A stretch of 64,000 nt of DNA from Halorussus salilacus (lineage in GTDB: Archaea > Halobacteriota > Halobacteria > Halobacteriales > Haladaptataceae): assembly GCF_024138125.1 (NCBI RefSeq), contig NZ_CP099993.1:124001-188000 (forward strand). Reading direction: 5' to 3'. This document shows positions 1 to 64,000 of the stretch, one piece after another. The notes under the pieces are model-generated. The model saw only the letters and a program-made list of their open reading frames with translations, searched no databases and was not told where the DNA came from. A program made the position numbers and the translations under genes. Each line of letters begins with the position of its first letter. The stretch's first letter is position 1.

Positions 1-1804
1 ACGCGGAAGGCGTGGTGTCCTTGACGATGGACAGCGCCACGCGGAGCGGGAACCCGCAGTTGAGCAGGCGCGCGAGGGTCTGACCGATGTCGGTGGCGAC
101 GCTGTTGGCGACCTCCGCGAGCGTGACGACGCCGCCGTAGCTTCCGGCCTCGACGAGCGCCTCGCCCTGCGCGTACGACCGGCAGGCGTTGAGGACGAAC
201 GACTTGACCGCCACCTCCGAGAGCGAGCGCGCGTCGAGGTGGCCGTCGGGACACCGCATCCCCTGGTCGTCGACGTGGCCGATGTAGTGGAGGAAGTCGG
301 CGGGGGTCGCCAGCACCTCCCGGAGCTCGTCGGTCGTCAGTTCGTAGTGGACCGACACGTCGAACCGCAGGAGGTCCCGGAGGCCGTAGAGCTCCTCGAC
401 GAGGCCCTCCTCCTTCATGCGCTCGTCGTTGCAGACCACATGTATCTCGATGCTTGTCTTGTCCGGAGGCGCGCGCTCGATTCGCCGCCGGTAGGAGTCG
501 ATGGTGGCCTTGTTGGCACCGAGCGGGAACCCCTCGCCGACCCACGCGTGCTCTATCGTCTCGGCGGGTTCGGGGTTGAATATCTCGCCCTGCGCGGGCG
601 GCGACGCGCTGGATTCGGTCGTGCTCCGAGTGAAGTCGGCGGGGTCGCTCCCGGCGACCCCGCCGTCCGTGCGCGGGGGTCGGCTCCGGAAGAACTCGTC
701 GAGGGGTTCGGGCGCGGGGCTGACCGACGCCGCGGTCGGGTCGCGCGGGCACCGCACCAGCGCGAGTTCGTTCGCCACGAACGGGAGCACCTCGGCGTTG
801 TCGGGAATCGCCATCACGTCGGTCGTGAGGTTCCAGTCCGGGACGTGGTCGGCGACCGTCTCGAAGTCGACCGAGAGGTAGGCGTCGAGGCGCTCGGCCA
901 GCGACGCGTCGTACAGCGCCGCGAAGTCGAGGTCGAGGAGGGGTTCGACCGCGCGGCGCTCGTGGAGGTCGACCTGATAGTAGCCCTCGGTGCGGGTCAC
1001 GCAGTCGAAGAAGAACGTCTGGCGGAGGACCCGCCCGACCGTTCGCTCGTAGCCCAGCGGGCCGTCGAGGGGGTACTCGAACCCCTCGTCGGTGACGAGT
1101 CGGGGCTCCTCGCCGGGCACGACTGCCGCGCCGAGGTAGTACGCCAGCGACGCCGCGGGGTAGACGTACTCGTAGTCGGCGGGGAGTTCGAGCCGGACGC
1201 CCGTCTCGGGCCGCGAGATTCCCTCCGGCGCGTCGAACTCGTCGCCGACCTCTATCAGCGGCGGGTGACCGCGTAGCGTCGGGAAGCTACGCTCGGGCGA
1301 GGTGGTCTTGAGCGCCGACCCGAGCAGGGAGATGGCGTCCATCGCGCCGACCGGGTCGGCGGTCGTCGTGACGGTTCCGGCGGGTCGGTCGTGGAACGAC
1401 CGCGCGCCCACCCTGACCTCGGTGACCTCCTCGAACGCGACGGTGACGGTGGTCTCGTCGTGGCGCACCTCGATAGCGCTCTCGACCGACAGGTAGAGCT
1501 TCATCGGCGCGGTGCTGAGCTCGACGTTGTACGCGCCGGGCGCGAGCGACCGGTTGACGTGGTCGGCGTTGTCGGCCACGAGGTCGCCGTCCTGCGTGCG
1601 GACGAGTACGTTCGCGAGCTTCGGTACGACGAGCGCGTCGGTCTCGACCGCGACCGCCGAGTCGACCGGGAAGTAGAACTCGTCGGTGTCCGTCGGCGTC
1701 GGGTCGACGGGCGCGGGGGTGTAGAGCGCGAAGCGGGCGCTCTCGATGGGGTCGGTTATCTCGATACCGTCTCGGTTCGGGGCGTTCGTGAACGTGGGGT
1801 CCAT
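1..1804 (-). CDS. CHAT (caspase-like) domain protein, C-terminus cut by window edge
   Basis: The frame opens at the ATG at 1804 and stays open to base 1, about 601 residues, so the true C-terminus lies outside the window. The last 100 or so visible residues look like a CHAT protease fold: a His motif FLHYIGHVDDQG near residue 505 and a Cys motif FVLNACRSYAQG near residue 540, the usual His-Cys dyad arrangement. The N-terminal 400 residues are mostly beta-rich and unrecognised. It starts only 8 bases after the stop of the gene at 1813-2514, so the two probably form one transcript. CHAT proteins elsewhere cleave partner proteins on a signal; the substrate here is unknown. The dyad assignment is by eye. 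Confidence 0.8.
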   Translation of the reverse strand, partial: MDPTFTNAPNRDGIEITDPIESARFALYTPAPVDPTPTDTDEFYFPVDSAVAVETDALVVPKLANVLVRTQDGDLVADNADHVNRSLAPGAYNVELSTAPMKLYLSVESAIEVRHDETTVTVAFEEVTEVRVGARSFHDRPAGTVTTTADPVGAMDAISLLGSALKTTSPERSFPTLRGHPPLIEVGDEFDAPEGISRPETGVRLELPADYEYVYPAASLAYYLGAAVVPGEEPRLVTDEGFEYPLDGPLGYERTVGRVLRQTFFFDCVTRTEGYYQVDLHERRAVEPLLDLDFAALYDASLAERLDAYLSVDFETVADHVPDWNLTTDVMAIPDNAEVLPFVANELALVRCPRDPTAASVSPAPEPLDEFFRSRPPRTDGGVAGSDPADFTRSTTESSASPPAQGEIFNPEPAETIEHAWVGEGFPLGANKATIDSYRRRIERAPPDKTSIEIHVVCNDERMKEEGLVEELYGLRDLLRFDVSVHYELTTDELREVLATPADFLHYIGHVDDQGMRCPDGHLDARSLSEVAVKSFVLNACRSYAQGEALVEAGSYGGVVTLAEVANSVATDIGQTLARLLNCGFPLRVALSIVKDTTPSA

Positions 1805-1812
1805 TGCTCACC

Positions 1813-2514
1813 TCACAGGCGTACCCAGTCGGTCGTCTGGTCGTGCCGGGGGACGTGCCAGCGTTGCTCGGTCGGGAGACCGTCGCGCTTGCGGAGTTCG
1901 ATGCGGGCGTCGAACAGCGGCGAGAGTCGGTCGACGAGGTCGTCGTCGTCGGGCCGCGGCAGGTGGTAGTGGGCCATGCCGCGTACCCCGCGTACCATCG
2001 CGGAGACGCTGCGGACGAACCTCGTGACGGCGTCGGGGCCGTGTTCGTGGGCAAGCCACCCGAGCGACGACACCGACAGTCGTAGCTCCGAGGGGCCCAG
2101 GTCGTCTGTCGCGCCGTCGAAGTAGTCGATGGCGATCACGAGTTCCTCGCGCAACTGGGCGAGTCCGTCGTCGTCTCCGGGCGTCGGCAGGTCGACCTCG
2201 CCCGACTCGGCCGCGCGCGGCACCGACCGTCGGTGGGCGCGCTGGTCGACGACCCACACGTCCGACCCCGTGGCATCGACGCCCGCCGGGAGTCGCTCGT
2301 CGACCGCGCGCCCGCCCGAGTCGGCGAGCGCGACGATCCGTTTTCGGTCTTCGTCCGGCGCGCCGAGCAGGGTCCGCGTCGCCTGCTCGGTCACGTCCTC
2401 CGACACCGCGCCCGTCACCAGGAGATTGCACCCGTCCTGCTTGAGCCTTGTTAACACCTCCCTAAACTCGCGAGTCGAACCGTCCCCGCGAGTCGTTGCC
2501 CGCTCGAATGGCAT
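1813..2514 (-). CDS. DUF7504-like haloarchaeal signalling protein
   Basis: This 233-residue acidic protein resembles the haloarchaeal DUF7504 group, a degenerate RecA/KaiC-like fold. An early strand reads NLLVTGAVSEDV, where a P-loop would sit but without GxGKS/T, so ATP binding is doubtful. The C-terminal part (MAHYHLPRPDDDDLVDRL, then an EQRW strand) matches the ending I associate with that group. It lies 8 bases ahead of the CHAT gene and is likely co-transcribed from an AT-rich promoter just upstream. The pairing suggests a sensor or adaptor for the CHAT protein; this is inference only. The family name is from memory. Confidence 0.7.
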   Translation of the reverse strand: MPFERATTRGDGSTREFREVLTRLKQDGCNLLVTGAVSEDVTEQATRTLLGAPDEDRKRIVALADSGGRAVDERLPAGVDATGSDVWVVDQRAHRRSVPRAAESGEVDLPTPGDDDGLAQLREELVIAIDYFDGATDDLGPSELRLSVSSLGWLAHEHGPDAVTRFVRSVSAMVRGVRGMAHYHLPRPDDDDLVDRLSPLFDARIELRKRDGLPTEQRWHVPRHDQTTDWVRL

Positions 2515-2537
2515 CTCGACTCACACCACACAGTCGA

Positions 2538-2550
2538 TGAAAATAAAATT
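2538..2550 (-). promoter_or_regulatory. TATA-like promoter for the DUF7504-CHAT pair
   Basis: The complement reads AATTTTATTTTC in otherwise GC-rich sequence, about 25-35 bases before the ATG at 2514. That spacing fits a haloarchaeal TATA box and a nearly leaderless transcript. Confidence 0.55.
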
Positions 2551-2674
2551 TTGTGTCTGACTGTACCTGAACCAACAGTTTCTCGGGGGCGCTACCGGCG
2601 CGAGCGCACCACCGAGTTACGGGACCCGTCCTCGCGGAGCGAATCGACGCCGACGACGGTGGGGACCGACGCGG

Positions 2675-3127
2675 TCAGTCCTGCCGGTACTCGCGCTTGA
2701 AGCCGCGGAACTCGGTTCGGTGGGCCTCCTCGTCGCCGAGGATGGTCACCGCGATGTCCTCGGTGACGGGGTCCTCGTCGCCCGCGGCCGTGATGAGCGA
2801 GCGGTACGTCTCGATGGCGTCCTCCTCGGCGTCGAGGACCCCTTCGATGACCGACAGTACGTCGGTGCTGTCCTCCGGAGGCTGGAGGCTCTCCTGGTGG
2901 GCCTCGAAGTCGTAGGAGGCGGGCGGGCGCTCGTCGAGTTGCTTGAGGCGGTTGCCGAGCATCTCGGCGTGACCGAGTTCCTCCTGAATGTCGACTTCGA
3001 GGCTCTCTTTGACCTCTTCGGCGCTCACGCCGTCGAGGATGATGGAGTTCGTGAGATAGTTCATCACGGTCTCGATCTCGTCGCTGTACGCCTTCTTGAG
3101 CAGTTGCGTGACCTCGTCGTTCGTCAT
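2675..3127 (-). CDS. Ferritin-like di-iron protein
   Basis: A 150-residue all-helical protein. The pattern of Glu and ExxH pairs (DEIETVMNYL; EELGHAEMLGNRL; EEDAIETYRSL; DEEAHRTEFRGF) fits the four-helix di-iron carboxylate bundle of the ferritin/bacterioferritin/Dps-like superfamily. Likely iron storage or oxidative protection in the cytoplasm. An in-frame ATG exists 8 codons upstream (3151), but the ATG at 3127 (MTNDEVTQLL) starts the recognisable helix and is preferred. It stands alone; the leuA promoter region lies upstream in the opposite direction. Confidence 0.8.
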   Translation of the reverse strand: MTNDEVTQLLKKAYSDEIETVMNYLTNSIILDGVSAEEVKESLEVDIQEELGHAEMLGNRLKQLDERPPASYDFEAHQESLQPPEDSTDVLSVIEGVLDAEEDAIETYRSLITAAGDEDPVTEDIAVTILGDEEAHRTEFRGFKREYRQD

Positions 3128-3394
3128 GACGTTCGAGTATTCGGCCCCCAACCCCGTTATCGTTGTGGTGGCCCGACTTGCCTCGGGCCGGACCCGCGCC
3201 CGACTTCGCTTGCGCCGCTCGGGTCTCGGAACGAACGGTCGCGTCGCGGGCGGCGCTCGTCCGAGCGCCGCCTCGATATAAGGACGTATAATGTCTTCCC
3301 CCGAGTCTCAGGACGTTGGTGTCCGTCGGTTTCGTCCGGAGTGGCCGTCGAATTGACGTGTCAGCTTGGTCTCTCGGTCTGTCTCAGCGGTAGG

Positions 3395-3403
3395 CTTAAA
3401 TAC
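3395..3403 (+). promoter_or_regulatory. TATA box for leuA
   Basis: CTTAAATAC lies about 26-30 bases before the ATG at 3429, the classic haloarchaeal spacing for a leaderless start. It supports 3429 as the natural start of leuA even though the frame breaks 40 bases later. Confidence 0.6.
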
Positions 3404-3428
3404 GAGAGTGGCCCCACGACGGAGTACG

Positions 3429-4656
3429 ATGTCCGACAACGACATGCACTCGTCCGGTACCAGCCGGGCGGGTCGAGTTCTTCGAGGGTACGTTAGCTAC
3501 CACTGCTGAAATCGAGTCCGCGCGGGTCTTCGACACGACCCTGCGGGACGGGGAACAGGCACCGCGCACCTCATTCTCGTACGACGAGAAGCGGGCGATT
3601 GCTGGGACCTTGGACGACATGGGCACTCACGTCATCGAGGCGGGGTTCCCGGTCAACTCCGACGCCGAGTTCGAGGCCGTCAGCGACATCGCCGCGAGCA
3701 CCACCGCGACCACCTGCGGGCTGGCCCGCGTGGTCGAGGGCGACGTGGAGGCCGCGCTCGACTCCGGCGTCGAGATGGTCCACGTCTTCGCCTCGACCAG
3801 TGACGTCCAGATAGAAGACTCCATGCACGCCACCCGCGAGGAGGTCGTCGAGCGCTCGGTGAAGTCGGTCGAGCGCGTCAAGGAGGCGGGCGCGACCGCG
3901 ATGTTCTCGCCGATGGACGCCACCCGGACCGACGAGGAGTACCTCGTCGAGGTCGTCGAGGCCGTCACCGAGGCGGGCGTCGACTGGATCAACATCCCCG
4001 ACACCTGCGGGGTCGCCACCCCGACGCGGTTCGGGAAGTTGGTGGCGACCGTTCGCGAGCACACCGACGCCAGAATCGACGTTCACACCCACGACGACTT
4101 CGGGATGGCGTCGGCCAACGCGCTCGCCGGGTTCGAGGCCGGGGCCGACCAGGCGCAGGTCTCGGTCAACGGCATCGGCGAGCGCGCGGGCAACGCCGCC
4201 TACGAGGAGGTCGTGATGACGGTCGAGTCGGTGTACGGCGTCGATACCGGCATCGACACCACCCAGATCGCCGACCTCGCGCGGGCCGTCGAGGCCTACA
4301 GCGACGTGCCGGTACCGGCGAACAAGCCCGTCGTGGGCGACAACGCGTTCGCCCACGAGAGCGGCATCCACGCCGCGGGCGTCATCGAGAACTCCGATAC
4401 GTTCGAACCCGGCGTGATGACCCCCGAGATGGTGGGTGCCGAGCGGGAGTTCGTGCTGGGCAAGCACACCGGCACCAACTCGGTCCGCAAGCGTCTGGAG
4501 GAATCGGGATTCGCCCCGACCGACGCCGAGGTCCGGGAGGTCACCCGCCGGGTCAAGGACTACGGCGCGGAGAAGAACCGCGTCACGGCCGCCGACCTCA
4601 AGCGGTTCGCCCGCGAGGTCGGGGTCGCCCGCGAGGAATCGGAGGTCAGAGCCTGA
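3429..4656 (+). CDS. leuA: LeuA-family synthase (2-isopropylmalate / citramalate type), 5' frame break
   Basis: A DRE-TIM metallolyase that condenses acetyl-CoA with a 2-oxo acid, the first step towards leucine (or towards isoleucine by the citramalate route). The catalytic motif DTTLRDGEQAPRTSF is in the main frame near residue 35, with later motifs HTHDDFGMA and NGIGERAGNAAYEE. No ATG, GTG or TTG precedes the motif in that frame. The ATG at 3429 (MSDNDMHSSGTSRA) is one frame off and stops after 26 codons; removing one G from the GGG at 3470-3472 joins it to VEFFEGTLATTAEIESARVFD and gives about 408 residues. Either a sequencing indel, a recoding site or a recent mutation. The product ends before the usual C-terminal regulatory domain. 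Starting at 3610 would lose the active site. Confidence 0.8.
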
Positions 4657-4777
4657 TGGCGCGTCCCCGGTTCGCCGACGGTCGCCAGCCGCGGGTGTCG
4701 GCCCCGCGTCGGGTCGAAGCGCGCGGGTCGGTCCCGCGCGGGACCGACCCGCGCGCACCGGCTTCGGGTCGGACCGT

Positions 4778-4855
4778 CGCCGGTGTGTCGCGCCACCGAA
4801 CCGACGCCGGTGTGTCGCACCACCGAACCGACGCCGGTGTGTCACGCCGACGCGG
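4778..4855 (+). repeat. 27-bp tandem repeat, about 2.9 copies
   Basis: Units begin CGCCGGTGTGTC at 4778, 4805 and 4832; the first two differ at one base and the third is partial and diverged. They lie in the 264-base gap between the leuA stop and the ilvB leader. No gene is supported in the gap. Confidence 0.75.
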
Positions 4856-4883
4856 TTCGCGCAGCGGTTGCCAGCCGGGCAAT

Positions 4884-4890
4884 CCTTATG
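4884..4890 (+). promoter_or_regulatory. Possible TATA element for ilvB leader and operon
   Basis: CCTTATG is the most AT-rich element in the stretch and lies about 33 bases before the leader ATG at 4921, giving a predicted start with a very short 5' end. Confidence 0.4.
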
Positions 4891-4920
4891 TCCCTGCGGG
4901 TCGGTACGGAGTAGATACAG

Positions 4921-5004
4921 ATGCGACGGTCGCTCACCCGGACGACGCTCGCCGATTCGGCGAGCGTCGCGGCCGTCGAGCGCGTGATTATCGTAGGGGC
5001 CTGA
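4921..5004 (+). CDS. Candidate ilvB leader peptide (27 aa)
   Basis: A short frame starting at an ATG 30-35 bases after a TATA-like element. It ends VERVIIVGA-stop, so Val-Ile-Ile-Val codons (4984-4995) run directly into the left arm of a perfect hairpin that contains the stop codon. A second hairpin lies inside the leader. Placement upstream of acetolactate synthase, Ile/Val codons at the end and tandem hairpins resemble the bacterial ilvB/ilvGM attenuator leaders. I know of no established archaeal equivalent; the coding claim is inference. Confidence 0.5.
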   Translation: MRRSLTRTTLADSASVAAVERVIIVGA

Positions 5005-5012
5005 GCCCCTAC
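4944..5012 (+). promoter_or_regulatory. Tandem hairpins, possible attenuator of ilvBNC-leuCDB
   Basis: Hairpin 1: GACGCTCGCC (4944-4953) pairs with GGCGAGCGTC (4959-4968) around a 5-base loop. Hairpin 2: GTAGGGGC (4993-5000) pairs with GCCCCTAC (5005-5012) around CTGA, which holds the leader stop codon. No U-run follows hairpin 2, so it is not a textbook intrinsic terminator. Confidence 0.5.
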
Positions 5013-5084
5013 AACACCACTTCTCCGACCCGCTGGTTCGCCGAACCGTCGCCGACGACTGAACCCACAGCACGCGCTCGACCG

Positions 5085-5162
5085 ATGAACGCACCGAAGA
5101 CACACGCACCGATAACCCCGCAGTATAGCACCCAGACCACCGAGGGGGTGGCCCGAACGTGA
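5085..5162 (+). CDS. Possible 25-aa upstream ORF overlapping the ilvB start
   Basis: An ATG-started short frame (MNAPKTHAPITPQYSTQ...) whose TGA overlaps the GTG start of ilvB (GTGA, 5159-5162). The overlap would allow translational coupling. There is no composition or homology support, and it may be chance. Confidence 0.2.
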   Translation: MNAPKTHAPITPQYSTQTTEGVART

Positions 5163-6958
5163 GCGAACGAGCGACTCGCGCGTTCGACGCCGCCGACCCA
5201 GAGGACCCCGACGCGGCCGACACCGACTCCGCCTCGGAGGACGCCGCCGACGCCGAGGCCGGGGGAGCCGAGACCGGCGCGCAGGCGGTCGTCGCCGCGC
5301 TCGAACGCGCGGGAGCCGAGACGCTGTTCGGCGTTCAGGGCGGGGCCATCATGCCCGTCTACGACGCCCTCTACGACTCGGAGTTGCACCACGTCATGAT
5401 GGCCCACGAGCAGGCCGCCGCCCACGCCGCCGACGCCTACGGCGTCGTCTCGGGCACGCCCGGCGTCTGTCTCGCCACCTCCGGGCCGGGCGCGACCAAC
5501 CTCGTGACCGGCATCGCCGACGCCAGCATGGACTCGGACCCGATGGTCGCGCTCACGGGGCAGGTCCCCACGAACTTCGTGGGCAACGACGCCTTCCAGG
5601 AGACCGACACCACCGGCGTGACCGCGCCCATCACCAAGACGAACTACTTCGCCGACCGGGCCGACACCGTCGGCGACACGGTGGGCGAGGCGTTCGCCTA
5701 CGCCGAGGCGGGGCGACCCGGCCCGACCCTCGTGGACCTGCCGAAGGACGTGACCAACGCCGAGACGGGCGGAGGGTCCGGCGAACCGCCGCGCGCGGAG
5801 ACGCCCGACACCTACGACCCGCGGACGGCGGCCGACGGCGACGCGGTCGCCGCGGCCGCCCGGACGCTCGAACGCGCCGAGAAGCCCGTGATTCTGGCGG
5901 GCGGCGGCGTCGTCAAGGGCGAGGCCAGCGACCGGCTCCGCGAGTTCGCGACCGAACACGAGATTCCGGTCGCCACGTCGATGCCCGCGGTGGGTTGCTT
6001 CCCCGAGGACCACGAGCTGGCGATGGAGATGGCTGGCATGCACGGCACCGGCTACGCCAACATGGCGACCACCCACTGCGACGTGATGCTCGCGGTCGGC
6101 ACCCGGTTCGACGACCGACTGACCGGCGGCGTCGAGACGTTCGCGCCCGAGGCCGAACTCCTCCACGTCGACATCGACCCCGCGGAGATATCGAAGAACG
6201 TCGAGGCCGACGTTCCGCTGGTCGGCGACGCGGCCACGGTGCTGCAACAGGTCGACGAGGAGATGGACCGCTCGCCCGACTGCCCGGAGTGGCGCGAGCA
6301 GTGCCGGGCGTGGAAGCGCGAGTACCCGATGGACTACGCCACGCCCGAGGACGAACCGCTCAAGCCCCAGTTCGTGGTCGAGGCGTTCGACGAGGCGACC
6401 GACGACGACGCCATCGTCACCACGGGCGTCGGCCAGCACCAGATGTGGGCGGTCCAGTACTGGACGTACCGCGAGCCCCGGACGTGGGTGTCCTCCCACG
6501 GCCTCGGCACGATGGGCTACGGCCTGCCCGCGGCCATCGGCGCGAAGTTCGCTTGCGACGACCAGGACGTGGTCTGCTTCGAGGGCGACGGCTCGTTCCT
6601 GATGACGCTGCAGGAGCTCTCGGTCGCGGTCCGCGAGAACCTCGACATCACGGTCGCGGTCCTCAACAACGAGTACATCGGGATGGTCCGTCAGTGGCAG
6701 GACGCCTTCTTCGACGGGCGACACTCCGCCTCCGAGTACGAGTGGTGTCCGGAGTTCGGCCCGCTCGCCGAGGCGTTCGGCGCGAAGGGCTTCACCGTCT
6801 CGGAGTACGACGAGGTCGCCGACACGGTCGAGGCCGCGCTCGACTACGACGGCCCCTCGGTCGTCGACTTCCGCATCGACCCCGCGGAGAACGTCTACCC
6901 GATGGTCCCGAGCGGCGGGGCCAACGGCGAGTTCGCCTTATCGGAGGACCAGCTATGA
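5159..6958 (+). CDS. ilvB: Acetolactate synthase large subunit
   Basis: A 599-residue ThDP enzyme making acetolactate or acetohydroxybutyrate, the first common step to valine, leucine and isoleucine. An acidic Ala/Asp-rich N-terminal extension of about 40 residues precedes the ThDP-binding domain ([42 protein letters not shown]). The C-terminal domain has the GDGSF motif followed by [12 protein letters not shown]. The GTG at 5159 is chosen because the frame opens close by and the extension is typical of halophilic versions. Its end overlaps ilvN by 4 bases (ATGA). Confidence 0.95.
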
Positions 6959-7623
6959 CGGGCGAACTGCGGGGGCCCGCCCCCGACGAGCGCCCACAGC
7001 CCGACGGGCGGCGCAACTCCCAGGGCACGCGCATCGACCCCGAAGTCGAGGCCGAGCAGGAGACCCGGACCGCGGTCGTCTCCGCGCTGGTCGAACACGA
7101 ACCCGGCGTGCTGGCGAAGGTCTCGGGGCTGTTCTCCCGGCGGCAGTTCAACATCGAGAGCCTCACCGTGGGGCCGACCACCGTCGAGGGCAACGCCCGA
7201 ATCACCCTCGTGGTCGAGGAGACCGACGCCGGAATCGACCAGGTCAAAAAGCAGGTCGCGAAGCTCCGGCCCGTGATTCAGGTGGGCGAACTCGGCGACG
7301 ACGCGGTGCAGGCCGAGCTGGTCCTGCTGAAGGTCCGGGGCGAGGAACCGGACAAGGTCCACGCTATCACCCAGATGTACGAGGGCCAGACCCTCGACGC
7401 CGGGCCCCGGACCATCACGGTCCAGATCACCGGCGGGCAGGGGAAGATAGACGACGCGATAGACGCCTTCCGGCAGTTCGGCATCATCGAGATCGCCCGG
7501 ACCGGACAGACCGCGCTGGCCCGCGGCGACACGCCCACCACGCCGGGCGAGGAGCCGGGTCACGAGAAGGCCAGCGACGAGCGACGAGCCGACGACGCGC
7601 CCGCGGGAACGTACGACGACTGA
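6955..7623 (+). CDS. ilvN: Acetolactate synthase small (regulatory) subunit
   Basis: A 222-residue protein with an N-terminal ACT domain ([26 protein letters not shown] at about residues 43-68 is the hallmark) and a C-terminal IlvN-type domain (ELVLLKVRG... [14 protein letters not shown]). It binds IlvB and mediates feedback by branched-chain amino acids. An unusually polar acidic N-terminal tail of about 30 residues and a C-terminal tail are halophilic additions. It starts on the ATGA overlap with ilvB; ilvC follows after 20 bases. Confidence 0.93.
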
Positions 7624-7643
7624 CCCATCCACAGGAACTTACG

Positions 7644-8750
7644 ATGACTGACGAATTCGACACCGACATCTACTACGACGACGACGCGAACAGCGCGCAC
7701 ATCGAGGACAAGACCGTGGCCGTGCTCGGCTACGGCAGTCAGGGCCACGCCCACGCCCAGAACCTCGCCGACAGCGGGGTCGACGTGGTGGTGGGCCTCC
7801 GGGAGGATTCCTCGTCCCGCGAGGCCGCCGAGGCCGACGGCCTCCGGGTCGGCACGCCGACCGAGGCCGCGAGCGCGGCCGACATCGTGTCGGTACTGGT
7901 CCCCGACACGGTCCAGCCCGCGGTCTACGCCGACATCGAAGGGGTTCTGGAGGCGGGCGACACCCTCCAGTTCGCCCACGGCTTCAACATCCACTTCGGC
8001 CAGATCGAACCGCCCGAGGACGTGGACGTGACGATGATCGCGCCCAAGTCGCCCGGCCACCTCGTGCGGCGCAACTACGAGAACGACGAGGGGACCCCCG
8101 GTCTGCTGGCGGTGTATCAGGACGCCACCGGCGAGGCCAAGCAGGAGGCGCTCGCCTACGGGAAGGCAATCGGTTGCACGCGGGCGGGCGTGGTCGAGAC
8201 CACGTTCCGCGAGGAGACCGAGACCGACCTGTTCGGCGAGCAGGCCGTGCTGTGTGGCGGCATCACCGAACTCATCAAGCAGGGCTACGAGACGCTCGTC
8301 GACGCTGGCTACTCCAAGGAGATGGCGTACTTCGAGTGCCTCAACGAGATGAAGCTCATCGTGGACCTGATGTACGAGGGCGGGATGCGCGAGATGTGGG
8401 ACTCGGTCTCGGACACCGCCGAGTACGGCGGGCTGACCAAGGGCCCCGAGATAATCGACGAGGGCGTCCGCGAGAACATGGACGAGGCGCTCGAAGCCGT
8501 CCAGAACGGCGAGTTCGCCCGCGAGTGGATCGCCGAGAACCAGACCGGCCGCCCGGTGTACCGCCAGCACAAGCAGCGCGACGTGAACCACGAGATAGAG
8601 GACGTAGGCGCGCGCCTTCGGGACCTATTCGCGTGGAGCGAGGCGCAACGCGCCTCGGAAGACGCGAGCGGTGAAACCGCGAGCGAGGCGGACGAGCAGG
8701 ACGAATCGACCGAGGAGAACGACAAAGAGCGAGTGAGCGCAGATGACTGA
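7644..8750 (+). CDS. ilvC: Ketol-acid reductoisomerase
   Basis: A 368-residue class I enzyme that converts acetolactate or acetohydroxybutyrate to the dihydroxy acids with NAD(P)H and Mg2+. The Rossmann motif [13 protein letters not shown] lies near residue 31, [11 protein letters not shown] near 130 and the knotted domain motifs [16 protein letters not shown] and [18 protein letters not shown] follow. The last 40 residues are a Ser/Glu/Asp-rich halophilic tail. The 3' end overlaps the next small gene by 8 bases. Confidence 0.95.
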
Positions 8751-9060
8751 AACCAAACCGACCCGACCGAACCGAGGACAGCCGACCGACCGAACCATGC
8801 GAGAAGTGTCCCACACCCACCCGTACACCGACCGCGGCGCGGTCAACCGCCCGTTCGAGCGCGGGCCGGTGGTCGCGGCCGACGGCGGACGACGAGAGGC
8901 CTACGACGAGGACGAGGAAGCGCCCGAGAACGAGGCCGACGAGGAGGAACCGACCGAGAAGATGAAGCACGTAGACCACACCCCGCCGCGGGACGCCGAG
9001 AGCGCGAACCGCGTCTTCGAGCGCGGCGGGGCCGAAGAACCGGTAGAGTCCGAAGAATGA
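8743..9060 (+). CDS. Small acidic protein inside the ilv-leu operon
   Basis: A 105-residue, very acidic protein of unknown function starting 8 bases inside ilvC. Two related blocks flank an Asp/Glu-rich linker: [16 protein letters not shown] near residue 25 and [18 protein letters not shown] near residue 80, so it may be an internal duplication of an [H-x-P...NRxFERG] motif. I believe similar small proteins sit between ilvC and leuC in other haloarchaea, but could not check. There is no transmembrane segment or cysteine. A role linked to branched-chain synthesis is inferred from position alone. Confidence 0.7.
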
Positions 9061-9178
9061 GCGGCGTACGTGCGTTTTCGGGCGCAACGGCGAACAGTCG
9101 AGGGTGTCGAGCGACCGAGCGACGGCCGCGGGTGACCGAGCGACGGTCTCGGACCCCCGGGAGGACGGGGAGGTCCCG

Positions 9179-10600
9179 ATGAGCGAACGCACCCTCTACG
9201 ACAAGGTCTGGGACGAGCACAAGGTGACGACCCTGCCGACCGGGCAGGACCAGCTGTTCGTCGGCCTCCACCTCGTCCACGAGGTGACCAGCCCGCAGGC
9301 GTTCGGGATGCTCCGCGAGCGCGACATGGAAGTCGCGTACCCCGAGCGGACCCACGCCACCGTCGACCACATCGTTCCCACGGGCGACCGCGACCGCCCC
9401 TTCGAGGGCGCGGCCGAGGAGATGATGTCGGAACTGGAGGAGAACGTCCGCGAGGCGGGCATCGAGTTCTCCCATCCCGACACCGGCGATCAGGGCATCG
9501 TCCACGTCATCGGCCCCGAGCAGGGGCTCACGCAACCGGGAATGACCATCGTCTGCGGCGACAGCCACACCTCGACCCACGGCGCGTTCGGCGCGCTGGC
9601 GTTCGGCATCGGCACCTCCCAGATTCGGGACGTGCTCGCGACCGGCACCGTGGCGATGGAGAAACAGAAGGTCCGGCGCATCCGGGTCACGGGCGAACTC
9701 GGCGACTGCGTCGAGGCCAAGGACGTGATACTCGAAATCATCCGCAGGCTCGGCACCGACGGCGGCGTCGGCCACGTCTACGAGTACGCGGGCGAGGCCA
9801 TCGAGGAGATGGGGATGGAGGGCCGGATGAGCGTCTGCAACATGTCCATCGAGGGCGGCGCTCGCGCGGGGTACGTCAACCCCGACGAGACCACCTACGA
9901 GTGGCTCGCCGAGACGGACGCCTTCGCCGACGACCCCGAGGCGTTCGAGCAGCTGAAGCCCTACTGGGAGTCCATCAGGTCCGACGACGACGCCGTGTAC
10001 GACGACGAGGTCGTCATCGACGGCTCCTCGCTCGAACCCGTGGTGACGTGGGGCACCACGCCCGGACAGGGCGTCGGCGTCACCGAGCCGATTCCCGCGC
10101 CCGAGGACCTGCCAGCCGACAAGCGGGAGACCGCCCGACGTGCGCAGGAGCACATGCGCGTCGAACCCGGCGACACGATGGAGGGCTACCCCATCGACGT
10201 CGCCTTCCTCGGCTCCTGCACGAACGCCCGCCTGTCGGACCTCCGGCGCGCCGCACGACTCGTGGCTGGCCGGGAGGTCCACGACGAGGTGCACGCGATG
10301 GTGGTCCCGGGGAGCCAGCGCGTGAAGGACGCCGCCGAGGCTGAGGGACTCGACGAGGTGTTCCGCGAGGCCGGATTCGACTGGCGCGACGCGGGATGCT
10401 CGATGTGCCTCGGGATGAACAGCGACCAACTGGAGGGCGACGAGGCCAGCGCCTCGTCGTCGAACCGCAACTTCGTCGGGCGACAGGGGAGCAAGGAGGG
10501 CCGAACGGTCCTGATGAACCCCCGGATGGTCGCCGCGGCCGCCATCGAGGGCGAAGTGACCGACGCCCGCGAACTGCCGGAAGTGGAGGTGGCCCGATGA
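9179..10600 (+). CDS. leuC: 3-isopropylmalate dehydratase large subunit
   Basis: A 473-residue aconitase-superfamily [4Fe-4S] enzyme which, with LeuD, isomerises 2- to 3-isopropylmalate. It begins [13 protein letters not shown], the standard LeuC start, so the ATG at 9179 is chosen over an in-frame start at 9104. Motifs seen: [37 protein letters not shown] and the paired cluster cysteines CSMCLGMN. It overlaps leuD by 4 bases, which suits a stoichiometric heterodimer. Confidence 0.94.
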
Positions 10601-11265
10601 CGACCGACGACACCGACCGAGCGGGCGTCGAGACCGTCGAGGAGGTCTCCGGAACCGGCGTGCCGGTCCGGGGCAACGACATCGACACCGACCAGATAAT
10701 CCCCGCGCGGTTCCTGAAGGTCGTGACCTTCGACGGGCTCGGCCAGTTCGCGTTCCACGACGTGCGGTTCGATGATGAAGACAATCCGAAGGACCACCCC
10801 TTCAACGAGGACCGGTTCCGTGACGCCTCGGTGCTCGTCGTCAACGCCAACTTCGGGTGTGGCTCCTCGCGCGAACACGCCCCGCAGGCCCTGAAGCGCT
10901 GGGGAATCGACGCGGTCGTGGGCGAGAGCTTCGCCGAGATATTCGCGGGCAACTGCCTCGCGCTCGGCGTACCCACGGTCACCGCGAGTCCCGAGGAGAT
11001 AGCGGCCCTGCAGGACTTCGTCGAGGAGAACCCCGACGCCGAAATCGACGTGGACGTGGCCGACGAGACCGTCGGATACGGCGACCGCGAAATCGACGCG
11101 ACGGTCGACGACGCCCAGCGGAAGGCGCTCGTCGAGGGCGTCTGGGACACGACCGCGCTGATGAAATCGAACGCGGCGGCGGTCGCCGAGACCGCCGCGA
11201 GTCTGCCCTACATCGACGCCGGAGCCGACGCGAGCGACGCGAGCGGCGCGGAGGGCGATGCATGA
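10597..11265 (+). CDS. leuD: 3-isopropylmalate dehydratase small subunit
   Basis: A 222-residue swivel-domain subunit of isopropylmalate isomerase. Recognised by [15 protein letters not shown] near residue 30 and [19 protein letters not shown] near residue 88. It starts on the ATGA overlap with leuC and overlaps leuB by 4 bases. The C-terminus is a short Ala/Asp-rich tail. Confidence 0.94.
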
Positions 11266-12239
11266 CCGAGAAGATCGCAGTGATTCCGGGCGACGGAATC
11301 GGTCAGGAGGTCACCCCGGCGGCCCGCGAAGTGCTGGAAGCGGTCGCCCCAGACTTCGAGTTCGAGGAGGCCGACGCGGGAGACGAGGTCGCCGCGGAGA
11401 CCGGCGACCCCCTCCCCGACGCGACCCGCGAACTCGCGGCGAGCGCTGACGCCACGCTGTTCGGCGCGGCGGGCGAGACCGCGGCCGACGTCATCCTCCC
11501 GCTGCGGAGCGCGGTCGGGTCGTTCGCCAACGTCCGGCCGGTCCGGGCGTACCCGGGGACCGACGCGCCCCACCCCGAGACCGACCTCGTCTTCGTGCGC
11601 GAGAACACCGAGGGCGTGTACGCGGGCCACGAGACCGAGGTCGCGCCGGGCGTAACCACGCTGACACGGGTCGTTACCGAGGCGGCGTCCGAGGAAATCG
11701 CGCGTTACGGCTTCGAGTACGCCGCCGAGCGCGACCGCTCGGTCACCATCGCACACAAGGCCAACGTGATGCGCGAGACCGACGGCCTGTTCCTCGCGAC
11801 CGCCGAGGCGGTCGCCGAGGAGTTCGACGTGCCCGCAGACGACGCGCTGATGGACGCGCTGGCGATGCACCTCGTCCAGCGCCCCGAGGACTTCGACGTG
11901 GTCGTCTGCCCCAACCTCGCGGGCGACGTGCTCTCGGACCTCGCGGCCGGACTCGTGGGCGGGCTGGGCCTGCTCCCCAGCGCGAACGTCGGCCGCGAGC
12001 GCGCGCTGTTCGAGCCGGTCCACGGCACCGCGCCCGACATCGCGGGCGAGGGCGTCGCCAATCCGACCGCCGCGATGCTGTCGGCCGCGCTCCTGCTGGA
12101 GTACCTCGGCCACGACGACGAGGGCCGACGCGTGCGCTCTGCGGTCGAGGCGACGCTGGAGTCGGGGCCGCGCACGCCCGACCTCGGCGGCGACGCGACG
12201 ACGAGGGACGTGACCGACGCGGTACTGGAGCGCCTGTAG
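11262..12239 (+). CDS. leuB: 3-isopropylmalate dehydrogenase
   Basis: A 325-residue decarboxylating NAD-dependent dehydrogenase, the last gene of the operon. Motifs: GDGIGQEV near the N-terminus, [11 protein letters not shown] (substrate loop), [15 protein letters not shown] (catalytic Lys), [27 protein letters not shown] and [18 protein letters not shown] (cofactor site). The related isocitrate and tartrate dehydrogenases are the alternatives; operon context makes LeuB the best call. Confidence 0.93.
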
Positions 12240-12306
12240 CGACTCGATGCCGAGTCGTCCGTAGCGCGGCGAGAAGAAGCCGTCCCGATTCCGAAATCCG
12301 ACCGTC

Positions 12307-12540
12307 CTATCGAAGCGGTTCGCGCCCGCCGATGAGGTTGGTCGTGTCGACCGTCTCGGCGCGTGCCCCGCCCTTCTTGACCTCGGTCGCCGTCATGCAT
12401 TCGAGGCAGCCGAACACCTCGTTCTTGTTGTTCCCGAACACGCGAGCGAAGTCCCGCGTCACGAAGGAACCGCAACTCTGGCACCGGTTCTCCGCCATCG
12501 TGTCGTCGCCGTTGGTGAGTCTGTTGTCGGTCGTGGTCAT
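12307..12540 (-). CDS. Small zinc-ribbon protein (DUF7563-like)
   Basis: A 77-residue protein with two CxxC knuckles, CQSCGSFVTRDFARVFG and CLEC, which likely bind one zinc ion. It resembles small haloarchaeal zinc-finger proteins I associate with DUF7563. A second ATG (12498) would begin at MAENRCQ; the longer start is kept because an AT-rich TATA-like stretch lies near 12575. Function unknown; nucleic-acid binding is plausible. Confidence 0.65.
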   Translation of the reverse strand: MTTTDNRLTNGDDTMAENRCQSCGSFVTRDFARVFGNNKNEVFGCLECMTATEVKKGGARAETVDTTNLIGGREPLR

Positions 12541-12671
12541 GCGTGGCGATAGTTACACGCCACTAGAGACACTTTGTTATCCAGTACCTACACCCCCGTA
12601 ACCAACCGCTACCGACCCCGGTAAGCGCCTGTTACGCGGTTTCCGGCCCTCGCGTCGATTCCGAAAACGTG

Positions 12672-12682
12672 CCCATAATTTA
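12672..12682 (+). promoter_or_regulatory. Strong TATA-like element in a divergent intergenic region
   Basis: ATAATTTAAGA is a good haloarchaeal TATA match, but the nearest start codon (12833) is 150 bases away, and another TATA-like GCTTAAGG lies nearer at 12811. It may drive a long 5' leader or a small RNA. The stretch 12541-12832 holds no other supported gene. Confidence 0.4.
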
Positions 12683-12832
12683 AGAGTCGGGGGTGAGAAA
12701 TCGTCCGGTCGGTCGTCGGCGTCGGTCGGGGTTCGTTTCCGCCCGTCTCCGTGCTCGTTTCGCCGCCCGCCCGAAATCGTCCGGTCGGGTCGCCCCCGTC
12801 GCTTAAGGTTCAGGCCCTCCTACGGGGACGCG

Positions 12833-12982
12833 ATGCCGAAGATAAACGTCGACGAGAACACCGTAGAGCGACTCGACGGCCTCCGGACCGAGGACGAGTC
12901 CTACGACGAGCTCATCAACGAGCTCATCAACATCTACGAGGCCGAGGAGCTGACGCTGTTCCACGGCGGCGACGAGGTTTAG
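12833..12982 (+). CDS. 49-aa DUF7557-like protein
   Basis: A short frame: PKINVDENTVERLDGLR followed by a helical stretch with DELINELINIYEAEE and the ending FHGGDEV. This ribbon-plus-helix pattern resembles small antitoxin-like or RHH-like haloarchaeal proteins I recall as DUF7557. GCTTAAGG at 12811 could be its TATA box. It converges with the decarboxylase gene and their stops overlap by 4 bases (12979-12982). Function unknown. Confidence 0.7.
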   Translation: MPKINVDENTVERLDGLRTEDESYDELINELINIYEAEELTLFHGGDEV

Positions 12983-13575
12983 ACCTCGGCGACCACCGTC
13001 TCGCCCGCCCGCACCCTGTCGCCGCGCTCGACGGTCACGTCTCCGAGTCCGACCGACGCCGGGAGGACCACGTCGGCCCGGCTACCGAACGAGATGTGTC
13101 CGAGTCGCTCGCCCCGGTCGAGTTCGTCGCCGGGTTCGACGTAGGGGTGGATGCGCCGGGCGAACGCCCCCGCGATGAGCGTCACCTCGTGGTCGTCGAA
13201 TCGGATGTGGAGCTTCTCGTTTCTGTCCGACTCCTTCGAGAACGCCGGGAGGTGTCTGCCGGGTTCGTGGTCGACCGCCTCGACCCGACCCCCCAGCGGC
13301 GCGCGGTTGACGTGAACGTCCGTGACGTTCATGAACACGCCGACGCGCACCCGGTCGCCCTCCTCGCGAACGACCGACACCTTCCCGTCGGCGGGCGCGG
13401 GGATGCCCGACTCGGGCGGCGTCCGGTCCGGGTCGCGGTGGAAGGCGAGGACCGCCGCCGCGAGCGCGAGCGCCCCGGCGCTCGCGAGCGGCGACGCGAC
13501 GACACCGGCGGGAAGCGCGAGCGCCAGCGGTATCGCGGCGTACCGCCACGCGCCCGGCGCGAATCGCCGCCCCAT
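12979..13575 (-). CDS. Archaetidylserine/phosphatidylserine decarboxylase
   Basis: A 198-residue archaeal-type pyruvoyl decarboxylase converting the serine headgroup of membrane lipids to ethanolamine. Two N-terminal hydrophobic helices (residues about 10-45) anchor it. Core motifs: PADGKVSVVREE, NVTDVHVNRAPLGG, FDDHEVTLIAGAFARRI and the self-cleavage site FGSRADVVLP. In haloarchaea this enzyme is also tied to archaeosortase-dependent lipid attachment of surface proteins. The ATG at 13575 is 1 base from the stop of the upstream gene. Confidence 0.9.
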   Translation of the reverse strand: MGRRFAPGAWRYAAIPLALALPAGVVASPLASAGALALAAAVLAFHRDPDRTPPESGIPAPADGKVSVVREEGDRVRVGVFMNVTDVHVNRAPLGGRVEAVDHEPGRHLPAFSKESDRNEKLHIRFDDHEVTLIAGAFARRIHPYVEPGDELDRGERLGHISFGSRADVVLPASVGLGDVTVERGDRVRAGETVVAEV

Positions 13576-14031
13576 CTACTCGGTGCCAGCCGCGGTCTCA
13601 CGGACTCGCGACCACTTGCCCTGGGATTCGAGGCGCTCCTGGAGTTCGTCGGCGTACTCCTGAGCGAGTCGGTTCGCGGCCTGAAGCTGGCTCGGGTCGG
13701 CCCCGCCGCCCCCGCCGCCGAGTCCGAGCATGCCCTTCACGGAGTCGAAGATTCCGTTTCCGCCCGCTCGCTGGCCGCCCGCTCCGCCCATCGCGCCCAT
13801 CTGACTCCGGATGTTCTCGAGTTCGGGCATCACCTGCTCGACCTTCGAGGTGTCGGCGACGACGCGAGCGCGCTCGGCGTCGTCGGGGTTCTCGATTTCG
13901 AGTTCGACCGCGGTCATGATGAGCCCCCACTCCTGCGAGGAGAACTCCGACTCGGCGACCCGCTGGGCGAACTCCTGGTCGACCGCCATCCGGTCGCCCA
14001 CTATCGTATCCTGCCAGCCTCTGTCGGACAT
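13576..14031 (-). CDS. DUF5799-like haloarchaeal protein
   Basis: A 151-residue protein starting MSDRGWQDTIVGDRM, with VDQEFAQRVAESEFSSQEWGLIMTAVE early, a Gly/Met-rich middle, and a C-terminal helix containing RLAQEYADELQERLE. It matches the conserved haloarchaeal family I know as DUF5799. No catalytic motif is visible. It lies directly upstream of the decarboxylase gene with no gap, so they are probably co-transcribed. Confidence 0.75.
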   Translation of the reverse strand: MSDRGWQDTIVGDRMAVDQEFAQRVAESEFSSQEWGLIMTAVELEIENPDDAERARVVADTSKVEQVMPELENIRSQMGAMGGAGGQRAGGNGIFDSVKGMLGLGGGGGGADPSQLQAANRLAQEYADELQERLESQGKWSRVRETAAGTE

Positions 14032-14107
14032 GCCCGGGGGTTCGGGTCGGGGGAGTATCAGGGTTTTCCTGCCGGACGAAAAAAAGGGACCGCGAATCGG
14101 GGCGTCC

Positions 14108-14503
14108 TCAGAACGCGCCGCCCTGCACTTCGACCTCGGCCGCCAGCGACTCCTTCAGCGCGTCGTGGACCTTGCAGAGTTCGTTCGCGCGCTCGACGAC
14201 CGCCTCGGCCTGCTCGTCGTCGAGTTCGGCCTCGGTCCGGACGACGAAGGTGACGCTGTCGAGTTTGTCGTCGTCGTCGAGACCGCCCTCCACGTCGATC
14301 TCGACCTTCCCGAGGTCGCCGACGTCGCGCTGTTCGGCACCCACGCGGAGCGCGGGAACGTAACAGGAAGCGTAGGCCGCGAGGAGCGCTTCGAGCGTGT
14401 CGGGGGCCTCCTCGCCCGTGGCGTCGATGGTGTGGTCGAAGTCCCGAATTCGGTTGTCGGCCTGGAATCCCGCTTCGGACGTGGTGGTGACTTCTTTCGT
14501 CAT
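14108..14503 (-). CDS. OsmC-family protein
   Basis: A 131-residue protein of the OsmC/Ohr superfamily, thiol-dependent peroxidase-like enzymes. The helix LEALLAAYASCYVPALR near residue 40 carries the first conserved Cys, and ANELCKVHDALKE near residue 110 the second. Preceding strands (GFQADNRIRDFDHTIDATGEEAPDT) also fit. Likely defence against organic peroxides; substrate not predictable. The ATG at 14503 begins the recognisable fold, although the frame is open further upstream. Confidence 0.85.
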   Translation of the reverse strand: MTKEVTTTSEAGFQADNRIRDFDHTIDATGEEAPDTLEALLAAYASCYVPALRVGAEQRDVGDLGKVEIDVEGGLDDDDKLDSVTFVVRTEAELDDEQAEAVVERANELCKVHDALKESLAAEVEVQGGAF

Positions 14504-14583
14504 GCGTTCGATGTATCTCTCGCCGAGCCCCTTAGTGTTGCTCTTATCGGCGGAATGCGAAAACAGAACTCGGAAGACGGTCG

Positions 14584-15315
14584 CTACAGCTCGTCGGCGA
14601 GGTCGAACGACTCGTCGCCGTCGAGCGCGCGGACCTCGGTGTCGCTCCCGACGGCCTTGACCTCGCGGGCGAAGTCCTCGGGGTCCTGCTCGATGGGCGG
14701 GAAGGTGTCGTAGTGAATCGGGACGGCGTAGTCGACGTCGAGCCAGTCGACCGCGATGGCGGCCTGCCACGGCCCCATCGTGAAGTGGTCGCCGATGGGG
14801 ACCGCGGCGACGTCGGGTTCGAGGTGCGGGCCGATGACGTCGCGCATCTCGGTCATCAGGCCGGTGTCGCCCGCGTGGTAGAAGGTCTGGCTCTCCTCGT
14901 CTGCCACCTGCGTCGGCTTGGTGTCGCTGATGATGAATCCAGCGGGCATCCCGCCGGTCGCGCCGTAGTCGGTGTCCATGCCGTTGGTGTGGTCGGCCCG
15001 GTGCATCGTGACGAACGCGTCGCCGCACTCGACCGTGCCGCCGAGGTTCATCCCCATCCCGCCGACCGCCTCGAACTCGCCGTACTCGTCGCGGCAGTAC
15101 GAGACGACCTCGGGGGTCGCGACGAGTTTCGTCCCCTCGTAGCGGTCCACGTCGCCGATGTGGTCGGCGTGGCCGTGGGTGAGCAGGAGGTAGTCGGGGT
15201 CGAGTTCCTCGGGGTCGGTGTCGGTCTTGGGGTTGTCGAAGAACGGGTCGATGAGCAGTTCGGTCTCGCCGACTTCGACGTGGAACGTCGAGTGGCCGTA
15301 GTAGGTGATATTCAT
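14584..15315 (-). CDS. Metal-dependent hydrolase, metallo-beta-lactamase fold
   Basis: A 243-residue UPF0173-type hydrolase. Metal ligands: TYYGHSTF at the N-terminus, [12 protein letters not shown] near residue 46, [22 protein letters not shown] and the final PIHYDTFPP. This subgroup is related to UlaG lactonases, but its substrate is unknown. It is transcribed alone with a start at 15315, facing away from the GMC operon. Confidence 0.88.
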
Positions 15316-15405
15316 GGGTCCGGGCGGATATACTCGCGTTCGACACTTAAATGATGTTGGAGGTGTGGCCGGACGCGACCGACGCCGCCGCGGCGGCGTC
15401 GGTCG

Positions 15406-15486
15406 CGTCCGAACTCAGGTATGTCCAAACTCAGCCACGTCCGAACCCGGTCACGTCCGAACTCACCCACGTTCGAACTCGGTCGG
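15406..15486 (+). repeat. 16-bp imperfect tandem repeat, 5 units
   Basis: Five units resembling CGTCCGAACTCACCCA run in tandem just upstream of the GMC operon. A short inverted pair around GGTCGGGGC/GCCCCGACC follows. The 15316-15566 gap has no other feature apart from the operator listed next. Confidence 0.7.
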
Positions 15487-15534
15487 GGCGACCTCGCCCC
15501 GACCGAGTCCACCGAGCGTCCGGAAGTAGCAACC

Positions 15535-15555
15535 CCTAAGTTTAGGCCGACCTAA
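15535..15555 (+). promoter_or_regulatory. Three CCTAA/TTAGG half-sites over the GMC operon promoter
   Basis: CCTAA (15535-15539), TTAGG (15542-15546) and CCTAA (15551-15555) form two overlapping palindromes. TTAGG-N4-CCTAA resembles operators of DtxR/IdeR/SirR metal regulators. The site spans the position expected for the TATA box of a leaderless gene starting at 15567, so binding would block transcription. The regulator and metal are inferred. Confidence 0.55.
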
Positions 15556-15566
15556 GACCCGCGAGA

Positions 15567-16106
15567 ATGGAGCTAACTCGCCGGGACGCCATCGTCGCGC
15601 TCGCCGCGAGCGGGGTCGCGGTCGGCACCGGAGCGTACCTCGACGGGAATCCCTTCGCCGACGAGTCGACCCCCGCGAGTGAGTCGCCCTCCGACCGGTT
15701 CGACACCCTGCTGGCGGCCGCCGAGACGGTCTACCCCACCGAGGTTTCGGGCGTCGAGGAGTTCGTCCGGACCTACGCGCTCGGCCGGGTCGAGGACCGC
15801 CCGGCGTACCGCGACGGGATGGCCGGGGCGCTCGCGACGCTGGACGAGTACGCGCGGGAGTGGCACGACGCCGACTTCCGGCAGCTCGACGCCGCGACCC
15901 GCGAGAAGACGCTCGACCAGATGGGCGTCGACACGGCCGACCCCGACCCGGAGGGGGCCGACCGCCACCGGGTCCGGTACTACGTCGTCAACGAACTGCT
16001 GTACGCGCTGTACACCTCGCCGACCGGCGGCGAACTGGTCGGCATCGAGAACCCGCAGGGCCACCCCGGCGGGGCCGAGAGCTACCGACGGGGGCCGGGA
16101 GAATGA
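15567..16106 (+). CDS. Gluconate 2-dehydrogenase subunit 3-like protein
   Basis: A 179-residue Tat-exported small subunit. The N-terminus LTRRDAIVALAASGVAVG is a twin-arginine signal. The mature part (LLAAAETVYPTEVSGVEEFV..., then NELLYALYTSPTGG near the end) fits the family of small subunits that chaperone or export a GMC flavoprotein. It overlaps the next gene by 4 bases, so the two act together at the cell surface as a membrane-linked alcohol or sugar dehydrogenase. The start fits leaderless transcription. Confidence 0.85.
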   Translation: MELTRRDAIVALAASGVAVGTGAYLDGNPFADESTPASESPSDRFDTLLAAAETVYPTEVSGVEEFVRTYALGRVEDRPAYRDGMAGALATLDEYAREWHDADFRQLDAATREKTLDQMGVDTADPDPEGADRHRVRYYVVNELLYALYTSPTGGELVGIENPQGHPGGAESYRRGPGE

Positions 16107-17728
16107 CGCAGGAAATCGACCGCTCGCCCTCGGAGCGCGCCGACGTGTGCGTCGTCGGCGCTGGCCCGGCGGGCGCGCTGGTCGCCCACCGACTCGCGAA
16201 CGCGGGCCGCGACGTGGTGGTGCTGGAGGCCGGGAAGCGCTTCGACTTCGGGGACCGCGAGCGCCGGATGGAGCGTGCGATTCGCCCGGCCCATGACCAC
16301 CTCTCGGTCTGGGACATGGGCGGCGAGCGCGACGAGTACACCTCCGCTGGCGAGCGCTTCTACCCCCTCAACAGCGCCCGGGTGAAGGGCGTCGGCGGCA
16401 CCACCCTCCACTGGCAGGGGATGGTGATGCGGTTCCACGAGTCGGACTTCGAGGAGTGGCCCATCGAGTACGGCGACCTCCAGCCGTACTACGCCGAGGC
16501 CGAGGAGGAACTGGGCGTCGCGGGGGCCGACGACAACCCCTACGCGCCACCCCGCGAGGAGCCCTTCCCGATGCCCGCGTTCAAATCCTCCTACAGCGAC
16601 TCCCTCTTCGCGGAGGCCTGCGAGCGACTCGGCGTGACCATGCACTCGGTCCCCAACGCCCGCAACTCCGAGGGCTACGACGACCGGAGCGCGTGCGTGG
16701 GCTACGGCACCTGCAAGCCGGTCTGCCCCTCCGGCGCGAAGTACTCGGCCGACCACCACATCGAGAAGGCCGAGGACGAGGGCGCGCGGGTCATCGACCG
16801 CGCGCCCGTCCAGCGCCTCGAACACGACGACGCTGGCGAGCGCGTCACCGCGGCGGTGTACGCCACGCCCGACGGCGAGACCCACCGACAGGAGGCCCGC
16901 GAGTTCGTGCTGGCGGCGGGTGGGGTCGAGATTCCCAGACTCCTCCTGCTGTCGGAGTCCGAGGAGTATCCCGACGGCCTCGCCAACTCCTCGGGCGCGG
17001 TCGGCCGGTACTTCATGGACCACCTGTTCGGGGGCGCGGGCGGGACCATCGACCGCGAGACCCGCCAGAACCACGTCGGGTTCATCACCAGCGAGTGCCA
17101 CCAGTTCTACGACGACCCGACCCGGGCCGCGGAAGGCACCGCGGGCGAGATTCCGGAGTGGTCCGGCGACGGCCCGGAACCCGGCCCGCTCAAGCTGGAG
17201 TTCCTGAACTACGCCGGGCCGTCGCCCGTCGAGATGGCGCTGTCGGGCGAGGAGTTCGGCGACGACCTGCTCGACGACCTGCGGGAAGGGTACGGCAACT
17301 CCATCGCGATGGGCGGGCTCGTCGGCCAGCGCCCCCGGAAGGAGAACCGAATCACCCTAGACCCCTCGACCACCGACGACCACGGCAATCCAGTCCCCGA
17401 GATACACTGGCGCGTGGACGACCGCACGGCCGCGAGCCTCAGGCGCGCCAACGAGATACAGCACGCCGTCCTCGACGAACTCGGGGTCGATATCTCGTGG
17501 ACCGTCGGCCCCGAGGACACCGGCCCGGCGTTCCACCACATGGGCACGACCCGGATGGGAGACGACCCCGAATCCAGCGTGGTGAACTCCCGACTGCGGG
17601 CTCACGACCTCCGGAACCTCGCCGTGGCGTCGAGCAGCGTGTTCGTCACGAGCGGGGCGCTCAATCCCACCCTCACCATCGCGGCGCTCGCGCTGAAGGC
17701 CGCAGACCACGTCGAAGAACGGTTGTAG
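16103..17728 (+). CDS. GMC-family FAD oxidoreductase
   Basis: A 541-residue flavoprotein, catalytic partner of the upstream subunit. The FAD-binding motif is VCVVGAGPAGALVAHRL near residue 15; GVGGTTLHWQGMVMRF follows near residue 95; the GMC C-terminal signature is FHHMGTTRMGDDPESSVV and SGALNPTLTIAALALKAAD. A CVGYGTCKPVCPSGAK segment resembles the cysteine-containing region of membrane gluconate and sorbitol dehydrogenases. It has no signal of its own, so export with the Tat-bearing subunit is likely. Substrate unknown. Confidence 0.88.
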   Translation: MTQEIDRSPSERADVCVVGAGPAGALVAHRLANAGRDVVVLEAGKRFDFGDRERRMERAIRPAHDHLSVWDMGGERDEYTSAGERFYPLNSARVKGVGGTTLHWQGMVMRFHESDFEEWPIEYGDLQPYYAEAEEELGVAGADDNPYAPPREEPFPMPAFKSSYSDSLFAEACERLGVTMHSVPNARNSEGYDDRSACVGYGTCKPVCPSGAKYSADHHIEKAEDEGARVIDRAPVQRLEHDDAGERVTAAVYATPDGETHRQEAREFVLAAGGVEIPRLLLLSESEEYPDGLANSSGAVGRYFMDHLFGGAGGTIDRETRQNHVGFITSECHQFYDDPTRAAEGTAGEIPEWSGDGPEPGPLKLEFLNYAGPSPVEMALSGEEFGDDLLDDLREGYGNSIAMGGLVGQRPRKENRITLDPSTTDDHGNPVPEIHWRVDDRTAASLRRANEIQHAVLDELGVDISWTVGPEDTGPAFHHMGTTRMGDDPESSVVNSRLRAHDLRNLAVASSSVFVTSGALNPTLTIAALALKAADHVEERL

Positions 17729-17761
17729 GCCGGATATCGCGGGTGGGAAGCAGTTCGGTTC

Positions 17762-18751
17762 TCACTCCTCGCCCGATTCCTGCTCGCTCGATGCCCCCTC
17801 GCCCAACATCTCGGCGGTCCCCCCGTCATCGGCGGGTTCTGGCGCTCGCTCGGCGTCGCTTCCGCCAGCACGCCGTCGTCGCCACGCCCCGAAGACGACC
17901 CCGAGCGGGACGCCGAACGCCAGCACGTAGGGCGCGGCGTAGGCCGTTCCGACCGCGAGCGCGCGCGTCGCGACGCCGACGCCGCTCACCGATTCGAGGA
18001 ACGCCGCGAGCAGTCCCGTCTCGTACCACGCGGTCGGCTCGGTGGTCTCGGGTTCGGGCGGTTTCTCGTCCATCTCGACGGTTATCGTGGAGTAGGCGAC
18101 CTGTCGCTGGAGCGACTCCTGCTGGGCTTCGAGGCGCTCGATTTCGGTCTGGACCTCCGAGAGGCGCTCTTGCACGTCGAGGACGGTCTCGGTGTCGTTG
18201 GCCTCCTCGTAGAGCTCCCGCAACTGCTCGCGCTGGGACCGGAGGTTCTCCAGTCGCGCTTCGATGTCGACCAGCTGGTCGGTCACGTCCTCCGTGTCGG
18301 TACTGACGTGCCGGACCCCTCCCTCGTCCTTCACGCGGTCGAGGAACGCCGAGAAGTTCTCGGCGGGGACCCGGAGGACGAGCCTGCCGCTGGTCCACGA
18401 CTGATTGGCGCGATTGTGGACCTGCTCGTCGGTGTCGCCCACGAACCCGCCGCGGGACTCGACCGCTTGCGTCAGGTTCCGACGCGACTCGTCGAACGAC
18501 TCGACCCGTAGGGACACCTCGCCGGTCCGAATCAGCTCCCGCTCTCGATTCTGGACGGCGCTCTCGCCCGACGAGTCGTCGGCCGACCCGTCAGATTCCT
18601 GCACGGTGCCCTGAGCCTCCGTCGCCGCGAGGTTGGCCTGTGCCGACTGGTCGGCGCTACCGGCGTCGCCGCCGCTTCCGGAACACCCCGCGAGGACGAC
18701 CAGCGACGCGAGCGCGACCGCCACCAACAGTCGTTTCTTCGACCGTGACAT
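17762..18751 (-). CDS. DUF4349-domain lipoprotein
   Basis: A 329-residue membrane-anchored protein. A signal sequence with lipobox VLAGCSG (Cys 23) leads into a Ser/Asp-rich linker. The extracellular domain (RELIRTGEVSLRVESF... GRLVLRVPAENFSAFLDRV) and a long coiled coil (about residues 160-210) match DUF4349. One C-terminal transmembrane helix (AVGTAYAAPYVLAFGVPLGVV) precedes an acidic cytoplasmic tail. Function unknown. The ATG at 18751 gives a complete signal peptide. Confidence 0.82.
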   Translation of the reverse strand: MSRSKKRLLVAVALASLVVLAGCSGSGGDAGSADQSAQANLAATEAQGTVQESDGSADDSSGESAVQNRERELIRTGEVSLRVESFDESRRNLTQAVESRGGFVGDTDEQVHNRANQSWTSGRLVLRVPAENFSAFLDRVKDEGGVRHVSTDTEDVTDQLVDIEARLENLRSQREQLRELYEEANDTETVLDVQERLSEVQTEIERLEAQQESLQRQVAYSTITVEMDEKPPEPETTEPTAWYETGLLAAFLESVSGVGVATRALAVGTAYAAPYVLAFGVPLGVVFGAWRRRRAGGSDAERAPEPADDGGTAEMLGEGASSEQESGEE

Positions 18752-18841
18752 GTCGAGGAGTTGTACGCCGGACTATCATAAGTCCGACGTAGACTGAAAC
18801 GACCGTTTCACCGATTCCGGAGACGGCTCACGGGAGACCGA

Positions 18842-18871
18842 CCGCCCGGGGACCGCCCGGTCCCCGGGCGG
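18842..18871. terminator. 11-bp GC hairpin, terminator-like
   Basis: CCGCCCGGGGA pairs perfectly with TCCCCGGGCGG (18861-18871) around an 8-base loop, just after the stop of the F420 oxidoreductase gene (minus strand). Further GGTCGG/CCGACC half-repeats follow. No U-tract is seen. Confidence 0.5.
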
Positions 18872-18912
18872 TCGGTCCGGTCGGGCGGTCGGTCCGGTCG
18901 TGGCGGGACGCT

Positions 18913-19884
18913 CTATTCGAACTCCGGCAGGACGTTCTCGTCGTAGAACTCGAAGAAGTCCTCCTGATTCGGTCCGATCTGGTGGACGTAGACGTGGTCG
19001 TAGCCCGCGTCGACGAACTCCTCGATGTTCTCGACGTGGGTCTCCGGGTCGGGGTCGGTGACGATGCTGTCGGCCTCGCGGACGTCCTCCTGTGAGACCA
19101 TCTCCGTGGCCTGCTCGAAGTGGGTCGGCGTCGGGAGGACGGCGGCGAGTTCGCCCGGCAGGACGCTGTTGGGCCAGTTCTCGTGCGCTGTCTCGACGGC
19201 CTCGTCCTCGTCGTCGGCGTAGCAGACCGTGAGCTGGCTGAACTTCGGTCCCTCGCCGCCCTCCTCCTCGAAGGTCTCGACCACGTCCTGCGGGCCGACC
19301 GACCAGAACCCCTCGCCGATTCTGGCGGCCGCCTTCGCGGCGCGGTCGCCGTAGGCCGACACGCAGACGGGCGGGTTCTCCTCGGGCAGGGTGAACAGCC
19401 GCGCGTCCTGAACGTCGTAATGCTCGCCGTGGTGGCTGACTCGCTCGCCCGACCACAGTTTGCGGATGACCGCCACGGCCTCCTCCAGCATCTCCAGCCG
19501 GATTTCGTGTTCGGGCCAGTGGTCGCCCTGAACGTGTTCGTTCAGGTTCTCGCCCGTACCGACCCCGAAGTAGAACCGCTGGCCCGACTCCTCGAACAGC
19601 TTCGCGACGGTCCCGGCCGCCTGCGCGACGATGGACGGGTGAATCCGCATCGTGGGACAGGTGACGCCGACGCCCACGTCGAGGTCGTCGGTCTCGCGCG
19701 CGACGCCGCCGAGCGTCGTCCAGACGAACGGCGAGTGGCCCTGCGCGCGTATCCACGGGTGGAAGTGGTCCGAAATCGAGACGAAGTCGAAGCCCAGTTC
19801 CTCCGCGCGGACCGCGTGCTCGACGAGGTCGTTCGGCGGATGCTCCTCGCTGGAGAGTGTGTAGCCCAGTTCGACCATGGACAT
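18913..19884 (-). CDS. F420-dependent LLM-class oxidoreductase
   Basis: A 323-residue luciferase-like monooxygenase-fold protein of the TIGR03557 type, related to F420-dependent glucose-6-phosphate dehydrogenases. Motifs: LGYTLSSEEHPP at the start, FDFVSISDHFHPW near residue 35, GQRFYFGVGTGENLNEHV near residue 100, and C-terminal YDHVYVHQIGPNQEDFF. Likely a cytoplasmic deazaflavin-dependent dehydrogenase; substrate unknown. Single gene behind the nuoCD terminator. Confidence 0.88.
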   Translation of the reverse strand: MSMVELGYTLSSEEHPPNDLVEHAVRAEELGFDFVSISDHFHPWIRAQGHSPFVWTTLGGVARETDDLDVGVGVTCPTMRIHPSIVAQAAGTVAKLFEESGQRFYFGVGTGENLNEHVQGDHWPEHEIRLEMLEEAVAVIRKLWSGERVSHHGEHYDVQDARLFTLPEENPPVCVSAYGDRAAKAAARIGEGFWSVGPQDVVETFEEEGGEGPKFSQLTVCYADDEDEAVETAHENWPNSVLPGELAAVLPTPTHFEQATEMVSQEDVREADSIVTDPDPETHVENIEEFVDAGYDHVYVHQIGPNQEDFFEFYDENVLPEFE

Positions 19885-19931
19885 GGCACGGCGGATTCGC
19901 CCAAGAACGCTACGGCCGTCGGCGAACGTGT

Positions 19932-19963
19932 GCGAATCCGCGAGCGAACGCTCGCGGATTCGC
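19932..19963. terminator. Perfect 15-bp hairpin after nuoCD
   Basis: GCGAATCCGCGAGCG pairs with CGCTCGCGGATTCGC around AA. It lies between the nuoCD stop and the next minus-strand gene and probably ends nuoCD transcription. Confidence 0.6.
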
Positions 19964-19967
19964 CAGC

Positions 19968-20036
19968 GTCACCGGTCGGTCGACCCGAGGGTCACCGGTC
20001 GACCGACCCGAGGGTCACCGGTCCACCGACCCGAGG
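19968..20036 (-). repeat. 23-bp triplication of the nuoCD 3' end
   Basis: Three adjacent 23-base units (19968, 19991, 20014), each starting GTCACCGGTC. The third holds the last codons and stop of nuoCD (LGSVDR-stop), so the 3' end of the gene has been copied twice into the intergenic region, probably by slippage. Confidence 0.8.
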
Positions 20037-21736
20037 ACGATGTCGAGGCTCCCGAGCGCCGCGACGAGGTCGGGCACGTACTCGCCCTCGGCCATCGCTT
20101 CGAGGGCGTGGAGGTTGTTGAAGCAGGGGCTTCGAATCTTGAACCGGGCTGGCTGGGAGGTGCCGTCCGACCGGATGTAGATTCCCATCTCGCCCTTCGC
20201 GGCTTCGACCGCCCGGTACACCTCGGTGTCGGCCTCGGGCTTGAGGGTCCGGGGGACGTTGGCCTGAATCGTCCGCTCGTCGTCGGGCCACTCTTCGAGC
20301 AGGTCGACGCACTGCTGGATTATCTTCGCCGACTCCTCGACCTCCTGCATCCGGACCAGCACCCGGGCGTAGTTGTCGCCGTAGGGTTCGGTGACCACGT
20401 CCCAGTCGAGTTCGTCGTAGTAGCCGTAGGGGTCGTCCCTGCGCAGGTCGTAGTCGACGCCCGACCCGCGGGCGACCGGCCCGGTACAGCCGTAGTCCTT
20501 GGCGGTCTCGGCGGTGATGACTCCGGTGTCGACGGTCCGCTTCTGGAATATCTCGTTGCCGGTCATCAGGTCGTGGTACTCCTCGACGTGTTCGGGCAGT
20601 TCGTCGAGGAAGTCCCGGACCTTCTCGAAGAACTCCTCGCGGGGTTCGGGAACGTCCCAGACGACCCCGCCGAGCCGGAAGTAGTTGAACATCATCCGCT
20701 GGCCCGTGAGGTCTTCGAGGATGTTCTGGACGATCTCGCGATCTCGGACCGAGTACATGAAGATGGCGGTGAAGTCGCCGTACACGTCGAGCGCGAACGT
20801 CCCCAGCGCGAGCATGTGGCCCATGATGCGACCGAACTCGACCGCCATCGTCCGGAGGACCTGCGCGTACTCGGGCACCTCGATGTCGGCGAGCGCCTCC
20901 GCGGTCCGGGCGTACGCCCACTCGTTGGGCATGTTCGCGGTGTAGTCCCACCGGTCGGGGTACGGCATGATTTCGTACCGGTAGTTCTTGTCTTGGCACA
21001 TCTGCTCCTCACACCGGTGGAGGTAGCCGACGTCGGGTTCGACGTGGGCGACCTGCTCGCCGTCGAGGACGGTCTTGAGGTGGAGCACGCCGTGGGTCGC
21101 TGGGTGGTGAGGGCCGATGTTGAGGAACATCGTGTCCGACCCCGGGTCGGAGTCGGCTTCCGACTCCGACTCGGACCCGGACCCGGACCCGGTCTCGCGC
21201 TGGGTGTCGGCGAGCGGATTGACGTGCTCTTTCAGCGTGACGACTTGGGGCTTGTCCTGGTGGTAGTCGAGGGCGAGCGGGTGGCCCTGCCACGTCTCGG
21301 GCAGGAGGATGCGCCGCAGGTCCGGGTGGCCGTCGTACTCGATGCCCACGAGGTCGTAGGCCTCTCGCTCGTGCCACTCGGCGGTCTTGTACACCGACGC
21401 CGCCGACTCGCTCACTGGGTTCTCGCGGTCGGTCGGCACGATGACGTTGACTTCCCGAGTCCGGTCGTCGTACGTGGTCAGGTGGTAGATGCTCTCGTAG
21501 CGGTCCTCGTACTCCTGAGCGGTCAGACACGAGAGGTGGTCGAACCCGGCCTCGTCCTTGAGGGTCCGGAGCACTTGCTCCACGTCGGACGGTCGTATCA
21601 CGAACCCCTCGGCGTCGAGGTGGCTCTCGCGGCGAATCACGCGGTCGCCGAGCAGGGCGTCGAGCGCGTCGTAATCGACGGACTGGACCCGCTGTGGCTC
21701 CCCCTCTCTGGATTCGGTTTCGGGTGCGTCACTCAT
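20015..21736 (-). CDS. nuoCD: NuoC-NuoD fusion subunit of complex I-like dehydrogenase, stand-alone
   Basis: A 573-residue fusion. The first 190 residues are the 30-kDa (NuoC) domain (FDHLSCLTAQEYED; AYDLVGIEYDGHPDLRRILLPE). After a Ser/Asp/Glu-rich linker comes the 49-kDa (NuoD) domain, starting LNIGPHHPATHGVLHLK and including GYLHRCEEQMCQDKNY, DVYGDFTAIFMY, YGCTGPVARGSGVDYDLR and a C-terminal FKIRSPCFNNL. NuoD forms part of the quinone site. No other nuo gene is next to it, whereas haloarchaeal nuo genes are usually a cluster, so it may be a paralogue or a displaced gene. Confidence 0.9.
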   Translation of the reverse strand: MSDAPETESREGEPQRVQSVDYDALDALLGDRVIRRESHLDAEGFVIRPSDVEQVLRTLKDEAGFDHLSCLTAQEYEDRYESIYHLTTYDDRTREVNVIVPTDRENPVSESAASVYKTAEWHEREAYDLVGIEYDGHPDLRRILLPETWQGHPLALDYHQDKPQVVTLKEHVNPLADTQRETGSGSGSESESEADSDPGSDTMFLNIGPHHPATHGVLHLKTVLDGEQVAHVEPDVGYLHRCEEQMCQDKNYRYEIMPYPDRWDYTANMPNEWAYARTAEALADIEVPEYAQVLRTMAVEFGRIMGHMLALGTFALDVYGDFTAIFMYSVRDREIVQNILEDLTGQRMMFNYFRLGGVVWDVPEPREEFFEKVRDFLDELPEHVEEYHDLMTGNEIFQKRTVDTGVITAETAKDYGCTGPVARGSGVDYDLRRDDPYGYYDELDWDVVTEPYGDNYARVLVRMQEVEESAKIIQQCVDLLEEWPDDERTIQANVPRTLKPEADTEVYRAVEAAKGEMGIYIRSDGTSQPARFKIRSPCFNNLHALEAMAEGEYVPDLVAALGSLDIVLGSVDR

Positions 21737-21912
21737 TGTAGATCACGCGGGGACGCGAGCGTAACCGAACCTCCGGCGGTATCCCGGACGGTCTCCGGCG
21801 GTGTCGCGCGCTTCCCATCCCCCAACCAAGGTATCCGCCGGGCATCAATAGGACTACCGTCTCTCGTCGCCGGGCCGCGCCGCGAAAAAAGCGCTGATTC
21901 GACTCCTACTGC

Positions 21913-22851
21913 TCAGTACCGCGGGCTCCGGCGTCTCTCCTCGCGTCCTCGGCCCTGCGAGCGCTCCTCGCCGTGTTTCTCGCCGCCCTGCTGGCTCTCG
22001 CCGCGCATCGCGGTCTGCTGGACCGGGCTGAACCCGCTCTCGGAGCTCCCGCCGTACTGATTCTGCTCGCCGCCCTGCTCGCGGCGGCCCTGCTGGCCCT
22101 GCTGGTGGCCTTGCTGACTCTGGCGGCCTTGCTGGTGACCCTGTTGGTGGCCCTGCTGACCCATCTGCTCGTGCTGGCCTCGGCCGCCCATCTGCTGGCC
22201 CTGCTGGCGGCCTCGCTCGTGTTGGCCACTCTGCTGGCCCTGTTGGTGGCCACCCATCTGCTGGCCGTACTGCTCCTGCTGGTGGCCGCCCTGTCGGCCC
22301 CGCTGTTCGTGGCCGCTGAACTGGCCGCCGCCGGGTTGGCCCTGCTGACTCTGGTGACCGTGCTGGCCCTGCTGACTCTGGTGACCTTGCTGGCCGCCCT
22401 GTTCGTGCTGGCCACCTCGCTGCTGGCGACTCCGCCCGCCGTATCGACTCTCTCGACGGGGTTGCTGGCCGCCCTGTTGGCTCATCTGGCCGCCCTGCTC
22501 CTGCTGGTGGCCGCCCATCTGTTGGTGGCCCTGCTCGCGCTGACCCTGCTGGCTCTGGTGACGGCCCTCCTCCTGCCAGCCCCGGCCGCCCCGCTGGCCG
22601 TGCTGTCCGGACTGCTGGCCGTGCTGTCCGGACTGCTGGCCGTGCTGTCCGGACTGCTGGTGCCGTCCGGACTGCTGGTGCCGTCCGGACTGCTGGCCGT
22701 GCTGTCCGGACCCCTGATGTCGTCCTTCCTGCTGGCGCTGTCCGGACTGTCCCTGCCGCCCTCGCTCTCGTCCGCCCGACGAGTATCGGCCCTGCTCTCT
22801 CGGTTCGTCGCGGTCGCTCCACTGCTCTTGGTCTTGATTTTGTCGTGTCAT
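21913..22851 (-). CDS. Gln/Gly/His-rich low-complexity protein
   Basis: A 312-residue protein that is almost wholly Gln, Gly, His, Ser, Arg and Glu, with HGQQSGQ-type units repeated many times between about residues 50 and 250 and a basic end (GREERRRSPRY). It carries few hydrophobic residues and is predicted to be fully disordered. The start at 22851 is supported by a GGGGGAG Shine-Dalgarno-like run 6 bases upstream. Such composition suggests phase separation, RNA binding or metal (His) binding, but nothing is proven. The opposite strand also reads as a long Leu-rich frame; that is a shadow of the CAG/CTG-rich repeat. Confidence 0.65.
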   Translation of the reverse strand: MTRQNQDQEQWSDRDEPREQGRYSSGGRERGRQGQSGQRQQEGRHQGSGQHGQQSGRHQQSGRHQQSGQHGQQSGQHGQQSGQHGQRGGRGWQEEGRHQSQQGQREQGHQQMGGHQQEQGGQMSQQGGQQPRRESRYGGRSRQQRGGQHEQGGQQGHQSQQGQHGHQSQQGQPGGGQFSGHEQRGRQGGHQQEQYGQQMGGHQQGQQSGQHERGRQQGQQMGGRGQHEQMGQQGHQQGHQQGRQSQQGHQQGQQGRREQGGEQNQYGGSSESGFSPVQQTAMRGESQQGGEKHGEERSQGRGREERRRSPRY

Positions 22852-22996
22852 CGGCGTCTCCCCCGTGGGAAAAATCGCCGCGACTTTCCTTATGTGTACT
22901 GGGCGGATGCTGACAAAAGAACCACCCGAAAGCGGGCTGACCCGTTCGCTACCCGAGGTGAGCACGCTTAAGGCGCGGCGCGCACACCTCCCGCAC

Positions 22997-24070
22997 ATGG
23001 AACCACGGGACCTGTCCTCGCACACCGTGTATCAGGCCGGTCGGGGCGTCGAGGAGGTGGCCCGCGACCTCGGGCTCGACCCCGACGACCTCGTGAAGCT
23101 CGCCTCGAACGAGAACCCCTTCGGGCCGAGCCCGAACGCGGTCGAGGCGATTCGGGAGGCGGCCGGGAGCGCTCACTCGTACCCGAAGGCCTCCCACGCC
23201 GACCTGACCGAGAAGCTGGCCGACCGCTGGTCGGTCGCCCCCGAGCAGGTCTGGCTCGGCAACGGCGGCGACGGCGTCCTCGACTACCTCGCTCGCGCCA
23301 CGCTCGACCCCGGCGACGCGGTCCTCGTGCCGACGCCCGGCTTCGCCTACTACGGGATGAGCGCGCGCTTCCACCACGGCGAGGTCGCCGAGTACGACCT
23401 CTCGAAGGCCGACGATTTCGCGCTGACGGCCGAGACCGTCCTCTCGGACTACTCCGGCGAGCGAATCGTCCACCTCACCAGCCCGCACAACCCCACCGGC
23501 GGGCGGTTCTCGCTCGACGCGGTTCGGGACATCGCCGACGGGACCGACGAGGACACCCTCGTGCTCGTCGACGAGGCCTACGGCGAGTTCGCCGACGGCC
23601 CGAGCGCGGTCGACCTCGTCGGGGAGCGCGACGACGTGGCGGTCCTCCGGACCTTCTCGAAGGTGTACGGTCTCGCGGGCGTTCGACTGGGGTACGGCAT
23701 CGTGCCCGAGGAGTGGGCCGACGCCTACGCTCGGGTGAACACCCCCTTCGCCGCGAGCGAGATCGCCTGCCGGGCCGGACTCGCCGCGCTCGACGACGAC
23801 GAACACGCCGAGAAGACGGTCGAGACCGCCGCGTGGGCGCGCGAGTACATCTACGAGAACCTCGACGCGCCGACGTGGGAGAGCCACGGCAACTTCGTGC
23901 TGGCGGAGGTCGGCGACGGCTCCGCCGTCGCCGACGAACTCCAGCGCCGGGGGGTCATCGTCCGGGACTGCACCAGCTTCGGCCTGCCCGAGTGCGTCCG
24001 CATCACCTGCGGCACCGAGGCGGAGACGAGGCGCGCGGTGGCCGAGTGCAACGAGGTGTTGGCCGAGTGA
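22997..24070 (+). CDS. hisC: Histidinol-phosphate aminotransferase
   Basis: A 357-residue class II PLP aminotransferase converting imidazole acetol-phosphate to histidinol phosphate. Motifs: KLASNENPFGPSPNA near residue 34, LTSPHNPTGG near 160, LVDEAYGEFA near 195 and the PLP lysine in RTFSKVYGLAGVRLGYG near 220. The ATG at 22997 (EPRDLSSHTVYQAGRG) is the natural start. It overlaps the next gene by 4 bases (GTGA) and heads a three-gene operon. Confidence 0.93.
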   Translation: MEPRDLSSHTVYQAGRGVEEVARDLGLDPDDLVKLASNENPFGPSPNAVEAIREAAGSAHSYPKASHADLTEKLADRWSVAPEQVWLGNGGDGVLDYLARATLDPGDAVLVPTPGFAYYGMSARFHHGEVAEYDLSKADDFALTAETVLSDYSGERIVHLTSPHNPTGGRFSLDAVRDIADGTDEDTLVLVDEAYGEFADGPSAVDLVGERDDVAVLRTFSKVYGLAGVRLGYGIVPEEWADAYARVNTPFAASEIACRAGLAALDDDEHAEKTVETAAWAREYIYENLDAPTWESHGNFVLAEVGDGSAVADELQRRGVIVRDCTSFGLPECVRITCGTEAETRRAVAECNEVLAE

Positions 24071-24615
24071 GGGTCGCCGTCACCGGGACGCCCGGGACGG
24101 GCAAGACCACCGCGGTCGAGGCGCTCGTCGGCGACGAGCGCCTCGACCGCGACCTCGAAGTCGTCCACCTCAACGACCTGATCCGCGAGGAGGGCCTGTG
24201 GAACGAGCGCGACGAGGAGCGCGACAGCCTCGTCGCCGACCTCGACGCGGTCGGCGAGCGCCTCGCCGACCGCGCCGGGAGCGAAGCGCCGGGCGAGGCG
24301 GACCTGCTCGTCGAGTCTCACCTCGCTCACCACCTCGACGCCGACAGGGTCGTCGTCCTGCGGTGTCATCCCGAGGAACTGGAGCGCCGCCTGCTCGAAC
24401 GGGGCGAGCCGGAGGCCAAAGCAAGCGAGAACGCCGAAAGCGAGGCCCTCGACGTCATCCTCTCGGAGGCCGTGAGCGAGCACGGCGTCGAGAACGTCTA
24501 CGAGGTCGACACGACCGACCGGACGCCCGAGGAAGTGGCCGACGACATCGCGGCCGTCCTCGCGGGCGAGCGCGAGCCCAGCGCCGGGGAGGTGGACTTC
24601 CTCGACTATCTATGA
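24067..24615 (+). CDS. Fap7/hCINAP-like adenylate kinase
   Basis: A 182-residue P-loop NMP kinase starting with GTG in the 4-base overlap with hisC. Walker A is VAVTGTPGTGKTT at the N-terminus; LVESHLAHHL and VLRCHPEELERRL follow, typical of the archaeal Fap7 (AK6) group. These bind ATP and, with ribosomal protein uS11, assist small-subunit rRNA maturation in archaea and eukaryotes. The downstream gene starts 4 bases before its stop. Confidence 0.85.
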   Translation: MRVAVTGTPGTGKTTAVEALVGDERLDRDLEVVHLNDLIREEGLWNERDEERDSLVADLDAVGERLADRAGSEAPGEADLLVESHLAHHLDADRVVVLRCHPEELERRLLERGEPEAKASENAESEALDVILSEAVSEHGVENVYEVDTTDRTPEEVADDIAAVLAGEREPSAGEVDFLDYL

Positions 24616-25220
24616 CGCTCGACCAACTCCGCCCGGTCGCCGACCGACTGCTCCGGCCGTTCGTCTCCGTCTCGACCCGGCTCGGTCTCACGCCCGACGC
24701 GGTCAGCGTCGTCGCCTTCGTGCTGGCGGGCGGCGCGGGCGCGGCGTTCTACCTCGGCGGGGCCGACCCCGTCTGGTATCTCGCCGGGTCGGTCCTCGTC
24801 TTCCTGAACGGGTGGCTCGACCTGCTCGACGGCGCGCTCGCGCGGGAACTCGGCACCGACTCGCTGGCGGGCGACCTGCTCGACCACGTCCTCGACCGGT
24901 ACGCCGATATCGTCATCATCGCGGGACTCGCCGCGGGCGTCGGCCGGTACGCCCTCGGATTCGCGGCGGTCACGGGCGTGCTGATGACCTCCTACCTCGG
25001 GACGCAGGCGCAGGCCGTCGACCTCGACAGGGTGTACGGCGGCCTGCTCGGCCGGGCCGACCGCCTCGCGCTGGTCGGCGTGACGGGCGTCCTCGCCGCG
25101 GTCGTGTCGGCCGCCCCCGCCGGACTGTCGGTGGTCGCGTGGCTGCTCGTCGTGTTCGCGGTGGTGGGTCACGTCACCGCGCTCCAGCGGTTCTACTACT
25201 CGTGGCGCGCGCTCTCGTGA
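24612..25220 (+). CDS. CDP-alcohol phosphatidyltransferase (archaeal lipid headgroup synthase)
   Basis: A 202-residue membrane enzyme with the complete family signature DG-x2-AR-x8-G-x3-D-x3-D (from DGALARELGTD to the Asp before RYAD, near residues 75-100) and about six transmembrane helices. It transfers a headgroup to CDP-archaeol; archaetidylinositol-phosphate synthase is one possibility, but the acceptor cannot be read from sequence. Start ATG overlaps the Fap7-like gene. Confidence 0.85.
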   Translation: MTLDQLRPVADRLLRPFVSVSTRLGLTPDAVSVVAFVLAGGAGAAFYLGGADPVWYLAGSVLVFLNGWLDLLDGALARELGTDSLAGDLLDHVLDRYADIVIIAGLAAGVGRYALGFAAVTGVLMTSYLGTQAQAVDLDRVYGGLLGRADRLALVGVTGVLAAVVSAAPAGLSVVAWLLVVFAVVGHVTALQRFYYSWRALS

Positions 25221-25284
25221 CTGCGCAAACAGTTAAGTTTTTCAACCTTACCGCCGTCGGAACTAACCGAGGGCGAAGAGTGTC

Positions 25285-25539
25285 ATGGATAGTGAACGAC
25301 CGGGCGAATCGGGAATCAACGTCGACCTCGAAGAGATACTGCCAGCCAACTTCCATATCACCCCCGAGGAGTTCCTCGACGTCGCGGAGGACGTGGACTC
25401 GCTGTTCGAGTTGAGCCGCGAGACGCGCCTCTCGCGCGAGAAGTGCAGACGGATACTCAAGTACTTCGAGCGTAGCGACGAGGTCAAGCAGGGGTTCGGC
25501 TACCTCCGCCACCAGCGCGGCGACGACCGGTTCCCGTAG
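25285..25539 (+). CDS. Small conserved-looking haloarchaeal protein
   Basis: An 84-residue acidic protein, unrecognised function. Two predicted helices: ITPEEFLDVAEDVDSLFE and REKCRRILKYFERSDEVKQ. The pattern could be a small HTH-like or adaptor domain. It has its own AT-rich promoter (AAGTTTTTCAAC around 25234) and lies alone between the lipid synthase and aMBF1. Confidence 0.65.
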   Translation: MDSERPGESGINVDLEEILPANFHITPEEFLDVAEDVDSLFELSRETRLSREKCRRILKYFERSDEVKQGFGYLRHQRGDDRFP

Positions 25540-25615
25540 TCGGCGTTCGGGCGTCTGCTGGGGCCGCCGACCGGCAGCGCGAACCCGACCGACGGCCGAA
25601 TCCGCTGGCGGCGTG

Positions 25616-25624
25616 TAATTTAAG
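25616..25624 (+). promoter_or_regulatory. TATA box of the aMBF1 gene
   Basis: TAATTTAAG about 27-30 bases before the ATG at 25649. Confidence 0.6.
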
Positions 25625-25648
25625 AGCGGGGACAGACTACCTCCGGGT

Positions 25649-26173
25649 ATGGTTCAGTGTGAGATGTGTGGTGCCGATACCGGCTCCCCCAAGACCATCA
25701 AGGTCGAGGGAGCCGAGTTGGACGTGTGCGACGACTGCGCCGACTTCGGGACCGAGGTCAAGACCCCGGACTCCGGTTCGACCTCGACCAAGTACTCGAC
25801 CTCCTCGTCGAGCGGCTCCTCGACCTCGTCGGGGACTTCCTCGTCTTCGAGTTCGTCGCGCTCGCGGCGCTCGGACATGTTCGACGACATGGACGAACTC
25901 GCCCAGGATTACGACGACCGCATCCGCGACGCCCGCGAAGAGACCGGGATGAGCCAGGAGGACCTCGCCAAGAAGCTCAACGAGAAGGCCAGCCTCATCC
26001 GGAAACTGGAGCGTGGCGACATCCTCCCGAGCGACGAGGTCCAGACGAAGCTCGAACGCGAACTCGACATCGCGCTCACCGCGGGCGGGTCGCCCGACGA
26101 CGACGAGGAGTGGAGCGGCGGGAGTTCGACCGGCGAGTACACCCTCGGCGACGTGGTCAAGCGCAAGGACTAG
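25649..26173 (+). CDS. Archaeal multiprotein bridging factor 1 (aMBF1)
   Basis: A 174-residue protein: N-terminal zinc ribbon (CEMCGA near residue 4, CDDC near 27), a flexible Ser-rich linker (about residues 45-75) and a Cro/C1-type HTH (DDRIRDAREETGMSQEDLAKKLNEKASLIRKLERGDILPS). aMBF1 associates with TBP and ribosomes in archaea. The order zinc ribbon, linker, HTH is diagnostic. Confidence 0.93.
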   Translation: MVQCEMCGADTGSPKTIKVEGAELDVCDDCADFGTEVKTPDSGSTSTKYSTSSSSGSSTSSGTSSSSSSSRSRRSDMFDDMDELAQDYDDRIRDAREETGMSQEDLAKKLNEKASLIRKLERGDILPSDEVQTKLERELDIALTAGGSPDDDEEWSGGSSTGEYTLGDVVKRKD

Positions 26174-26189
26174 AGACGACGGTGTCGCG

Positions 26190-26220
26190 CGCGGAGATTC
26201 GCCGGAGGCGAATCTCCGCG
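26190..26220. terminator. 14-bp hairpin with GGA loop after aMBF1
   Basis: CGCGGAGATTCGCC pairs with GGCGAATCTCCGCG around GGA, 17 bases after the aMBF1 stop. Likely terminator or 3'-end stabiliser; shares its GCC-GGA-GGC core with the hairpin at 59197-59225. Confidence 0.6.
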
Positions 26221-26299
26221 CCGAGGACCCCGACAGAGCGACCGCCCACGGCCCACCGCTCTCGCAACCTATTAGTCGCGCCCGGGGGACGATTCGGGT

Positions 26300-26944
26300 A
26301 TGAAAATCGTCGTCAACCTCAAGGCCTACCCCTGCGACCCGGTCGAAATCGCCACCGCCGCCCGTGACGTGAGCGAGGGCTCGGGCGTTCCGATTGCGGT
26401 CGCGCCCCAAGCCGCCCACCTCGAACGCGTCGCCGAGACGGGCGTCGAGACGTGGGCCCAGCACGTCAGCCCGGTCGAGCACGGCAGTCACACGGGGTCG
26501 ACACTCGCGGAGGCCGCCGCCGAGGCGGGCGCAACCGGCACCCTGCTCAACCACTCCGAGCGCCGCCTGAAGCTCGCCGACATCGACGCCGCGCTCGACG
26601 CGGCCGAGCGCGCGGGCCTCGACACCTGCGTCTGCGCGAACAACCCCGACCAGATCGGCGCGGTCGCGGCGCTCGGTCCGGACGCCGTCGCGGTCGAGCC
26701 CCCGGAACTCATCGGCACCGGCACGCCGGTCAGTCAGGCCGACCCCGATATCGTGACCGACGCCGTGGCGGCCGCCCAAGCGGTGGACGAGTCGGTCGCG
26801 GTCTACTGCGGCGCGGGCATCTCGACCGGTGAGGACCTGACCGCCGCCGGGGAGTTGGGCGCGGAGGGCGTCCTGCTCGCCAGCGGCGTGGCGAAGGCCG
26901 ACGACCCCGAGACCGCGCTGGAGGACTTGGTCGCGCCGCTCTGA
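26300..26944 (+). CDS. tpiA: Triosephosphate isomerase
   Basis: A 214-residue archaeal-type TIM, shorter than the 250-residue bacterial form. Active-site Lys in VVNLKAY, catalytic His in LLNHSERR near residue 90, catalytic Glu in [11 protein letters not shown] near 138, and phosphate-binding [12 protein letters not shown] near the end. Interconverts DHAP and glyceraldehyde-3-phosphate. Confidence 0.95.
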
Positions 26945-26986
26945 TTCACCCGTCGGAGTCGGAAGTCGGTCTCGTCGGCCGCCGAA

Positions 26987-27259
26987 TCACTCCGCCACGA
27001 TTATCCAGTGGTCGTCGTCCTGCTTCTCCAGAATCGCCTCCTCGCGCATCCGGACCACGTAGCCGGTGACGGTCTGCTCCAGTTCGTGGTCGGCCTTCAC
27101 CCGGACGAGGTTGCCCAGCACCCGCGCCGATGGCGGTTTCTGGGCCGCCCCGCAGTCGTAGATGGTGAGCAGTTCGGTCTCGCGCTCGTCGTAGACCACG
27201 ACGTAGGCGTGCTGGGGGAGGTGCCACCGGTTTTCCGCGGTCCGAGCGAGGGTATTCAT
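26987..27259 (-). CDS. 90-aa hypothetical protein
   Basis: A mostly beta protein: WHLPQHAYVVVYDERETELLTIYDCG followed by ARVLGNLVRVKADHELEQTVTGYVVRM and ending in DDHWIIVAE. No known motif recognised; one Cys. Start at 27259 is the only sensible ATG. Converges with tpiA. Codon use and acidity fit a real haloarchaeal gene. Confidence 0.6.
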   Translation of the reverse strand: MNTLARTAENRWHLPQHAYVVVYDERETELLTIYDCGAAQKPPSARVLGNLVRVKADHELEQTVTGYVVRMREEAILEKQDDDHWIIVAE

Positions 27260-27436
27260 GGTCCGAGGTTGTCGATGGAGTGGTAAAGTATGCTCGTTGC
27301 TTCGTCGAAGGAAGAGCCGGGACGTTCACTCCGGAATCGTCGTTCGGGGGTTTCGTCCGTTCCGGTGCGGTCCCTCTTTTGCCTCGGTAGTAGCTACCCC
27401 CTCCGGTACTGCATTCTACGGTGTGAACGGCAGGAC

Positions 27437-27655
27437 GCTAGCTACTGCCGAGACCTCTGAGACCACACCGCACCGCCACCGCACCGCCACCGCACCGCCA
27501 CCGCACCGCCACCGCACCGCCACCGCACCGCCACCGCACCGCCACCGCACCGCCACCGTCTCTCGTCCTCCCCAACCGCCTGCGGTCCTCGTTACACTGC
27601 GGTCCTCGGCCCTCGCGCGATGTTGGCGCGCCACGGCGCGCGCCAGCGCGCGCCG
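27437..27655 (+). repeat. R2 dispersed repeat, copy a, with an 8 x 11-bp expansion
   Basis: Starts GCTAGCTACTG, contains eight perfect 11-base units CGCACCGCCAC (27469-27556), then the R2 core CTCCCCAACCG...TGCGGTCCTC, CCTCGCGCG and a palindromic end CGCGCGCCAGCGCGCGCCG. Related copies lie at 32356-32470 (reverse) and 62145-62305; there the 11-base unit is not expanded. The rest of the 27260-27739 gap holds no supported gene. Confidence 0.75.
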
Positions 27656-27739
27656 AACGTCAAGGTCTTCGAGCGTAGCCGACGACACGTCACCTCCGGG
27701 TCTAGCTGACGGCAGACTGGCCCATCTGCAGACACGACC

Positions 27740-29278
27740 TCACTCAACGTCGGGTAGCTCCTCGGCGACCTGCGCCAGCGTCTTCTCGCGGTCGTCGTCG
27801 TCCATCTCGCCGTCGGTCAGCGCCGCGAGCAGGGAGGGCAACGAGGCGACGTACTCCCCGCCGCCCGCGTGCTGGACGAACCCCCGCCGACGCAGGGTCC
27901 GGTTGTGGTTGTACGCGAGTTCGCGGTCGTCCGGTCCCCCGGCGACGACGTGGGCGTCGACCGGCGACGCGGGCCCCTCCCGGAGGTAGTAGGCCAGCAT
28001 CGCGCGCTCGACCGGGTCGAGCGCATCGAGCTCCTCGCGGATGGCGTCGAGGGGGTCGCGCGCCGCGTCGGTTTCGGCGTCCCCGGATTCGTCTCCGTCG
28101 GACTCGTCTCCGCCGGACTCGCCCCCGTCGGATTCGGCGGCGGCCGCCGCCGAATCCGACCCCTCGTACGTCCCGAGGTCGGCTTGCCGACCCCCCGGCC
28201 CGCCGCCGACGTAGGGGTTCGCGCGCCGGTTCCGGGAGGTGTCGAGCATCGCCTTCGCGAACTTGTCGGCGACCTCCTCCATCTCTCGGGCCTCCTCCAG
28301 CTGGCGTTCGAGGTCCTCGATGTGGCTGTCCTTCTCCCGCAGTTCCTGCTCCAGTTCCTCGATGCGGTCCTCTCGCTGGGCCTCGGCCTCGCTGATCTCG
28401 CGGAGGTCGCCCACGAGGTCGTCGCTGACCGACTTGAGGTCGGGGCGCTCGAAGTCGTCGAGTCCGGGGGTCGCCCCGGCGTCGAACGTCTGCTTGCGGT
28501 GGAACTGGACCCGCCGGGTCTGCTCGGACCAGTCGGTCGTGAGGAACGCCTCGCCGTCGTCCATCTCCTCGATGGCCTCGGCGTACTCGCTACCGAGGAT
28601 TCGCCCGACGACGTTGGTGTCGTTGTTCCACGTAAGGCGGTGCCACACCAGCCAGTCGCACTGGGTGATGAAGTCCTTCTTCACGTCGGCCGGACGCTGA
28701 CTGATGCCCGCGATTCCCAGCCCGTGCTTGCGCCCGCGCTTGCCGATCTTGATGAGCATCCGACCGCACTCGTCCATCCCGCCCCCTTCGGGGATGTACT
28801 CGTGGACCTCCTCGACCACGAGCAGGAACGGCTTCTTGAGCTTCTTCTCCTTGGCGAACAGCTGCTGGGCCACCGCCTTCAGGAGGTCTTTCCCGTCCTG
28901 CTCGTTCAGGTAGCCCGACACGTCGAGGATGATGGGGACGTTGTCCTCCAGCGCCAGCGAGGCGAGTTTCTCGGCGTGCTGGGGCTCGACCTGGATGTCG
29001 CACTCGTCGTCGGCCCCTGCGTGTAACAGTTCGTACTCCTCTTTGAGACCGTAGTACTCACCATCTACGTCCACGATCATTACGGGGTATCCCCCGTCGA
29101 GTAGCTTCTCGACGACGACGCTCGCGGTGTTCGACTTCCCGGACCCGGACTTCCCGGTGATGAACGCCCGCCCCGTCAGCACCTCCACGACGGGGAGGTC
29201 TACGGTCTCTCCCGGCGTTCCGGCGTCCCCGCCGACGCCGTCGCTCACCTCCGCGACGGCCATGGTTTCCTCCGACAT
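27740..29278 (-). CDS. HerA-like (DUF87) ATP-binding protein
   Basis: A 512-residue P-loop ATPase of the HerA/FtsK superfamily. Walker A AFITGKSGSGKSNTASV near residue 38; Walker B LLVVEEVHEYIPEGG near 150, followed by KRGRKHGLGIAGISQRP. After the motor come a coiled coil (EELEQELREKDSHIEDLERQ, about 300-345), an acidic Ser/Asp/Gly linker and a C-terminal winged-helix-like domain (AMLAYYLREGP... LRRRGFVQHAGGGEY). No NurA nuclease gene is adjacent, so it is probably not the repair-pair HerA. DNA translocation is inferred. Confidence 0.82.
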   Translation of the reverse strand: MSEETMAVAEVSDGVGGDAGTPGETVDLPVVEVLTGRAFITGKSGSGKSNTASVVVEKLLDGGYPVMIVDVDGEYYGLKEEYELLHAGADDECDIQVEPQHAEKLASLALEDNVPIILDVSGYLNEQDGKDLLKAVAQQLFAKEKKLKKPFLLVVEEVHEYIPEGGGMDECGRMLIKIGKRGRKHGLGIAGISQRPADVKKDFITQCDWLVWHRLTWNNDTNVVGRILGSEYAEAIEEMDDGEAFLTTDWSEQTRRVQFHRKQTFDAGATPGLDDFERPDLKSVSDDLVGDLREISEAEAQREDRIEELEQELREKDSHIEDLERQLEEAREMEEVADKFAKAMLDTSRNRRANPYVGGGPGGRQADLGTYEGSDSAAAAAESDGGESGGDESDGDESGDAETDAARDPLDAIREELDALDPVERAMLAYYLREGPASPVDAHVVAGGPDDRELAYNHNRTLRRRGFVQHAGGGEYVASLPSLLAALTDGEMDDDDREKTLAQVAEELPDVE

Positions 29279-29356
29279 GCTCGTTGGGCGCTACCTCTCA
29301 CCCGTCCCTCATAAACTGTCGGGGCTGCCCGCGGAACGAAGCCGAAATCCGGAGCC

Positions 29357-30646
29357 CTACGCGCTCGACTTCGACCGCACCGACAGCACGGCCCCGAACC
29401 CGGCCGCGGCGAGCGCGAACCCGGCGAGCACCACGAACAGTGCGGTCGGAGAGAACAGTTCGAGGACGTAGCCCGCGATGCCCGCGCCGAGCGCGCCGAT
29501 TCCGAACACGCCGAGGTAGGTGAAGCCGTACGAGAGGCCCCGCGTCCCGGCGGGCGTGTACTGGGCGACCGCGGCCTGATAGAGAGGCTGGACCACGAAC
29601 AGCGCGAAGCCCAGCACCGCGCTCGCGGCCAGCAGGGTCGCGAGCCCGCCGTTCAGCGCGGGCACGTAGAGGAGTGCGATGACCGCCAGCGCCGCGAACG
29701 CGCCGGTGATGCCGCGCTCGACCCGGATGCGGTCGGTGAGCTTCCCGCCGACGTACTGGCCGCCGATGCCGATCATCAGCAGTCCTGCGTAGACGTACTG
29801 GGAGGGCTCGATCTCCCGGGACCCGACCGCGACGGGGTCGAACAGCGGCTGGTTCGCCAGCATCTCGGGCAGGAAGGTGAGCGCCCCGCGGTAGTAGAGC
29901 CCCGAGAACATCACGACGCCGAACACGAGGGCGAACGCGCCCGTGAACAGGGTCTTCGAGTCGGCGACGAACTCCGAGAGCGACGAGACGCCGCCGTCGG
30001 CGCGGGAGTCGCTTCCGTCGGACCCTTGGTCCGACGACGTTCGCGAACCGTCGGTTCGCTCACCGCCGTCGGCCACCGACTCCTCGACGGCCGCGGTCTC
30101 GTCGAACTCCACGGTGAGCGCGAACAGGATGGCGAGCGCGGCGGGGGCCGCGAGCAGGACCACCACGACGCGCCAGTCGAAGAACAGCAGGAGGACGGCG
30201 GTCGCCAGCGGCCCGAGCGCGATGCCGAGGTTGCCCGCCATCCCGTGGTACGCGAACGCGGTCCCCTGCCGGGAGACGCCCTTGCTGATGAGCGAGAGTC
30301 CGGAGGGGTGGTAGACGCTCGCCGCGACGCCCCAGAGGACGAGCGCCAGCGCGATGACCGGGACGGTCGGCGCGAGACTGAGCAGGACGAACGACCCGCC
30401 CATCCCGGCGAGGCAGGCGATGATGAGCCGACGCGACCCGTAGGCGTCGGCCAGCAGGCCGCCGGGGAGCGCGCCGAGGCCGAACAGCGCGTACCCCGCG
30501 GAGACGACGATGCCCATCGTCCCGGCACCCACGCCGAACCGGTCGAGCCAGATGGTCACGAGGATGGGAATCGAGAGCTCGTAGGTGTGAACCATCGCGT
30601 GGGCGACCATCACCAGCCCCACGATGGAGCGGTCGTTGCGGTTCAT
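29357..30646 (-). CDS. MFS transporter
   Basis: A 429-residue major facilitator with 12 predicted helices, an acidic Ser/Asp-rich central loop (about residues 190-225) and the ILVTIWLDRFGVGAGTMG start of many small-molecule exporters. The A-like motif is LLADAYGSRRLI near residue 65. Substrate not predictable. Single gene. Confidence 0.8.
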   Translation of the reverse strand: MNRNDRSIVGLVMVAHAMVHTYELSIPILVTIWLDRFGVGAGTMGIVVSAGYALFGLGALPGGLLADAYGSRRLIIACLAGMGGSFVLLSLAPTVPVIALALVLWGVAASVYHPSGLSLISKGVSRQGTAFAYHGMAGNLGIALGPLATAVLLLFFDWRVVVVLLAAPAALAILFALTVEFDETAAVEESVADGGERTDGSRTSSDQGSDGSDSRADGGVSSLSEFVADSKTLFTGAFALVFGVVMFSGLYYRGALTFLPEMLANQPLFDPVAVGSREIEPSQYVYAGLLMIGIGGQYVGGKLTDRIRVERGITGAFAALAVIALLYVPALNGGLATLLAASAVLGFALFVVQPLYQAAVAQYTPAGTRGLSYGFTYLGVFGIGALGAGIAGYVLELFSPTALFVVLAGFALAAAGFGAVLSVRSKSSA

Positions 30647-30725
30647 CGGGTCACCTCACGCGCTCGACGTTCCCGTCCTTCCCGCCACGCCAGCCCTCCG
30701 TCCTGCCTCGACAGCCCTCCGTCCT

Positions 30726-30758
30726 GCCGCGCCAGCGCGCACGGCGCGCTGGCGCGGC
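30726..30758. terminator. 15-bp hairpin after dinB
   Basis: GCCGCGCCAGCGCGC pairs with GCGCGCTGGCGCGGC around ACG, about 115 bases past the dinB stop. Next to it two copies of CAGCCCTCCGTCCTGCC (about 30690-30727) form a short tandem. Confidence 0.5.
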
Positions 30759-30871
30759 GCGCAGTCGCTCCCGCGGCGTTCGCGTCACGATTCGTGCGGG
30801 TCACTCTTGGTCACACCCGGAACTTATCGCCGCCGCCCTTGAGTCTGATTGTATCGGCAGGCCCGCGTCCC

Positions 30872-32251
30872 TCAGAAGTCGGCGAGCGACGACTGGCCCT
30901 CGGGGTCCGACTCGGAACCGCTGGCGTCGGAGGGGTCTGCGGTGTCGGTAGGGTCGGAGGACTCGGGAGAATCGGCGGAATCGCCGGGACCGTCCGAACC
31001 GTCGTCTCCGAAGTCCGAGAGGCTCGCGGGCGAGTCCGGCGTCTCGCCGGACTCGCCCCTATCACCAGAGTCGGGGAGGTCGGCACCGCCCCACCCGTCT
31101 CCCAGACTCGCCTGCTCGGCGTCGGCAAACGAGAGGTTCGAGACCCGCACCCCGACCTTCCGGACTCTGGCGTCGTCGAACTCCGCGAACAGGTCGAGCG
31201 CGACCTCCTCGACCAGTCCGGGGTCGTCGACCGGCCCGGGCAGCGACTTCGCGCGGGTGTTCACGTCGTAGGGCGGGGTGACGGCCTTGATGCCGATGGT
31301 CCGGTACATCGCGTCCTTGCCCCTCGCGCGGTCGGCGACCGCCGCCGCGAGGGTGCGGATGCGCTCGCGGGTCTCCTCGGCGTCGTCGGTCGGTTCGGTG
31401 AACGCCGACTCGCGCGAGAGGCTCTTGGGGCGGCCCCGGGGCGTGACCTCGCGGTCGTCCTCGCCGCGCGCTCGGCGGTGCATCTCCGCGCCGCGCTCGC
31501 CGAACCGGGCTTCGAGGTCGGCGCGGTCGGCCGCCGCGAGGTCGGCCGCGGTCTCGATGCCCGACTCCCGGAGTTCGCGGGCCGTGACCGGGCCGACGCC
31601 GTGCAACTCGGCCACGTCGAGCGGCGCGAGGAACTCCCGGACCTCGCCGGGTTCCACGACGACGAGCCCGTCGGGCTTGTCGTGGTCGCTGGCTATCTTC
31701 GCCGCCGACATGTTGGGCGCGACCCCGACGCTCGCGGTCACGCCGACCTCGCGGTCGATGCGGTTCTTGACGTGGCGCGCGAACCCCTCGGCGACCTCCC
31801 ACGCGGTCCGGTCGGTCACGTCGAGGTACGCCTCGTCGACGCTGACCTCCCGGACCACGTCGGCCGAGTCGTGGAGTATCTCCTTGACCTCGGCGCTGAC
31901 CGACTGGTAGTAGTCCATGTCCACCGGCCGGTAGTGGCCCGCCTCGTCGGGATCGAGGTCCGAGTCGGGGTCGTCGGACTCGACCTTCCGGGGCAGGCGC
32001 TCCAGCGCGGTCGAGATGGCTTGCGCACTTTCGACGCCGAACTCGCGGGCCTCGTAGCTCGCGGTCGCGACCGCGCCGTGGGTCTCGCCGTCCTCGTAGC
32101 CCATCCCGACGACGACCGGTTCGCCCCGCAACTTCGGTTCCCGGCGGCGCTCGCACGCGGCGTAGAAGCAGTCCATGTCGACGTGGAGGACGATGGGGTC
32201 GGCGCGCTCCTCGTCGGGCGTTCCCGGCAGGCGCGCGCCGCCGCGGGTCAT
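30872..32251 (-). CDS. dinB: DNA polymerase IV (Y-family)
   Basis: A 459-residue translesion polymerase. Catalytic carboxylates are in VLHVDMDCFYAACERR near residue 20 and VREVSVDEAYLDVTD near 135; HhH motifs (LHGVGPVTARELRESGI) and a little-finger domain follow. The C-terminal 85 residues are a Ser/Asp-rich disordered tail ending QSSLADF, a PCNA-interacting (PIP) box. The ATG at 32251 is chosen over an upstream in-frame ATG at 32347, because it lies close to the catalytic domain. Confidence 0.93.
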   Translation of the reverse strand: MTRGGARLPGTPDEERADPIVLHVDMDCFYAACERRREPKLRGEPVVVGMGYEDGETHGAVATASYEAREFGVESAQAISTALERLPRKVESDDPDSDLDPDEAGHYRPVDMDYYQSVSAEVKEILHDSADVVREVSVDEAYLDVTDRTAWEVAEGFARHVKNRIDREVGVTASVGVAPNMSAAKIASDHDKPDGLVVVEPGEVREFLAPLDVAELHGVGPVTARELRESGIETAADLAAADRADLEARFGERGAEMHRRARGEDDREVTPRGRPKSLSRESAFTEPTDDAEETRERIRTLAAAVADRARGKDAMYRTIGIKAVTPPYDVNTRAKSLPGPVDDPGLVEEVALDLFAEFDDARVRKVGVRVSNLSFADAEQASLGDGWGGADLPDSGDRGESGETPDSPASLSDFGDDGSDGPGDSADSPESSDPTDTADPSDASGSESDPEGQSSLADF

Positions 32252-32355
32252 GGGCGGTGGTAGGCGGCCGCGAGACGATAAAAGGTCGGGACCGACTCGG
32301 GTGGAGGTTTCGTTCGGTTCGACCACTGCCGACGAATCGACGGGCATCCATCACC

Positions 32356-32470
32356 CGGCGCGCGCTGGCGCGACCTCGCTGTTTGAGGTCGCGCCAAGGC
32401 GTGCGAGGGATGAGGACCGCAGACTGCGAGTGGAAACGAGCAGTCGAGGACCGCAGTCGGTTGGGGAGGG
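32356..32470 (-). repeat. R2 dispersed repeat, copy b
   Basis: On the minus strand it reads CTCCCCAACCGACTGCGG..., then CCCTCGCACGCCTTGG, a hairpin GCGCGACCTC/GAGGTCGCGC and CCAGCGCGCGCCGG. It lies in the 423-base gap upstream of dinB, next to R1 copy A. Confidence 0.7.
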
Positions 32471-32505
32471 TCGTGGTCTGCGGTGCTGACGCGGTGGCGG
32501 TATCG

Positions 32506-32628
32506 GGTGGACTGAAAGGGGCCGCGCGCTCGCGCTTGCTTGGTCGTCTGTGCGTGGCCCTATCCGCGGGCGCAGAACTGCGCCCGCGGATATCCCGCAC
32601 AGCGACCGCGAGCGCGCGGGGGCTTTCG
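32506..32628 (+). repeat. R1 long-hairpin repeat, copy A
   Basis: Starts GGTGGACTGAAAGGGG and ends CGGGGGCTTTC. GAAAG (32514) pairs with CTTTC (32623), then CGCGCGCTCGCG pairs with CGCGAGCGCGCG; GGTCGTCTGTGCG pairs imperfectly with CGCACAGCGACC; the inner arm is TATCCGCGGGCGCA/TGCGCCCGCGGATA. The order of arms is the same as in the copy at 62.4 kb. Confidence 0.75.
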
Positions 32629-32674
32629 AGGACCGATTCATGGCAGAACCACGCCTGATTCGAGAACGTCTCGC

Positions 32675-34048
32675 TCACCCGGATAACCGCTCCCCTATCG
32701 ACGAGACCGCCGAGTACAGCCGCGAGTACACCGGGTACGGCGCGTGCCTCGCGACCGCGTACACCGCCCGATTGCGCACCGAATCGGTCGAGTCGGCGTC
32801 AGTCGAGCGCGCGGCGAGTGCGTCCACATCGGCGTCCCGGAGCCACGCGAAGAACTCCCGCGCGCCCTCGTAGGAGTACTCGCGCTCGCCGTCAACCCCG
32901 ACGCGCTCGCCGTCCACCTCGACGTGGCTCTGGATGTCCCGCCACATGAACCGCTCGTCGGCACCGAGGTGCCAGTCGCCCGCCTCGAACCGTCCCCGGA
33001 TGTAGTCGAACGACGCCGAATCGAACTCGTAGCCGTGGTCGGCGGGGTCCAGTCCGGCCAGCAGGAGGCCCACCTCAGTCCGGGCGCACTTCTCGCAACG
33101 GCCGCAGTTGCCGCTCGCGTCCGAGCAGGTCCGGATTCGGAGGTCCGGGTCCTCCTCGCGAACGTGGTCGGCGATGCGGTAGAGCTTCTGCTGGCGGGTG
33201 AGTTCGTACCCGTCGTGTTCGACCGCGGTGTCGCCCCACGCGACTCGGTCGTCGATTTCTGGGTGCGAGCCCCACGGGTGGGAGAACCCCGCCGAGTGGG
33301 TCGCGGCGATGTAGAGCGTCCCGAAGCCCTCCGTGACCGAGAGGGGCGCGCACGCCCCGAGCAGGCCGAGTCCGTGGTGGACCGAGGTGATCCAGTTGTC
33401 GTCGTAGTAACGCCCGAAGTGAGCGTTCAACTGCACCAGGTCCAGAAACGACTGCATGTTGAGTCGGACGAACCGATTGTCGACGCCCGCCGAGTCGCCG
33501 AACGCCCGGAGTTCGGCCTCGCGCTCGTCCCACCGGTCGTCGCGGTCGAGCGGGATGTCGAACCCGTGGACGCTGATGAGCGTCGGCTCCTCGTCGCGGT
33601 GGCGCAGGTAGGTCGTCAGCGAGTCCACCCCGCCGCTGAACAGCATGGCGCTCGCGGAGTCGGTGGCGTTCCCGCCTTCGCCCGCGTCGGTCACGTCCGC
33701 GGTCGTCTCACCGACGCCCGCGTCCACTATCTCCCTCGCGTACACCGTTCCGCCCCGCGCGAACCCCGGATGAAGGGTCTCGAACCCCTCTCGAACGTCT
33801 GCGAGCGCGCGGAGGAACGCCTCGTCGGCGCGGGGGACGTACACGTCGGCACCGACCGCCCACGCGACCGGACAGAGGTTCGCCACGAGTGGGACGACCA
33901 GAATCTCCGCTGGCACCTCGCTCACGTCCACGTCGTACTCCACGACGAAGTCGTCAGCGAGGAACCGGCCCACGTCCGGCGTGGCGTCGTACTCGTACGC
34001 GATTCGGCCGTCACGGACCGACACGTCGCGGATGCGAACCGACGACAT
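32675..34048 (-). CDS. PP-loop ATP pyrophosphatase family enzyme (QueC/ExsB-like fold)
   Basis: A 457-residue protein. The PP-loop motif AMLFSGGVDSLTTYLRH sits near residue 135, and a putative zinc site CSDASGNCGRCEKCARTE near 330 resembles that of QueC. The first 130 residues are a beta-rich domain. HPWGSHPE and LYIAATHSAG line the expected nucleotide pocket. It probably adenylates a carbonyl or carboxyl group; the substrate is unknown, and the extra N-terminal domain argues against plain QueC. The ATG at 34048 lies 1 base after the stop of a possible 38-aa ORF. Confidence 0.75.
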   Translation of the reverse strand: MSSVRIRDVSVRDGRIAYEYDATPDVGRFLADDFVVEYDVDVSEVPAEILVVPLVANLCPVAWAVGADVYVPRADEAFLRALADVREGFETLHPGFARGGTVYAREIVDAGVGETTADVTDAGEGGNATDSASAMLFSGGVDSLTTYLRHRDEEPTLISVHGFDIPLDRDDRWDEREAELRAFGDSAGVDNRFVRLNMQSFLDLVQLNAHFGRYYDDNWITSVHHGLGLLGACAPLSVTEGFGTLYIAATHSAGFSHPWGSHPEIDDRVAWGDTAVEHDGYELTRQQKLYRIADHVREEDPDLRIRTCSDASGNCGRCEKCARTEVGLLLAGLDPADHGYEFDSASFDYIRGRFEAGDWHLGADERFMWRDIQSHVEVDGERVGVDGEREYSYEGAREFFAWLRDADVDALAARSTDADSTDSVRNRAVYAVARHAPYPVYSRLYSAVSSIGERLSG

Positions 34049-34049
34049 G

Positions 34050-34166
34050 TCAGGGATGGCGGTGGTCGGCGTCGCGTTCGGAGGACTCCTCGCTCGTCTG
34101 CGCGCGACGGGTCGAGCGGGTTCGATTCCGGACGCGGAGGTCGATTTCGTACTCGGAGAATTCCAT
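34050..34166 (-). CDS. Possible 38-aa ORF upstream of the PP-loop gene
   Basis: Reads MEFSEYEIDLRVRNRTR...DADHRHP and stops 1 base before the ATG of the PP-loop gene, as in a coupled pair. Highly charged, no motif. May be chance; the remaining sequence up to 34362 holds nothing I can support. Confidence 0.25.
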   Translation of the reverse strand: MEFSEYEIDLRVRNRTRSTRRAQTSEESSERDADHRHP

Positions 34167-34362
34167 GGGACGGCCTCGGCGAGCGAGACAAAGAGTGGTT
34201 CCGACCGTTCACCGACTCCCGCCCCCGTGGAATCCGGTAACGAGAAGTTGTAGTGTGGCTGACTAGACCGGAAAAGGGACGATTCCGTCCGGCAATCGGT
34301 CGTTGAACGCCGTCGGTCGGCGTGAAACGGTCGCGAACCCCTCGGCGGACCAGACGGCCGAC

Positions 34363-34773
34363 TCAGGCGACCTCGCCGTCTCGAAGCAGGTCTGCGACGA
34401 CGTGAACGTACAGCACCGCCGCGGTAAAGCGGGCATACGTCGGGGAAACGAGAGCGAGCGCGCCGACCAACGCCCCGCCGACCAGCGCGTGACTCAGGAG
34501 TCGGTGGGTCTCCAGCGTCCGGGTGTCCACGCCGTCGAACACCTCCTCCTGTCGGGTGAACGCGAACACCGGGTCGGTCGCACACCGCCGGAAGTGCGAC
34601 CAGTCCCCGGCGTGGTAGCGCGCGATGAGGAAGTGGTCGAGGTCGACGAACACCGAGAGGGCGACGCCGTAGGCGAGCAGCGCGGCGGCCTCGACCGGGA
34701 AGCTCACCGGGAGCGCGAGAACGAGGAGGCCGGAGGCGGCGGCCCCGAGGACGGCGTGTTCGGGCGACTTCAT
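34363..34773 (-). CDS. Small membrane protein with a DLDHF motif
   Basis: A 136-residue protein with three or four hydrophobic helices. The segment SVFVDLDHFLIARYH after the second helix, and the later THRLLSHALVGG, recall the metal-binding Asp/His pattern of YdjM/DUF457-like membrane hydrolases. Assignment to that fold is tentative. It is alone on the minus strand with an AT-rich stretch near 34800. Confidence 0.6.
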   Translation of the reverse strand: MKSPEHAVLGAAASGLLVLALPVSFPVEAAALLAYGVALSVFVDLDHFLIARYHAGDWSHFRRCATDPVFAFTRQEEVFDGVDTRTLETHRLLSHALVGGALVGALALVSPTYARFTAAVLYVHVVADLLRDGEVA

Positions 34774-34880
34774 TGGATTCGGGTTCGAACCCGGCCCAGT
34801 TAATTCGGGGGGTCGGCCAGCGGACCGGGCGGTCGTCGCGCCTCTCCCGCGTCACCCCCTCGATAGTCACCCCTCGATAG

Positions 34881-35411
34881 TCACCCCTCGAAGTCGTCGA
34901 GCGCGCGCTGGAGCGCGCGCTCGACGAACGCCGACTTCCCCGCGGTGTAGGCCGCCCGGTCGTCGGGATGGGCGTCGGCGAGGTCCCGCTTCAGCGCCTC
35001 GTACTCGGCGGCGGCCTCGGGGTTCTCCCGGAGGTAGTCCCGGAACGCGACCTGTTCGCGGTAGGTGTCGCTCTCGCGCTCGCAGATCGAGAGGTAGTGG
35101 GTCCGGTTCGACCGCGGTCCCCTGGCGAAGAACAGTCGGTCGGGAACCTCGTCGTTCGGTCGGTACTCGTAGCCGTGGGATTCGAGGACCCCGACGAGGT
35201 CGGTCGCGTCGTCGAGCGAGTCCACGGTGCCCACGAGGTCGATGACCGGTTTGGCGGCGAGTCCCTCGACGGCGGTGCTTCCGACGTGTTCGAACGCCCG
35301 CAGTCGGTCGCCAGCGACCGACTGCAGGCGCTCGACCTCCGCCTCGTAGCGGCGCGTCCACGCGGGGTCGTGCTCGCGGAGTTCGACCGTCCCCCGTTCC
35401 AGTCCGACCAT
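34881..35411 (-). CDS. GrpB-family nucleotidyltransferase-like protein
   Basis: A 176-residue protein. LREHDPAWTRRYEAEVERL at the start, FEHVGSTAVEGLAAKPVIDLVGTV near residue 40 (the nucleotidyltransferase core HVGST-x-V-x-G-L-x-AK-P-x-I-D), and THYLSICERES near 105 define the GrpB/UPF0157 family. Members have a predicted nucleotidyltransferase fold; the acceptor here is unknown. Confidence 0.88.
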   Translation of the reverse strand: MVGLERGTVELREHDPAWTRRYEAEVERLQSVAGDRLRAFEHVGSTAVEGLAAKPVIDLVGTVDSLDDATDLVGVLESHGYEYRPNDEVPDRLFFARGPRSNRTHYLSICERESDTYREQVAFRDYLRENPEAAAEYEALKRDLADAHPDDRAAYTAGKSAFVERALQRALDDFEG

Positions 35412-35443
35412 GTCGGCGATTCGAAGTCGACCGAAATAGCCGT

Positions 35444-35477
35444 TGGGGTCGGTCGCGTCCCGACGCGACCGACCCCA
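35444..35477. terminator. Perfect 16-bp hairpin upstream of grpB-like gene
   Basis: TGGGGTCGGTCGCGTC pairs with GACGCGACCGACCCCA around CC. It separates the grpB-like gene from the truncated frame at 35478-35607. Confidence 0.55.
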
Positions 35478-35607
35478 TCACGCCCGCGGCGGCACCCGCC
35501 TTCACGAAATCCCACCGATAGAGGTCCAACTGTGGAAGTAACAGCTCCCGCTCCTCCGCGTTCGAATCCCCCTCCTCGGAGGGCTCGTGGGTCGTGTGTT
35601 CGGTCAT
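35478..35607 (-). pseudogene. Possible 5' remnant of a gene
   Basis: From an ATG at 35607 the frame encodes MTEHTTHEPSEEG, then LLLPQLDLYRWDFVKAGAAAGVMG, a coherent start of about 43 residues. It then runs into the hairpin at 35444-35477 and becomes unrelated, Arg-rich sequence. It looks like the N-terminus of a larger protein whose body is lost. The parent family is not recognised. Confidence 0.35.
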
Positions 35608-35775
35608 GGTTCGAGTGCGGAACCGACTCCGCTATGGCTGAACCTCGGAGTAGCGGGGTTACACCACCCGTATCCGGTTCTCGACGGGTGAGAACCCGGC
35701 TGAATCAGTTCGGCCGATTCTCAGTATCTGAGAACGACGACCCACCCTTACGCTCGGCGCGGCGTATCCTCGACC

Positions 35776-36066
35776 ATGTCAGTGGTCGAGTCGGTCGCGG
35801 CCCCGGTAGCGGTGGTCGCGCTCAAGACCGTCGTCCTGGCTCTGGGCGGCACCGTGACCTACGTCGCCTCGAAGGCGTATCGGCAGACGGGGTCGCCCGC
35901 GCTCCGGGCGCTGGCGGTCGGGTTCGGCCTCGTCGTGATGGGGAGCGTCCTCGGCGGGAGCGTCCACCAGTTCACGGCCTTCAGCCTCGAACTCGGCGTC
36001 GTCGTCGAGACCGCCTTCTCGGCGCTGGGATTCGGCGTGCTGACGTACTCGCTGTACACCGAGTGA
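35776..36066 (+). CDS. Small three-helix membrane protein (DUF7521-like)
   Basis: A 96-residue protein with three hydrophobic helices: VAVVALKTVVLALGGTVTYVAS, RALAVGFGLVVMGSVLGG and GVVVETAFSALGFGVLTYSL. The polar loop SKAYRQTGSPALR between helices 1 and 2 fits haloarchaeal DUF7521 proteins as I remember them. Function unknown; that family is often found near HTH regulators, but none is adjacent. Confidence 0.7.
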   Translation: MSVVESVAAPVAVVALKTVVLALGGTVTYVASKAYRQTGSPALRALAVGFGLVVMGSVLGGSVHQFTAFSLELGVVVETAFSALGFGVLTYSLYTE

Positions 36067-36217
36067 ATCGGCAGCCTCGAACCCGGTCCCGGACCGCGGG
36101 AGGATTCCTACTTCCCGAATCGCGGGCGGACGCACGCCACCCCAACCTCGGAGTGACTCAAACCGCTCTTTCACTCTACGTGACGTATTTCTCGCGGAGA
36201 ATCGTACCTCCGGCCGC

Positions 36218-37009
36218 ATGACACCCAGACGACTCGTCGCCCCGCTCGCGGTCGCCCTCCTGCTCGTGACCGCGGGCTGTGCGGGCGGCGTGAGCGACCT
36301 CGGCGAAACCGGTTCGAACGAAGCGGGAGTTCAGGACGGAACGAACGACGTCGGCGCGCAGAACGGGACGAACGCCGCCGACGCCTCGACCGTCGGCGTC
36401 GGCGCGACGGGCGAGGTGACCGCCGAACCCGACCGCGCGCTCGTCGGCGTCGGCGTCGAGGCGACGGCCGACGACCCCGAGACCGCCCGCCAGCGCGTCG
36501 CCGAGAACGTCTCGGACCTCCGGGACGCGCTCGCCGACATCGGCCTCGACGACGACCAGGTGACGACCGAGCGGTACGCGATTCGCGAGGACCGCGAATC
36601 CCGACGCGAGGGCGGCGACGCCACCGCCTACCGCGCGACCCACTCGTTCGAACTCAGCGTCGAGGACGTAGACGAGGTCGGGACCGTCATCCAGACCGCG
36701 GTCGCGAACGGCGCGACCGACGTCGGACGCGTGGAGTTCACCCTCTCCGAAGAGGCGCGGGCCGACCTCCGCGAGGAGGCGCTCGCCGACGCGATGGACA
36801 ACGCGCGGGCCGACGCCGAAGTGCTCGCCACGAACGCGAACCTCACCCTCGCGGGCGTCGATAGCGTCTCGACCGACGCGGTGGACGTGCGACCCTACCG
36901 CGCCGAGGCCGACATGGCCGCGACGAACGCCGACACGGAGATCGAGTCCGGTCCCGTGTCGGTGACCGCGCAGGTCCGGGTGACCTACGAGGCCGACGAG
37001 GAGGCCTGA
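36218..37009 (+). CDS. SIMPL-domain (DUF541) lipoprotein
   Basis: A 263-residue secreted protein with lipobox TAGCAG (Cys 21), an Asn/Gly/Thr-rich linker, and a SIMPL domain: VGATGEVTAEPDRALVGVGV near residue 65, repeated helices with RQRVAENVSDLRDAL, and the C-terminal VSVTAQVRVTYE. SIMPL proteins are periplasmic or surface proteins of unclear role, some linked to oxidative stress. Confidence 0.85.
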   Translation: MTPRRLVAPLAVALLLVTAGCAGGVSDLGETGSNEAGVQDGTNDVGAQNGTNAADASTVGVGATGEVTAEPDRALVGVGVEATADDPETARQRVAENVSDLRDALADIGLDDDQVTTERYAIREDRESRREGGDATAYRATHSFELSVEDVDEVGTVIQTAVANGATDVGRVEFTLSEEARADLREEALADAMDNARADAEVLATNANLTLAGVDSVSTDAVDVRPYRAEADMAATNADTEIESGPVSVTAQVRVTYEADEEA

Positions 37010-37113
37010 CGGGGCCCCACGAGCGCAGTCGTATCAGGTCGCGCTTCCCGCGGGCCGACGGATTTCGACGCGAGCGTCGACCGAGACCAGACCGTCGAAC
37101 GACCCTCTCCGGA

Positions 37114-37890
37114 TTACACGCCCTCTTCGTACGTTTCAGCCCGGGGTTCGGCCTCCATCGCGACGAGCTGTTCGTACGTCCGTGCGGCCGTGGCGACGAA
37201 GAAGACGGTGATAAACGCCGAACCGAGCTCTGCGATCAGATAGCTCGGGATGTCGGGGAGAACGATTCCCGGAAGTCCGAAGCCGATGCTGACCACTATC
37301 GCGATGGCCACGACGAGGATTCCGAGTCCGAACAATCGCAGCCGATTGCCGTCGGTCAACCCCCAACTGCTCTGGAACCCCTCGACGAAGTTCTGGTCCT
37401 CGACCGCGACGTAAATCTGCCAGAAGAAGAGGCTCACGAGGAGGAACAGCCCCGGAACGACGAGGAAGACGAATCCGATGGTGACGAGGATGCCGAAGAC
37501 GATGCCACCGACGAGGAGGTTCAGCCCCGCCCACAGGAGGTTGTGTCTGAAGTTTTCTCGGGGTATCTCGTCCGTCTCGTCGCTCACGAACGTCCGTATC
37601 GCCGCGAGCACCACGGCGATGGAGACGACGGCGAGGAGCAACGAGAGGAGAGACGCGACCACCGGCGAGAGACCCAACGATGGCGCGTACGGTTGCATCC
37701 CTTCGGCAGGAACGGGACCCGTCCCCGGCCCGCCCATCGGGTCGGGAAGCGCGGACTGTCCAGCGGGGACGGGCGAGAGCAGTCCGTCGAGGAGAGAGAG
37801 CACGTAGAAGAGACCGACGAACACCAGTCCGTTTCGTGCCACGGTCCGTTCGTACCCCTCGCTCACGACAGCTTCGATGTCGATTGGCAT
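37114..37890 (-). CDS. Integral membrane protein (DUF7847-like)
   Basis: A 258-residue protein with about six transmembrane helices and a repeated glycerophosphodiester-phosphodiesterase-membrane-domain feel: GIVFGILVTIGFVFLVVPGLFLLVSLFFWQIYVAVEDQ, with the VVPGLFLLV-x-FFWQIYVAVED signature common in these families. A Pro/Gly-rich loop lies between helices 1 and 2. Function unknown; DUF number from memory. Confidence 0.65.
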   Translation of the reverse strand: MPIDIEAVVSEGYERTVARNGLVFVGLFYVLSLLDGLLSPVPAGQSALPDPMGGPGTGPVPAEGMQPYAPSLGLSPVVASLLSLLLAVVSIAVVLAAIRTFVSDETDEIPRENFRHNLLWAGLNLLVGGIVFGILVTIGFVFLVVPGLFLLVSLFFWQIYVAVEDQNFVEGFQSSWGLTDGNRLRLFGLGILVVAIAIVVSIGFGLPGIVLPDIPSYLIAELGSAFITVFFVATAARTYEQLVAMEAEPRAETYEEGV

Positions 37891-38121
37891 GCGTATCTTC
37901 GTTGAACCACTGCAACTACGAAAAAGGTGGTAGTGTCTCCGGGCTGAGAGAGTCAGTGTTCGTCACGGCACAGAATAATCTAACACTCCTAAGGAAAATT
38001 TCAAGTCAGGGCGTTGCTAGGACTCGCGTATGCGAAAGGGCGTATGCGCGGGTGTTAGAGCCACCCGTTTCGGACGTACTGACGGGTATAACCGTGAATC
38101 TTGTGCTATTGGAGGAGGACG

Positions 38122-38532
38122 ATGATAGACCTCACCGACCTCCAGGAGGACATCCTGACGCTCGCGGTCAAGAATCCCGAAATGACCAACGAGGAGATCG
38201 CCGACGTGCTCGACTGTTCGCCGAACTGGGTGGGTGAAGTCCGACGGAAGTACGAACACGCCGTTGATGAAAGCCAAGTCGACGATTCGCTGAATACCGT
38301 TCGGGGGAACGCACAGACCGTAAAAAGCAGTTCTGGCGGTGGCGGCCTTCTCGGCTTTTTCATCATCATGCCGCTGGAGTTGAGTCTTGCATTCACGGTA
38401 TGGGCATTGGAAAACAGTCTGAGGCTGTCTGTGTGGTTGCTGGAGAAAACGTTGGCACTCTCGATTTGGCTTCTGGAACTCCCGTTCCGGATTCTCGGTG
38501 GACTGGCCGGATCCAGTAAAAACGAACGATAA
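38122..38532 (+). CDS. HTH protein with an 11-residue amphipathic repeat tail
   Basis: A 136-residue protein. Residues 3-45 form an HTH (LQEDILTLAVKNPEMTNEE, IADVLDCSPNWVGEVRRKY). After a polar linker and GGGGLLGFF, three consecutive 11-residue units follow: TVWALENSLRL, SVWLLEKTLAL, SIWLLELPFRI. These would lie on or in the membrane. The ATG at 38122 follows a strong Shine-Dalgarno GGAGGAGG. It is 2 bases from the next gene, so they form an operon, perhaps a membrane-tethered regulator with its partner. Confidence 0.65.
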   Translation: MIDLTDLQEDILTLAVKNPEMTNEEIADVLDCSPNWVGEVRRKYEHAVDESQVDDSLNTVRGNAQTVKSSSGGGGLLGFFIIMPLELSLAFTVWALENSLRLSVWLLEKTLALSIWLLELPFRILGGLAGSSKNER

Positions 38533-38534
38533 CA

Positions 38535-39227
38535 ATGCCTGAGTTATGGATATACGGAGACAAGCATACCAGAAATCACGACGTAGTTACAGAGGAAATC
38601 AAAAATTATCTGCCCGAAGATGTAGAGATCATATTCTACGAAGGAGGTTTGAAAACGGAACCCTCCGTGGGTAGGTGGGTTCATTTACTCAATCCGATGT
38701 ACGTTCTGCTAAAGTTCTTAATCGTTCCAATGATGCTTCTGCAGCAATGGCGACGCGGATCGACAGGTGAGGCGGCAGGAGTTGTTGGAGCTAACAACGT
38801 TGCATCTATTTTTGATACGCCTGTTCGAGCTACCGATCTCCATCACCGGGATAAAATCCTAAAACAAGGCCCCATATCATTCATTTCAATTTGGTCCCTG
38901 CTCCTCTTTTCGGTATTAATTGCTCTGAACGAGACCATATCTGGTGCATTATTCCTTCTTGTCATAGGTAGTCTTACACATCGTCTGTATTTCTCAGCAT
39001 TCATTGATCCGGTCCGTGAACGGAAGATGGTTGATGACATCACAGAAGAAATAATAGAAAATAAGACTAGCAAGGTCGCCTTGGTTACTGGAAGTGCACA
39101 TGTTCGGTGGATAGAGAAATTAGCCAAGAACCGAGGTTTCGAAGTTCATACTGAGCGACGTGACGACTCTCGGTTGCGAATATTTCTCCGGTCACTCGCG
39201 TCTGTACCATACGGGCGATATCACTAG
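38535..39227 (+). CDS. TraB/GumN-like membrane protein
   Basis: A 230-residue AT-rich gene product. N-terminal LWIYGDKHTRNHDVVTEEI followed by VEIIFYEGG, and C-terminal VALVTGSAHVRWIEKLAKNRG, resemble the two His-containing blocks of TraB/GumN (Tiki-like) proteins. Two or three hydrophobic segments (near residues 55-75, 120-150) lie between them. Members of that superfamily include metalloproteases and pheromone-shutdown proteins; this is a distant match by eye. It follows the HTH gene by 2 bases. Confidence 0.5.
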   Translation: MPELWIYGDKHTRNHDVVTEEIKNYLPEDVEIIFYEGGLKTEPSVGRWVHLLNPMYVLLKFLIVPMMLLQQWRRGSTGEAAGVVGANNVASIFDTPVRATDLHHRDKILKQGPISFISIWSLLLFSVLIALNETISGALFLLVIGSLTHRLYFSAFIDPVRERKMVDDITEEIIENKTSKVALVTGSAHVRWIEKLAKNRGFEVHTERRDDSRLRIFLRSLASVPYGRYH

Positions 39228-39284
39228 TTTCCGTGGATAATCTTTCAAAAAGTCGAAATAGGCTCTATACAGGCCTAATGAAGG

Positions 39285-39965
39285 CTATCGAAACCGTCGA
39301 GGTGAATTCATTGTCTTTTGCTTCTTGATACGGGGGCGATTCTGTCTCTCACCATCTCTCTCAGATACGCTCCGATACGTTCTCACATATTCTGCTTCGT
39401 GAACTCTTTTGGCAGATTCCGGCGGAATGTAGTTTGGGAGATAGCCAATAACTCTATCTCGAAAGATAATGACTGAGAGAATAAGCCAGAATCCGCCGGA
39501 TATAATTGTTCCATCACCTTTCATGAAAAGGAGAGTCAACCAGATCCATGCAACTATTACATAGACTTTGAATAGACCTGCTGGGATGAATCTTAGGAAT
39601 ACACCCCATCGCATATCGTCAGAGTATATCGCGCTCGAAATTAACTCTACTACAGATGTCGTATCTGGTAATTTATTTGGCTTAACACCGGTTGCGAAGA
39701 ATGTCAAATGCTTTCGGATAATTGATGTTCTTCGAGAAGATTCCATACCTGCCTCATTTCCGAAGATAAGCAAAGAGGTATGATGTAACCATAATGTGGC
39801 ATAGAGTGAGAGAATCAAAAGCGAACAGGCTACAATAGAGTCAATGGACCCCAAGAACGGCAATTCCAGAAAGGTCTCTGAAGCGAGAATATAGAGATAC
39901 GTTCCAGGAATTATATACATTAAGCCATAACTCCGCTCTCCTAATCCCTGAATTGGATTTAACAT
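39285..39965 (-). CDS. AT-rich multi-pass membrane protein, unknown
   Basis: About 226 residues from the ATG at 39965 (MLNPIQGLGERSYGL). A TATA-like TTATATAC on the minus strand lies about 25 bases upstream, so this start fits leaderless transcription better than a TTG at 40016. Four or five helices: YIIPGTYLYILASETFL, IVACSLLILSLYATLWL, LFKVYVIVAWIWLTLLF and GGFWLILSVIIF. Cytoplasmic C-terminus basic. No family recognised; converges with the TraB-like gene. Confidence 0.55.
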   Translation of the reverse strand: MLNPIQGLGERSYGLMYIIPGTYLYILASETFLELPFLGSIDSIVACSLLILSLYATLWLHHTSLLIFGNEAGMESSRRTSIIRKHLTFFATGVKPNKLPDTTSVVELISSAIYSDDMRWGVFLRFIPAGLFKVYVIVAWIWLTLLFMKGDGTIISGGFWLILSVIIFRDRVIGYLPNYIPPESAKRVHEAEYVRTYRSVSERDGERQNRPRIKKQKTMNSPRRFR

Positions 39966-40092
39966 ACCTGTTTCATATATTTGGATGGTATATAATCCCC
40001 CTCCTGTTCTGACCAATTGTTAAGTGCTATTTTACTCAACTCCATCTCTCACGCGACTATACGGGGTTGCACGCGAACAGAAACAAATCCTG

Positions 40093-40131
40093 CTCGTTGC
40101 ACAAGTCGAGCGAGATTGGTTGTGCAATGAG
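40093..40131. promoter_or_regulatory. 12-bp inverted repeat, operator-like
   Basis: CTCGTTGCACAA (40093-40104) and TTGTGCAATGAG (40120-40131) match at 11 of 12 positions, 15 bases apart. They lie between the divergent membrane-protein gene and the gene at 40259, upstream of a TATA element TTTATATA (40192-40199). Confidence 0.45.
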
Positions 40132-40258
40132 CGCCTCTCCGCGCTACCATTCCCCCCAACCTCTGGCATGATTGTGTCGCTCTCGAACCCTATTTATATA
40201 CTATCCACGTTTGAGTGACCGCAGAATACTAGGTTCATGGGGAGGTTGTGCAACGAGT

Positions 40259-40534
40259 ATGCGAATCGAAGCCACCGCAACGCGGAAACGGAAGTGGGAG
40301 AACCTAAAGGAAGCCACCGGAAAAGGCCACAAGTCGACTGCTCTCGACACCGCGGCCGAATACTACTTGAAGATGGCTGGGGATACCACGGCCGTGCCTG
40401 TCGGTGCGATAGAGGAACTGATGGAACTCGCAGTTGAGGAGGGCTCGGTTACGCCTGAAGAGATTGCAGATGTCTTAGACACCGAGCAACTACATGTTCA
40501 GGCAAGGACTAGTTGGTCCGTCGGTAACAAATAA
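40259..40534 (+). CDS. Small island protein with KRKWENLKEATGKGHKS motif
   Basis: A 91-residue protein. RKRKWENLKEATGKGHKSTALDTAAEYYLKM matches small haloarchaeal proteins (recalled as DUF7386) common in plasmids, proviruses and islands, probably ribbon- or HTH-like DNA binders. A GGGGAGGTT Shine-Dalgarno-like run lies 14 bases upstream of the ATG, after a TATA element at 40192. Higher GC than its neighbours. It is followed by a 175-base AT-rich gap. Confidence 0.6.
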   Translation: MRIEATATRKRKWENLKEATGKGHKSTALDTAAEYYLKMAGDTTAVPVGAIEELMELAVEEGSVTPEEIADVLDTEQLHVQARTSWSVGNK

Positions 40535-40709
40535 AATATTTTCATCCACATAACAAAATTGTGATGGTATTTAAGGCGTTATCTTGTGTGCCAGAGTCCT
40601 CAATCCACGACTATAAATAACAATTAACAAGCACAATAATATTCTGGGTTTTGTTCGAGATAAAATCCATATCTAAAGAGTAATATACCACCTAGTGTAA
40701 TCGATTAAT

Positions 40710-42437
40710 ATGGAGTCAAGTCTCCAATCATTTGAGATTGAAAATTATAAGTCCATAAAAACCTCTGGGAAGGTCAAACTACCCGGGATAACTTTAGTTC
40801 TCGGACCTAATAGCTCAGGCAAGACAAATATAATTGAATCACTTCTGCTGTTAAAGCAAACCTTTGAAAATAACGAACTAGACTTAGTCCTCAATGGGAA
40901 TAATATCAAAACGGGGGAATTTAAAAATATAGTTTTTGAGAAGGATGTTAACCGGAGTCTCGTTTATCGGTTCTTCTTCGATAGAGGATTAGAAGATCAA
41001 GACCCTGCACTAATCTGCCCAGTATGTCACAAGGAATACACCTATGAGGGGTACTTTACCAACCATATGGAAGATGTGCATGGTGATTTTTGGGAAGAAA
41101 ATCAGGGAGATATTGCAAAATACAGCAACTTCTTTAGTCGCGATAAATTTGTTGAATTCAAATATCGGTTCGATAAGGAGGAGAAGCGAAGTAGATTTTA
41201 TTCTATCAAGTTTGGCAATCCAACGCCAGAAGACGGACTTTATATCTCTTCTATCGAATTTATTGATAAAGGAAAGAAAGTCGGAATGAAGGTTAAAGAC
41301 ACGAATGGAGAACTTATTATAGATATATCCGTTTCTCTAGAATTGCCAACAAGAGCGGGTGATTCTGAAGAAGACAGCAGTCGTAACACATTGTTTGATT
41401 CAAACCCTAACTTTCTCCCTCGACAGATGCATGCTATTATTTACTCACTTATCCCACAGGTAGACGATAGACCACCTTGGTTCAGAAGTCCTGAAAAAGT
41501 AGGACAGAACGAACAGTTCCTTAATATACACAAACACAAGAATAAAGTGCAAGATTTCATGAATCATGCTGACGAAACAGAGGGATTAGAGGACAGTATA
41601 GAAGTAAAAGAGATTTCAACAGGGTTGTTAGCGCGATTAGCAGGCACAATACAAAAATCAGCACCAAGGATAAATGATATACAGAATTTCTTAGATAATA
41701 TAAAACATGTTGGCCCACTTCGTAATTCACCACGTCGAATTTATTTCGGGGCAGGCGGTAGCCCTGGTCTTCAAGCGGAGGGACACAATCAAGTAGAAGA
41801 TAAGATTTTCTCGGCTGAACGTTCCGGAAATAGAGGATTGATCGAGAAAACGAACCAGTGGCTATCTGAGACGGGATTTGATTGCCAACTAGATGTCTCC
41901 AAAGTTGGTGTCGGCGATCTCTATCAGCTCGAGGTAAAACAATCTGGATTATCGGTGAACTTAGCTGATACTGGCTTTGGACTCTCACAAACTCTACCTA
42001 TAATAATTGAATGTATAACTATGCAAATGGAGGACGATTCCCCGCAAAGAGGCCCATATCGGTTTGCTCCATTCCGTTCATCCAACAACCAAAAACCATT
42101 AGCTCTGATTGAGCAACCAGAAATCCATCTTAATCCGCGTATTGAAGCCTCATTAGCAGACTTCTTCATAGATGTGATGGAGTCGGGGACGAATCTCATT
42201 ATAGAGACCCATTCAGAATACCTTCTCAATAGATTACAGAGAAGAGTCGTTGATGGGAAAATTGAGAATAAAGACCAATTAGTGATATACTTCATATCTA
42301 AAGAAGGTATCGAGAGCAAAGTTAAAGAAATAAAGGTTTCTTCTTCAGGAAGCCTTAGTGATTGGCCTGAAGGATTCTTCCAAGATGATTTCGAAGATGC
42401 AGTGGAAATCCTCAAGGAGTCGATGAAGGATGAGTGA
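40710..42437 (+). CDS. OLD/AAA15-like ATPase (DUF3696 type) with inserted C2H2 zinc finger
   Basis: A 575-residue ABC-type ATPase. Walker A LGPNSSGKTNIIES at residues 31-44; signature-like NLADTGFGLSQTLPII near 415; Walker B PLALIEQPEIHLNP near 470; ETHSEYLLNRLQRR near 505. Residues 103-124 hold a zinc finger, C103-x2-C106-x12-H119-x4-H124, inserted after the first strands. Such ATPases partner with nucleases or TOPRIM proteins in several phage-defence systems. It overlaps the PIN-like gene by 8 bases. Codon use is strikingly AT-rich compared with the chromosome, which indicates transfer. Confidence 0.85.
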   Translation: MESSLQSFEIENYKSIKTSGKVKLPGITLVLGPNSSGKTNIIESLLLLKQTFENNELDLVLNGNNIKTGEFKNIVFEKDVNRSLVYRFFFDRGLEDQDPALICPVCHKEYTYEGYFTNHMEDVHGDFWEENQGDIAKYSNFFSRDKFVEFKYRFDKEEKRSRFYSIKFGNPTPEDGLYISSIEFIDKGKKVGMKVKDTNGELIIDISVSLELPTRAGDSEEDSSRNTLFDSNPNFLPRQMHAIIYSLIPQVDDRPPWFRSPEKVGQNEQFLNIHKHKNKVQDFMNHADETEGLEDSIEVKEISTGLLARLAGTIQKSAPRINDIQNFLDNIKHVGPLRNSPRRIYFGAGGSPGLQAEGHNQVEDKIFSAERSGNRGLIEKTNQWLSETGFDCQLDVSKVGVGDLYQLEVKQSGLSVNLADTGFGLSQTLPIIIECITMQMEDDSPQRGPYRFAPFRSSNNQKPLALIEQPEIHLNPRIEASLADFFIDVMESGTNLIIETHSEYLLNRLQRRVVDGKIENKDQLVIYFISKEGIESKVKEIKVSSSGSLSDWPEGFFQDDFEDAVEILKESMKDE

Positions 42438-42906
42438 ATCATTCGTCATAGATGCCAATGTCATAGCCTTTGCAGCTGGCGCTCATGGTGAAGACGAACA
42501 AAATGCTGCATGTCTAAATATTGTCTCCAAGATAATGTTAGAAGAAGACCTCTGTTTTGCTTTAGATACAGAGGGTAAGATTCTTGGAGAATATAAGAGC
42601 AATTTAAGCAACTATAAGAACCCTCACACAAAGTTGATACAGGAATATATTGAGAAGCAATTGAAACAGAAAGATGGAATAACATTTCATATTCCAGAAC
42701 ATGAGTCGGAAGTGGAGGAATTAAAAGCCAAAGGCTTCCACGATGATGATCTAATATTTGTTCGGGTCGCTCCTAAGACCAGTTCTCAAACAATTACAAG
42801 TTGTGATAGTAATTCCTTCTTAGATGATGAATACAAGGACTGGATTGAATCAGAATTGGGGGTCTCAGTTTTTCCTCCAGAAGAATTTAATCCAAGTTCT
42901 AATTGA
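42430..42906 (+). CDS. PIN-like nuclease, partner of the ATPase
   Basis: A 158-residue protein. Acidic residues fit a PIN active site: D8 (FVIDANVI), E54 (ILGEYKSNL), D105-D107 (FHDDDLIFVRVA) and D126 (SCDSNSFLDD). PIN domains usually cut single-stranded RNA. It starts inside the ATPase gene, so the pair is translationally coupled; the ATPase is a natural sensor or regulator and the PIN protein the effector. No small classical VapB antitoxin precedes it. AT-rich like its partner. Confidence 0.75.
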   Translation: MSESFVIDANVIAFAAGAHGEDEQNAACLNIVSKIMLEEDLCFALDTEGKILGEYKSNLSNYKNPHTKLIQEYIEKQLKQKDGITFHIPEHESEVEELKAKGFHDDDLIFVRVAPKTSSQTITSCDSNSFLDDEYKDWIESELGVSVFPPEEFNPSSN

Positions 42907-43090
42907 TAGATTTATCTTTCCTCGGTGAATGGATTGTTGCGGTTTCACTATTCTCTTTACCCGTCCAAAGAATTTCATCGCCACCTTCGATACCGAGTTC
43001 CTCGACGACATCCTTCGGAATCGTGACCTGAATCACGCCGTTGCCTTCCTGTGCCGTCCGTGTATCCGCGAATTTCTGTCTGATTCCCAT
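42899..43090 (-). CDS. AbrB/SpoVT-like DNA-binding protein
   Basis: A 63-residue swapped-hairpin AbrB protein: GNGVIQVTIPKDVVEELGIEGGDEILWTG is the family core. It may act as antitoxin-like repressor or chromosomal regulator. It converges on the PIN gene with an 8-base overlap at their ends. Intermediate GC. Confidence 0.8.
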   Translation of the reverse strand: MGIRQKFADTRTAQEGNGVIQVTIPKDVVEELGIEGGDEILWTGKENSETATIHSPRKDKSIN

Positions 43091-43373
43091 GATTACTCTG
43101 CACTTCCTGCGAACCGTCTGTGTAATAAATGTGCAGGGTCCCCTGAGCGGCTATGTAGCGACACCCCGGCAACCATACATAATTTGTCAATTTATCGGTG
43201 GGGAAGTTAGACCACGGAGTACCGACCGGTCGCTCCGGTCGTGATACTTCCATGACTCGGTAAACAGGGCACGAACGCCCAAACACCTCCTTTTTGAAGG
43301 ACACGGAACGACGGTGAAGAACTACAGCGAGCAACGAAGACGCATCACTCGTCCTCGTTACGCCGCGAAAGAG

Positions 43374-43554
43374 TGGGGTCGGAGGGATTTGAACCCCCGA
43401 TCGACTGATATCTCCGGTCTCGTGCGCCTCGGAACTCCAGAGGGTCGTCAACGCGAACCGATGATCAGTCGGCCGCTCGGTATATCAGCTGGAGTCTCGT
43501 CCCGGGCGCGTGGCCTCTGGAGTCAGTCGCCATCCCTGGCTTGGCCACGACCCC
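43374..43554 (-). tRNA. tRNA-Trp (CCA) with intron
   Basis: Acceptor arms GGGGTCG (5', ending at 43554) and CGACCCC with discriminator A at 43374. The D arm TGGCCAAGCCAGGGATGGCGA, the anticodon region GACTCCAGA (CCA) and the T arm GGGGGTTCAAATCCC are clear. About 105 extra bases follow the anticodon, the known position of the haloarchaeal tRNA-Trp intron, which in Haloferax encodes a box C/D guide RNA for its own pre-tRNA. CTGA and GATGA-like boxes are visible in the intron here. Confidence 0.92.
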
Positions 43555-43599
43555 GCAGGAGACCGTTGGTCCAAGCGCCCTAAAGGGGTTTCGATTTTC

Positions 43600-43827
43600 T
43601 CACTCCCGGTCGGTCTCGGCCCACTCGCAGTCCTGGCACTTCCACCCGGTGACGAACTCGGTCACGCTGGGCATGTAGCCGACCGAAAGCACGTCCCCGC
43701 CGCAGTCGGGGCACTCGCGGTCGGCCTCCTCGATGGCCTCGGCGTCCATCACGTCTCCGTCCTCGATCAGCTCGGCGAGTGACTCGGGGGTCACCATCCG
43801 GCCCTGGACGACGCGGTTGTCGCTCAT
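43600..43827 (-). CDS. DUF5795-like zinc-ribbon protein
   Basis: A 75-residue protein with CPDCGG and CQDCEW knuckles forming one zinc ribbon, plus the conserved start NRVVQGRMVTPESLAELIE and GYMPSVTEFVTGWK. It matches a small haloarchaeal family I know as DUF5795. Function unknown. It lies upstream of tRNA-Trp on the same strand. Confidence 0.8.
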   Translation of the reverse strand: MSDNRVVQGRMVTPESLAELIEDGDVMDAEAIEEADRECPDCGGDVLSVGYMPSVTEFVTGWKCQDCEWAETDRE

Positions 43828-43954
43828 AATTGGATGGACTCGTCCCGTCCGTGTAAGCCTTCTCGTCTGCGTGGAGTGTTAGTTCTCTCTGGCGAGGAAG
43901 TCGTGAGGCGAAGGAGGTTTTGACGACTTCCCGCGAATCAGGTTGCGAATACGG

Positions 43955-44030
43955 AGAACAGCCGGAAAGCCCCCGCCCGCTCGCGGACCGTAGGCCCGCG
44001 AGCGGGCGGCCCCTTTCAGTCCCACCCGCG
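43955..44030 (-). repeat. R1 long-hairpin repeat, short copy C
   Basis: Reverse orientation to copies A and B. GAAAG (43965-43969) pairs with CTTTC (44013-44017); GCCCGCTCGCG pairs with CGCGAGCGGGC; the middle arms of A and B are missing, leaving a 13-base loop. The flank GGGTGGGACTGAAAG is shared with the other copies. Confidence 0.75.
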
Positions 44031-44100
44031 GTGGTTCAGTCGGTTGGCTCTACGATGGTTTCTTCGAATAGCTATCGCAGTCCGAAAATCGTCCCCGCCG

Positions 44101-44985
44101 TCACAGCCAGGGTTCACGCTCGTCGTCGGGGTAGCCGTACGACGAGTCGCCATCGCGGTCGCCCGAGCCGTCGGTCGCGAGCGCCTGCACGCCCGACGAC
44201 GCGCCCGCGTCCGCGGGCGCGTCGTCGTCTATCGGATCGGTCTCGGGCTCGTCCCCGGCGGTCGCCTCGCCGGGGTCGAACGCGAGCAGGCTGGTGACCG
44301 CCAGCACCGCCAGCGGGGCGTTGCCGGGCGCGAGTTCGAGGATGCTCAGTGGCAGGACGCCCAGCGCGACCGCGCTCCCGAACCGGAAGCGGTCGATGTC
44401 CACGACGTCGCGCAGCCACGGCGAGGTCAGCGCGACGGCCAGCGCGAACGCGACGCCCGTGGCCGCCGCCGCGGTGGCCTTCAGGATGAGCAGGTAGTCG
44501 ACCGTCGCGACCTGAAAGCCGCCGGGCTGGAGGCTGGCGACGAACCCGAGGCCGACGATGACCGCCGGACGGGGAAGGTACTCGCCGACGCGCGAGCTCG
44601 CGGTCTTGGCGGCGATGGCGAGCATGACCAGCGCGGCGAACCGCTCGAAGATGACGGTGTCGAGCACGCTCTCGATGGTCGGAGCGAACGCCGCCTCGAC
44701 CGCCGCGATGGCGACGATGCCGACGCCGACCGTCAGCACCGACGTAGCCTGCTCGCGGGGCGTGCCGTCCATCTCCGCGAGGATGACCGCGACGGTGGCG
44801 CTCCCGCCGAAGACCAGCAAGCCGATCTGGACGATTCCGGTGACGGAGTCGACCGCGCCCGCGAGGACCAGCGCCGGGAAGATGCCGTCCACCAGCGGCA
44901 GGCCCATCACGGTGGCCAGTAGCTTCGTCGCGCCGCCTACCTGTCGCTCCAGGCGAAGCGCTATCGGATGCTGTGAGCTACTCAT
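44101..44985 (-). CDS. DUF5794-like integral membrane protein
   Basis: A 294-residue protein with seven or eight predicted helices (for example GIFPALVLAGAVDSVTGIVQIGLLVFG and ALVMLAIAAKTA) and a disordered acidic tail of 70 residues ending DDEREPWL. It starts SSSQHPIALRLERQVGGATKLL, which I recall for the haloarchaeal DUF5794 family. Transport or lipid role unknown. Confidence 0.75.
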   Translation of the reverse strand: MSSSQHPIALRLERQVGGATKLLATVMGLPLVDGIFPALVLAGAVDSVTGIVQIGLLVFGGSATVAVILAEMDGTPREQATSVLTVGVGIVAIAAVEAAFAPTIESVLDTVIFERFAALVMLAIAAKTASSRVGEYLPRPAVIVGLGFVASLQPGGFQVATVDYLLILKATAAAATGVAFALAVALTSPWLRDVVDIDRFRFGSAVALGVLPLSILELAPGNAPLAVLAVTSLLAFDPGEATAGDEPETDPIDDDAPADAGASSGVQALATDGSGDRDGDSSYGYPDDEREPWL

Positions 44986-45482
44986 GACCTACTAGCTGGC
45001 GTGGCCGTGACCATCGGCCGAACGGTGATGTGAGTCGCGGTACCTGCGGTGGCCCGAGTCGCGTCCGAGGTCCCACCGTCGTCCCACGAATGTATTCTCT
45101 ACCAGTGTAAGAAACGCCATCGCGAACGGTTTGAAGCGGGTGCCGGAGTCGAGGCTCGTTCGACCGGCGATGCGCGATGCGATGGGACTGGTAGAGTCCA
45201 TACTCCTAACGAGTCGCGTTTCCAGCATAAACGTTGCGTGAGAGACAACCCCAATCGAGAGAAGAACGTAGTTTTACCCCGGTTGAAAATATAGAATCGT
45301 TCGTTAGACCCGGTTTATTTTCTCGTTTCCCCACCGGTTCGATTCCACTCCTGTCGAGTCGTCCCGCCGGGTCTCCTCGCCAGATCGCCAGCATTCCACG
45401 TTCGTGCATACCGGTAGTGCCATCGAGGGCCAAACCACCAACATCTCGCAACCCTTTTGAGAGCCGGGTCCCTTCGGCTTAT
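44986..45482. other. Intergenic stretch without a supported gene
   Basis: Several short frames exist on both strands but none has haloarchaeal composition or a recognisable fold. The AT-rich patch GTTTTACCCCGGTTGAAAA near 45270 and CCCTTTTGAG near 45449 are promoter candidates; the latter is well spaced (about 30 bases) for guaB. Confidence 0.4.
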
Positions 45483-46976
45483 ATGGCGAGAGATTCTACC
45501 CCCGGCGGAACGTACACGGAGAAGCTCCGCGTACCCGAGGCCCTGACGTTCGACGACGTGCTCCTTCGACCCAAGGAGAGCCGCGTCGAACCCGACGAGG
45601 CCGACGTGAGCACTCGCGTCTCGACCAACGTCGAACTCGAAGTCCCCGTCCTCTCGGCCGCGATGGACACCGTGACCCAGAGCGAACTGGCCATCGAGAT
45701 GGCGCGCCACGGCGGTCTCGGCGTCCTCCACCGGAACATGGAGGTCGACGAGGTCGTGGCCGAGGTCGAGCGCGTCAAGCGCGCCGACGAACTCATCATC
45801 CGCGACGTGGTGACCGCCAGCCCCGACCAGACCGTCCGCGAAGTCGACGAGATGATGGAGGACGAGGGCGTCTCGGGCGCGCCCGTCGTCGGCGACGACG
45901 ACCGCGTGCTGGGAATCATCTCGGGCACCGACATCCGGCCGTACCTCGAAGTCGGCGAGTCCGACGAGGTCCGGGAGGCGATGACCGACGAGGTCATCAC
46001 CGCGACCGAGGACGTGACCGCACGCGAGGCGCTCGAACTCATGTACGAGCACAAGATAGAGCGCGTCCCGGTCGTCGACGACGGCGACCACCTGCTCGGG
46101 CTCGTCACGATGCAGGGCATCCTCCAGCGCAGGGAGTACGGCAACGCCGCCCGCGACGAGTCGGGTCGCCTCCGATGCGGCGTCGCGGTCGGTCCCTTCG
46201 AGACCGACCGCGCTGTCGCGGTCGACGAGGCGGGTGCCGACGTGCTCTTCATCGACTGCGCGCACGCGCACAACCTCAACGTCATCGACGGTGCGCGCGA
46301 GATCGAGGAGTCGGTCGAGGCCGACGTGGTGGTCGGCAACGTCGGCACCCGCGAGGCCGCCGAGGACATCGTGGACTTCGCCGACGGCCTGAAGGTCGGC
46401 ATCGGCCCCGGTTCCATCTGCACCACCCGAGTGGTCTCGGGCGCGGGCATGCCCCAGATTTCGGCGGTCGCGCAGGTCGCCGACGTGGCGGCCGACCACG
46501 ACGTGCCGGTCATCGCAGACGGCGGCATCCGATACTCGGGCGACGCCATCAAGGCCATCGCGGCGGGTGCTGACGCCGTAATGTTAGGCTCCTACTTCGC
46601 GGGCACCGACGAAGCGCCCGGTCGCGTCATCACCATCAACGGCAAGAAGTACAAGCAGTACCGCGGGATGGGGTCGGTCGGCGCGATGGCGTCGGGCGAC
46701 GGCGACCGCTACCTCAAGGACGAACCCGACGACGAGGAGGAGTACGTCCCCGAGGGCGTCGAGGCCGCCAAGCCCTACAAGGGGAGTCTGGAGAGCGAAC
46801 TCCACCAGCTCGTCGGCGGGATGCAGTCGGGAATGGGCTACGTCGGCGGCTCGACGATTCCGGAGTTCAAGGAGCGAAGCGAGTTCGTGCGGGTCTCCTC
46901 GGCGGGCCAGCAGGAGAGCCACCCCCACGACGTGATGATCACCGACGAAGCGCCCAACTACTCGCCCAGCGAGTGA
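45483..46976 (+). CDS. guaB: IMP dehydrogenase
   Basis: A 497-residue enzyme oxidising IMP to XMP with NAD, the committed step to GMP. Motifs: EALTFDDVLLRP near residue 20, SAAMDTVTQSELAIEMARHGGLG, two CBS domains (about 100-215), catalytic loop GIGPGSICTTRVVSGAGMPQ near 320, and RGMGSVGAM near 400. The ATG at 45483 gives the standard length; the frame is open further upstream, but the extra part looks non-coding. Confidence 0.95.
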   Translation: MARDSTPGGTYTEKLRVPEALTFDDVLLRPKESRVEPDEADVSTRVSTNVELEVPVLSAAMDTVTQSELAIEMARHGGLGVLHRNMEVDEVVAEVERVKRADELIIRDVVTASPDQTVREVDEMMEDEGVSGAPVVGDDDRVLGIISGTDIRPYLEVGESDEVREAMTDEVITATEDVTAREALELMYEHKIERVPVVDDGDHLLGLVTMQGILQRREYGNAARDESGRLRCGVAVGPFETDRAVAVDEAGADVLFIDCAHAHNLNVIDGAREIEESVEADVVVGNVGTREAAEDIVDFADGLKVGIGPGSICTTRVVSGAGMPQISAVAQVADVAADHDVPVIADGGIRYSGDAIKAIAAGADAVMLGSYFAGTDEAPGRVITINGKKYKQYRGMGSVGAMASGDGDRYLKDEPDDEEEYVPEGVEAAKPYKGSLESELHQLVGGMQSGMGYVGGSTIPEFKERSEFVRVSSAGQQESHPHDVMITDEAPNYSPSE

Positions 46977-46991
46977 GACCGGTCGGCCGAG

Positions 46992-47111
46992 CTACGCCGA
47001 GGCCGTCTCGCAGGCCGGGCGACAGTAGCCCTGCTCGGCCGCGTTCGAACCGTCCACTGTTTTGAACTCGGTGCCGCAGTTCTCAGAGGTGTCGGTCTCG
47101 AACTGTAGCAT
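46992..47111 (-). CDS. 39-aa cysteine-containing small protein
   Basis: MLQFETDTSENCGTEFKTV...EQGYCRPACETASA: three Cys spaced as a possible small zinc site. Its start at 47111 lies 67 bases from the IS6-type element. Composition fits small haloarchaeal zinc proteins; no family recognised. Confidence 0.5.
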   Translation of the reverse strand: MLQFETDTSENCGTEFKTVDGSNAAEQGYCRPACETASA

Positions 47112-47177
47112 GGTCGAATCGACCTACTTCGACGGTGTCAGTTTTCGCGCTTGTTCGCTACGGACGCGTTCCGAGAC

Positions 47178-47874
47178 GGCATTGTTCAGATTAGCTGATT
47201 CCATGCGAAGGCGAAGGTTTGCAACCAATTTTCGGCGGAGCGGTGGGTCGCGTGGCGGAAATGATTGGCGAATTGTTTGGTTCGGCGTTTTAGTTCTTTG
47301 AAAACACGTTCGACGCTGTTCCGATTTCCGTGGCGAACATACTGAAATCGGAGGTTTTTCTCGAAGAGTGCGGCCTGTAACCACGGTGCGCCATCGACGA
47401 GAAACACCGCGTCACCGACGCGGTGTTTCTCTTGCAATTCGGTGAGAAACTGCTTCGTCACAACGATAGTTCGTGTCGGATAGAGCTTGACGTGGAGGAA
47501 TTCGTTAGTTTCGGGATCGACGGCGGCGTACAGCCAGTAGCGTTGATTGTTGAGTTGAATCACCGTTTCATCGACCGCAACGTGATTCGGGCTTTTGCCG
47601 TCAGTCGGCTGTAGATCGGCTTTCTGCACCCAATTGTGGATAGTGGAGCGACACCGTTTGACACCGAACTTCTCTAAGATAGAAACAGTATCCGAGAGTG
47701 ATAATCCGGCCGCATGCAGGTGGATACTGAGCTTCATCAGCGGCTCCGGTGTCGCTTCTCGCTCCACAAACTCTAACTCGATCCAGTCGCTACATTCGTT
47801 GAGGCGGCTGAATTCTGGCATAGACCACTACGAATTCGACCGCCTCATCCTTCAACGCTTATCTGAACAGTGCC
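47178..47874 (-). mobile_element. IS6-family insertion sequence, about 697 bp
   Basis: Ends are near-perfect inverted repeats: GGCATTGTTCAGATTAG at 47178-47194 and the complement of 47858-47874, GGCACTGTTCAGATAAG. TTCCGAGAC directly precedes the left end (47169-47177) and follows the right end (47875-47883), a target duplication showing recent, intact insertion. Confidence 0.9.
47186..47821 (-). CDS. IS6-family transposase
   Basis: A 211-residue DDE transposase, full length for haloarchaeal IS6 (ISH15-like) elements. N-terminal HTH (GLSLSDTVSILEKFGVKRCRSTIHNWV); DDE residues in HVAVDETVIQL, VFLVDGAPWLQ and SVERVFKELKRR. It appears intact and fills almost the whole element. Confidence 0.9.
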   Translation of the reverse strand: MPEFSRLNECSDWIELEFVEREATPEPLMKLSIHLHAAGLSLSDTVSILEKFGVKRCRSTIHNWVQKADLQPTDGKSPNHVAVDETVIQLNNQRYWLYAAVDPETNEFLHVKLYPTRTIVVTKQFLTELQEKHRVGDAVFLVDGAPWLQAALFEKNLRFQYVRHGNRNSVERVFKELKRRTKQFANHFRHATHRSAENWLQTFAFAWNQLI

Positions 47875-47924
47875 TTCCGAGACGACCCGAGGTTTCATGA
47901 GCCCGAGTTCCGCACTCCGAACCG

Positions 47925-48164
47925 ATGGCCGAACTGGTCGAACTCGAACGCGCCGTGATCGAAGCGCTCTCGCGGGAGGTCGGTATCAAGTCGGTCGGAG
48001 CCCTCCGGAACGAGCTCCGACAGGAGGGGTACGCGACCGAGATGGACTACGACGAGGTCCACGACCTCCTGGAGTACATGCGCGAGCGGGGCTACGTCGA
48101 GTTGGCTCACGGCGAGTGGGGCGAGTACACGCTCCCGGCGTCTCCGTCCTCGCACGGACAGTAA
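47925..48164 (+). CDS. Small winged-helix-like protein
   Basis: A 79-residue protein: LERAVIEALSREVGIKSVGALRNELRQEGY then DYDEVHDLLEYMRERGYVELAHGEWGEYTLP, the helix-helix-helix-wing order of a winged HTH. Probably a small regulator. It starts 41 bases past the IS target duplication, so the IS may have separated it from its promoter. A kinase gene follows after 32 bases. Confidence 0.65.
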   Translation: MAELVELERAVIEALSREVGIKSVGALRNELRQEGYATEMDYDEVHDLLEYMRERGYVELAHGEWGEYTLPASPSSHGQ

Positions 48165-48196
48165 GGACTTTCCGCGTCCTCGTCGCCCGTTCGAGC

Positions 48197-48649
48197 GTGA
48201 TACTCCTCGTCTGCGGACCGCCCGGCGCGGGCAAGACCACCGTCGCCGGAGAGGCCCGCGAACGCCTCCGGACCGCGGGCTACGGCTTCCGACTCCTCCA
48301 CTCCGACGACTTCTCGCGGAACACCTACGAGAAGCTGTACGAGCGCGTGAGCGCGGACCCCGACGCCGACTGGATTCTGGACGGGACTTTCTACCGCCGG
48401 GAGTATCAGGAGCGGTTCCGCGGCCTCCCGGACGCCCACCTGATATCGGTCGTCGCGAGTCTGGAACTCTGTCTGAAACGCAACCGGGAGCGCGAGGACT
48501 CCATCGACAGACGCGGCGTCCACGCCATGCACGCGGATTTCGAACCGCCGGAGAACCCGGACCTGACCCTCGACACTGAGGTGGCGTCGGTCGAGGAGGC
48601 CGCCGACGCGCTGGGACGGTACGTGATTCAGTGGTACGATAACGGGTGA
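48197..48649 (+). CDS. Small P-loop kinase (APS/adenylate-kinase-like)
   Basis: A 150-residue protein from a GTG start. Walker A VCGPPGAGKTTVAGEA at residues 5-20; LLHSDDFSRNTYEKLYE, WILDGTFYRREYQERF and a lid-like LKRNREREDSIDRRGVH follow. This resembles the zeta-toxin/seryl-tRNA kinase/APS kinase group of small P-loop kinases. Substrate unknown. Confidence 0.75.
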   Translation: MILLVCGPPGAGKTTVAGEARERLRTAGYGFRLLHSDDFSRNTYEKLYERVSADPDADWILDGTFYRREYQERFRGLPDAHLISVVASLELCLKRNREREDSIDRRGVHAMHADFEPPENPDLTLDTEVASVEEAADALGRYVIQWYDNG

Positions 48650-48767
48650 TTCGGGCCCGCTCCGTCCTATTTCGCTGGTCCGATTTCACGAGGGCACGCA
48701 TCCGCGAGCGGACGGGGGTGAGCGAGCGGACGGGCTTGAGGGAGCTAACCAAGGAACCCTCGAAGGG

Positions 48768-48796
48768 GAGGGTCGGCGGCGGAGCCGCCGACCCTC
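48768..48796. terminator. 13-bp hairpin with GGA loop
   Basis: GAGGGTCGGCGGC pairs with GCCGCCGACCCTC around GGA, 119 bases after the kinase stop. Confidence 0.5.
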
Positions 48797-48843
48797 CGAC
48801 TGAGGGGGTGCGGCCGTCTCGCCGGAGTGCAACGAACGACCGC

Positions 48844-48875
48844 CCGGAGGACGCGGTTCGTCCTCCGGTGTTTTT
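48844..48875 (+). terminator. Hairpin followed by a T run
   Basis: CCGGAGGAC pairs with GTCCTCCGG around a 7-base loop, then TGTTTTT. One of the few elements here that looks like an intrinsic terminator. A third small hairpin, CGCGAGCC/GGCTCGCG, follows at 48901-48919. Confidence 0.6.
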
Positions 48876-48940
48876 GGTCGAGCGTTTAGTAGCGAACGAC
48901 CGCGAGCCGAAGGCTCGCGGTTCGTGAGCGCAGTAAAATA

Positions 48941-49007
48941 GTGAGCGCCGCGAGGCGTCGCTCACCGATTTGCTCGCGGAAGAATACGGGCCGGGCGCGA
49001 TTTGAAC
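48941..49007. repeat. 67-bp direct repeat, left copy (duplicated tRNA-Lys 3' end)
   Basis: Differs from 49133-49199 at a single base. It carries 21 bases of tRNA-Lys 3' end (the complement of GTTCAAATCGCGCCCGGCCC and the discriminator) plus 46 bases of downstream flank. It is a tRNA fragment, not a gene, and looks like an attachment-site scar. Confidence 0.8.
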
Positions 49008-49132
49008 TACGCCGAGACGGTCCGGGCTTGCGGCGCGAGCGAGGCGCGAATCGCCTCGCTCGCGCCGTTCCGGGCGTGCGACTCGTCTACTTCAAATCGC
49101 TTCGGAGTTCGATGCTTCCGCTCGCAGTGGTG

Positions 49133-49199
49133 GTGAGCGCCGCGAGGCGTCGCTCACCCATTTGCTCGCGGAAGAATACGGGCCGGGCGCGATTTGAAC
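49133..49199. repeat. 67-bp direct repeat, right copy (real tRNA-Lys 3' end)
   Basis: Partner of the copy at 48941-49007, overlapping the true tRNA-Lys 3' end. The 125 bases between the copies hold an imperfect palindrome GCGCGAGCGAGGCG...CGCCTCGCTCGCGC and no gene. Confidence 0.8.
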
Positions 49200-49252
49200 A
49201 CGCGACCGTCTGATTAAGAGTCAGACGCTCTGCCTAACTGAGCTACCGGCCC
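49179..49252 (-). tRNA. tRNA-Lys (CTT)
   Basis: 5' GGGCCGG (at 49252) pairs with CCGGCCC at the 3' end, discriminator G at 49179. D arm GCTCAGTTAGGCAGAGC; anticodon arm TCTGACTCTTAATCAGA with anticodon CTT; T arm with GTGTTCAAATC. No intron. The CCA end is not encoded. Confidence 0.93.
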
Positions 49253-49448
49253 AACGCATTCCGAACTTGCCGCGTCGGACGTAAATACGTTTCCGTTTTC
49301 TCGGACTGTTACCGCTTTCGATTCGAAGCCGAATCGGGCGACGGAGCGCCGTCGAGACGGGTCCTCCGGAGGCCATATTTTCCGCACGCCCCGGTCGTAA
49401 ATAGGACGACTGGACCGCTGTCCTCGCCGAACCGACGTTCAGTTCGGG

Positions 49449-49458
49449 ACTGTTAAGT
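49449..49458 (+). promoter_or_regulatory. TATA box of the RCK-DHH gene
   Basis: GACTGTTAAG is about 30 bases before the ATG at 49485, consistent with a leaderless mRNA. Confidence 0.5.
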
Positions 49459-49484
49459 GCGGTCCGAAGCTACGCCACAGTATC

Positions 49485-50936
49485 ATGAGCGCCGGGATTA
49501 CCATCTCCTCGATGTCCGACTACGCCATCTTGGGCTGTGGTTCGGTCGGGCACGCCGTCGCCGAGGAGCTCGTAGAGCAGGGCAAGGAGGTACTCATCAT
49601 CGACCGCGACGAGGACCGCGTCGAGGCCCTGCGCGACCAGGACCTCAACGCTCGGACCGCCGACATCCGAGAGGAGGGACTCGTCGAGACCATCGCCGAC
49701 AACGAGGTCGTGCTCATCCTCGCCTCGGACGTGGAGGCCAACAAGCAGGCGGTCGAGAACATCCGCGAGAACGGCGGCGACCAGTTCGTCGTCGTCCGCG
49801 CGAGCGACCCGGTCTCCGAGGACGAACTCACCGAGCTCGGGGCCGACGTGGTCATCAATCCCTCGGAGGTCATCGCCGACTCGGCCCTGCACGCGCTCGA
49901 AACCGGCGAACTGGAGTACAAGGCCCAGCAGCTCTCGGAGGTCATCCGCGACACCGACGAGAAGCTCGCCATCGTCACCCACGACAACCCCGACCCCGAC
50001 TCCATCGCGAGCGCGGTGGCCCTCCAGGCCATCGCCACCACGCTGGGCGTCGAGGCCGACATCCTCTACATCGGCGACATCGGCCACCAGGAGAACCGGG
50101 CGTTCGTCAATCTGCTGGGTATCGAACTCCTTCCCTACGACGACGCGACCGTCGACGACTACGACACCATCGCGCTGGTCGACCACGCGAAGGCGACCGA
50201 GGCGACCTTCGACCGACCGGTCGACGTATTCATCGACCACTTCGAACCCGACGAGGAGTACGAGGCCGAGTTCGTCGACATCCGCCCGAGCGTGAGTTCG
50301 ACCTCGACCATCCTCACCAAGTACATTCAGGAGTTCGACCTCAACGTCTCCGAGGAGGTCGCGACCGCCCTGCTCTACGGCATCCGCGCGGAGACGCTGG
50401 ACTTCAAGCGCGACACCACCCCCGCAGACCTCACGGCCGCGGCCTTCCTCTATCCCTTCGCCAACCACGACACTCTCGAACAGGTCGAGTCGCCCTCGAT
50501 GTCGCCCGAGACCCTCGACGTGCTCGCGGAGGCCATCACGAACCGCGAAGTCCAGGGGAGCCACCTCGTGAGCAACGCGGGGTTCATCCGCGACCGGGAC
50601 GCCCTGACGCAGGCGGCCTCCCACCTGCTGAATCTGGAGGGCATCACCACCACCGCCGTCTTCGGCATCGCCGACGACACCATCTATCTCGCCGCCCGCT
50701 CGAAGGACATCCGGATGAACATCGGCAAGGTCCTTCAGGACGCCTTCTCGGACATCGGGGAGGCGGCGGGCCACTCGACGCAGGCCAGCGTCGAGATTCC
50801 GCTGGGCATCTTCACCGGCATCGAGACCACCGACGACAACCGCGACACCCTGCTGTCGCTCACCGAGGAGGCCGTCAGGCGGAAGCTGTTCGACGCGATG
50901 GGCGTCGAGGGCGGCGAGGGCGGGAACGGAAGTTAG
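49485..50936 (+). CDS. RCK (TrkA-N) - DHH phosphoesterase fusion
   Basis: A 483-residue protein. Residues 10-120 are an RCK/TrkA-N Rossmann domain (YAILGCGSVGHAVAEEL; VLIIDRDEDRVEAL). From about 155 a DHH phosphoesterase follows: motif I VTHDNPDPDSIASA, motif II IALVDHAKA, motif III IDHFEPDEEY, then a DHHA1-like end (GIADDTIYLAARSKDIRMNIGK). Motif III reads DHF rather than DHH. Such fusions could sense nucleotides such as c-di-AMP or NAD; a TrkH gene lies 1.7 kb downstream. RNA/DNA nuclease activity is the alternative. Confidence 0.85.
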   Translation: MSAGITISSMSDYAILGCGSVGHAVAEELVEQGKEVLIIDRDEDRVEALRDQDLNARTADIREEGLVETIADNEVVLILASDVEANKQAVENIRENGGDQFVVVRASDPVSEDELTELGADVVINPSEVIADSALHALETGELEYKAQQLSEVIRDTDEKLAIVTHDNPDPDSIASAVALQAIATTLGVEADILYIGDIGHQENRAFVNLLGIELLPYDDATVDDYDTIALVDHAKATEATFDRPVDVFIDHFEPDEEYEAEFVDIRPSVSSTSTILTKYIQEFDLNVSEEVATALLYGIRAETLDFKRDTTPADLTAAAFLYPFANHDTLEQVESPSMSPETLDVLAEAITNREVQGSHLVSNAGFIRDRDALTQAASHLLNLEGITTTAVFGIADDTIYLAARSKDIRMNIGKVLQDAFSDIGEAAGHSTQASVEIPLGIFTGIETTDDNRDTLLSLTEEAVRRKLFDAMGVEGGEGGNGS

Positions 50937-51229
50937 ACCACGGCTTCGCCTTCTTCCTCGCTGTTCGGCTGTTGGAGGCGCTCGATGATGTCGTTGATGA
51001 GCACCACGTCCCCGACCGCGCGCACCCACCGGTAGGGTATCATCACGCCGTTTCGCCCCTCGATCACGTCCGAGAACAGTTCGCGGTTGAGTTCGCCGAG
51101 CGCGAGCCCCGTCACGGCGTTGCCGTTCACGTCCAACCGAACGTCCTCGACCTCGCCGACGAAGACCCCGTTGTTCGAGTACACCTCCCGTCCGACCAGC
51201 GTCGTTATCTCCTGCGGTGTTCCGTCCAT
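50933..51229 (-). CDS. PRC-barrel domain protein
   Basis: A 98-residue all-beta protein: ITTLVGREVYSNNGVFVGEVEDVRLDVNGNAVTGLAL and MIPYRWVRAVGDVVLINDI are PRC-barrel strands. Small stand-alone PRC-barrel proteins in haloarchaea include the SepF-binding division proteins CdpB1/CdpB2; this one has the right size, but I cannot confirm orthology. Its end converges with the RCK-DHH gene with a 4-base overlap. Confidence 0.82.
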   Translation of the reverse strand: MDGTPQEITTLVGREVYSNNGVFVGEVEDVRLDVNGNAVTGLALGELNRELFSDVIEGRNGVMIPYRWVRAVGDVVLINDIIERLQQPNSEEEGEAVV

Positions 51230-51333
51230 GTACGGACCGATTGTATGCACGGGTCTTAACTTTTGGCAGAAGCCGACTGCGAACGCAACCCGGCGGTCGG
51301 CCAACCGGAGGGCCGCGGAGTTCGATGCGTCGC

Positions 51334-51395
51334 GCTCGGGCGCGGGAACTACGTCCTCCCGCCCGAGCGGTCGTCCGGAGTTCCCGCGCCCGAGC
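51334..51395. terminator. 17-bp inverted repeat at the aminotransferase 3' end
   Basis: GCTCGGGCGCGGGAACT (51334-51350) pairs perfectly with AGTTCCCGCGCCCGAGC (51379-51395); the right arm encodes the last residues of the aminotransferase. Confidence 0.5.
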
Positions 51396-52599
51396 AGTCG
51401 TCCAGCGCGGAGCCGAGCGCGTCGAGTCCCCCGCGAACCGCGTCGGGGCGTGCGCACGCCCCGACGCGGACGTACTCCGAGGCGTCGAAGAACCGTCCGG
51501 GGACGACGAGCGCGCCCCGCTCGGCCGCGGCCGCGGCGACCTCGTCGCCGTCGGCCGCCTCGTGAGCGAGGAGGGCGTACGAGCATCCGGGTTCGACGCT
51601 CCCTCGGAGGTCGTCGCGGTCGGCCGCGAACTCCGCGAGGGCCTCGCGGTTCGTCCGGACGCGCTCGCGTGACTCCGCGGCGAGTTCGTCGGCATTGGCC
51701 AGCGCGCGCCGGGCGAGTCGCCGACTCGGCTCGGCGACCGCCGGGACGTGATTCTTCGCCGCACGGGCGCGCTCGACGAACGCCTCGTCGGCGACCAGCC
51801 AGCCGATTCGGAGGCCGCCGAACCCGAGGAACTTGGTCAGCGAGTTCGTGACGACCGCGTTCGGGAGTCCGACCGCCGTGGGACCGCCGAACGGGCCGTC
51901 TCCGGGGTCGGTCCCGAAGGGCGCGTACACCTCGTCCACGAGCAGGCGAGCGGGCGCGTCCGCGCGCCCGCTCGCGTCGGCGGCGACCTCCGCGACCGCT
52001 CGGAGCGCGTCCCGCCCTACCCGCCGCCCGCTTGGATTGTGGCGGTTCGTGACCGTGACCAGCGCGGCGTCGGCCGCCGCCCCGTCGGCGGCGAGCGCGT
52101 CGGCGACCCGGTCGGGGTCGAGCGGGCACCCCTCCGCGACCGGGCGGGCGAAGCGGTCGACGGTCGCGCCGAGTCCCCGCGGGGTGGCGACGAGCGGTTC
52201 GTAGCCGGGGTCCTCGACGACCGCGCGAGGCGTCTCCCCGCGGTCCCCCGCGGCCGCCGCGGCGTCGAGCGCCGCGGCGGCCGCGAGGAGGTTGGCGTGG
52301 GTCGCGCCCGCGGTCACGAGCACGTTCTCGGGGCCGACGCCGTACTCGTCGGCGAGCAGTCCGTCGAGGGTCGCGTCGGCGGGCGGGTCCGGGAGGCCTG
52401 CGAGCGCGGGCGGGACGACCGAACCGGGGTCGGCGGGCGCGCGCCGGAGGTCGCTGGAGCCAAGGTCGAACTCGGCGTCGTCGGGGCGACCGGAAATCCA
52501 GTCGAGGTACGCGATGTCGGAGAGCACGTCCCGAGATACGGCGAGCGCGGGATTAACGTTCGGGTCGGGTCTCGGGGGCGCTCGTCGCGCTTCCGACAT
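51349..52599 (-). CDS. PLP-dependent class I/II aminotransferase
   Basis: A 416-residue fold-type I enzyme. Conserved blocks: VLVTAGATHANLLAAAAAL near residue 90, ALVTVTNRHNPSGRRV near 180, LLVDEVYAPFG near 220, and the Schiff-base lysine in VTNSLTKFLGFGGLRIGW near 255. Substrate unknown. It is very Ala-rich with few indels, and sits alone between the PRC-barrel and TrkH genes. Confidence 0.85.
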   Translation of the reverse strand: MSEARRAPPRPDPNVNPALAVSRDVLSDIAYLDWISGRPDDAEFDLGSSDLRRAPADPGSVVPPALAGLPDPPADATLDGLLADEYGVGPENVLVTAGATHANLLAAAAALDAAAAAGDRGETPRAVVEDPGYEPLVATPRGLGATVDRFARPVAEGCPLDPDRVADALAADGAAADAALVTVTNRHNPSGRRVGRDALRAVAEVAADASGRADAPARLLVDEVYAPFGTDPGDGPFGGPTAVGLPNAVVTNSLTKFLGFGGLRIGWLVADEAFVERARAAKNHVPAVAEPSRRLARRALANADELAAESRERVRTNREALAEFAADRDDLRGSVEPGCSYALLAHEAADGDEVAAAAAERGALVVPGRFFDASEYVRVGACARPDAVRGGLDALGSALDDCSGAGTPDDRSGGRT

Positions 52600-52631
52600 C
52601 TCTTAATGATGCCTGCACGATACCCGAGACG

Positions 52632-54173
52632 ATGTTCGACCCCGACGTGTACGTGGACTACCGGACCAGCCTGAGTCTGGTCGGGACCGTCCTCAAGTAC
52701 ATCGGTCTCGCGCCGCTGTTCCCCGCGGCGGTCGCCCTCTACTACGGCGAGAGCCTCCTGCCCTTCCTCGCGACGACCGTCGCCATGGTCGCGGTCGGTA
52801 CGGCGCTCGAACGACTGGAGTCCGACCCCGACCTCGGGAACCGCGAGGCGATGCTGTTCGTGAGCCTCTCGTGGCTCGCGGTTCCGGCGTTCGGGACGAT
52901 TCCGTACCTCCTCGCGGGACAGGGGACGGTCGCCCACCCGGTGAACGCGCTGTTCGAGAGCATGAGCGGGTTCACGACCACGGGGTCGACCGTCCTCGGG
53001 GAGATATCGTTCGAACGCCACTCGCGGTCGATTCTGCTTTGGCGGCAGTTCACCCAGTGGCTCGGCGGCATGGGAATCCTCGTGCTGATGGTCGCCATCC
53101 TCCCCCAGCTCTCGGTCGGTGGGGCCCAGATAATGCGACAGGAAGCGCCGGGCATCTCCATCGAGAAGCTGACCCCCCGCATCCGGGAGACCGCCAGCGC
53201 GCTGTGGAAGATATACTTCGGGTTCACGGTGGCCGCGGCGGCGGTGTACTACGGCCTCCACCTCGCCGGGGTCGCGCCCCGGATGGACCTCTACAACGCA
53301 GTCGCCCACGCGCTCACCACGATGCCGACCGGCGGGTTCTCGCCGGAGGCCCGGAGCGTCGAGGCGTTCGCCCCGATAGTCCAGTGGGCGGTCATGCCGT
53401 TCATGGTCGTCGCGGGGACCAACTTCGCGCTGTTCTGGTACGTCCTCCGGGGCGACCCGCGGAGGCTCACCGACAACAGCGAGTTCCGGTCGTACCTGCT
53501 GGCGATGGGGGTCGTCGGTGCTGTGCTGGCGGTATTGCTGTTCACGGGCGGCGGTCTCGCGAGGCTTCCGACCGAGATAGCGCCGATTCCGGGGAACGTC
53601 GAGAACTCGCTGCGGCAGGCGCTGTTCCAGACGATAGCCATCGTGACGACCACGGGGTACGCGAGCATGGACTTCAACGCGTGGGACCCCTCGGCGCAGG
53701 TCGTGTTGATGCTGGCGATGTTCCTCGGCGGGTCGGCCGGGTCGGCCGCGGGGTCGATCAAGATCGTCCGGTGGTACGTGGTCCACCGGACGATGACTCG
53801 CGAACTGTACACGTCGGTCCACCCCGAGGCCGTCCGGCCGGTCCGACTCCCGACCGGTCCCGTCGACGAGGACACGATTCAGGACGTGTTCGTGTTCGTC
53901 CTCATCTTCCTCTCCATCTTCGCGGTCTCGACGGTGGTCGTCTTCGTCGACGGCCTCGCGCAGGGGCTGAGCCTCTCGGCGCTGGAGGCGATGAGCGTCG
54001 CCATCGCGACGCTCGGGAACATCGGCCCCGGGTTCGGTATCGTCGGTCCGATGGACAGCTTCGAGCGTTTCTCGGCCGCCGGAAAGCTCTACATGGTGTT
54101 CCTGATGTGGATCGGCCGCCTCGAAATCCTGACCGTGCTGGTCGTCCTCACGCCGTCGTACTGGCGGCGGTGA
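52632..54173 (+). CDS. trkH: TrkH-family potassium uptake protein
   Basis: A 513-residue channel-like transporter with four pore-loop repeats: ESMSGFTTTGSTVL near residue 115, ALTTMPTGGFSPE near 230, TIAIVTTTGYASMDF near 340 and ATLGNIGPGFG near 460. The aligned Gly residues line the K+ filter. It mediates K+ uptake in salt-in osmoadaptation and normally needs a cytoplasmic TrkA/RCK partner. Convergent with the next gene, overlapping it by 26 bases. Confidence 0.93.
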   Translation: MFDPDVYVDYRTSLSLVGTVLKYIGLAPLFPAAVALYYGESLLPFLATTVAMVAVGTALERLESDPDLGNREAMLFVSLSWLAVPAFGTIPYLLAGQGTVAHPVNALFESMSGFTTTGSTVLGEISFERHSRSILLWRQFTQWLGGMGILVLMVAILPQLSVGGAQIMRQEAPGISIEKLTPRIRETASALWKIYFGFTVAAAAVYYGLHLAGVAPRMDLYNAVAHALTTMPTGGFSPEARSVEAFAPIVQWAVMPFMVVAGTNFALFWYVLRGDPRRLTDNSEFRSYLLAMGVVGAVLAVLLFTGGGLARLPTEIAPIPGNVENSLRQALFQTIAIVTTTGYASMDFNAWDPSAQVVLMLAMFLGGSAGSAAGSIKIVRWYVVHRTMTRELYTSVHPEAVRPVRLPTGPVDEDTIQDVFVFVLIFLSIFAVSTVVVFVDGLAQGLSLSALEAMSVAIATLGNIGPGFGIVGPMDSFERFSAAGKLYMVFLMWIGRLEILTVLVVLTPSYWRR

Positions 54174-55851
54174 GGGCGGGTCCGAGGTCCGGAGTCGCGG
54201 GGCCAGAGCCGGGAGCCGCGAGTTCGAGGTCGAACGCCGACTCACTCGGCGCGACGCTCGCCCCCGGGCGAGCGTCGCGGGCCCGCGGCCGGTCCTCACT
54301 CTCGTTTCGCTCGGACTCCTCGACCACGTACCGCTGGCCCATCATGGGGTCCATGAGGCTGTCGACGGGCGCGTGGTCGTCGGTCAGCACCGGCACGTCG
54401 TCGGTCGACTCGTCGTGGCGGTAGGACTCTATCTCCGCCGAGAGGTCGATGCCGATGTCCCGGCGGTCGTTGCGCTCGCGGAGCTGGGCCTCGGTGATCC
54501 GGGTGTCGTTCTTGGTCGCGACGAGTTCGATGTTCTGAACCGCGCCCGTCTCGGAGGTCGGGAAGGCGTAGACCTGCGGGAACACCCGGGCCATCGTCTT
54601 GTACTCGGCGCGGTAGAACTGCGAGGCCGAGCCGTCGGGCGCGGAGATGAGGTTGGCGAAGAGCATGCCCTCCTCCGAGAGGCGGTCGTTGGCCAGCTGC
54701 ATGAACTCCACGGTGGTCAGCTGGAACGGCACCTTGTCCTTCTTGTAGGCGTCGAGGACGATGAGGTCGTACTCGCGGTCGGTCTCGCGGAGGAACTGGC
54801 GGCCGTCGGCGTTGTGGACGTTCAACTGCTCGGACTCCTCGACCCCGAAGTAGCGCTCGGCCACGTCGATGACCTCGGGGTCTATCTCGACCACGTCCAC
54901 GGTGGCGTTGTACTCCTCGACGAACCGCTTGGGGCCGGTGAACCCGCCGCCGCCGACGAACAGCACGCGGTCGATGTCGTCGGGGTCGTCGGCGAACAGG
55001 TACGGCGCGTGGAAGTACCGCGTGTAGTCGAAGACGTGCCGGTCGGGGTCGCTCTTGTCCATCGCGCTGTGTCGCTGGCCGTCGAGGTACAGCGTCCGGG
55101 TGTCCCCGAGGTCGGCGACCTCCAGTTCCTGATACGGCGTCTGGGTCTGGTAGACCACCTTCCCGCCGGTCGAGAAGCCCAGCGACCCGCTGGCGACCGC
55201 GGCGACCAGCACCAGCGAGACCGCGAGCGCGGCGAACACCGACCGGCGACGGAGCCGCGGGGCCGCGAGCCAGACCGCGGTCGCGGTCAACAGCAGGCCG
55301 AACGCCAGCGCGATGCGGTCGATGCCCAGCGCGGGGATGAGGAAGAACGTCGTCCCGAACGCGCCGACGATGCTCCCGATGGTCCCCACGGCGTAGACGT
55401 GGCCCGACGCCTCGCCGACGCCCTCCTTCTCCGAGAGCTGTGCGGCGTAGGGGCTGACGAACCCCAGCAGGTACGTCGGCAGGCCGAACAGCAGGATGAC
55501 GGCGGGCAGGGACGCGAACCGGTAGGGCAGGGGCATCGCCGCGGCCGCCGCCAACAGCAGGTCGTCGGCGAAGATGACGACCGCGACGTACCCCGCCGTG
55601 AGGACGAACAGCCGAATCAGCCGGTCGGTGGTCGCCCGGGACGCCGCGCGCTTGCCGCCGTAGTGGTAGCCGAGGCTCAGCGCCGCGAGGAACACCGCGA
55701 TGATGCTCCCCCACGTATAGATGGAACTGCCGTACTGGGGCGCAACGATTCGCCCGGCGAGGATTTCGAGGCCCATGCTCGCCACGCCCGAGACGAACAC
55801 GGCGACTTCGGGCTTGGTCACGTCCGTCGCGTATTCGCGGAGGTCACCCAT
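54148..55851 (-). CDS. Membrane protein with spermidine-synthase-like domain
   Basis: A 567-residue protein: about seven N-terminal helices (VAVFVSGVASMGLEILAGRIVAP begins the first) and a C-terminal SAM-methyltransferase-like domain (VLFVGGGGFTGPKRFVEEY near 300, VDVVEIDPEVIDVAERYF, YDLIVLDAYKKDKVPFQL). Polyamine production is not assured; similar fusions are often of unknown role. The promoter is TTTAAGAATCC near 55880. Its first 29 codons and promoter are duplicated at 57191-57323. Confidence 0.85.
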   Translation of the reverse strand: MGDLREYATDVTKPEVAVFVSGVASMGLEILAGRIVAPQYGSSIYTWGSIIAVFLAALSLGYHYGGKRAASRATTDRLIRLFVLTAGYVAVVIFADDLLLAAAAAMPLPYRFASLPAVILLFGLPTYLLGFVSPYAAQLSEKEGVGEASGHVYAVGTIGSIVGAFGTTFFLIPALGIDRIALAFGLLLTATAVWLAAPRLRRRSVFAALAVSLVLVAAVASGSLGFSTGGKVVYQTQTPYQELEVADLGDTRTLYLDGQRHSAMDKSDPDRHVFDYTRYFHAPYLFADDPDDIDRVLFVGGGGFTGPKRFVEEYNATVDVVEIDPEVIDVAERYFGVEESEQLNVHNADGRQFLRETDREYDLIVLDAYKKDKVPFQLTTVEFMQLANDRLSEEGMLFANLISAPDGSASQFYRAEYKTMARVFPQVYAFPTSETGAVQNIELVATKNDTRITEAQLRERNDRRDIGIDLSAEIESYRHDESTDDVPVLTDDHAPVDSLMDPMMGQRYVVEESERNESEDRPRARDARPGASVAPSESAFDLELAAPGSGPATPDLGPALTAASTTA

Positions 55852-55895
55852 TCGCCGTGAGATACACGCACGGGATTCTTAAAGGGTCGGTGCGG
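55763..55895 (-). repeat. 133-bp direct repeat, left copy (promoter and 5' end of the above gene)
   Basis: Identical to 57191-57323 apart from one base (GGGATTCTT against GGGATGCTT). It covers codons 1-29 of the spermidine-synthase-like gene, its short leader and TATA box. The intervening unique DNA is 1295 bases. Confidence 0.95.
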
Positions 55896-55971
55896 CGAAG
55901 AAGGCGGTGTAGTAGCGCGGGGATGGAACCTTCAGTTTCGAGGGAATCGACGCCGACCGGGTGCCAGAGAG

Positions 55972-56433
55972 CTACGGGTCCGGACGCGGCATCTCCTGCA
56001 ACTCTCGAATCTCCCCGGTCTTCTGGACGCGCTCGTACTGCCGTCGCCACGCCTCCTCGGGGAACAGTCCGTTCCTGTCGAACAGGTCTCGGGCAACCTT
56101 CGTGAGTCGGTAGAACTTGTAGGGGAACTCGCGCATCCGGTTTCCGGCCTCGATTTCGAGTTCCTCGACGACGCCGACATCGCGCAGTATCTTGAGATGG
56201 TTTCTGATGGCGTCCTTCTTCAGACTCGGGTTCATGTAATCGAGTTCGTCGACGCTCGGAGCGCCCTTCGGATGCCCGACGATGTCGGCGATGATGTTCG
56301 CGCGAGTGTCGTCGGTGGCCCTCTGGAGCGCTTCCCAGGTGTTGAACTCGGACTTCGACGATTCCTCGCCTCCCCCGGGTTGCCTCGCTTTCGGGTGCAT
56401 GTGCGACACTACAGTTTCATCACCCATAAACAC
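55972..56433 (-). CDS. Winged-helix (ArsR-like) regulator
   Basis: A 153-residue protein; ATG at 56433 or the second at 56427. The core WEALQRATDDTRANIIADIVGHPKGAPSVDELDYMNPSLKKDAIRNHLKIL is an HTH of the ArsR/MarR kind, followed by a wing (VGVVEELEIEAGNRMREFPYKFYRLT). It is divergent from the gene at 56538 and probably regulates it from the shared AT-rich spacer. Confidence 0.75.
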   Translation of the reverse strand: MFMGDETVVSHMHPKARQPGGGEESSKSEFNTWEALQRATDDTRANIIADIVGHPKGAPSVDELDYMNPSLKKDAIRNHLKILRDVGVVEELEIEAGNRMREFPYKFYRLTKVARDLFDRNGLFPEEAWRRQYERVQKTGEIRELQEMPRPDP

Positions 56434-56537
56434 TTGGTCACTCAGTTCGAGTGGTTTCCAACTAATTGTCTGACTAATTGTCGAGGTAGTTTCGAAGTAA
56501 TCGGTAGATTAATCGGTTCGTCGTTCCCACATCCGGT
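56434..56537. promoter_or_regulatory. Divergent promoter with repeated AT-rich half-sites
   Basis: Contains ACTAATTGTCTGACTAATTGTC, two direct copies of ACTAATTGTC ten bases or so apart, and TAATCGGTAGATTAATCGG, two copies of TAATCGG. These are likely operators for the adjacent HTH regulator. Confidence 0.45.
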
Positions 56538-57149
56538 ATGCCGAGTAGCGACGACGAACCCGGCCGAGACGACGGAGAGTACATCGGAGGTGTCGGTTCG
56601 GAGGAGTTGCTCGACGCCGACGACACCCTTTCGCCGACGCCGACTCAGCACGAGCGGTTGAAGAACCACCTCCACGGAGAGCAATTTCGGGAGATCAAGC
56701 GGGCCGACCGCCGATACCTCGTCGTCGGACGCGGCGGCGACGACGCTCCCGGAAAGAGACGCCGACGAGTTCGCGACATCCTCGACGACCGCCCGGAAGC
56801 GACCGCCTTCCGGCTCGAAGACTTCGGACTCTCCGGCGACGAGCTGGAACTGTGGGTCCCGGCGTTCGACATCCTCTCGGAGACGGCGACCCATATCGTC
56901 GGTATTCTGGAGGATTACGACGGCGGGCACGTCTGGGAACTCGGCTATCTCTATCACCATCAGCGCCACATCCGCGACGTCCTCTGGTTGCTGAAGCGTA
57001 TTTACGGGACCGAAGCCACGCAACGCGAGAAGTACGACAACGGCATGGCGGCCTCACACCTCGCGGCGCTCGAAGAGGCAACCGGCGACCGCGTTATTCC
57101 GTGGGGGGACCCCGACGACCTCTCGGACGCAGTGGAGAAGATTCCGTAA
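56538..57149 (+). CDS. Nucleoside-deoxyribosyltransferase/TIR-like protein
   Basis: A 203-residue protein. After a disordered acidic N-terminus, a Rossmann-like core runs RYLVVGRGGDDAPGKRRRRVRDIL, FDILSETATHIVGILEDYDGGHVWELGYLYHH. The DGG-x-V-WELGYL stretch echoes the DGTAFELG active-site motif of nucleoside 2-deoxyribosyltransferases and the glutamate region of TIR-like NAD hydrolases. This is a by-eye fold guess. It lies in the bracketed cassette, divergent from an HTH gene. Confidence 0.55.
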   Translation: MPSSDDEPGRDDGEYIGGVGSEELLDADDTLSPTPTQHERLKNHLHGEQFREIKRADRRYLVVGRGGDDAPGKRRRRVRDILDDRPEATAFRLEDFGLSGDELELWVPAFDILSETATHIVGILEDYDGGHVWELGYLYHHQRHIRDVLWLLKRIYGTEATQREKYDNGMAASHLAALEEATGDRVIPWGDPDDLSDAVEKIP

Positions 57150-57156
57150 CGACCCG

Positions 57157-57279
57157 CTAGACCGAGCGCCGGTATACTCTCTCGGCCAGAATTTCGAGGC
57201 CCATGCTCGCCACGCCCGAGACGAACACGGCGACTTCGGGCTTGGTCACGTCCGTCGCGTATTCGCGGAGGTCACCCAT
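57157..57279 (-). pseudogene. Truncated duplicate of the spermidine-synthase-like gene 5' end
   Basis: The first 31 codons are those of the gene at 54148-55851 (MGDLREYATDVT ... GLEILA); it then diverges and stops after 40 codons (ERVYRRSV). It lies within and beyond the right 133-bp repeat and keeps the promoter, so a short useless transcript may be made. Confidence 0.85.
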
Positions 57280-57323
57280 TCGCCGTGAGATACACGCACG
57301 GGATGCTTAAAGGGTCGGTGCGG
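57191..57323 (-). repeat. 133-bp direct repeat, right copy
   Basis: Second copy of 55763-55895. Together they bracket the HTH and deoxyribosyltransferase-like genes, the pattern left by a single-crossover integration of a circle or by an unequal duplication followed by insertion. Confidence 0.95.
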
Positions 57324-57365
57324 TCGCTGGGCGGGTCGAAAAATGGGGAGGAATCGCGGTGGTGG

Positions 57366-57836
57366 TTAGATGTCGACTTCGGACTCGCCGATGACGGCGG
57401 TCTGGTCGCTACCAGAGGCCGACCAGATGACTCGGACCTCGTCACCGTCAGAGAATTTCCCATCCACGTAAATGGAATCTCCAGCGGTGATGTCGCCACT
57501 CCAACTACTGCTATTCTCACCACTATCATCTACTAATTCTCCGTCAGCGTAGACGTCTGCCCCACCAACAGAGACATTCACTTGGTTGGCCTCCACCGAA
57601 TCACCGCCATCGTGGGTGACTTCAACAACTATGTCGTTACCTGCGCTGTAATCGAACCCGAAGTTCGCGTTCGGACTCGATTGCCCGACCCGGTCACCGA
57701 GACCGAGGACGAACGTTCCGATGACGGCCGCGAGGATGACCGTAATCGCGACCATCAGGATGACGCCGATGACGGGACTGACCGCTCGCTCCTCGTCACC
57801 GCCGACGAACGACTTGAGTGCCTCTGACAGATTCAT
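57366..57836 (-). CDS. Type IV pilin (archaeal Pilin_N), copy 1
   Basis: A 156-residue prepilin. The class III signal is EERAVSPVIGVILMVAITVILA, with the prepilin peptidase cut just before the AVSPVIG stretch, followed by one hydrophobic helix and a beta-rich head ending WSASGSDQTAVIGESEVDI. Adhesion or archaellum-independent motility is likely. Its hydrophobic segment is identical to that of the next pilin. Confidence 0.9.
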   Translation of the reverse strand: MNLSEALKSFVGGDEERAVSPVIGVILMVAITVILAAVIGTFVLGLGDRVGQSSPNANFGFDYSAGNDIVVEVTHDGGDSVEANQVNVSVGGADVYADGELVDDSGENSSSWSGDITAGDSIYVDGKFSDGDEVRVIWSASGSDQTAVIGESEVDI

Positions 57837-57839
57837 GGT

Positions 57840-58340
57840 TTAGAGACTCACCTCGGACTCGCCAATGACGGCTGTCTTGTCGCTACCGGGAGCGTTCCAG
57901 ATGACCTTCACCGAGTCGCCATCGGTCATGTCAGCTCCATTTTCCTGTATGTCCAAGCTATCACCAGCAGTTATCTTCTCCTTATCCCAACCGTTCGTCC
58001 CACCAGCATTCACGAAGTCATTATCACCGCCGGTTTTGTATTCCGTATATTCACTAGTCCCATTCCAAGCGAGAGTCCCGCCGATTTGAACACTTATCTG
58101 ATCCGTATTTACTCCTTCACCGCCATCGTGGGTGATATTCACGTAATCTGATCCACCCTCAGCGGTTCCGTATCCAAACCCAAACTGCGAGTTCGGACTC
58201 GCCTCGCTCACTTGGTCACCGAGTCCCAACACGAACGTTCCGATCACGGCCGCGAGAATCACCGTAATCGCGACCATTAGTATCACGCCGATGACAGGGC
58301 TGACCGCCCCGTCGTCTTCGAACAGTGTCTTGAGTTTCAT
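57840..58340 (-). CDS. Type IV pilin (archaeal Pilin_N), copy 2
   Basis: A 166-residue prepilin with the signal FEDDGAVSPVIGVILMVAIT. The hydrophobic helix and the final GSDKTAVIGESEVSL match copy 1, while the middle of the head domain differs. Only 3 bases separate the two genes, so they form an operon. A TATA-like CCTTAAAGGG lies near 58393-58402. Confidence 0.9.
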   Translation of the reverse strand: MKLKTLFEDDGAVSPVIGVILMVAITVILAAVIGTFVLGLGDQVSEASPNSQFGFGYGTAEGGSDYVNITHDGGEGVNTDQISVQIGGTLAWNGTSEYTEYKTGGDNDFVNAGGTNGWDKEKITAGDSLDIQENGADMTDGDSVKVIWNAPGSDKTAVIGESEVSL

Positions 58341-58612
58341 GTTTTGTATCTCTCCGTTCTATGGCACGTTATCAGCCCTGAGAAGTGGCCGTACCCTTTA
58401 AGGCCCCGAACGGAGTACTGAAATCCGTCGGAGGGGAGCCGTCAAGCCGCCCCGTACCGGCACTTCTCGGGCCATTCCTACGTGCTTGATTTACCTGTTC
58501 ACAGCGAAGATATATAAACACTTCCTTACCTGAAAACAGAATTATAGAACTTGATATCCTCAGAAAGGTTAAACAGACACCTTGCTAATAAATCCGGCGA
58601 TTACGGGAAGGC

Positions 58613-58627
58613 CTATCTTTAAGATAG
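58613..58627. promoter_or_regulatory. Perfect palindrome CTATCTTTAAGATAG at a promoter
   Basis: Seven-base arms around one base. It contains the TATA-like TTTAAGA and sits about 22-36 bases before the ATG at 58649, so it may be both TATA box and operator. Confidence 0.5.
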
Positions 58628-58648
58628 CGCGCACGTATCTGGAAACCG

Positions 58649-59200
58649 ATGAGCCAGCAGGTCGCTCCGGAGACCCTTCGGGCCGCGCTCCAGTCGCTGG
58701 CGGCCCGGCTCGGCAAGACGCCGACCGTCGTGGACATGCACGAGGAGGGCGACTACGCTCCGGAGCTGTACCAGGAGGTGTTCGGAAGCTGGAACGAAGC
58801 GCTCGAAGCCGCCGGACTCGACCCCGACGAGATGGGGAGCAAGCGCATCCCCGACCGCGAGCTGTTGGCGGAGCTCCAGCGTCTCTACACCGAACTCGGC
58901 AAGCCGCCGACCCAGCAGGACATGACCGAGCGCGGCGAGTACTCCAACCGGACCTACCAGCTGCGGTTCGGCAGCTGGTCGTCGGCGCTTCAGGAGGCGA
59001 TGCTCGACACCAACGACCGCATCTCCGAGGCCGAACTCCTCCGGGAGATCGAGCGGCTGGCCGACGAACTGGGCCGCGCGCCAAGGGTGGCCGACATGGA
59101 CGAGCGCGGCGAGTACGCGCCGGTCACCTACCACCGCCGGTTCGGGTCGTGGCGGCGGGCGCTCGCGGAGGCCGACCTCGACGGTATCACCCCCGGCTGA
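58649..59200 (+). CDS. Protein of three homing-endonuclease-associated repeats
   Basis: A 183-residue protein made of three similar units of about 60 residues: LARLGKTPTVVDMHEEGDYAPELYQEVFGSWNEAL, TELGKPPTQQDMTERGEYSNRTYQLRFGSWSSAL and DELGRAPRVADMDERGEYAPVTYHRRFGSWRRAL. This repeat usually accompanies HNH nucleases, but no nuclease domain is present, so it is probably a DNA-binding protein only. Its stop lies in the hairpin at 59197-59225. Confidence 0.85.
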   Translation: MSQQVAPETLRAALQSLAARLGKTPTVVDMHEEGDYAPELYQEVFGSWNEALEAAGLDPDEMGSKRIPDRELLAELQRLYTELGKPPTQQDMTERGEYSNRTYQLRFGSWSSALQEAMLDTNDRISEAELLREIERLADELGRAPRVADMDERGEYAPVTYHRRFGSWRRALAEADLDGITPG

Positions 59201-59225
59201 ACGCTCGCCGGAGGCGAGCGTTCAG
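59197..59225. terminator. 13-bp hairpin spanning both stop codons
   Basis: CTGAACGCTCGCC pairs with GGCGAGCGTTCAG around GGA. The TGA of the plus-strand gene (59198-59200) and the TGA of halocyanin on the minus strand (59222-59224) both lie in the arms, so it may end both transcripts. Confidence 0.65.
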
Positions 59226-59875
59226 CCCGAGAAGTCCTCGTAGGACACCGACCCCTCCTCGACGATGGTGTCGCTGTCGGGCACCTCGCCGTCGGGGGGC
59301 ATCCCCTCCTCGCCCGGGCCGCCCGGCTCCCCGACCACGATGCGCCCGACCATCCCCAGCGTCTTGTGCGGGATGCAGAAGTAGTCGTAGGTCCCCTCGA
59401 CCTCGAAGGTGTGCTCGAAGGTCGCGCCCTCCTCCGAGATGGTCTCGCTGTCCCACGGCTCGGCGTCCTCGGGGATGCGCGTCACCTCCGCGCCGCCGTT
59501 GCCCTCGGCGTAGGCCGTCGAGGAGTGGGCCCCGCTCTCGTTGACGAACGTGACCGTGGTTCCGGGTTCGACCGCCAGCCCGATGGGGTCGAAGTAGTAC
59601 TCGCTGCCCTCGGTTATCATCGCGACCTCGACTCCCCCGCCGTCGCCGTCCTCTCCCGCGGTCGTCTCCGTGTCCTCGGTGGTCGTCTCCGTGCCCTCCG
59701 TGGTCTCGCCGTCTTCCTCCTCCGTCGTCTCCCCATCCTCGGCTTCTTCGGTCGTCGCCCCGTCCCCCTCGCCGCCGTTTCCACCGTTCCCATCGTCCCC
59801 GGTCGGTGCCCCGCACCCCGCGAGTCCAGCCAGCGCGGCCGCGCTCGCGGCGCTGACGAACGTTCGTCGCTTCAT
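59222..59875 (-). CDS. Halocyanin-like blue copper lipoprotein
   Basis: A 217-residue electron carrier. The N-terminus RRTFVSAASAAALAGLAGCG combines a Tat-like RR with a lipobox (Cys 21); an extended Thr/Glu linker follows. The plastocyanin domain has copper ligands H117 (SGAHSST), C167 and H170 (YFCIPHKTLGM) and M175. It works on the outer face of the membrane. The ATG at 59875 gives the complete signal. Confidence 0.92.
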   Translation of the reverse strand: MKRRTFVSAASAAALAGLAGCGAPTGDDGNGGNGGEGDGATTEEAEDGETTEEEDGETTEGTETTTEDTETTAGEDGDGGGVEVAMITEGSEYYFDPIGLAVEPGTTVTFVNESGAHSSTAYAEGNGGAEVTRIPEDAEPWDSETISEEGATFEHTFEVEGTYDYFCIPHKTLGMVGRIVVGEPGGPGEEGMPPDGEVPDSDTIVEEGSVSYEDFSG

Positions 59876-59975
59876 GACACTGCATATACGGCTTCCGCGC
59901 GGAATAACGATTCGGCCGCTGGTCCGGCGTTCGACCGCCAGAGCGCTTTTCGGGCCGCTCGCCGTACCGAACGCC

Positions 59976-61034
59976 GTGTCGTCGACGCGCCAACCGGAGT
60001 CGGCTGATTCGAGGACCCCCGAAGGGGAGTCCGAGACGACCGAGACCGCCCGCATCGGGGCGTCGTGGCTCCTCCTCGGGGGGCGACGGTGGGTGGTCGC
60101 GGGCGTCGTCCTCGCCGGAACCTCGGTACTGCTGGTCGGCGTGCTGTCGGCGTACGGACGCGCCGCGGTCCGACCGGGAAGCCCGATGAACTTCCTGCTC
60201 AGTTCGCTCCTCACGGGAAATCTGACGCTCGTCACGGTCGTCCTCTCGATAAATCAGCTCGTGCTAGCGCGCGAACTCGCGGAACCCGGGACGCTCCGCG
60301 AGCGCATCGAGCGGACCCGCGAGTACCAGCACAGCGTCGAGGAGACCGCCGACGCGGGCGTGAGCCCGAAGACGCCAGCGGCGTTCCTCCGGTTCCTCCA
60401 CGAGAGCCTCGAATCGGAGACCGAGACGCTGGCCGACGCGGCGGCCGACGCGGGCAGTGCGACCGACGCGGGAGACGCGGTGGACGGCGAGACCCGCGAG
60501 CGACTCCGTCAGTTGACCGAGTCGCTCGCCGCCGACGCCCGGGGCGTCGAGGAGGTCCTCGACGGCGAGGGCGAGTCGGTGTACGCGGTCATCTCGGCGA
60601 CGCTGGCGACCAATCACGTCGACCAGCTACAGGAGATCGCCGAGATACGCGGGGCGGCGGAGTCGTTGCCCGCCGACCTCCGCGAGTCGCTCGGGACCGT
60701 CGAATCCCACCTGCTCGAAATCGACGTCGCGCGCAAGTACTTCCGGACGGTGTACGTCCAGAAGGAACTCGCGTTCCTCTCGCGGCTCCTCCTCTACGTC
60801 GGCGTCCCGGCGGTCGTCCTCGTCGGACTCGCGCTCTTGTTCTACAACGCCGCGGGCGCGGCCGGAGTCGCGGTCCCGACGACCGCGCTCTTCGGCGTCG
60901 CGTCGACCGCGTTCGTGGTCGGGTTCGCGCCGCTCGCCATCCTGTTCGCGTTCGTTCTGCGACTCGCGTGGGTCGCCCAGCGGACGACGACGGTCACGCC
61001 GTTCGCCTCCGAGGCGAGCTATCCGTCCCGGTAG
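59976..61034 (+). CDS. Membrane protein, four predicted helices, unknown
   Basis: A 352-residue protein from a GTG start, placed by a TATA-like GCTTTTC about 30 bases upstream. Two helices near residues 40-70 and 75-105 (VVAGVVLAGTSVLLVGVLSAYG; NLTLVTVVLSINQLVLARELAEPG), a long soluble acidic part (about 110-260), then two more helices at the end. The INQLVLARELAEPG stretch recalls haloarchaeal membrane proteins with a C-terminal helical pair. Function unknown. Confidence 0.65.
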   Translation: MSSTRQPESADSRTPEGESETTETARIGASWLLLGGRRWVVAGVVLAGTSVLLVGVLSAYGRAAVRPGSPMNFLLSSLLTGNLTLVTVVLSINQLVLARELAEPGTLRERIERTREYQHSVEETADAGVSPKTPAAFLRFLHESLESETETLADAAADAGSATDAGDAVDGETRERLRQLTESLAADARGVEEVLDGEGESVYAVISATLATNHVDQLQEIAEIRGAAESLPADLRESLGTVESHLLEIDVARKYFRTVYVQKELAFLSRLLLYVGVPAVVLVGLALLFYNAAGAAGVAVPTTALFGVASTAFVVGFAPLAILFAFVLRLAWVAQRTTTVTPFASEASYPSR

Positions 61035-61097
61035 GGGGCAGGGGTGGCGGATTCGTCGATGTCACCGAACTCACCAGACGTTCACCACTCGCGCCCT

Positions 61098-62045
61098 CTA
61101 CCCGACGTTCACCACTCGCGTCTGCTCGCTCTCGGCGCGCGCGAGGAGTCGCTCGACGCGCTCGTCCATCGACGGGTGGGTCGACAGGAGTCGCGTCACC
61201 GGCCCCTCCTCGTCGCCGCGGACGGACAGCGGCGCGAGCAGTCCCCAGCGAGGGGTCGAGGCGCGCTCGATCTTCCGGAGCGCGCGGGCGAGCGCGAGCG
61301 GGTCGCCGGTCACCTCGACCGCGCGCTCGTCGGCCGCGAACTCCCGCCGCCGGGAGTGGGCCAGCACCGCCAGCGTGAGCCCGACGAACCCGACCATCAC
61401 GACCCGCCCGACCTGATAGCGGAGCGCTCGCGGCCCCACGACCGGCTCGGCTGGCGGCCGCCCCCGCAGCCACGCGAGCGCGCGCCCGACGCCCGCGAGG
61501 ACGACCGCGAACGGGAGCGCGGGCAGGACGACCGCCCACACCAGCGTCCGCCCGGCGCTGTACGCTAGCGTCTGGACGAGCGCGTCCCTGCTCTCCAGAT
61601 GCGCGAGTTCGTGGGCGAGCAACGCCTCGAACTCCGCGCCCGACAGCAACCGAAACAGCCTGCGGTCCACCACGAGCGCGCCGCCGCCGGGCGCGTCGAG
61701 CGCCAGCGCGTTGGGGGTCGCCATCCGCGCGACCAGCAACCGGGGTCGCTCGGCGTCCATCCGCTCGACGAGGCTGTCGAGTCTCGCGTGGGCGCGGGGC
61801 GCGCGACTCCGCGGGAGGTCGGTCGCGCGAATCTGCGAGAGGAGCCGCGCCGTGCCGAACCGGTAGCTCAGGTAGCCGAGCGCGACGGCCAGCGCGGTGG
61901 CCCACGCGACGGCCGCCAGCAGGTCGACCCGGAGGAACCACGCGGCCGCGAGCAGGCGGACCCCGAGGTACGCCACCCCGGCGTAGACGACCAGTAGCGC
62001 GACCCCGACGACCGCCATCAGGGCGCGGATTCCGACCCGGCGCAT
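61098..62045 (-). CDS. M48-family membrane metalloprotease (HtpX-like)
   Basis: A 315-residue protease. Zinc motif LLAHELAHLESRD near residue 145, third ligand in RRREFAADERAVEVTG near 235, and C-terminal LLSTHPSMDERVERLL. Two N-terminal and two central hydrophobic helices. Acts in membrane protein quality control. The ATG at 62045 (MRRVGIRALMAVVGV) starts the first helix and is preferred to upstream in-frame starts. Confidence 0.9.
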   Translation of the reverse strand: MRRVGIRALMAVVGVALLVVYAGVAYLGVRLLAAAWFLRVDLLAAVAWATALAVALGYLSYRFGTARLLSQIRATDLPRSRAPRAHARLDSLVERMDAERPRLLVARMATPNALALDAPGGGALVVDRRLFRLLSGAEFEALLAHELAHLESRDALVQTLAYSAGRTLVWAVVLPALPFAVVLAGVGRALAWLRGRPPAEPVVGPRALRYQVGRVVMVGFVGLTLAVLAHSRRREFAADERAVEVTGDPLALARALRKIERASTPRWGLLAPLSVRGDEEGPVTRLLSTHPSMDERVERLLARAESEQTRVVNVG

Positions 62046-62144
62046 GGTCGGCTGTTGGTGCGGGTCGGGCAAGGGAATGTCGGTGGTGGAGTCGCGAGTG
62101 AGGTCGGCCCGGGTCGAACCCTCCCGCGTGACGATTCGAGCGAA

Positions 62145-62305
62145 GCTAGCTACTCCCGGTCCCTGTGAAACCGCACCGCGACCGCAGGCCACTCACCTCC
62201 CCAACCGACTGCGCTTCTCGGTCGTCACTCCGTTCCTCCCTGCGATGCTCGCCCCTCGCACGCTCTGGTTCGGGCCAAACCACGGCCCTCACCAGCGCGC
62301 GCCGG
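62145..62305 (+). repeat. R2 dispersed repeat, copy c
   Basis: Starts GCTAGCTACT, has one ACCGCACCGCG unit, then CCTCCCCAACCGACTGCG, CCCTCGCACGC and CCAGCGCGCGCCGGG. Same order as copy a at 27437. It lies in the 659-base gap between the protease and moxR, upstream of R1 copy B. Confidence 0.7.
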
Positions 62306-62431
62306 GAGACGAACGACGTCTTCCGCGCCTGCTGTCGCTTCACCCCGGCAGACGCCGGGTGGACTGTCCCACCGGCCGATTCTCCATCGGACAGTCGACC
62401 GAACGACGACCGGCGAAACATCCTACCGGGC

Positions 62432-62560
62432 GGGACTGAAAGGGGCCGCCCGCTCGCGCTTGCATGGTCGTCTGTGCGGGCAACTATTCGCGGCTCGGGC
62501 TGTGCGGAGAGAGCCGCGAATATCCCGCACAGCGACCGCGAGCGGGCGGGGGCTTTCTGG
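62432..62560 (+). repeat. R1 long-hairpin repeat, copy B
   Basis: GAAAG (62438) pairs with CTTTC (62553-62557); GCCCGCTCGCG with CGCGAGCGGGC; GGTCGTCTGTGCGGG with CCCGCACAGCGACC with a two-base bulge; innermost TATTCGCGGCTC with GAGCCGCGAATA around a 14-base loop. Outer stems match copies A and C; the innermost stem differs in sequence but not in pairing. Confidence 0.8.
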
Positions 62561-62704
62561 CTGTTCACGGCAATCACTGTGGAAGCGGTCACGGTTCCAA
62601 TCGAACCGCGAATGCAATCCACACCGAACGGGCCTCCACTAATCCAGATCCATTTCACACCTAGCGGGCGAACCTTCTTTACGACTCACCGATAGTTCGA
62701 CCTC

Positions 62705-63664
62705 ATGGACCAACCGACGGCGACCCAGCGGTGCGAGCGCGTCCTCGACGCGGTCGGGAGCGCGGTCATCGCCGACCGCGAGTTCCTCGAGACCGTCCTG
62801 ACGGGAGTCCTCGCGCGGGGCCACGTCCTGCTGGAGGACGTGCCCGGCACGGGAAAGACCCTCACAGCCCGGAGCTTCGCCGACGCGCTCGGCCTCTCCT
62901 TCTCGCGCATCCAGTTCACGCCCGACCTCCTGCCCGCCGACATCACGGGGTCGAACGTCTACGACGAGGGGACCGGCGACTTCGAGTTCTCGCCCGGCCC
63001 CGTCTTCGCCAACGTGGTGCTGGCCGACGAGATAAATCGCGCCCCGCCCAAGACGCAGGCCGCCCTGCTCGAAGCGATGGGCGAGGGGCAGGTCACCGTG
63101 GACGGGACGACCCACGACCTCCCCGACCCCTTCTTCGTGCTCGCCACGCAGAACCCGGTCGAACAGGAGGGCACCTTCGGCCTGCCGGAGGCCCAGCGCG
63201 ACCGCTTCATCGTCAAGACCCAGATGGGCTACCCCGACGAGGCGGGCGAGCGCGAACTTCTCGACCGCCGGGCCGACCGGACCGCGAAGGCCCCGAGCGT
63301 CGACCCGGTCGTGCAGGGCCGGGAGGTCGCCCAGATACAGCGCGTCCTCGAATCGGTGCGCGTGGACGCCAAGTTGCGGGACTACGTGGTCGCGCTCGGT
63401 CGGGCGACCCGCGAGGACGACCGCGTCGCGGTCGGGGTCTCGCCCCGCGGCGTCCAGCGCCTGTTCGAGGCCAGCAGGGCGGTCGCGGTCGTCGCCGGTC
63501 GCGACTACGTCGCGCCCGACGACGTGAAGCGAACCGTCGAACCGACCTTCACCCACCGGCTCGTCCCGACCGACGAGGCGAGCGTGCGCGGGGTCGACCG
63601 GCGCGAAATCGTCGCCGACGTGCTCGACCGGGTCGAGGTCCCGGCCGTGACGCCGACCCAGTGA
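62705..63664 (+). CDS. moxR: MoxR-family AAA+ ATPase
   Basis: A 319-residue chaperone-like ATPase. Walker A LLEDVPGTGKTLTARSFA near residue 40, Walker B VVLADEINRAPPKTQAALLEAM near 110, sensor ATQNPVEQEGTFGLPEAQRDRF near 145, then a C-terminal lid. MoxR usually works with DUF58 and VWA proteins in enzyme activation or envelope functions. The gene on the other strand at 63728 belongs to a family often found next to MoxR. Confidence 0.92.
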   Translation: MDQPTATQRCERVLDAVGSAVIADREFLETVLTGVLARGHVLLEDVPGTGKTLTARSFADALGLSFSRIQFTPDLLPADITGSNVYDEGTGDFEFSPGPVFANVVLADEINRAPPKTQAALLEAMGEGQVTVDGTTHDLPDPFFVLATQNPVEQEGTFGLPEAQRDRFIVKTQMGYPDEAGERELLDRRADRTAKAPSVDPVVQGREVAQIQRVLESVRVDAKLRDYVVALGRATREDDRVAVGVSPRGVQRLFEASRAVAVVAGRDYVAPDDVKRTVEPTFTHRLVPTDEASVRGVDRREIVADVLDRVEVPAVTPTQ

Positions 63665-63727
63665 GCGTCGGGTCGAGGTGCCTGCGAGCATCGAGTCGCG
63701 CCGACCCTCCCGCCCGCTGCGACGCTC

Positions 63728-64000
63728 TCACCGCAACGCAGCCACCAGCAACACGACCGCCGCGACCGCGCCCACCAGCGCGATTCCGGCCTCGCCGACG
63801 CCTCCGGCGACGCCCCCGGCGCTCGCGTCGGTCGAGAGCGCGCCCGCGAGTCCGCCCGCCGCGACGACCGCGAGCGCGCCCACGCCGACCGACCGGACCG
63901 CGTGGAGGAGCTCCGCCTGCCGGGTGGTCGCGGCCCGGCCGACCTCCGCGCCGAGGGTCGCCCCGAACTCGCCCGCGTCCCAGACCGCCAGCGCGACCGC
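63728..64000 (-). CDS. C-terminus of a membrane protein (DUF7519-like)
   Basis: The visible 90 residues end with SVGVGALAVVAAGGLAG and ALVGAVAAVVLLVAALR-stop, two hydrophobic helices after a soluble part (WDAGEFGATLGAEVGRAATTRQAELL). The 5' end lies beyond the window. Composition and location near moxR fit a haloarchaeal DUF7519 protein; low certainty on the family. Stop at 63728-63730. Confidence 0.65.
   Translation of the reverse strand, partial: AVALAVWDAGEFGATLGAEVGRAATTRQAELLHAVRSVGVGALAVVAAGGLAGALSTDASAGGVAGGVGEAGIALVGAVAAVVLLVAALR

Follow-up and report, generated by a model that had tools for sequence, protein, structure and literature searches.

An unusually AT-rich pair of overlapping genes is found in the GC-rich chromosome of the haloarchaeon Halorussus salilacus, within the 64,000-nucleotide stretch analysed here, hereafter the window (contig NZ_CP099993.1, positions 124,001 to 188,000). 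The first gene encodes an ABC-type ATPase and the second a small PIN-fold protein. The question raised by this locus is what such a pair may do, and whether it belongs to a system that has already been described. An earlier note, made from the letters of this DNA, had read it as a two-gene module encoding a regulated RNase that could act in abortive infection, and had presented it as new, knowing of no described system that joins this type of ATPase to a PIN effector. The module itself holds: both open reading frames are present, ATPase first, on the + strand and with an overlap of 8 bases (42430-42437). Their composition also agrees, as the GC content of the pair is 0.391 (39%) versus 0.66 (66%) across the whole window. 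The statement on novelty was wrong, since PADLOC holds the pairing as HEC-03A + HEC-03B. Three features had moreover been overlooked, namely the divergence of the haloarchaeal lineage, the RNA ligase of its relatives and the tRNA-bordered island on which the pair is located.

The two reading frames are real genes and not products of chance, because full-length homologues adjoin each other in the same order, with a 1-base overlap, in another haloarchaeal genus (genome G513; 48% identity for the ATPase and 40% for the PIN protein). The position of a TATA-like element, spotted by eye upstream of the ATPase gene (Table 1), would suit a leaderless archaeal transcript.

Table 1. Features of the ATPase-PIN locus, in window coordinates
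Feature	Position	Strand	Remarks
TATA-like TAATATA	40681..40687	+	23-29 bases upstream of ATPase ATG; by eye
ABC-type ATPase gene	40710..42437	+	575 aa; AAA_15/AAA_21 head, DUF3696 C-terminus; proposed sensor/regulator
Walker A GPNSSGKT	40803..40826	+	ATPase residues 32-39; from sequence; kept in A6
C2H2 zinc finger insert C103-x2-C106-x12-H119-x4-H124	41016..41081	+	kept in G513 homologue
ABC signature DTGFGLSQ (LADTGFGLSQ in full)	41967..41990	+	sequence motif
Walker B EQPEIHLNP	42111..42137	+	residues 468-476; Gln where catalytic Glu is usual
DUF3696 region	42270..42404	+	Pfam 7.6e-7
PIN-fold nuclease gene	42430..42906	+	158 aa; HEC-03A-like; proposed effector
PIN D8 codon	42451..42453	+	D in 72/75 homologues
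PIN E54 codon	42589..42591	+	E in 74/75 homologues
PIN D107 codon	42748..42750	+	D in 74/75 homologues
PIN D126 codon	42805..42807	+	D in 73/75 homologues
Intron-containing tRNA gene	43374..43554	-	Rfam RF00005, 44.8 bits; Trp by eye; right island border

The ATPase and the PIN protein

In Pfam, the ATPase matches AAA_15 (1.6e-20) and AAA_21 (5e-16) in addition to DUF3696 (7.6e-7). The type of ATPase proposed earlier was borne out, with Walker A, the LADTGFGLSQ signature, the EQPEIHLNP Walker B and the C103-C106-H119-H124 finger all present. The label "OLD-like" was loose: the TOPRIM domain that characterizes OLD and Gabija proteins is absent C-terminal to the ATPase, where Pfam places DUF3696, and the head itself is of the Rad50/PtuA/GajA kind. 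Solved relatives detected by profile include OLD, PtuA, AriA, Rad50 and GajA. A fold search with the predicted model retrieved Rad50, SMC, retron PtuA and GajA at low TM-scores, the model being poor (pLDDT <50) at residues 93-161 and 199-307 and leaving the zinc finger unmodelled.

The EQPE version of Walker B is found in 91 of 96 DUF3696-type ATPases, the window ATPase being counted. It is plausible that these proteins hydrolyse ATP slowly and stay in an ATP-latched complex, since in SMC and Rad50 a Glu-to-Gln change at the catalytic position of Walker B traps the ATP-bound dimer. The C2H2 finger, which gives only a sub-threshold match to Pfam zf-C2H2 (0.017), is conserved in the sole close homologue of the ATPase, that of G513 (CPICHKEYLRYEGHYTNHLADEH). 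Apart from a C/H pattern in L044 (residues 14-39), taken as chance, none of the 85 further ATPases scanned showed such a finger.

The window PIN protein has no match in Pfam, and among 42 aligned homologues PIN_3 is recognized in two and PIN in two (best PIN_3 match, 7.6e-5). Its assignment and its proposed catalytic residues D8, E54, D107 and D126 are nevertheless supported by fold and by conservation. The AlphaFold model (pLDDT 82) has VapC-type PIN toxins as its top matches and protein-only RNase P lower, in a search whose matches are weak to modest (best E 3.8e-3). The four residues are kept in 72-74 of 75 homologues, across which D46 is likewise near-invariant, and the window PIN therefore possesses, by residue conservation, the acidic metal-binding tetrad expected of PIN nucleases. 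A designed TIM barrel matched by the PIN profile with hmmsearch was set aside as chance.

A known pairing and a separate haloarchaeal lineage

The search of PADLOC profiles, which the earlier note had proposed as a check, gave HEC-03A as the sole match of the PIN protein (2.2e-6, residues 5-128 of 158), a match read from its E-value and coverage, apart from PADLOC's own thresholds. Comparison by hhalign of the window and G513 PINs with the bacterial HEC-03A profile gave 98.4% and 8.9e-15. The ATPase matched PDC-M55A (4.6e-59), NsnB (1.8e-56), HEC-03B (4.9e-47) and AriA (2.1e-23). The pairing of an ATPase with a PIN protein is thus already known as the PADLOC entry HEC-03A/HEC-03B. HEC-03 stands for Hma-embedded candidate 3 (Payne et al. 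2024, bioRxiv 10.1101/2024.01.29.577857, as cited in PMC12988326 and PMC12111858); both papers, citing that work, state antiviral activity for some HECs, and HEC-03 appears as a detection in PMC13356809.

The window shares with HEC-03 a DUF3696-type ABC ATPase followed, on the same strand, by an overlapping PIN gene of one homologous family. It differs by the C2H2 finger of its ATPase, which is ~110 aa longer than typical members, by the lack of an adjoining RNA ligase and by its weak HEC-03A score. The HEC-03B profile is also outscored by PDC-M55A and NsnB, and on the ATPase tree the proteins of the window and of G513 branch together, apart from the 71-row clade of sampled HEC-03B proteins (99% SH-aLRT). 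The haloarchaeal form of the pair stands as a deep lineage of its own, marked by the C2H2 finger and by the absence of a neighbouring ligase.

Among other known systems, Menshen (NsnABC) resembles the window pair through its NsnB ATPase; its further members are a DUF262 gene and a component predicted to be of OLD type (PMC10952713), neither of which was found beside the window ATPase among the island ORFs scanned, and the partner is a PIN protein. PDC-M55, a PADLOC candidate, provides the best ATPase E-value through M55A, but the window partner matches HEC-03A only and no M55 partner. PARIS (AriA/AriB) also combines an ABC ATPase sensor with a nuclease effector; AriB, however, is a TOPRIM nuclease and not a PIN fold, and the AriA score is far lower. 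The PtuA-PtuB pair of Septu and retron Ec78 associates an ABC ATPase, PtuA, which is among the best solved relatives, with a small nuclease, but PtuB is an HNH enzyme.

The earlier note had also asked whether homologues of the ATPase lack the PIN neighbour in most genomes. This is not the case: a PIN gene adjoins the ATPase, downstream, in 71 of its 80 nearest relatives in the searched genome contigs, a count skewed towards close relatives. The gene order is the same in all 71, and 50 of them show a 4-base overlap. On plasmids, the PIN accompanies the ATPase in about 11 of 29 ATPase records (own count, from annotations and PIN matches). In haloarchaea, both genes are present in the same two of 391 genomes, the ATPase being scored as a full-length match. 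The distance matrices of the two proteins are correlated (r = 0.914, 69 pairs; 0 of 2000 permutations as high), which shows co-inheritance, to which shared descent contributes, and not contact. Nine relatives have no PIN match; a short downstream ORF is PIN-like by eye in L023 and L038, and in L036, which lacks a HEC-03A-type PIN match, the downstream ORF matches PIN_3 in Pfam (3.6e-5). Profile comparison of ORFs of this type with HEC-03A did not confirm homology. In an Acinetobacter soli plasmid (L003, 3605-4970), the ATPase is frame-split, the PIN is intact and an HNH gene comes next.

No match was obtained for the ATPase in a single-sequence scan of the genome contigs, for the haloarchaeal alignment in viral contigs, for the bacterial PIN in phage records or for the Lelliottia locus in E. 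coli genomes. In 393 genomes of the phylum, the HEC-03A profile found only G259; it undercounts the haloarchaeal members, since the window's own PIN was missed. G259 displays the canonical form, in which the ATPase and the PIN, with an 8-base overlap, are followed by an RNA ligase.

This third gene is frequent. In 51 of 80 loci (L023-L102) the gene after the PIN encodes a PF09414 RNA ligase, 46 of these matches being strong, and the same holds for L002, L004-L006 and L009; all 52 strong ligases inspected for the KxDG motif contain it. Adjacent ligases are found in many bacterial relatives and in one methanogen-like archaeal relative. The PIN-plus-ligase label is clustered on the ATPase tree (7 changes versus 29.9 when shuffled), and one representative ligase had no match among the PADLOC models at 0.01. 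No RNA ligase is found beside the pair at the window locus or on the G513 stretch (L020); the window genome contains one PF09414 ligase gene, distant from the pair and unlinked to it. The ligase and the haloarchaeal lineage with its C2H2 finger both go beyond the PADLOC entry, and HEC-03, a barely studied candidate defence system, is extended to the haloarchaea as a distinct lineage. Archaeal defence other than CRISPR and restriction is little characterized (PMC12988326).

A tRNA-bordered island and the neighbours of the relatives

The pair is carried by an AT-rich island at 37900-43370 (about 37.9 to 43.37 kb; GC 0.439). The 3' end of the bordering tRNA gene, which was missed by ARAGORN, faces the island, and the alignment to genomes of the same genus resumes from 43341-43371 onward, that is, at this 3' end. 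Three sister genomes (L123, L124; G002:C1:1387620-1387665) contain extra, partial copies of this 3' end, which suggest an integration hot spot, this being the pattern that integration would leave. A left-end copy (attL) was sought in the window and not found. Three island genes at 38101-40016 seem by eye to encode membrane proteins and have no family match above the cut-off. An AbrB/MazE-like gene (42899-43090, - strand) is convergent with the PIN gene and just overlaps its end. Two further GC dips are visible in the window, at 47001-48000 (0.55) and 56001-59000 (0.57-0.60).

The defence context is thin at the window locus, where no other island gene matched a PADLOC family at 0.001 or better and no other defence gene was recognized, and good among the relatives. 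In L047, the pair is flanked upstream by HmaB and downstream by a gene of DUF262 type, recognized by Orf5/HEC-06 profiles; the pair is located beside a type I restriction cassette in L095, SIR2 in L051, Lamassu-like and HNH genes in L084 and a DrmMI-like methylase in L090. These loci were picked by eye from 16 and indicate occurrence, not frequency. AbiEii occurs in the neighbourhood of the Aeromonas plasmid relatives. On the G513 stretch (L020, 6280-17000), near a tRNA-Arg, the pair is accompanied by a primase gene of viral or plasmid type, by a GIY-YIG-like gene and by a weak match to HEC-02B.

Proposed mechanism and alternatives

The defence role suggested in the earlier note gains support from the contexts of the relatives, from the conserved pairing and from HEC-03; both this role and the RNase activity are inferred from the fold, the residues and the context. 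The two genes probably form an antiviral module of the HEC-03 kind, itself mobile, in which an ATPase sensor would restrain a PIN RNase until infection frees it. That the ATPase would hold the PIN is proposed by analogy with PARIS, where AriA sequesters AriB until infection and the freed AriB cleaves tRNA (PMC12409363). The DUF3696 ABC ATPase would detect infection, having until then kept the PIN inactive within an ATP-bound complex. Once freed or switched on, the PIN RNase would use its D8/E54/D107/D126 metal site to cleave an essential RNA, tRNA or rRNA being the likeliest target, and growth would stop before the virus multiplies.

PIN enzymes generate 5'-phosphate and 3'-OH RNA ends. Ligases of the PF09414 type can seal such ends directly, with no healing step beforehand, which makes it natural to envisage a role in repair or reset for the ligase; where it adjoins the pair, it may reseal these ends and limit or reverse the damage. 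Its presence in the relatives predicts that the PIN target is an RNA with ligatable ends, and that the damage is possibly reversible. In the ligase-free haloarchaeal version, the zinc finger of the ATPase may offer a surface for sensing or for partner docking. It can be tentatively imagined that DUF3696 ATPase-PIN modules at large are defence systems whose RNA cuts can be reversed. The ATPase, with its natural Gln in Walker B, would stay latched in the ATP state and hold the PIN; on infection, the PIN would cut a host RNA, and the co-encoded ligase would reseal the 5'-phosphate/3'-OH ends. The haloarchaeal branch, sensing through its finger, would have lost the ligase or never had one.

Three other roles have to be weighed against the antiviral module. 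The pair might mainly stabilize its island as an addiction system, the PIN being a VapC-like toxin and the ATPase its antitoxin. VapC-type toxins are indeed the best fold matches of the PIN, and both the tRNA-bordered island and the primase-bearing stretch near tRNA-Arg in G513 would suit this role. It is nonetheless unlikely, as a 575-residue ABC ATPase is unusual for an antitoxin, Pfam reveals no DNA-binding antitoxin domain in the pair beyond the finger, defence genes adjoin the relatives and a ligase partner is unexpected for simple addiction.

In a restriction-type activity, the PIN would cut DNA, like the PIN-like flap nucleases, and would be loaded on viral or plasmid DNA by the Rad50-like ATPase, the head of which resembles proteins acting on DNA (Rad50/SMC, Gabija GajA). 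This role appears quite improbable: 51 of the 80 relatives have an RNA ligase, which points to RNA ends, and the fold neighbours of the PIN are VapC toxins and protein-only RNase P. If the module instead served RNA processing or repair, in housekeeping or under stress, this would account for the PIN and the RNA ligase occurring together in many relatives, and an unlinked PF09414 ligase does exist in the host genome. This last role is very unlikely for a module of such patchy distribution (two of 391 haloarchaeal genomes), with a low GC content, an island location and, among its relatives, defence genes as neighbours.
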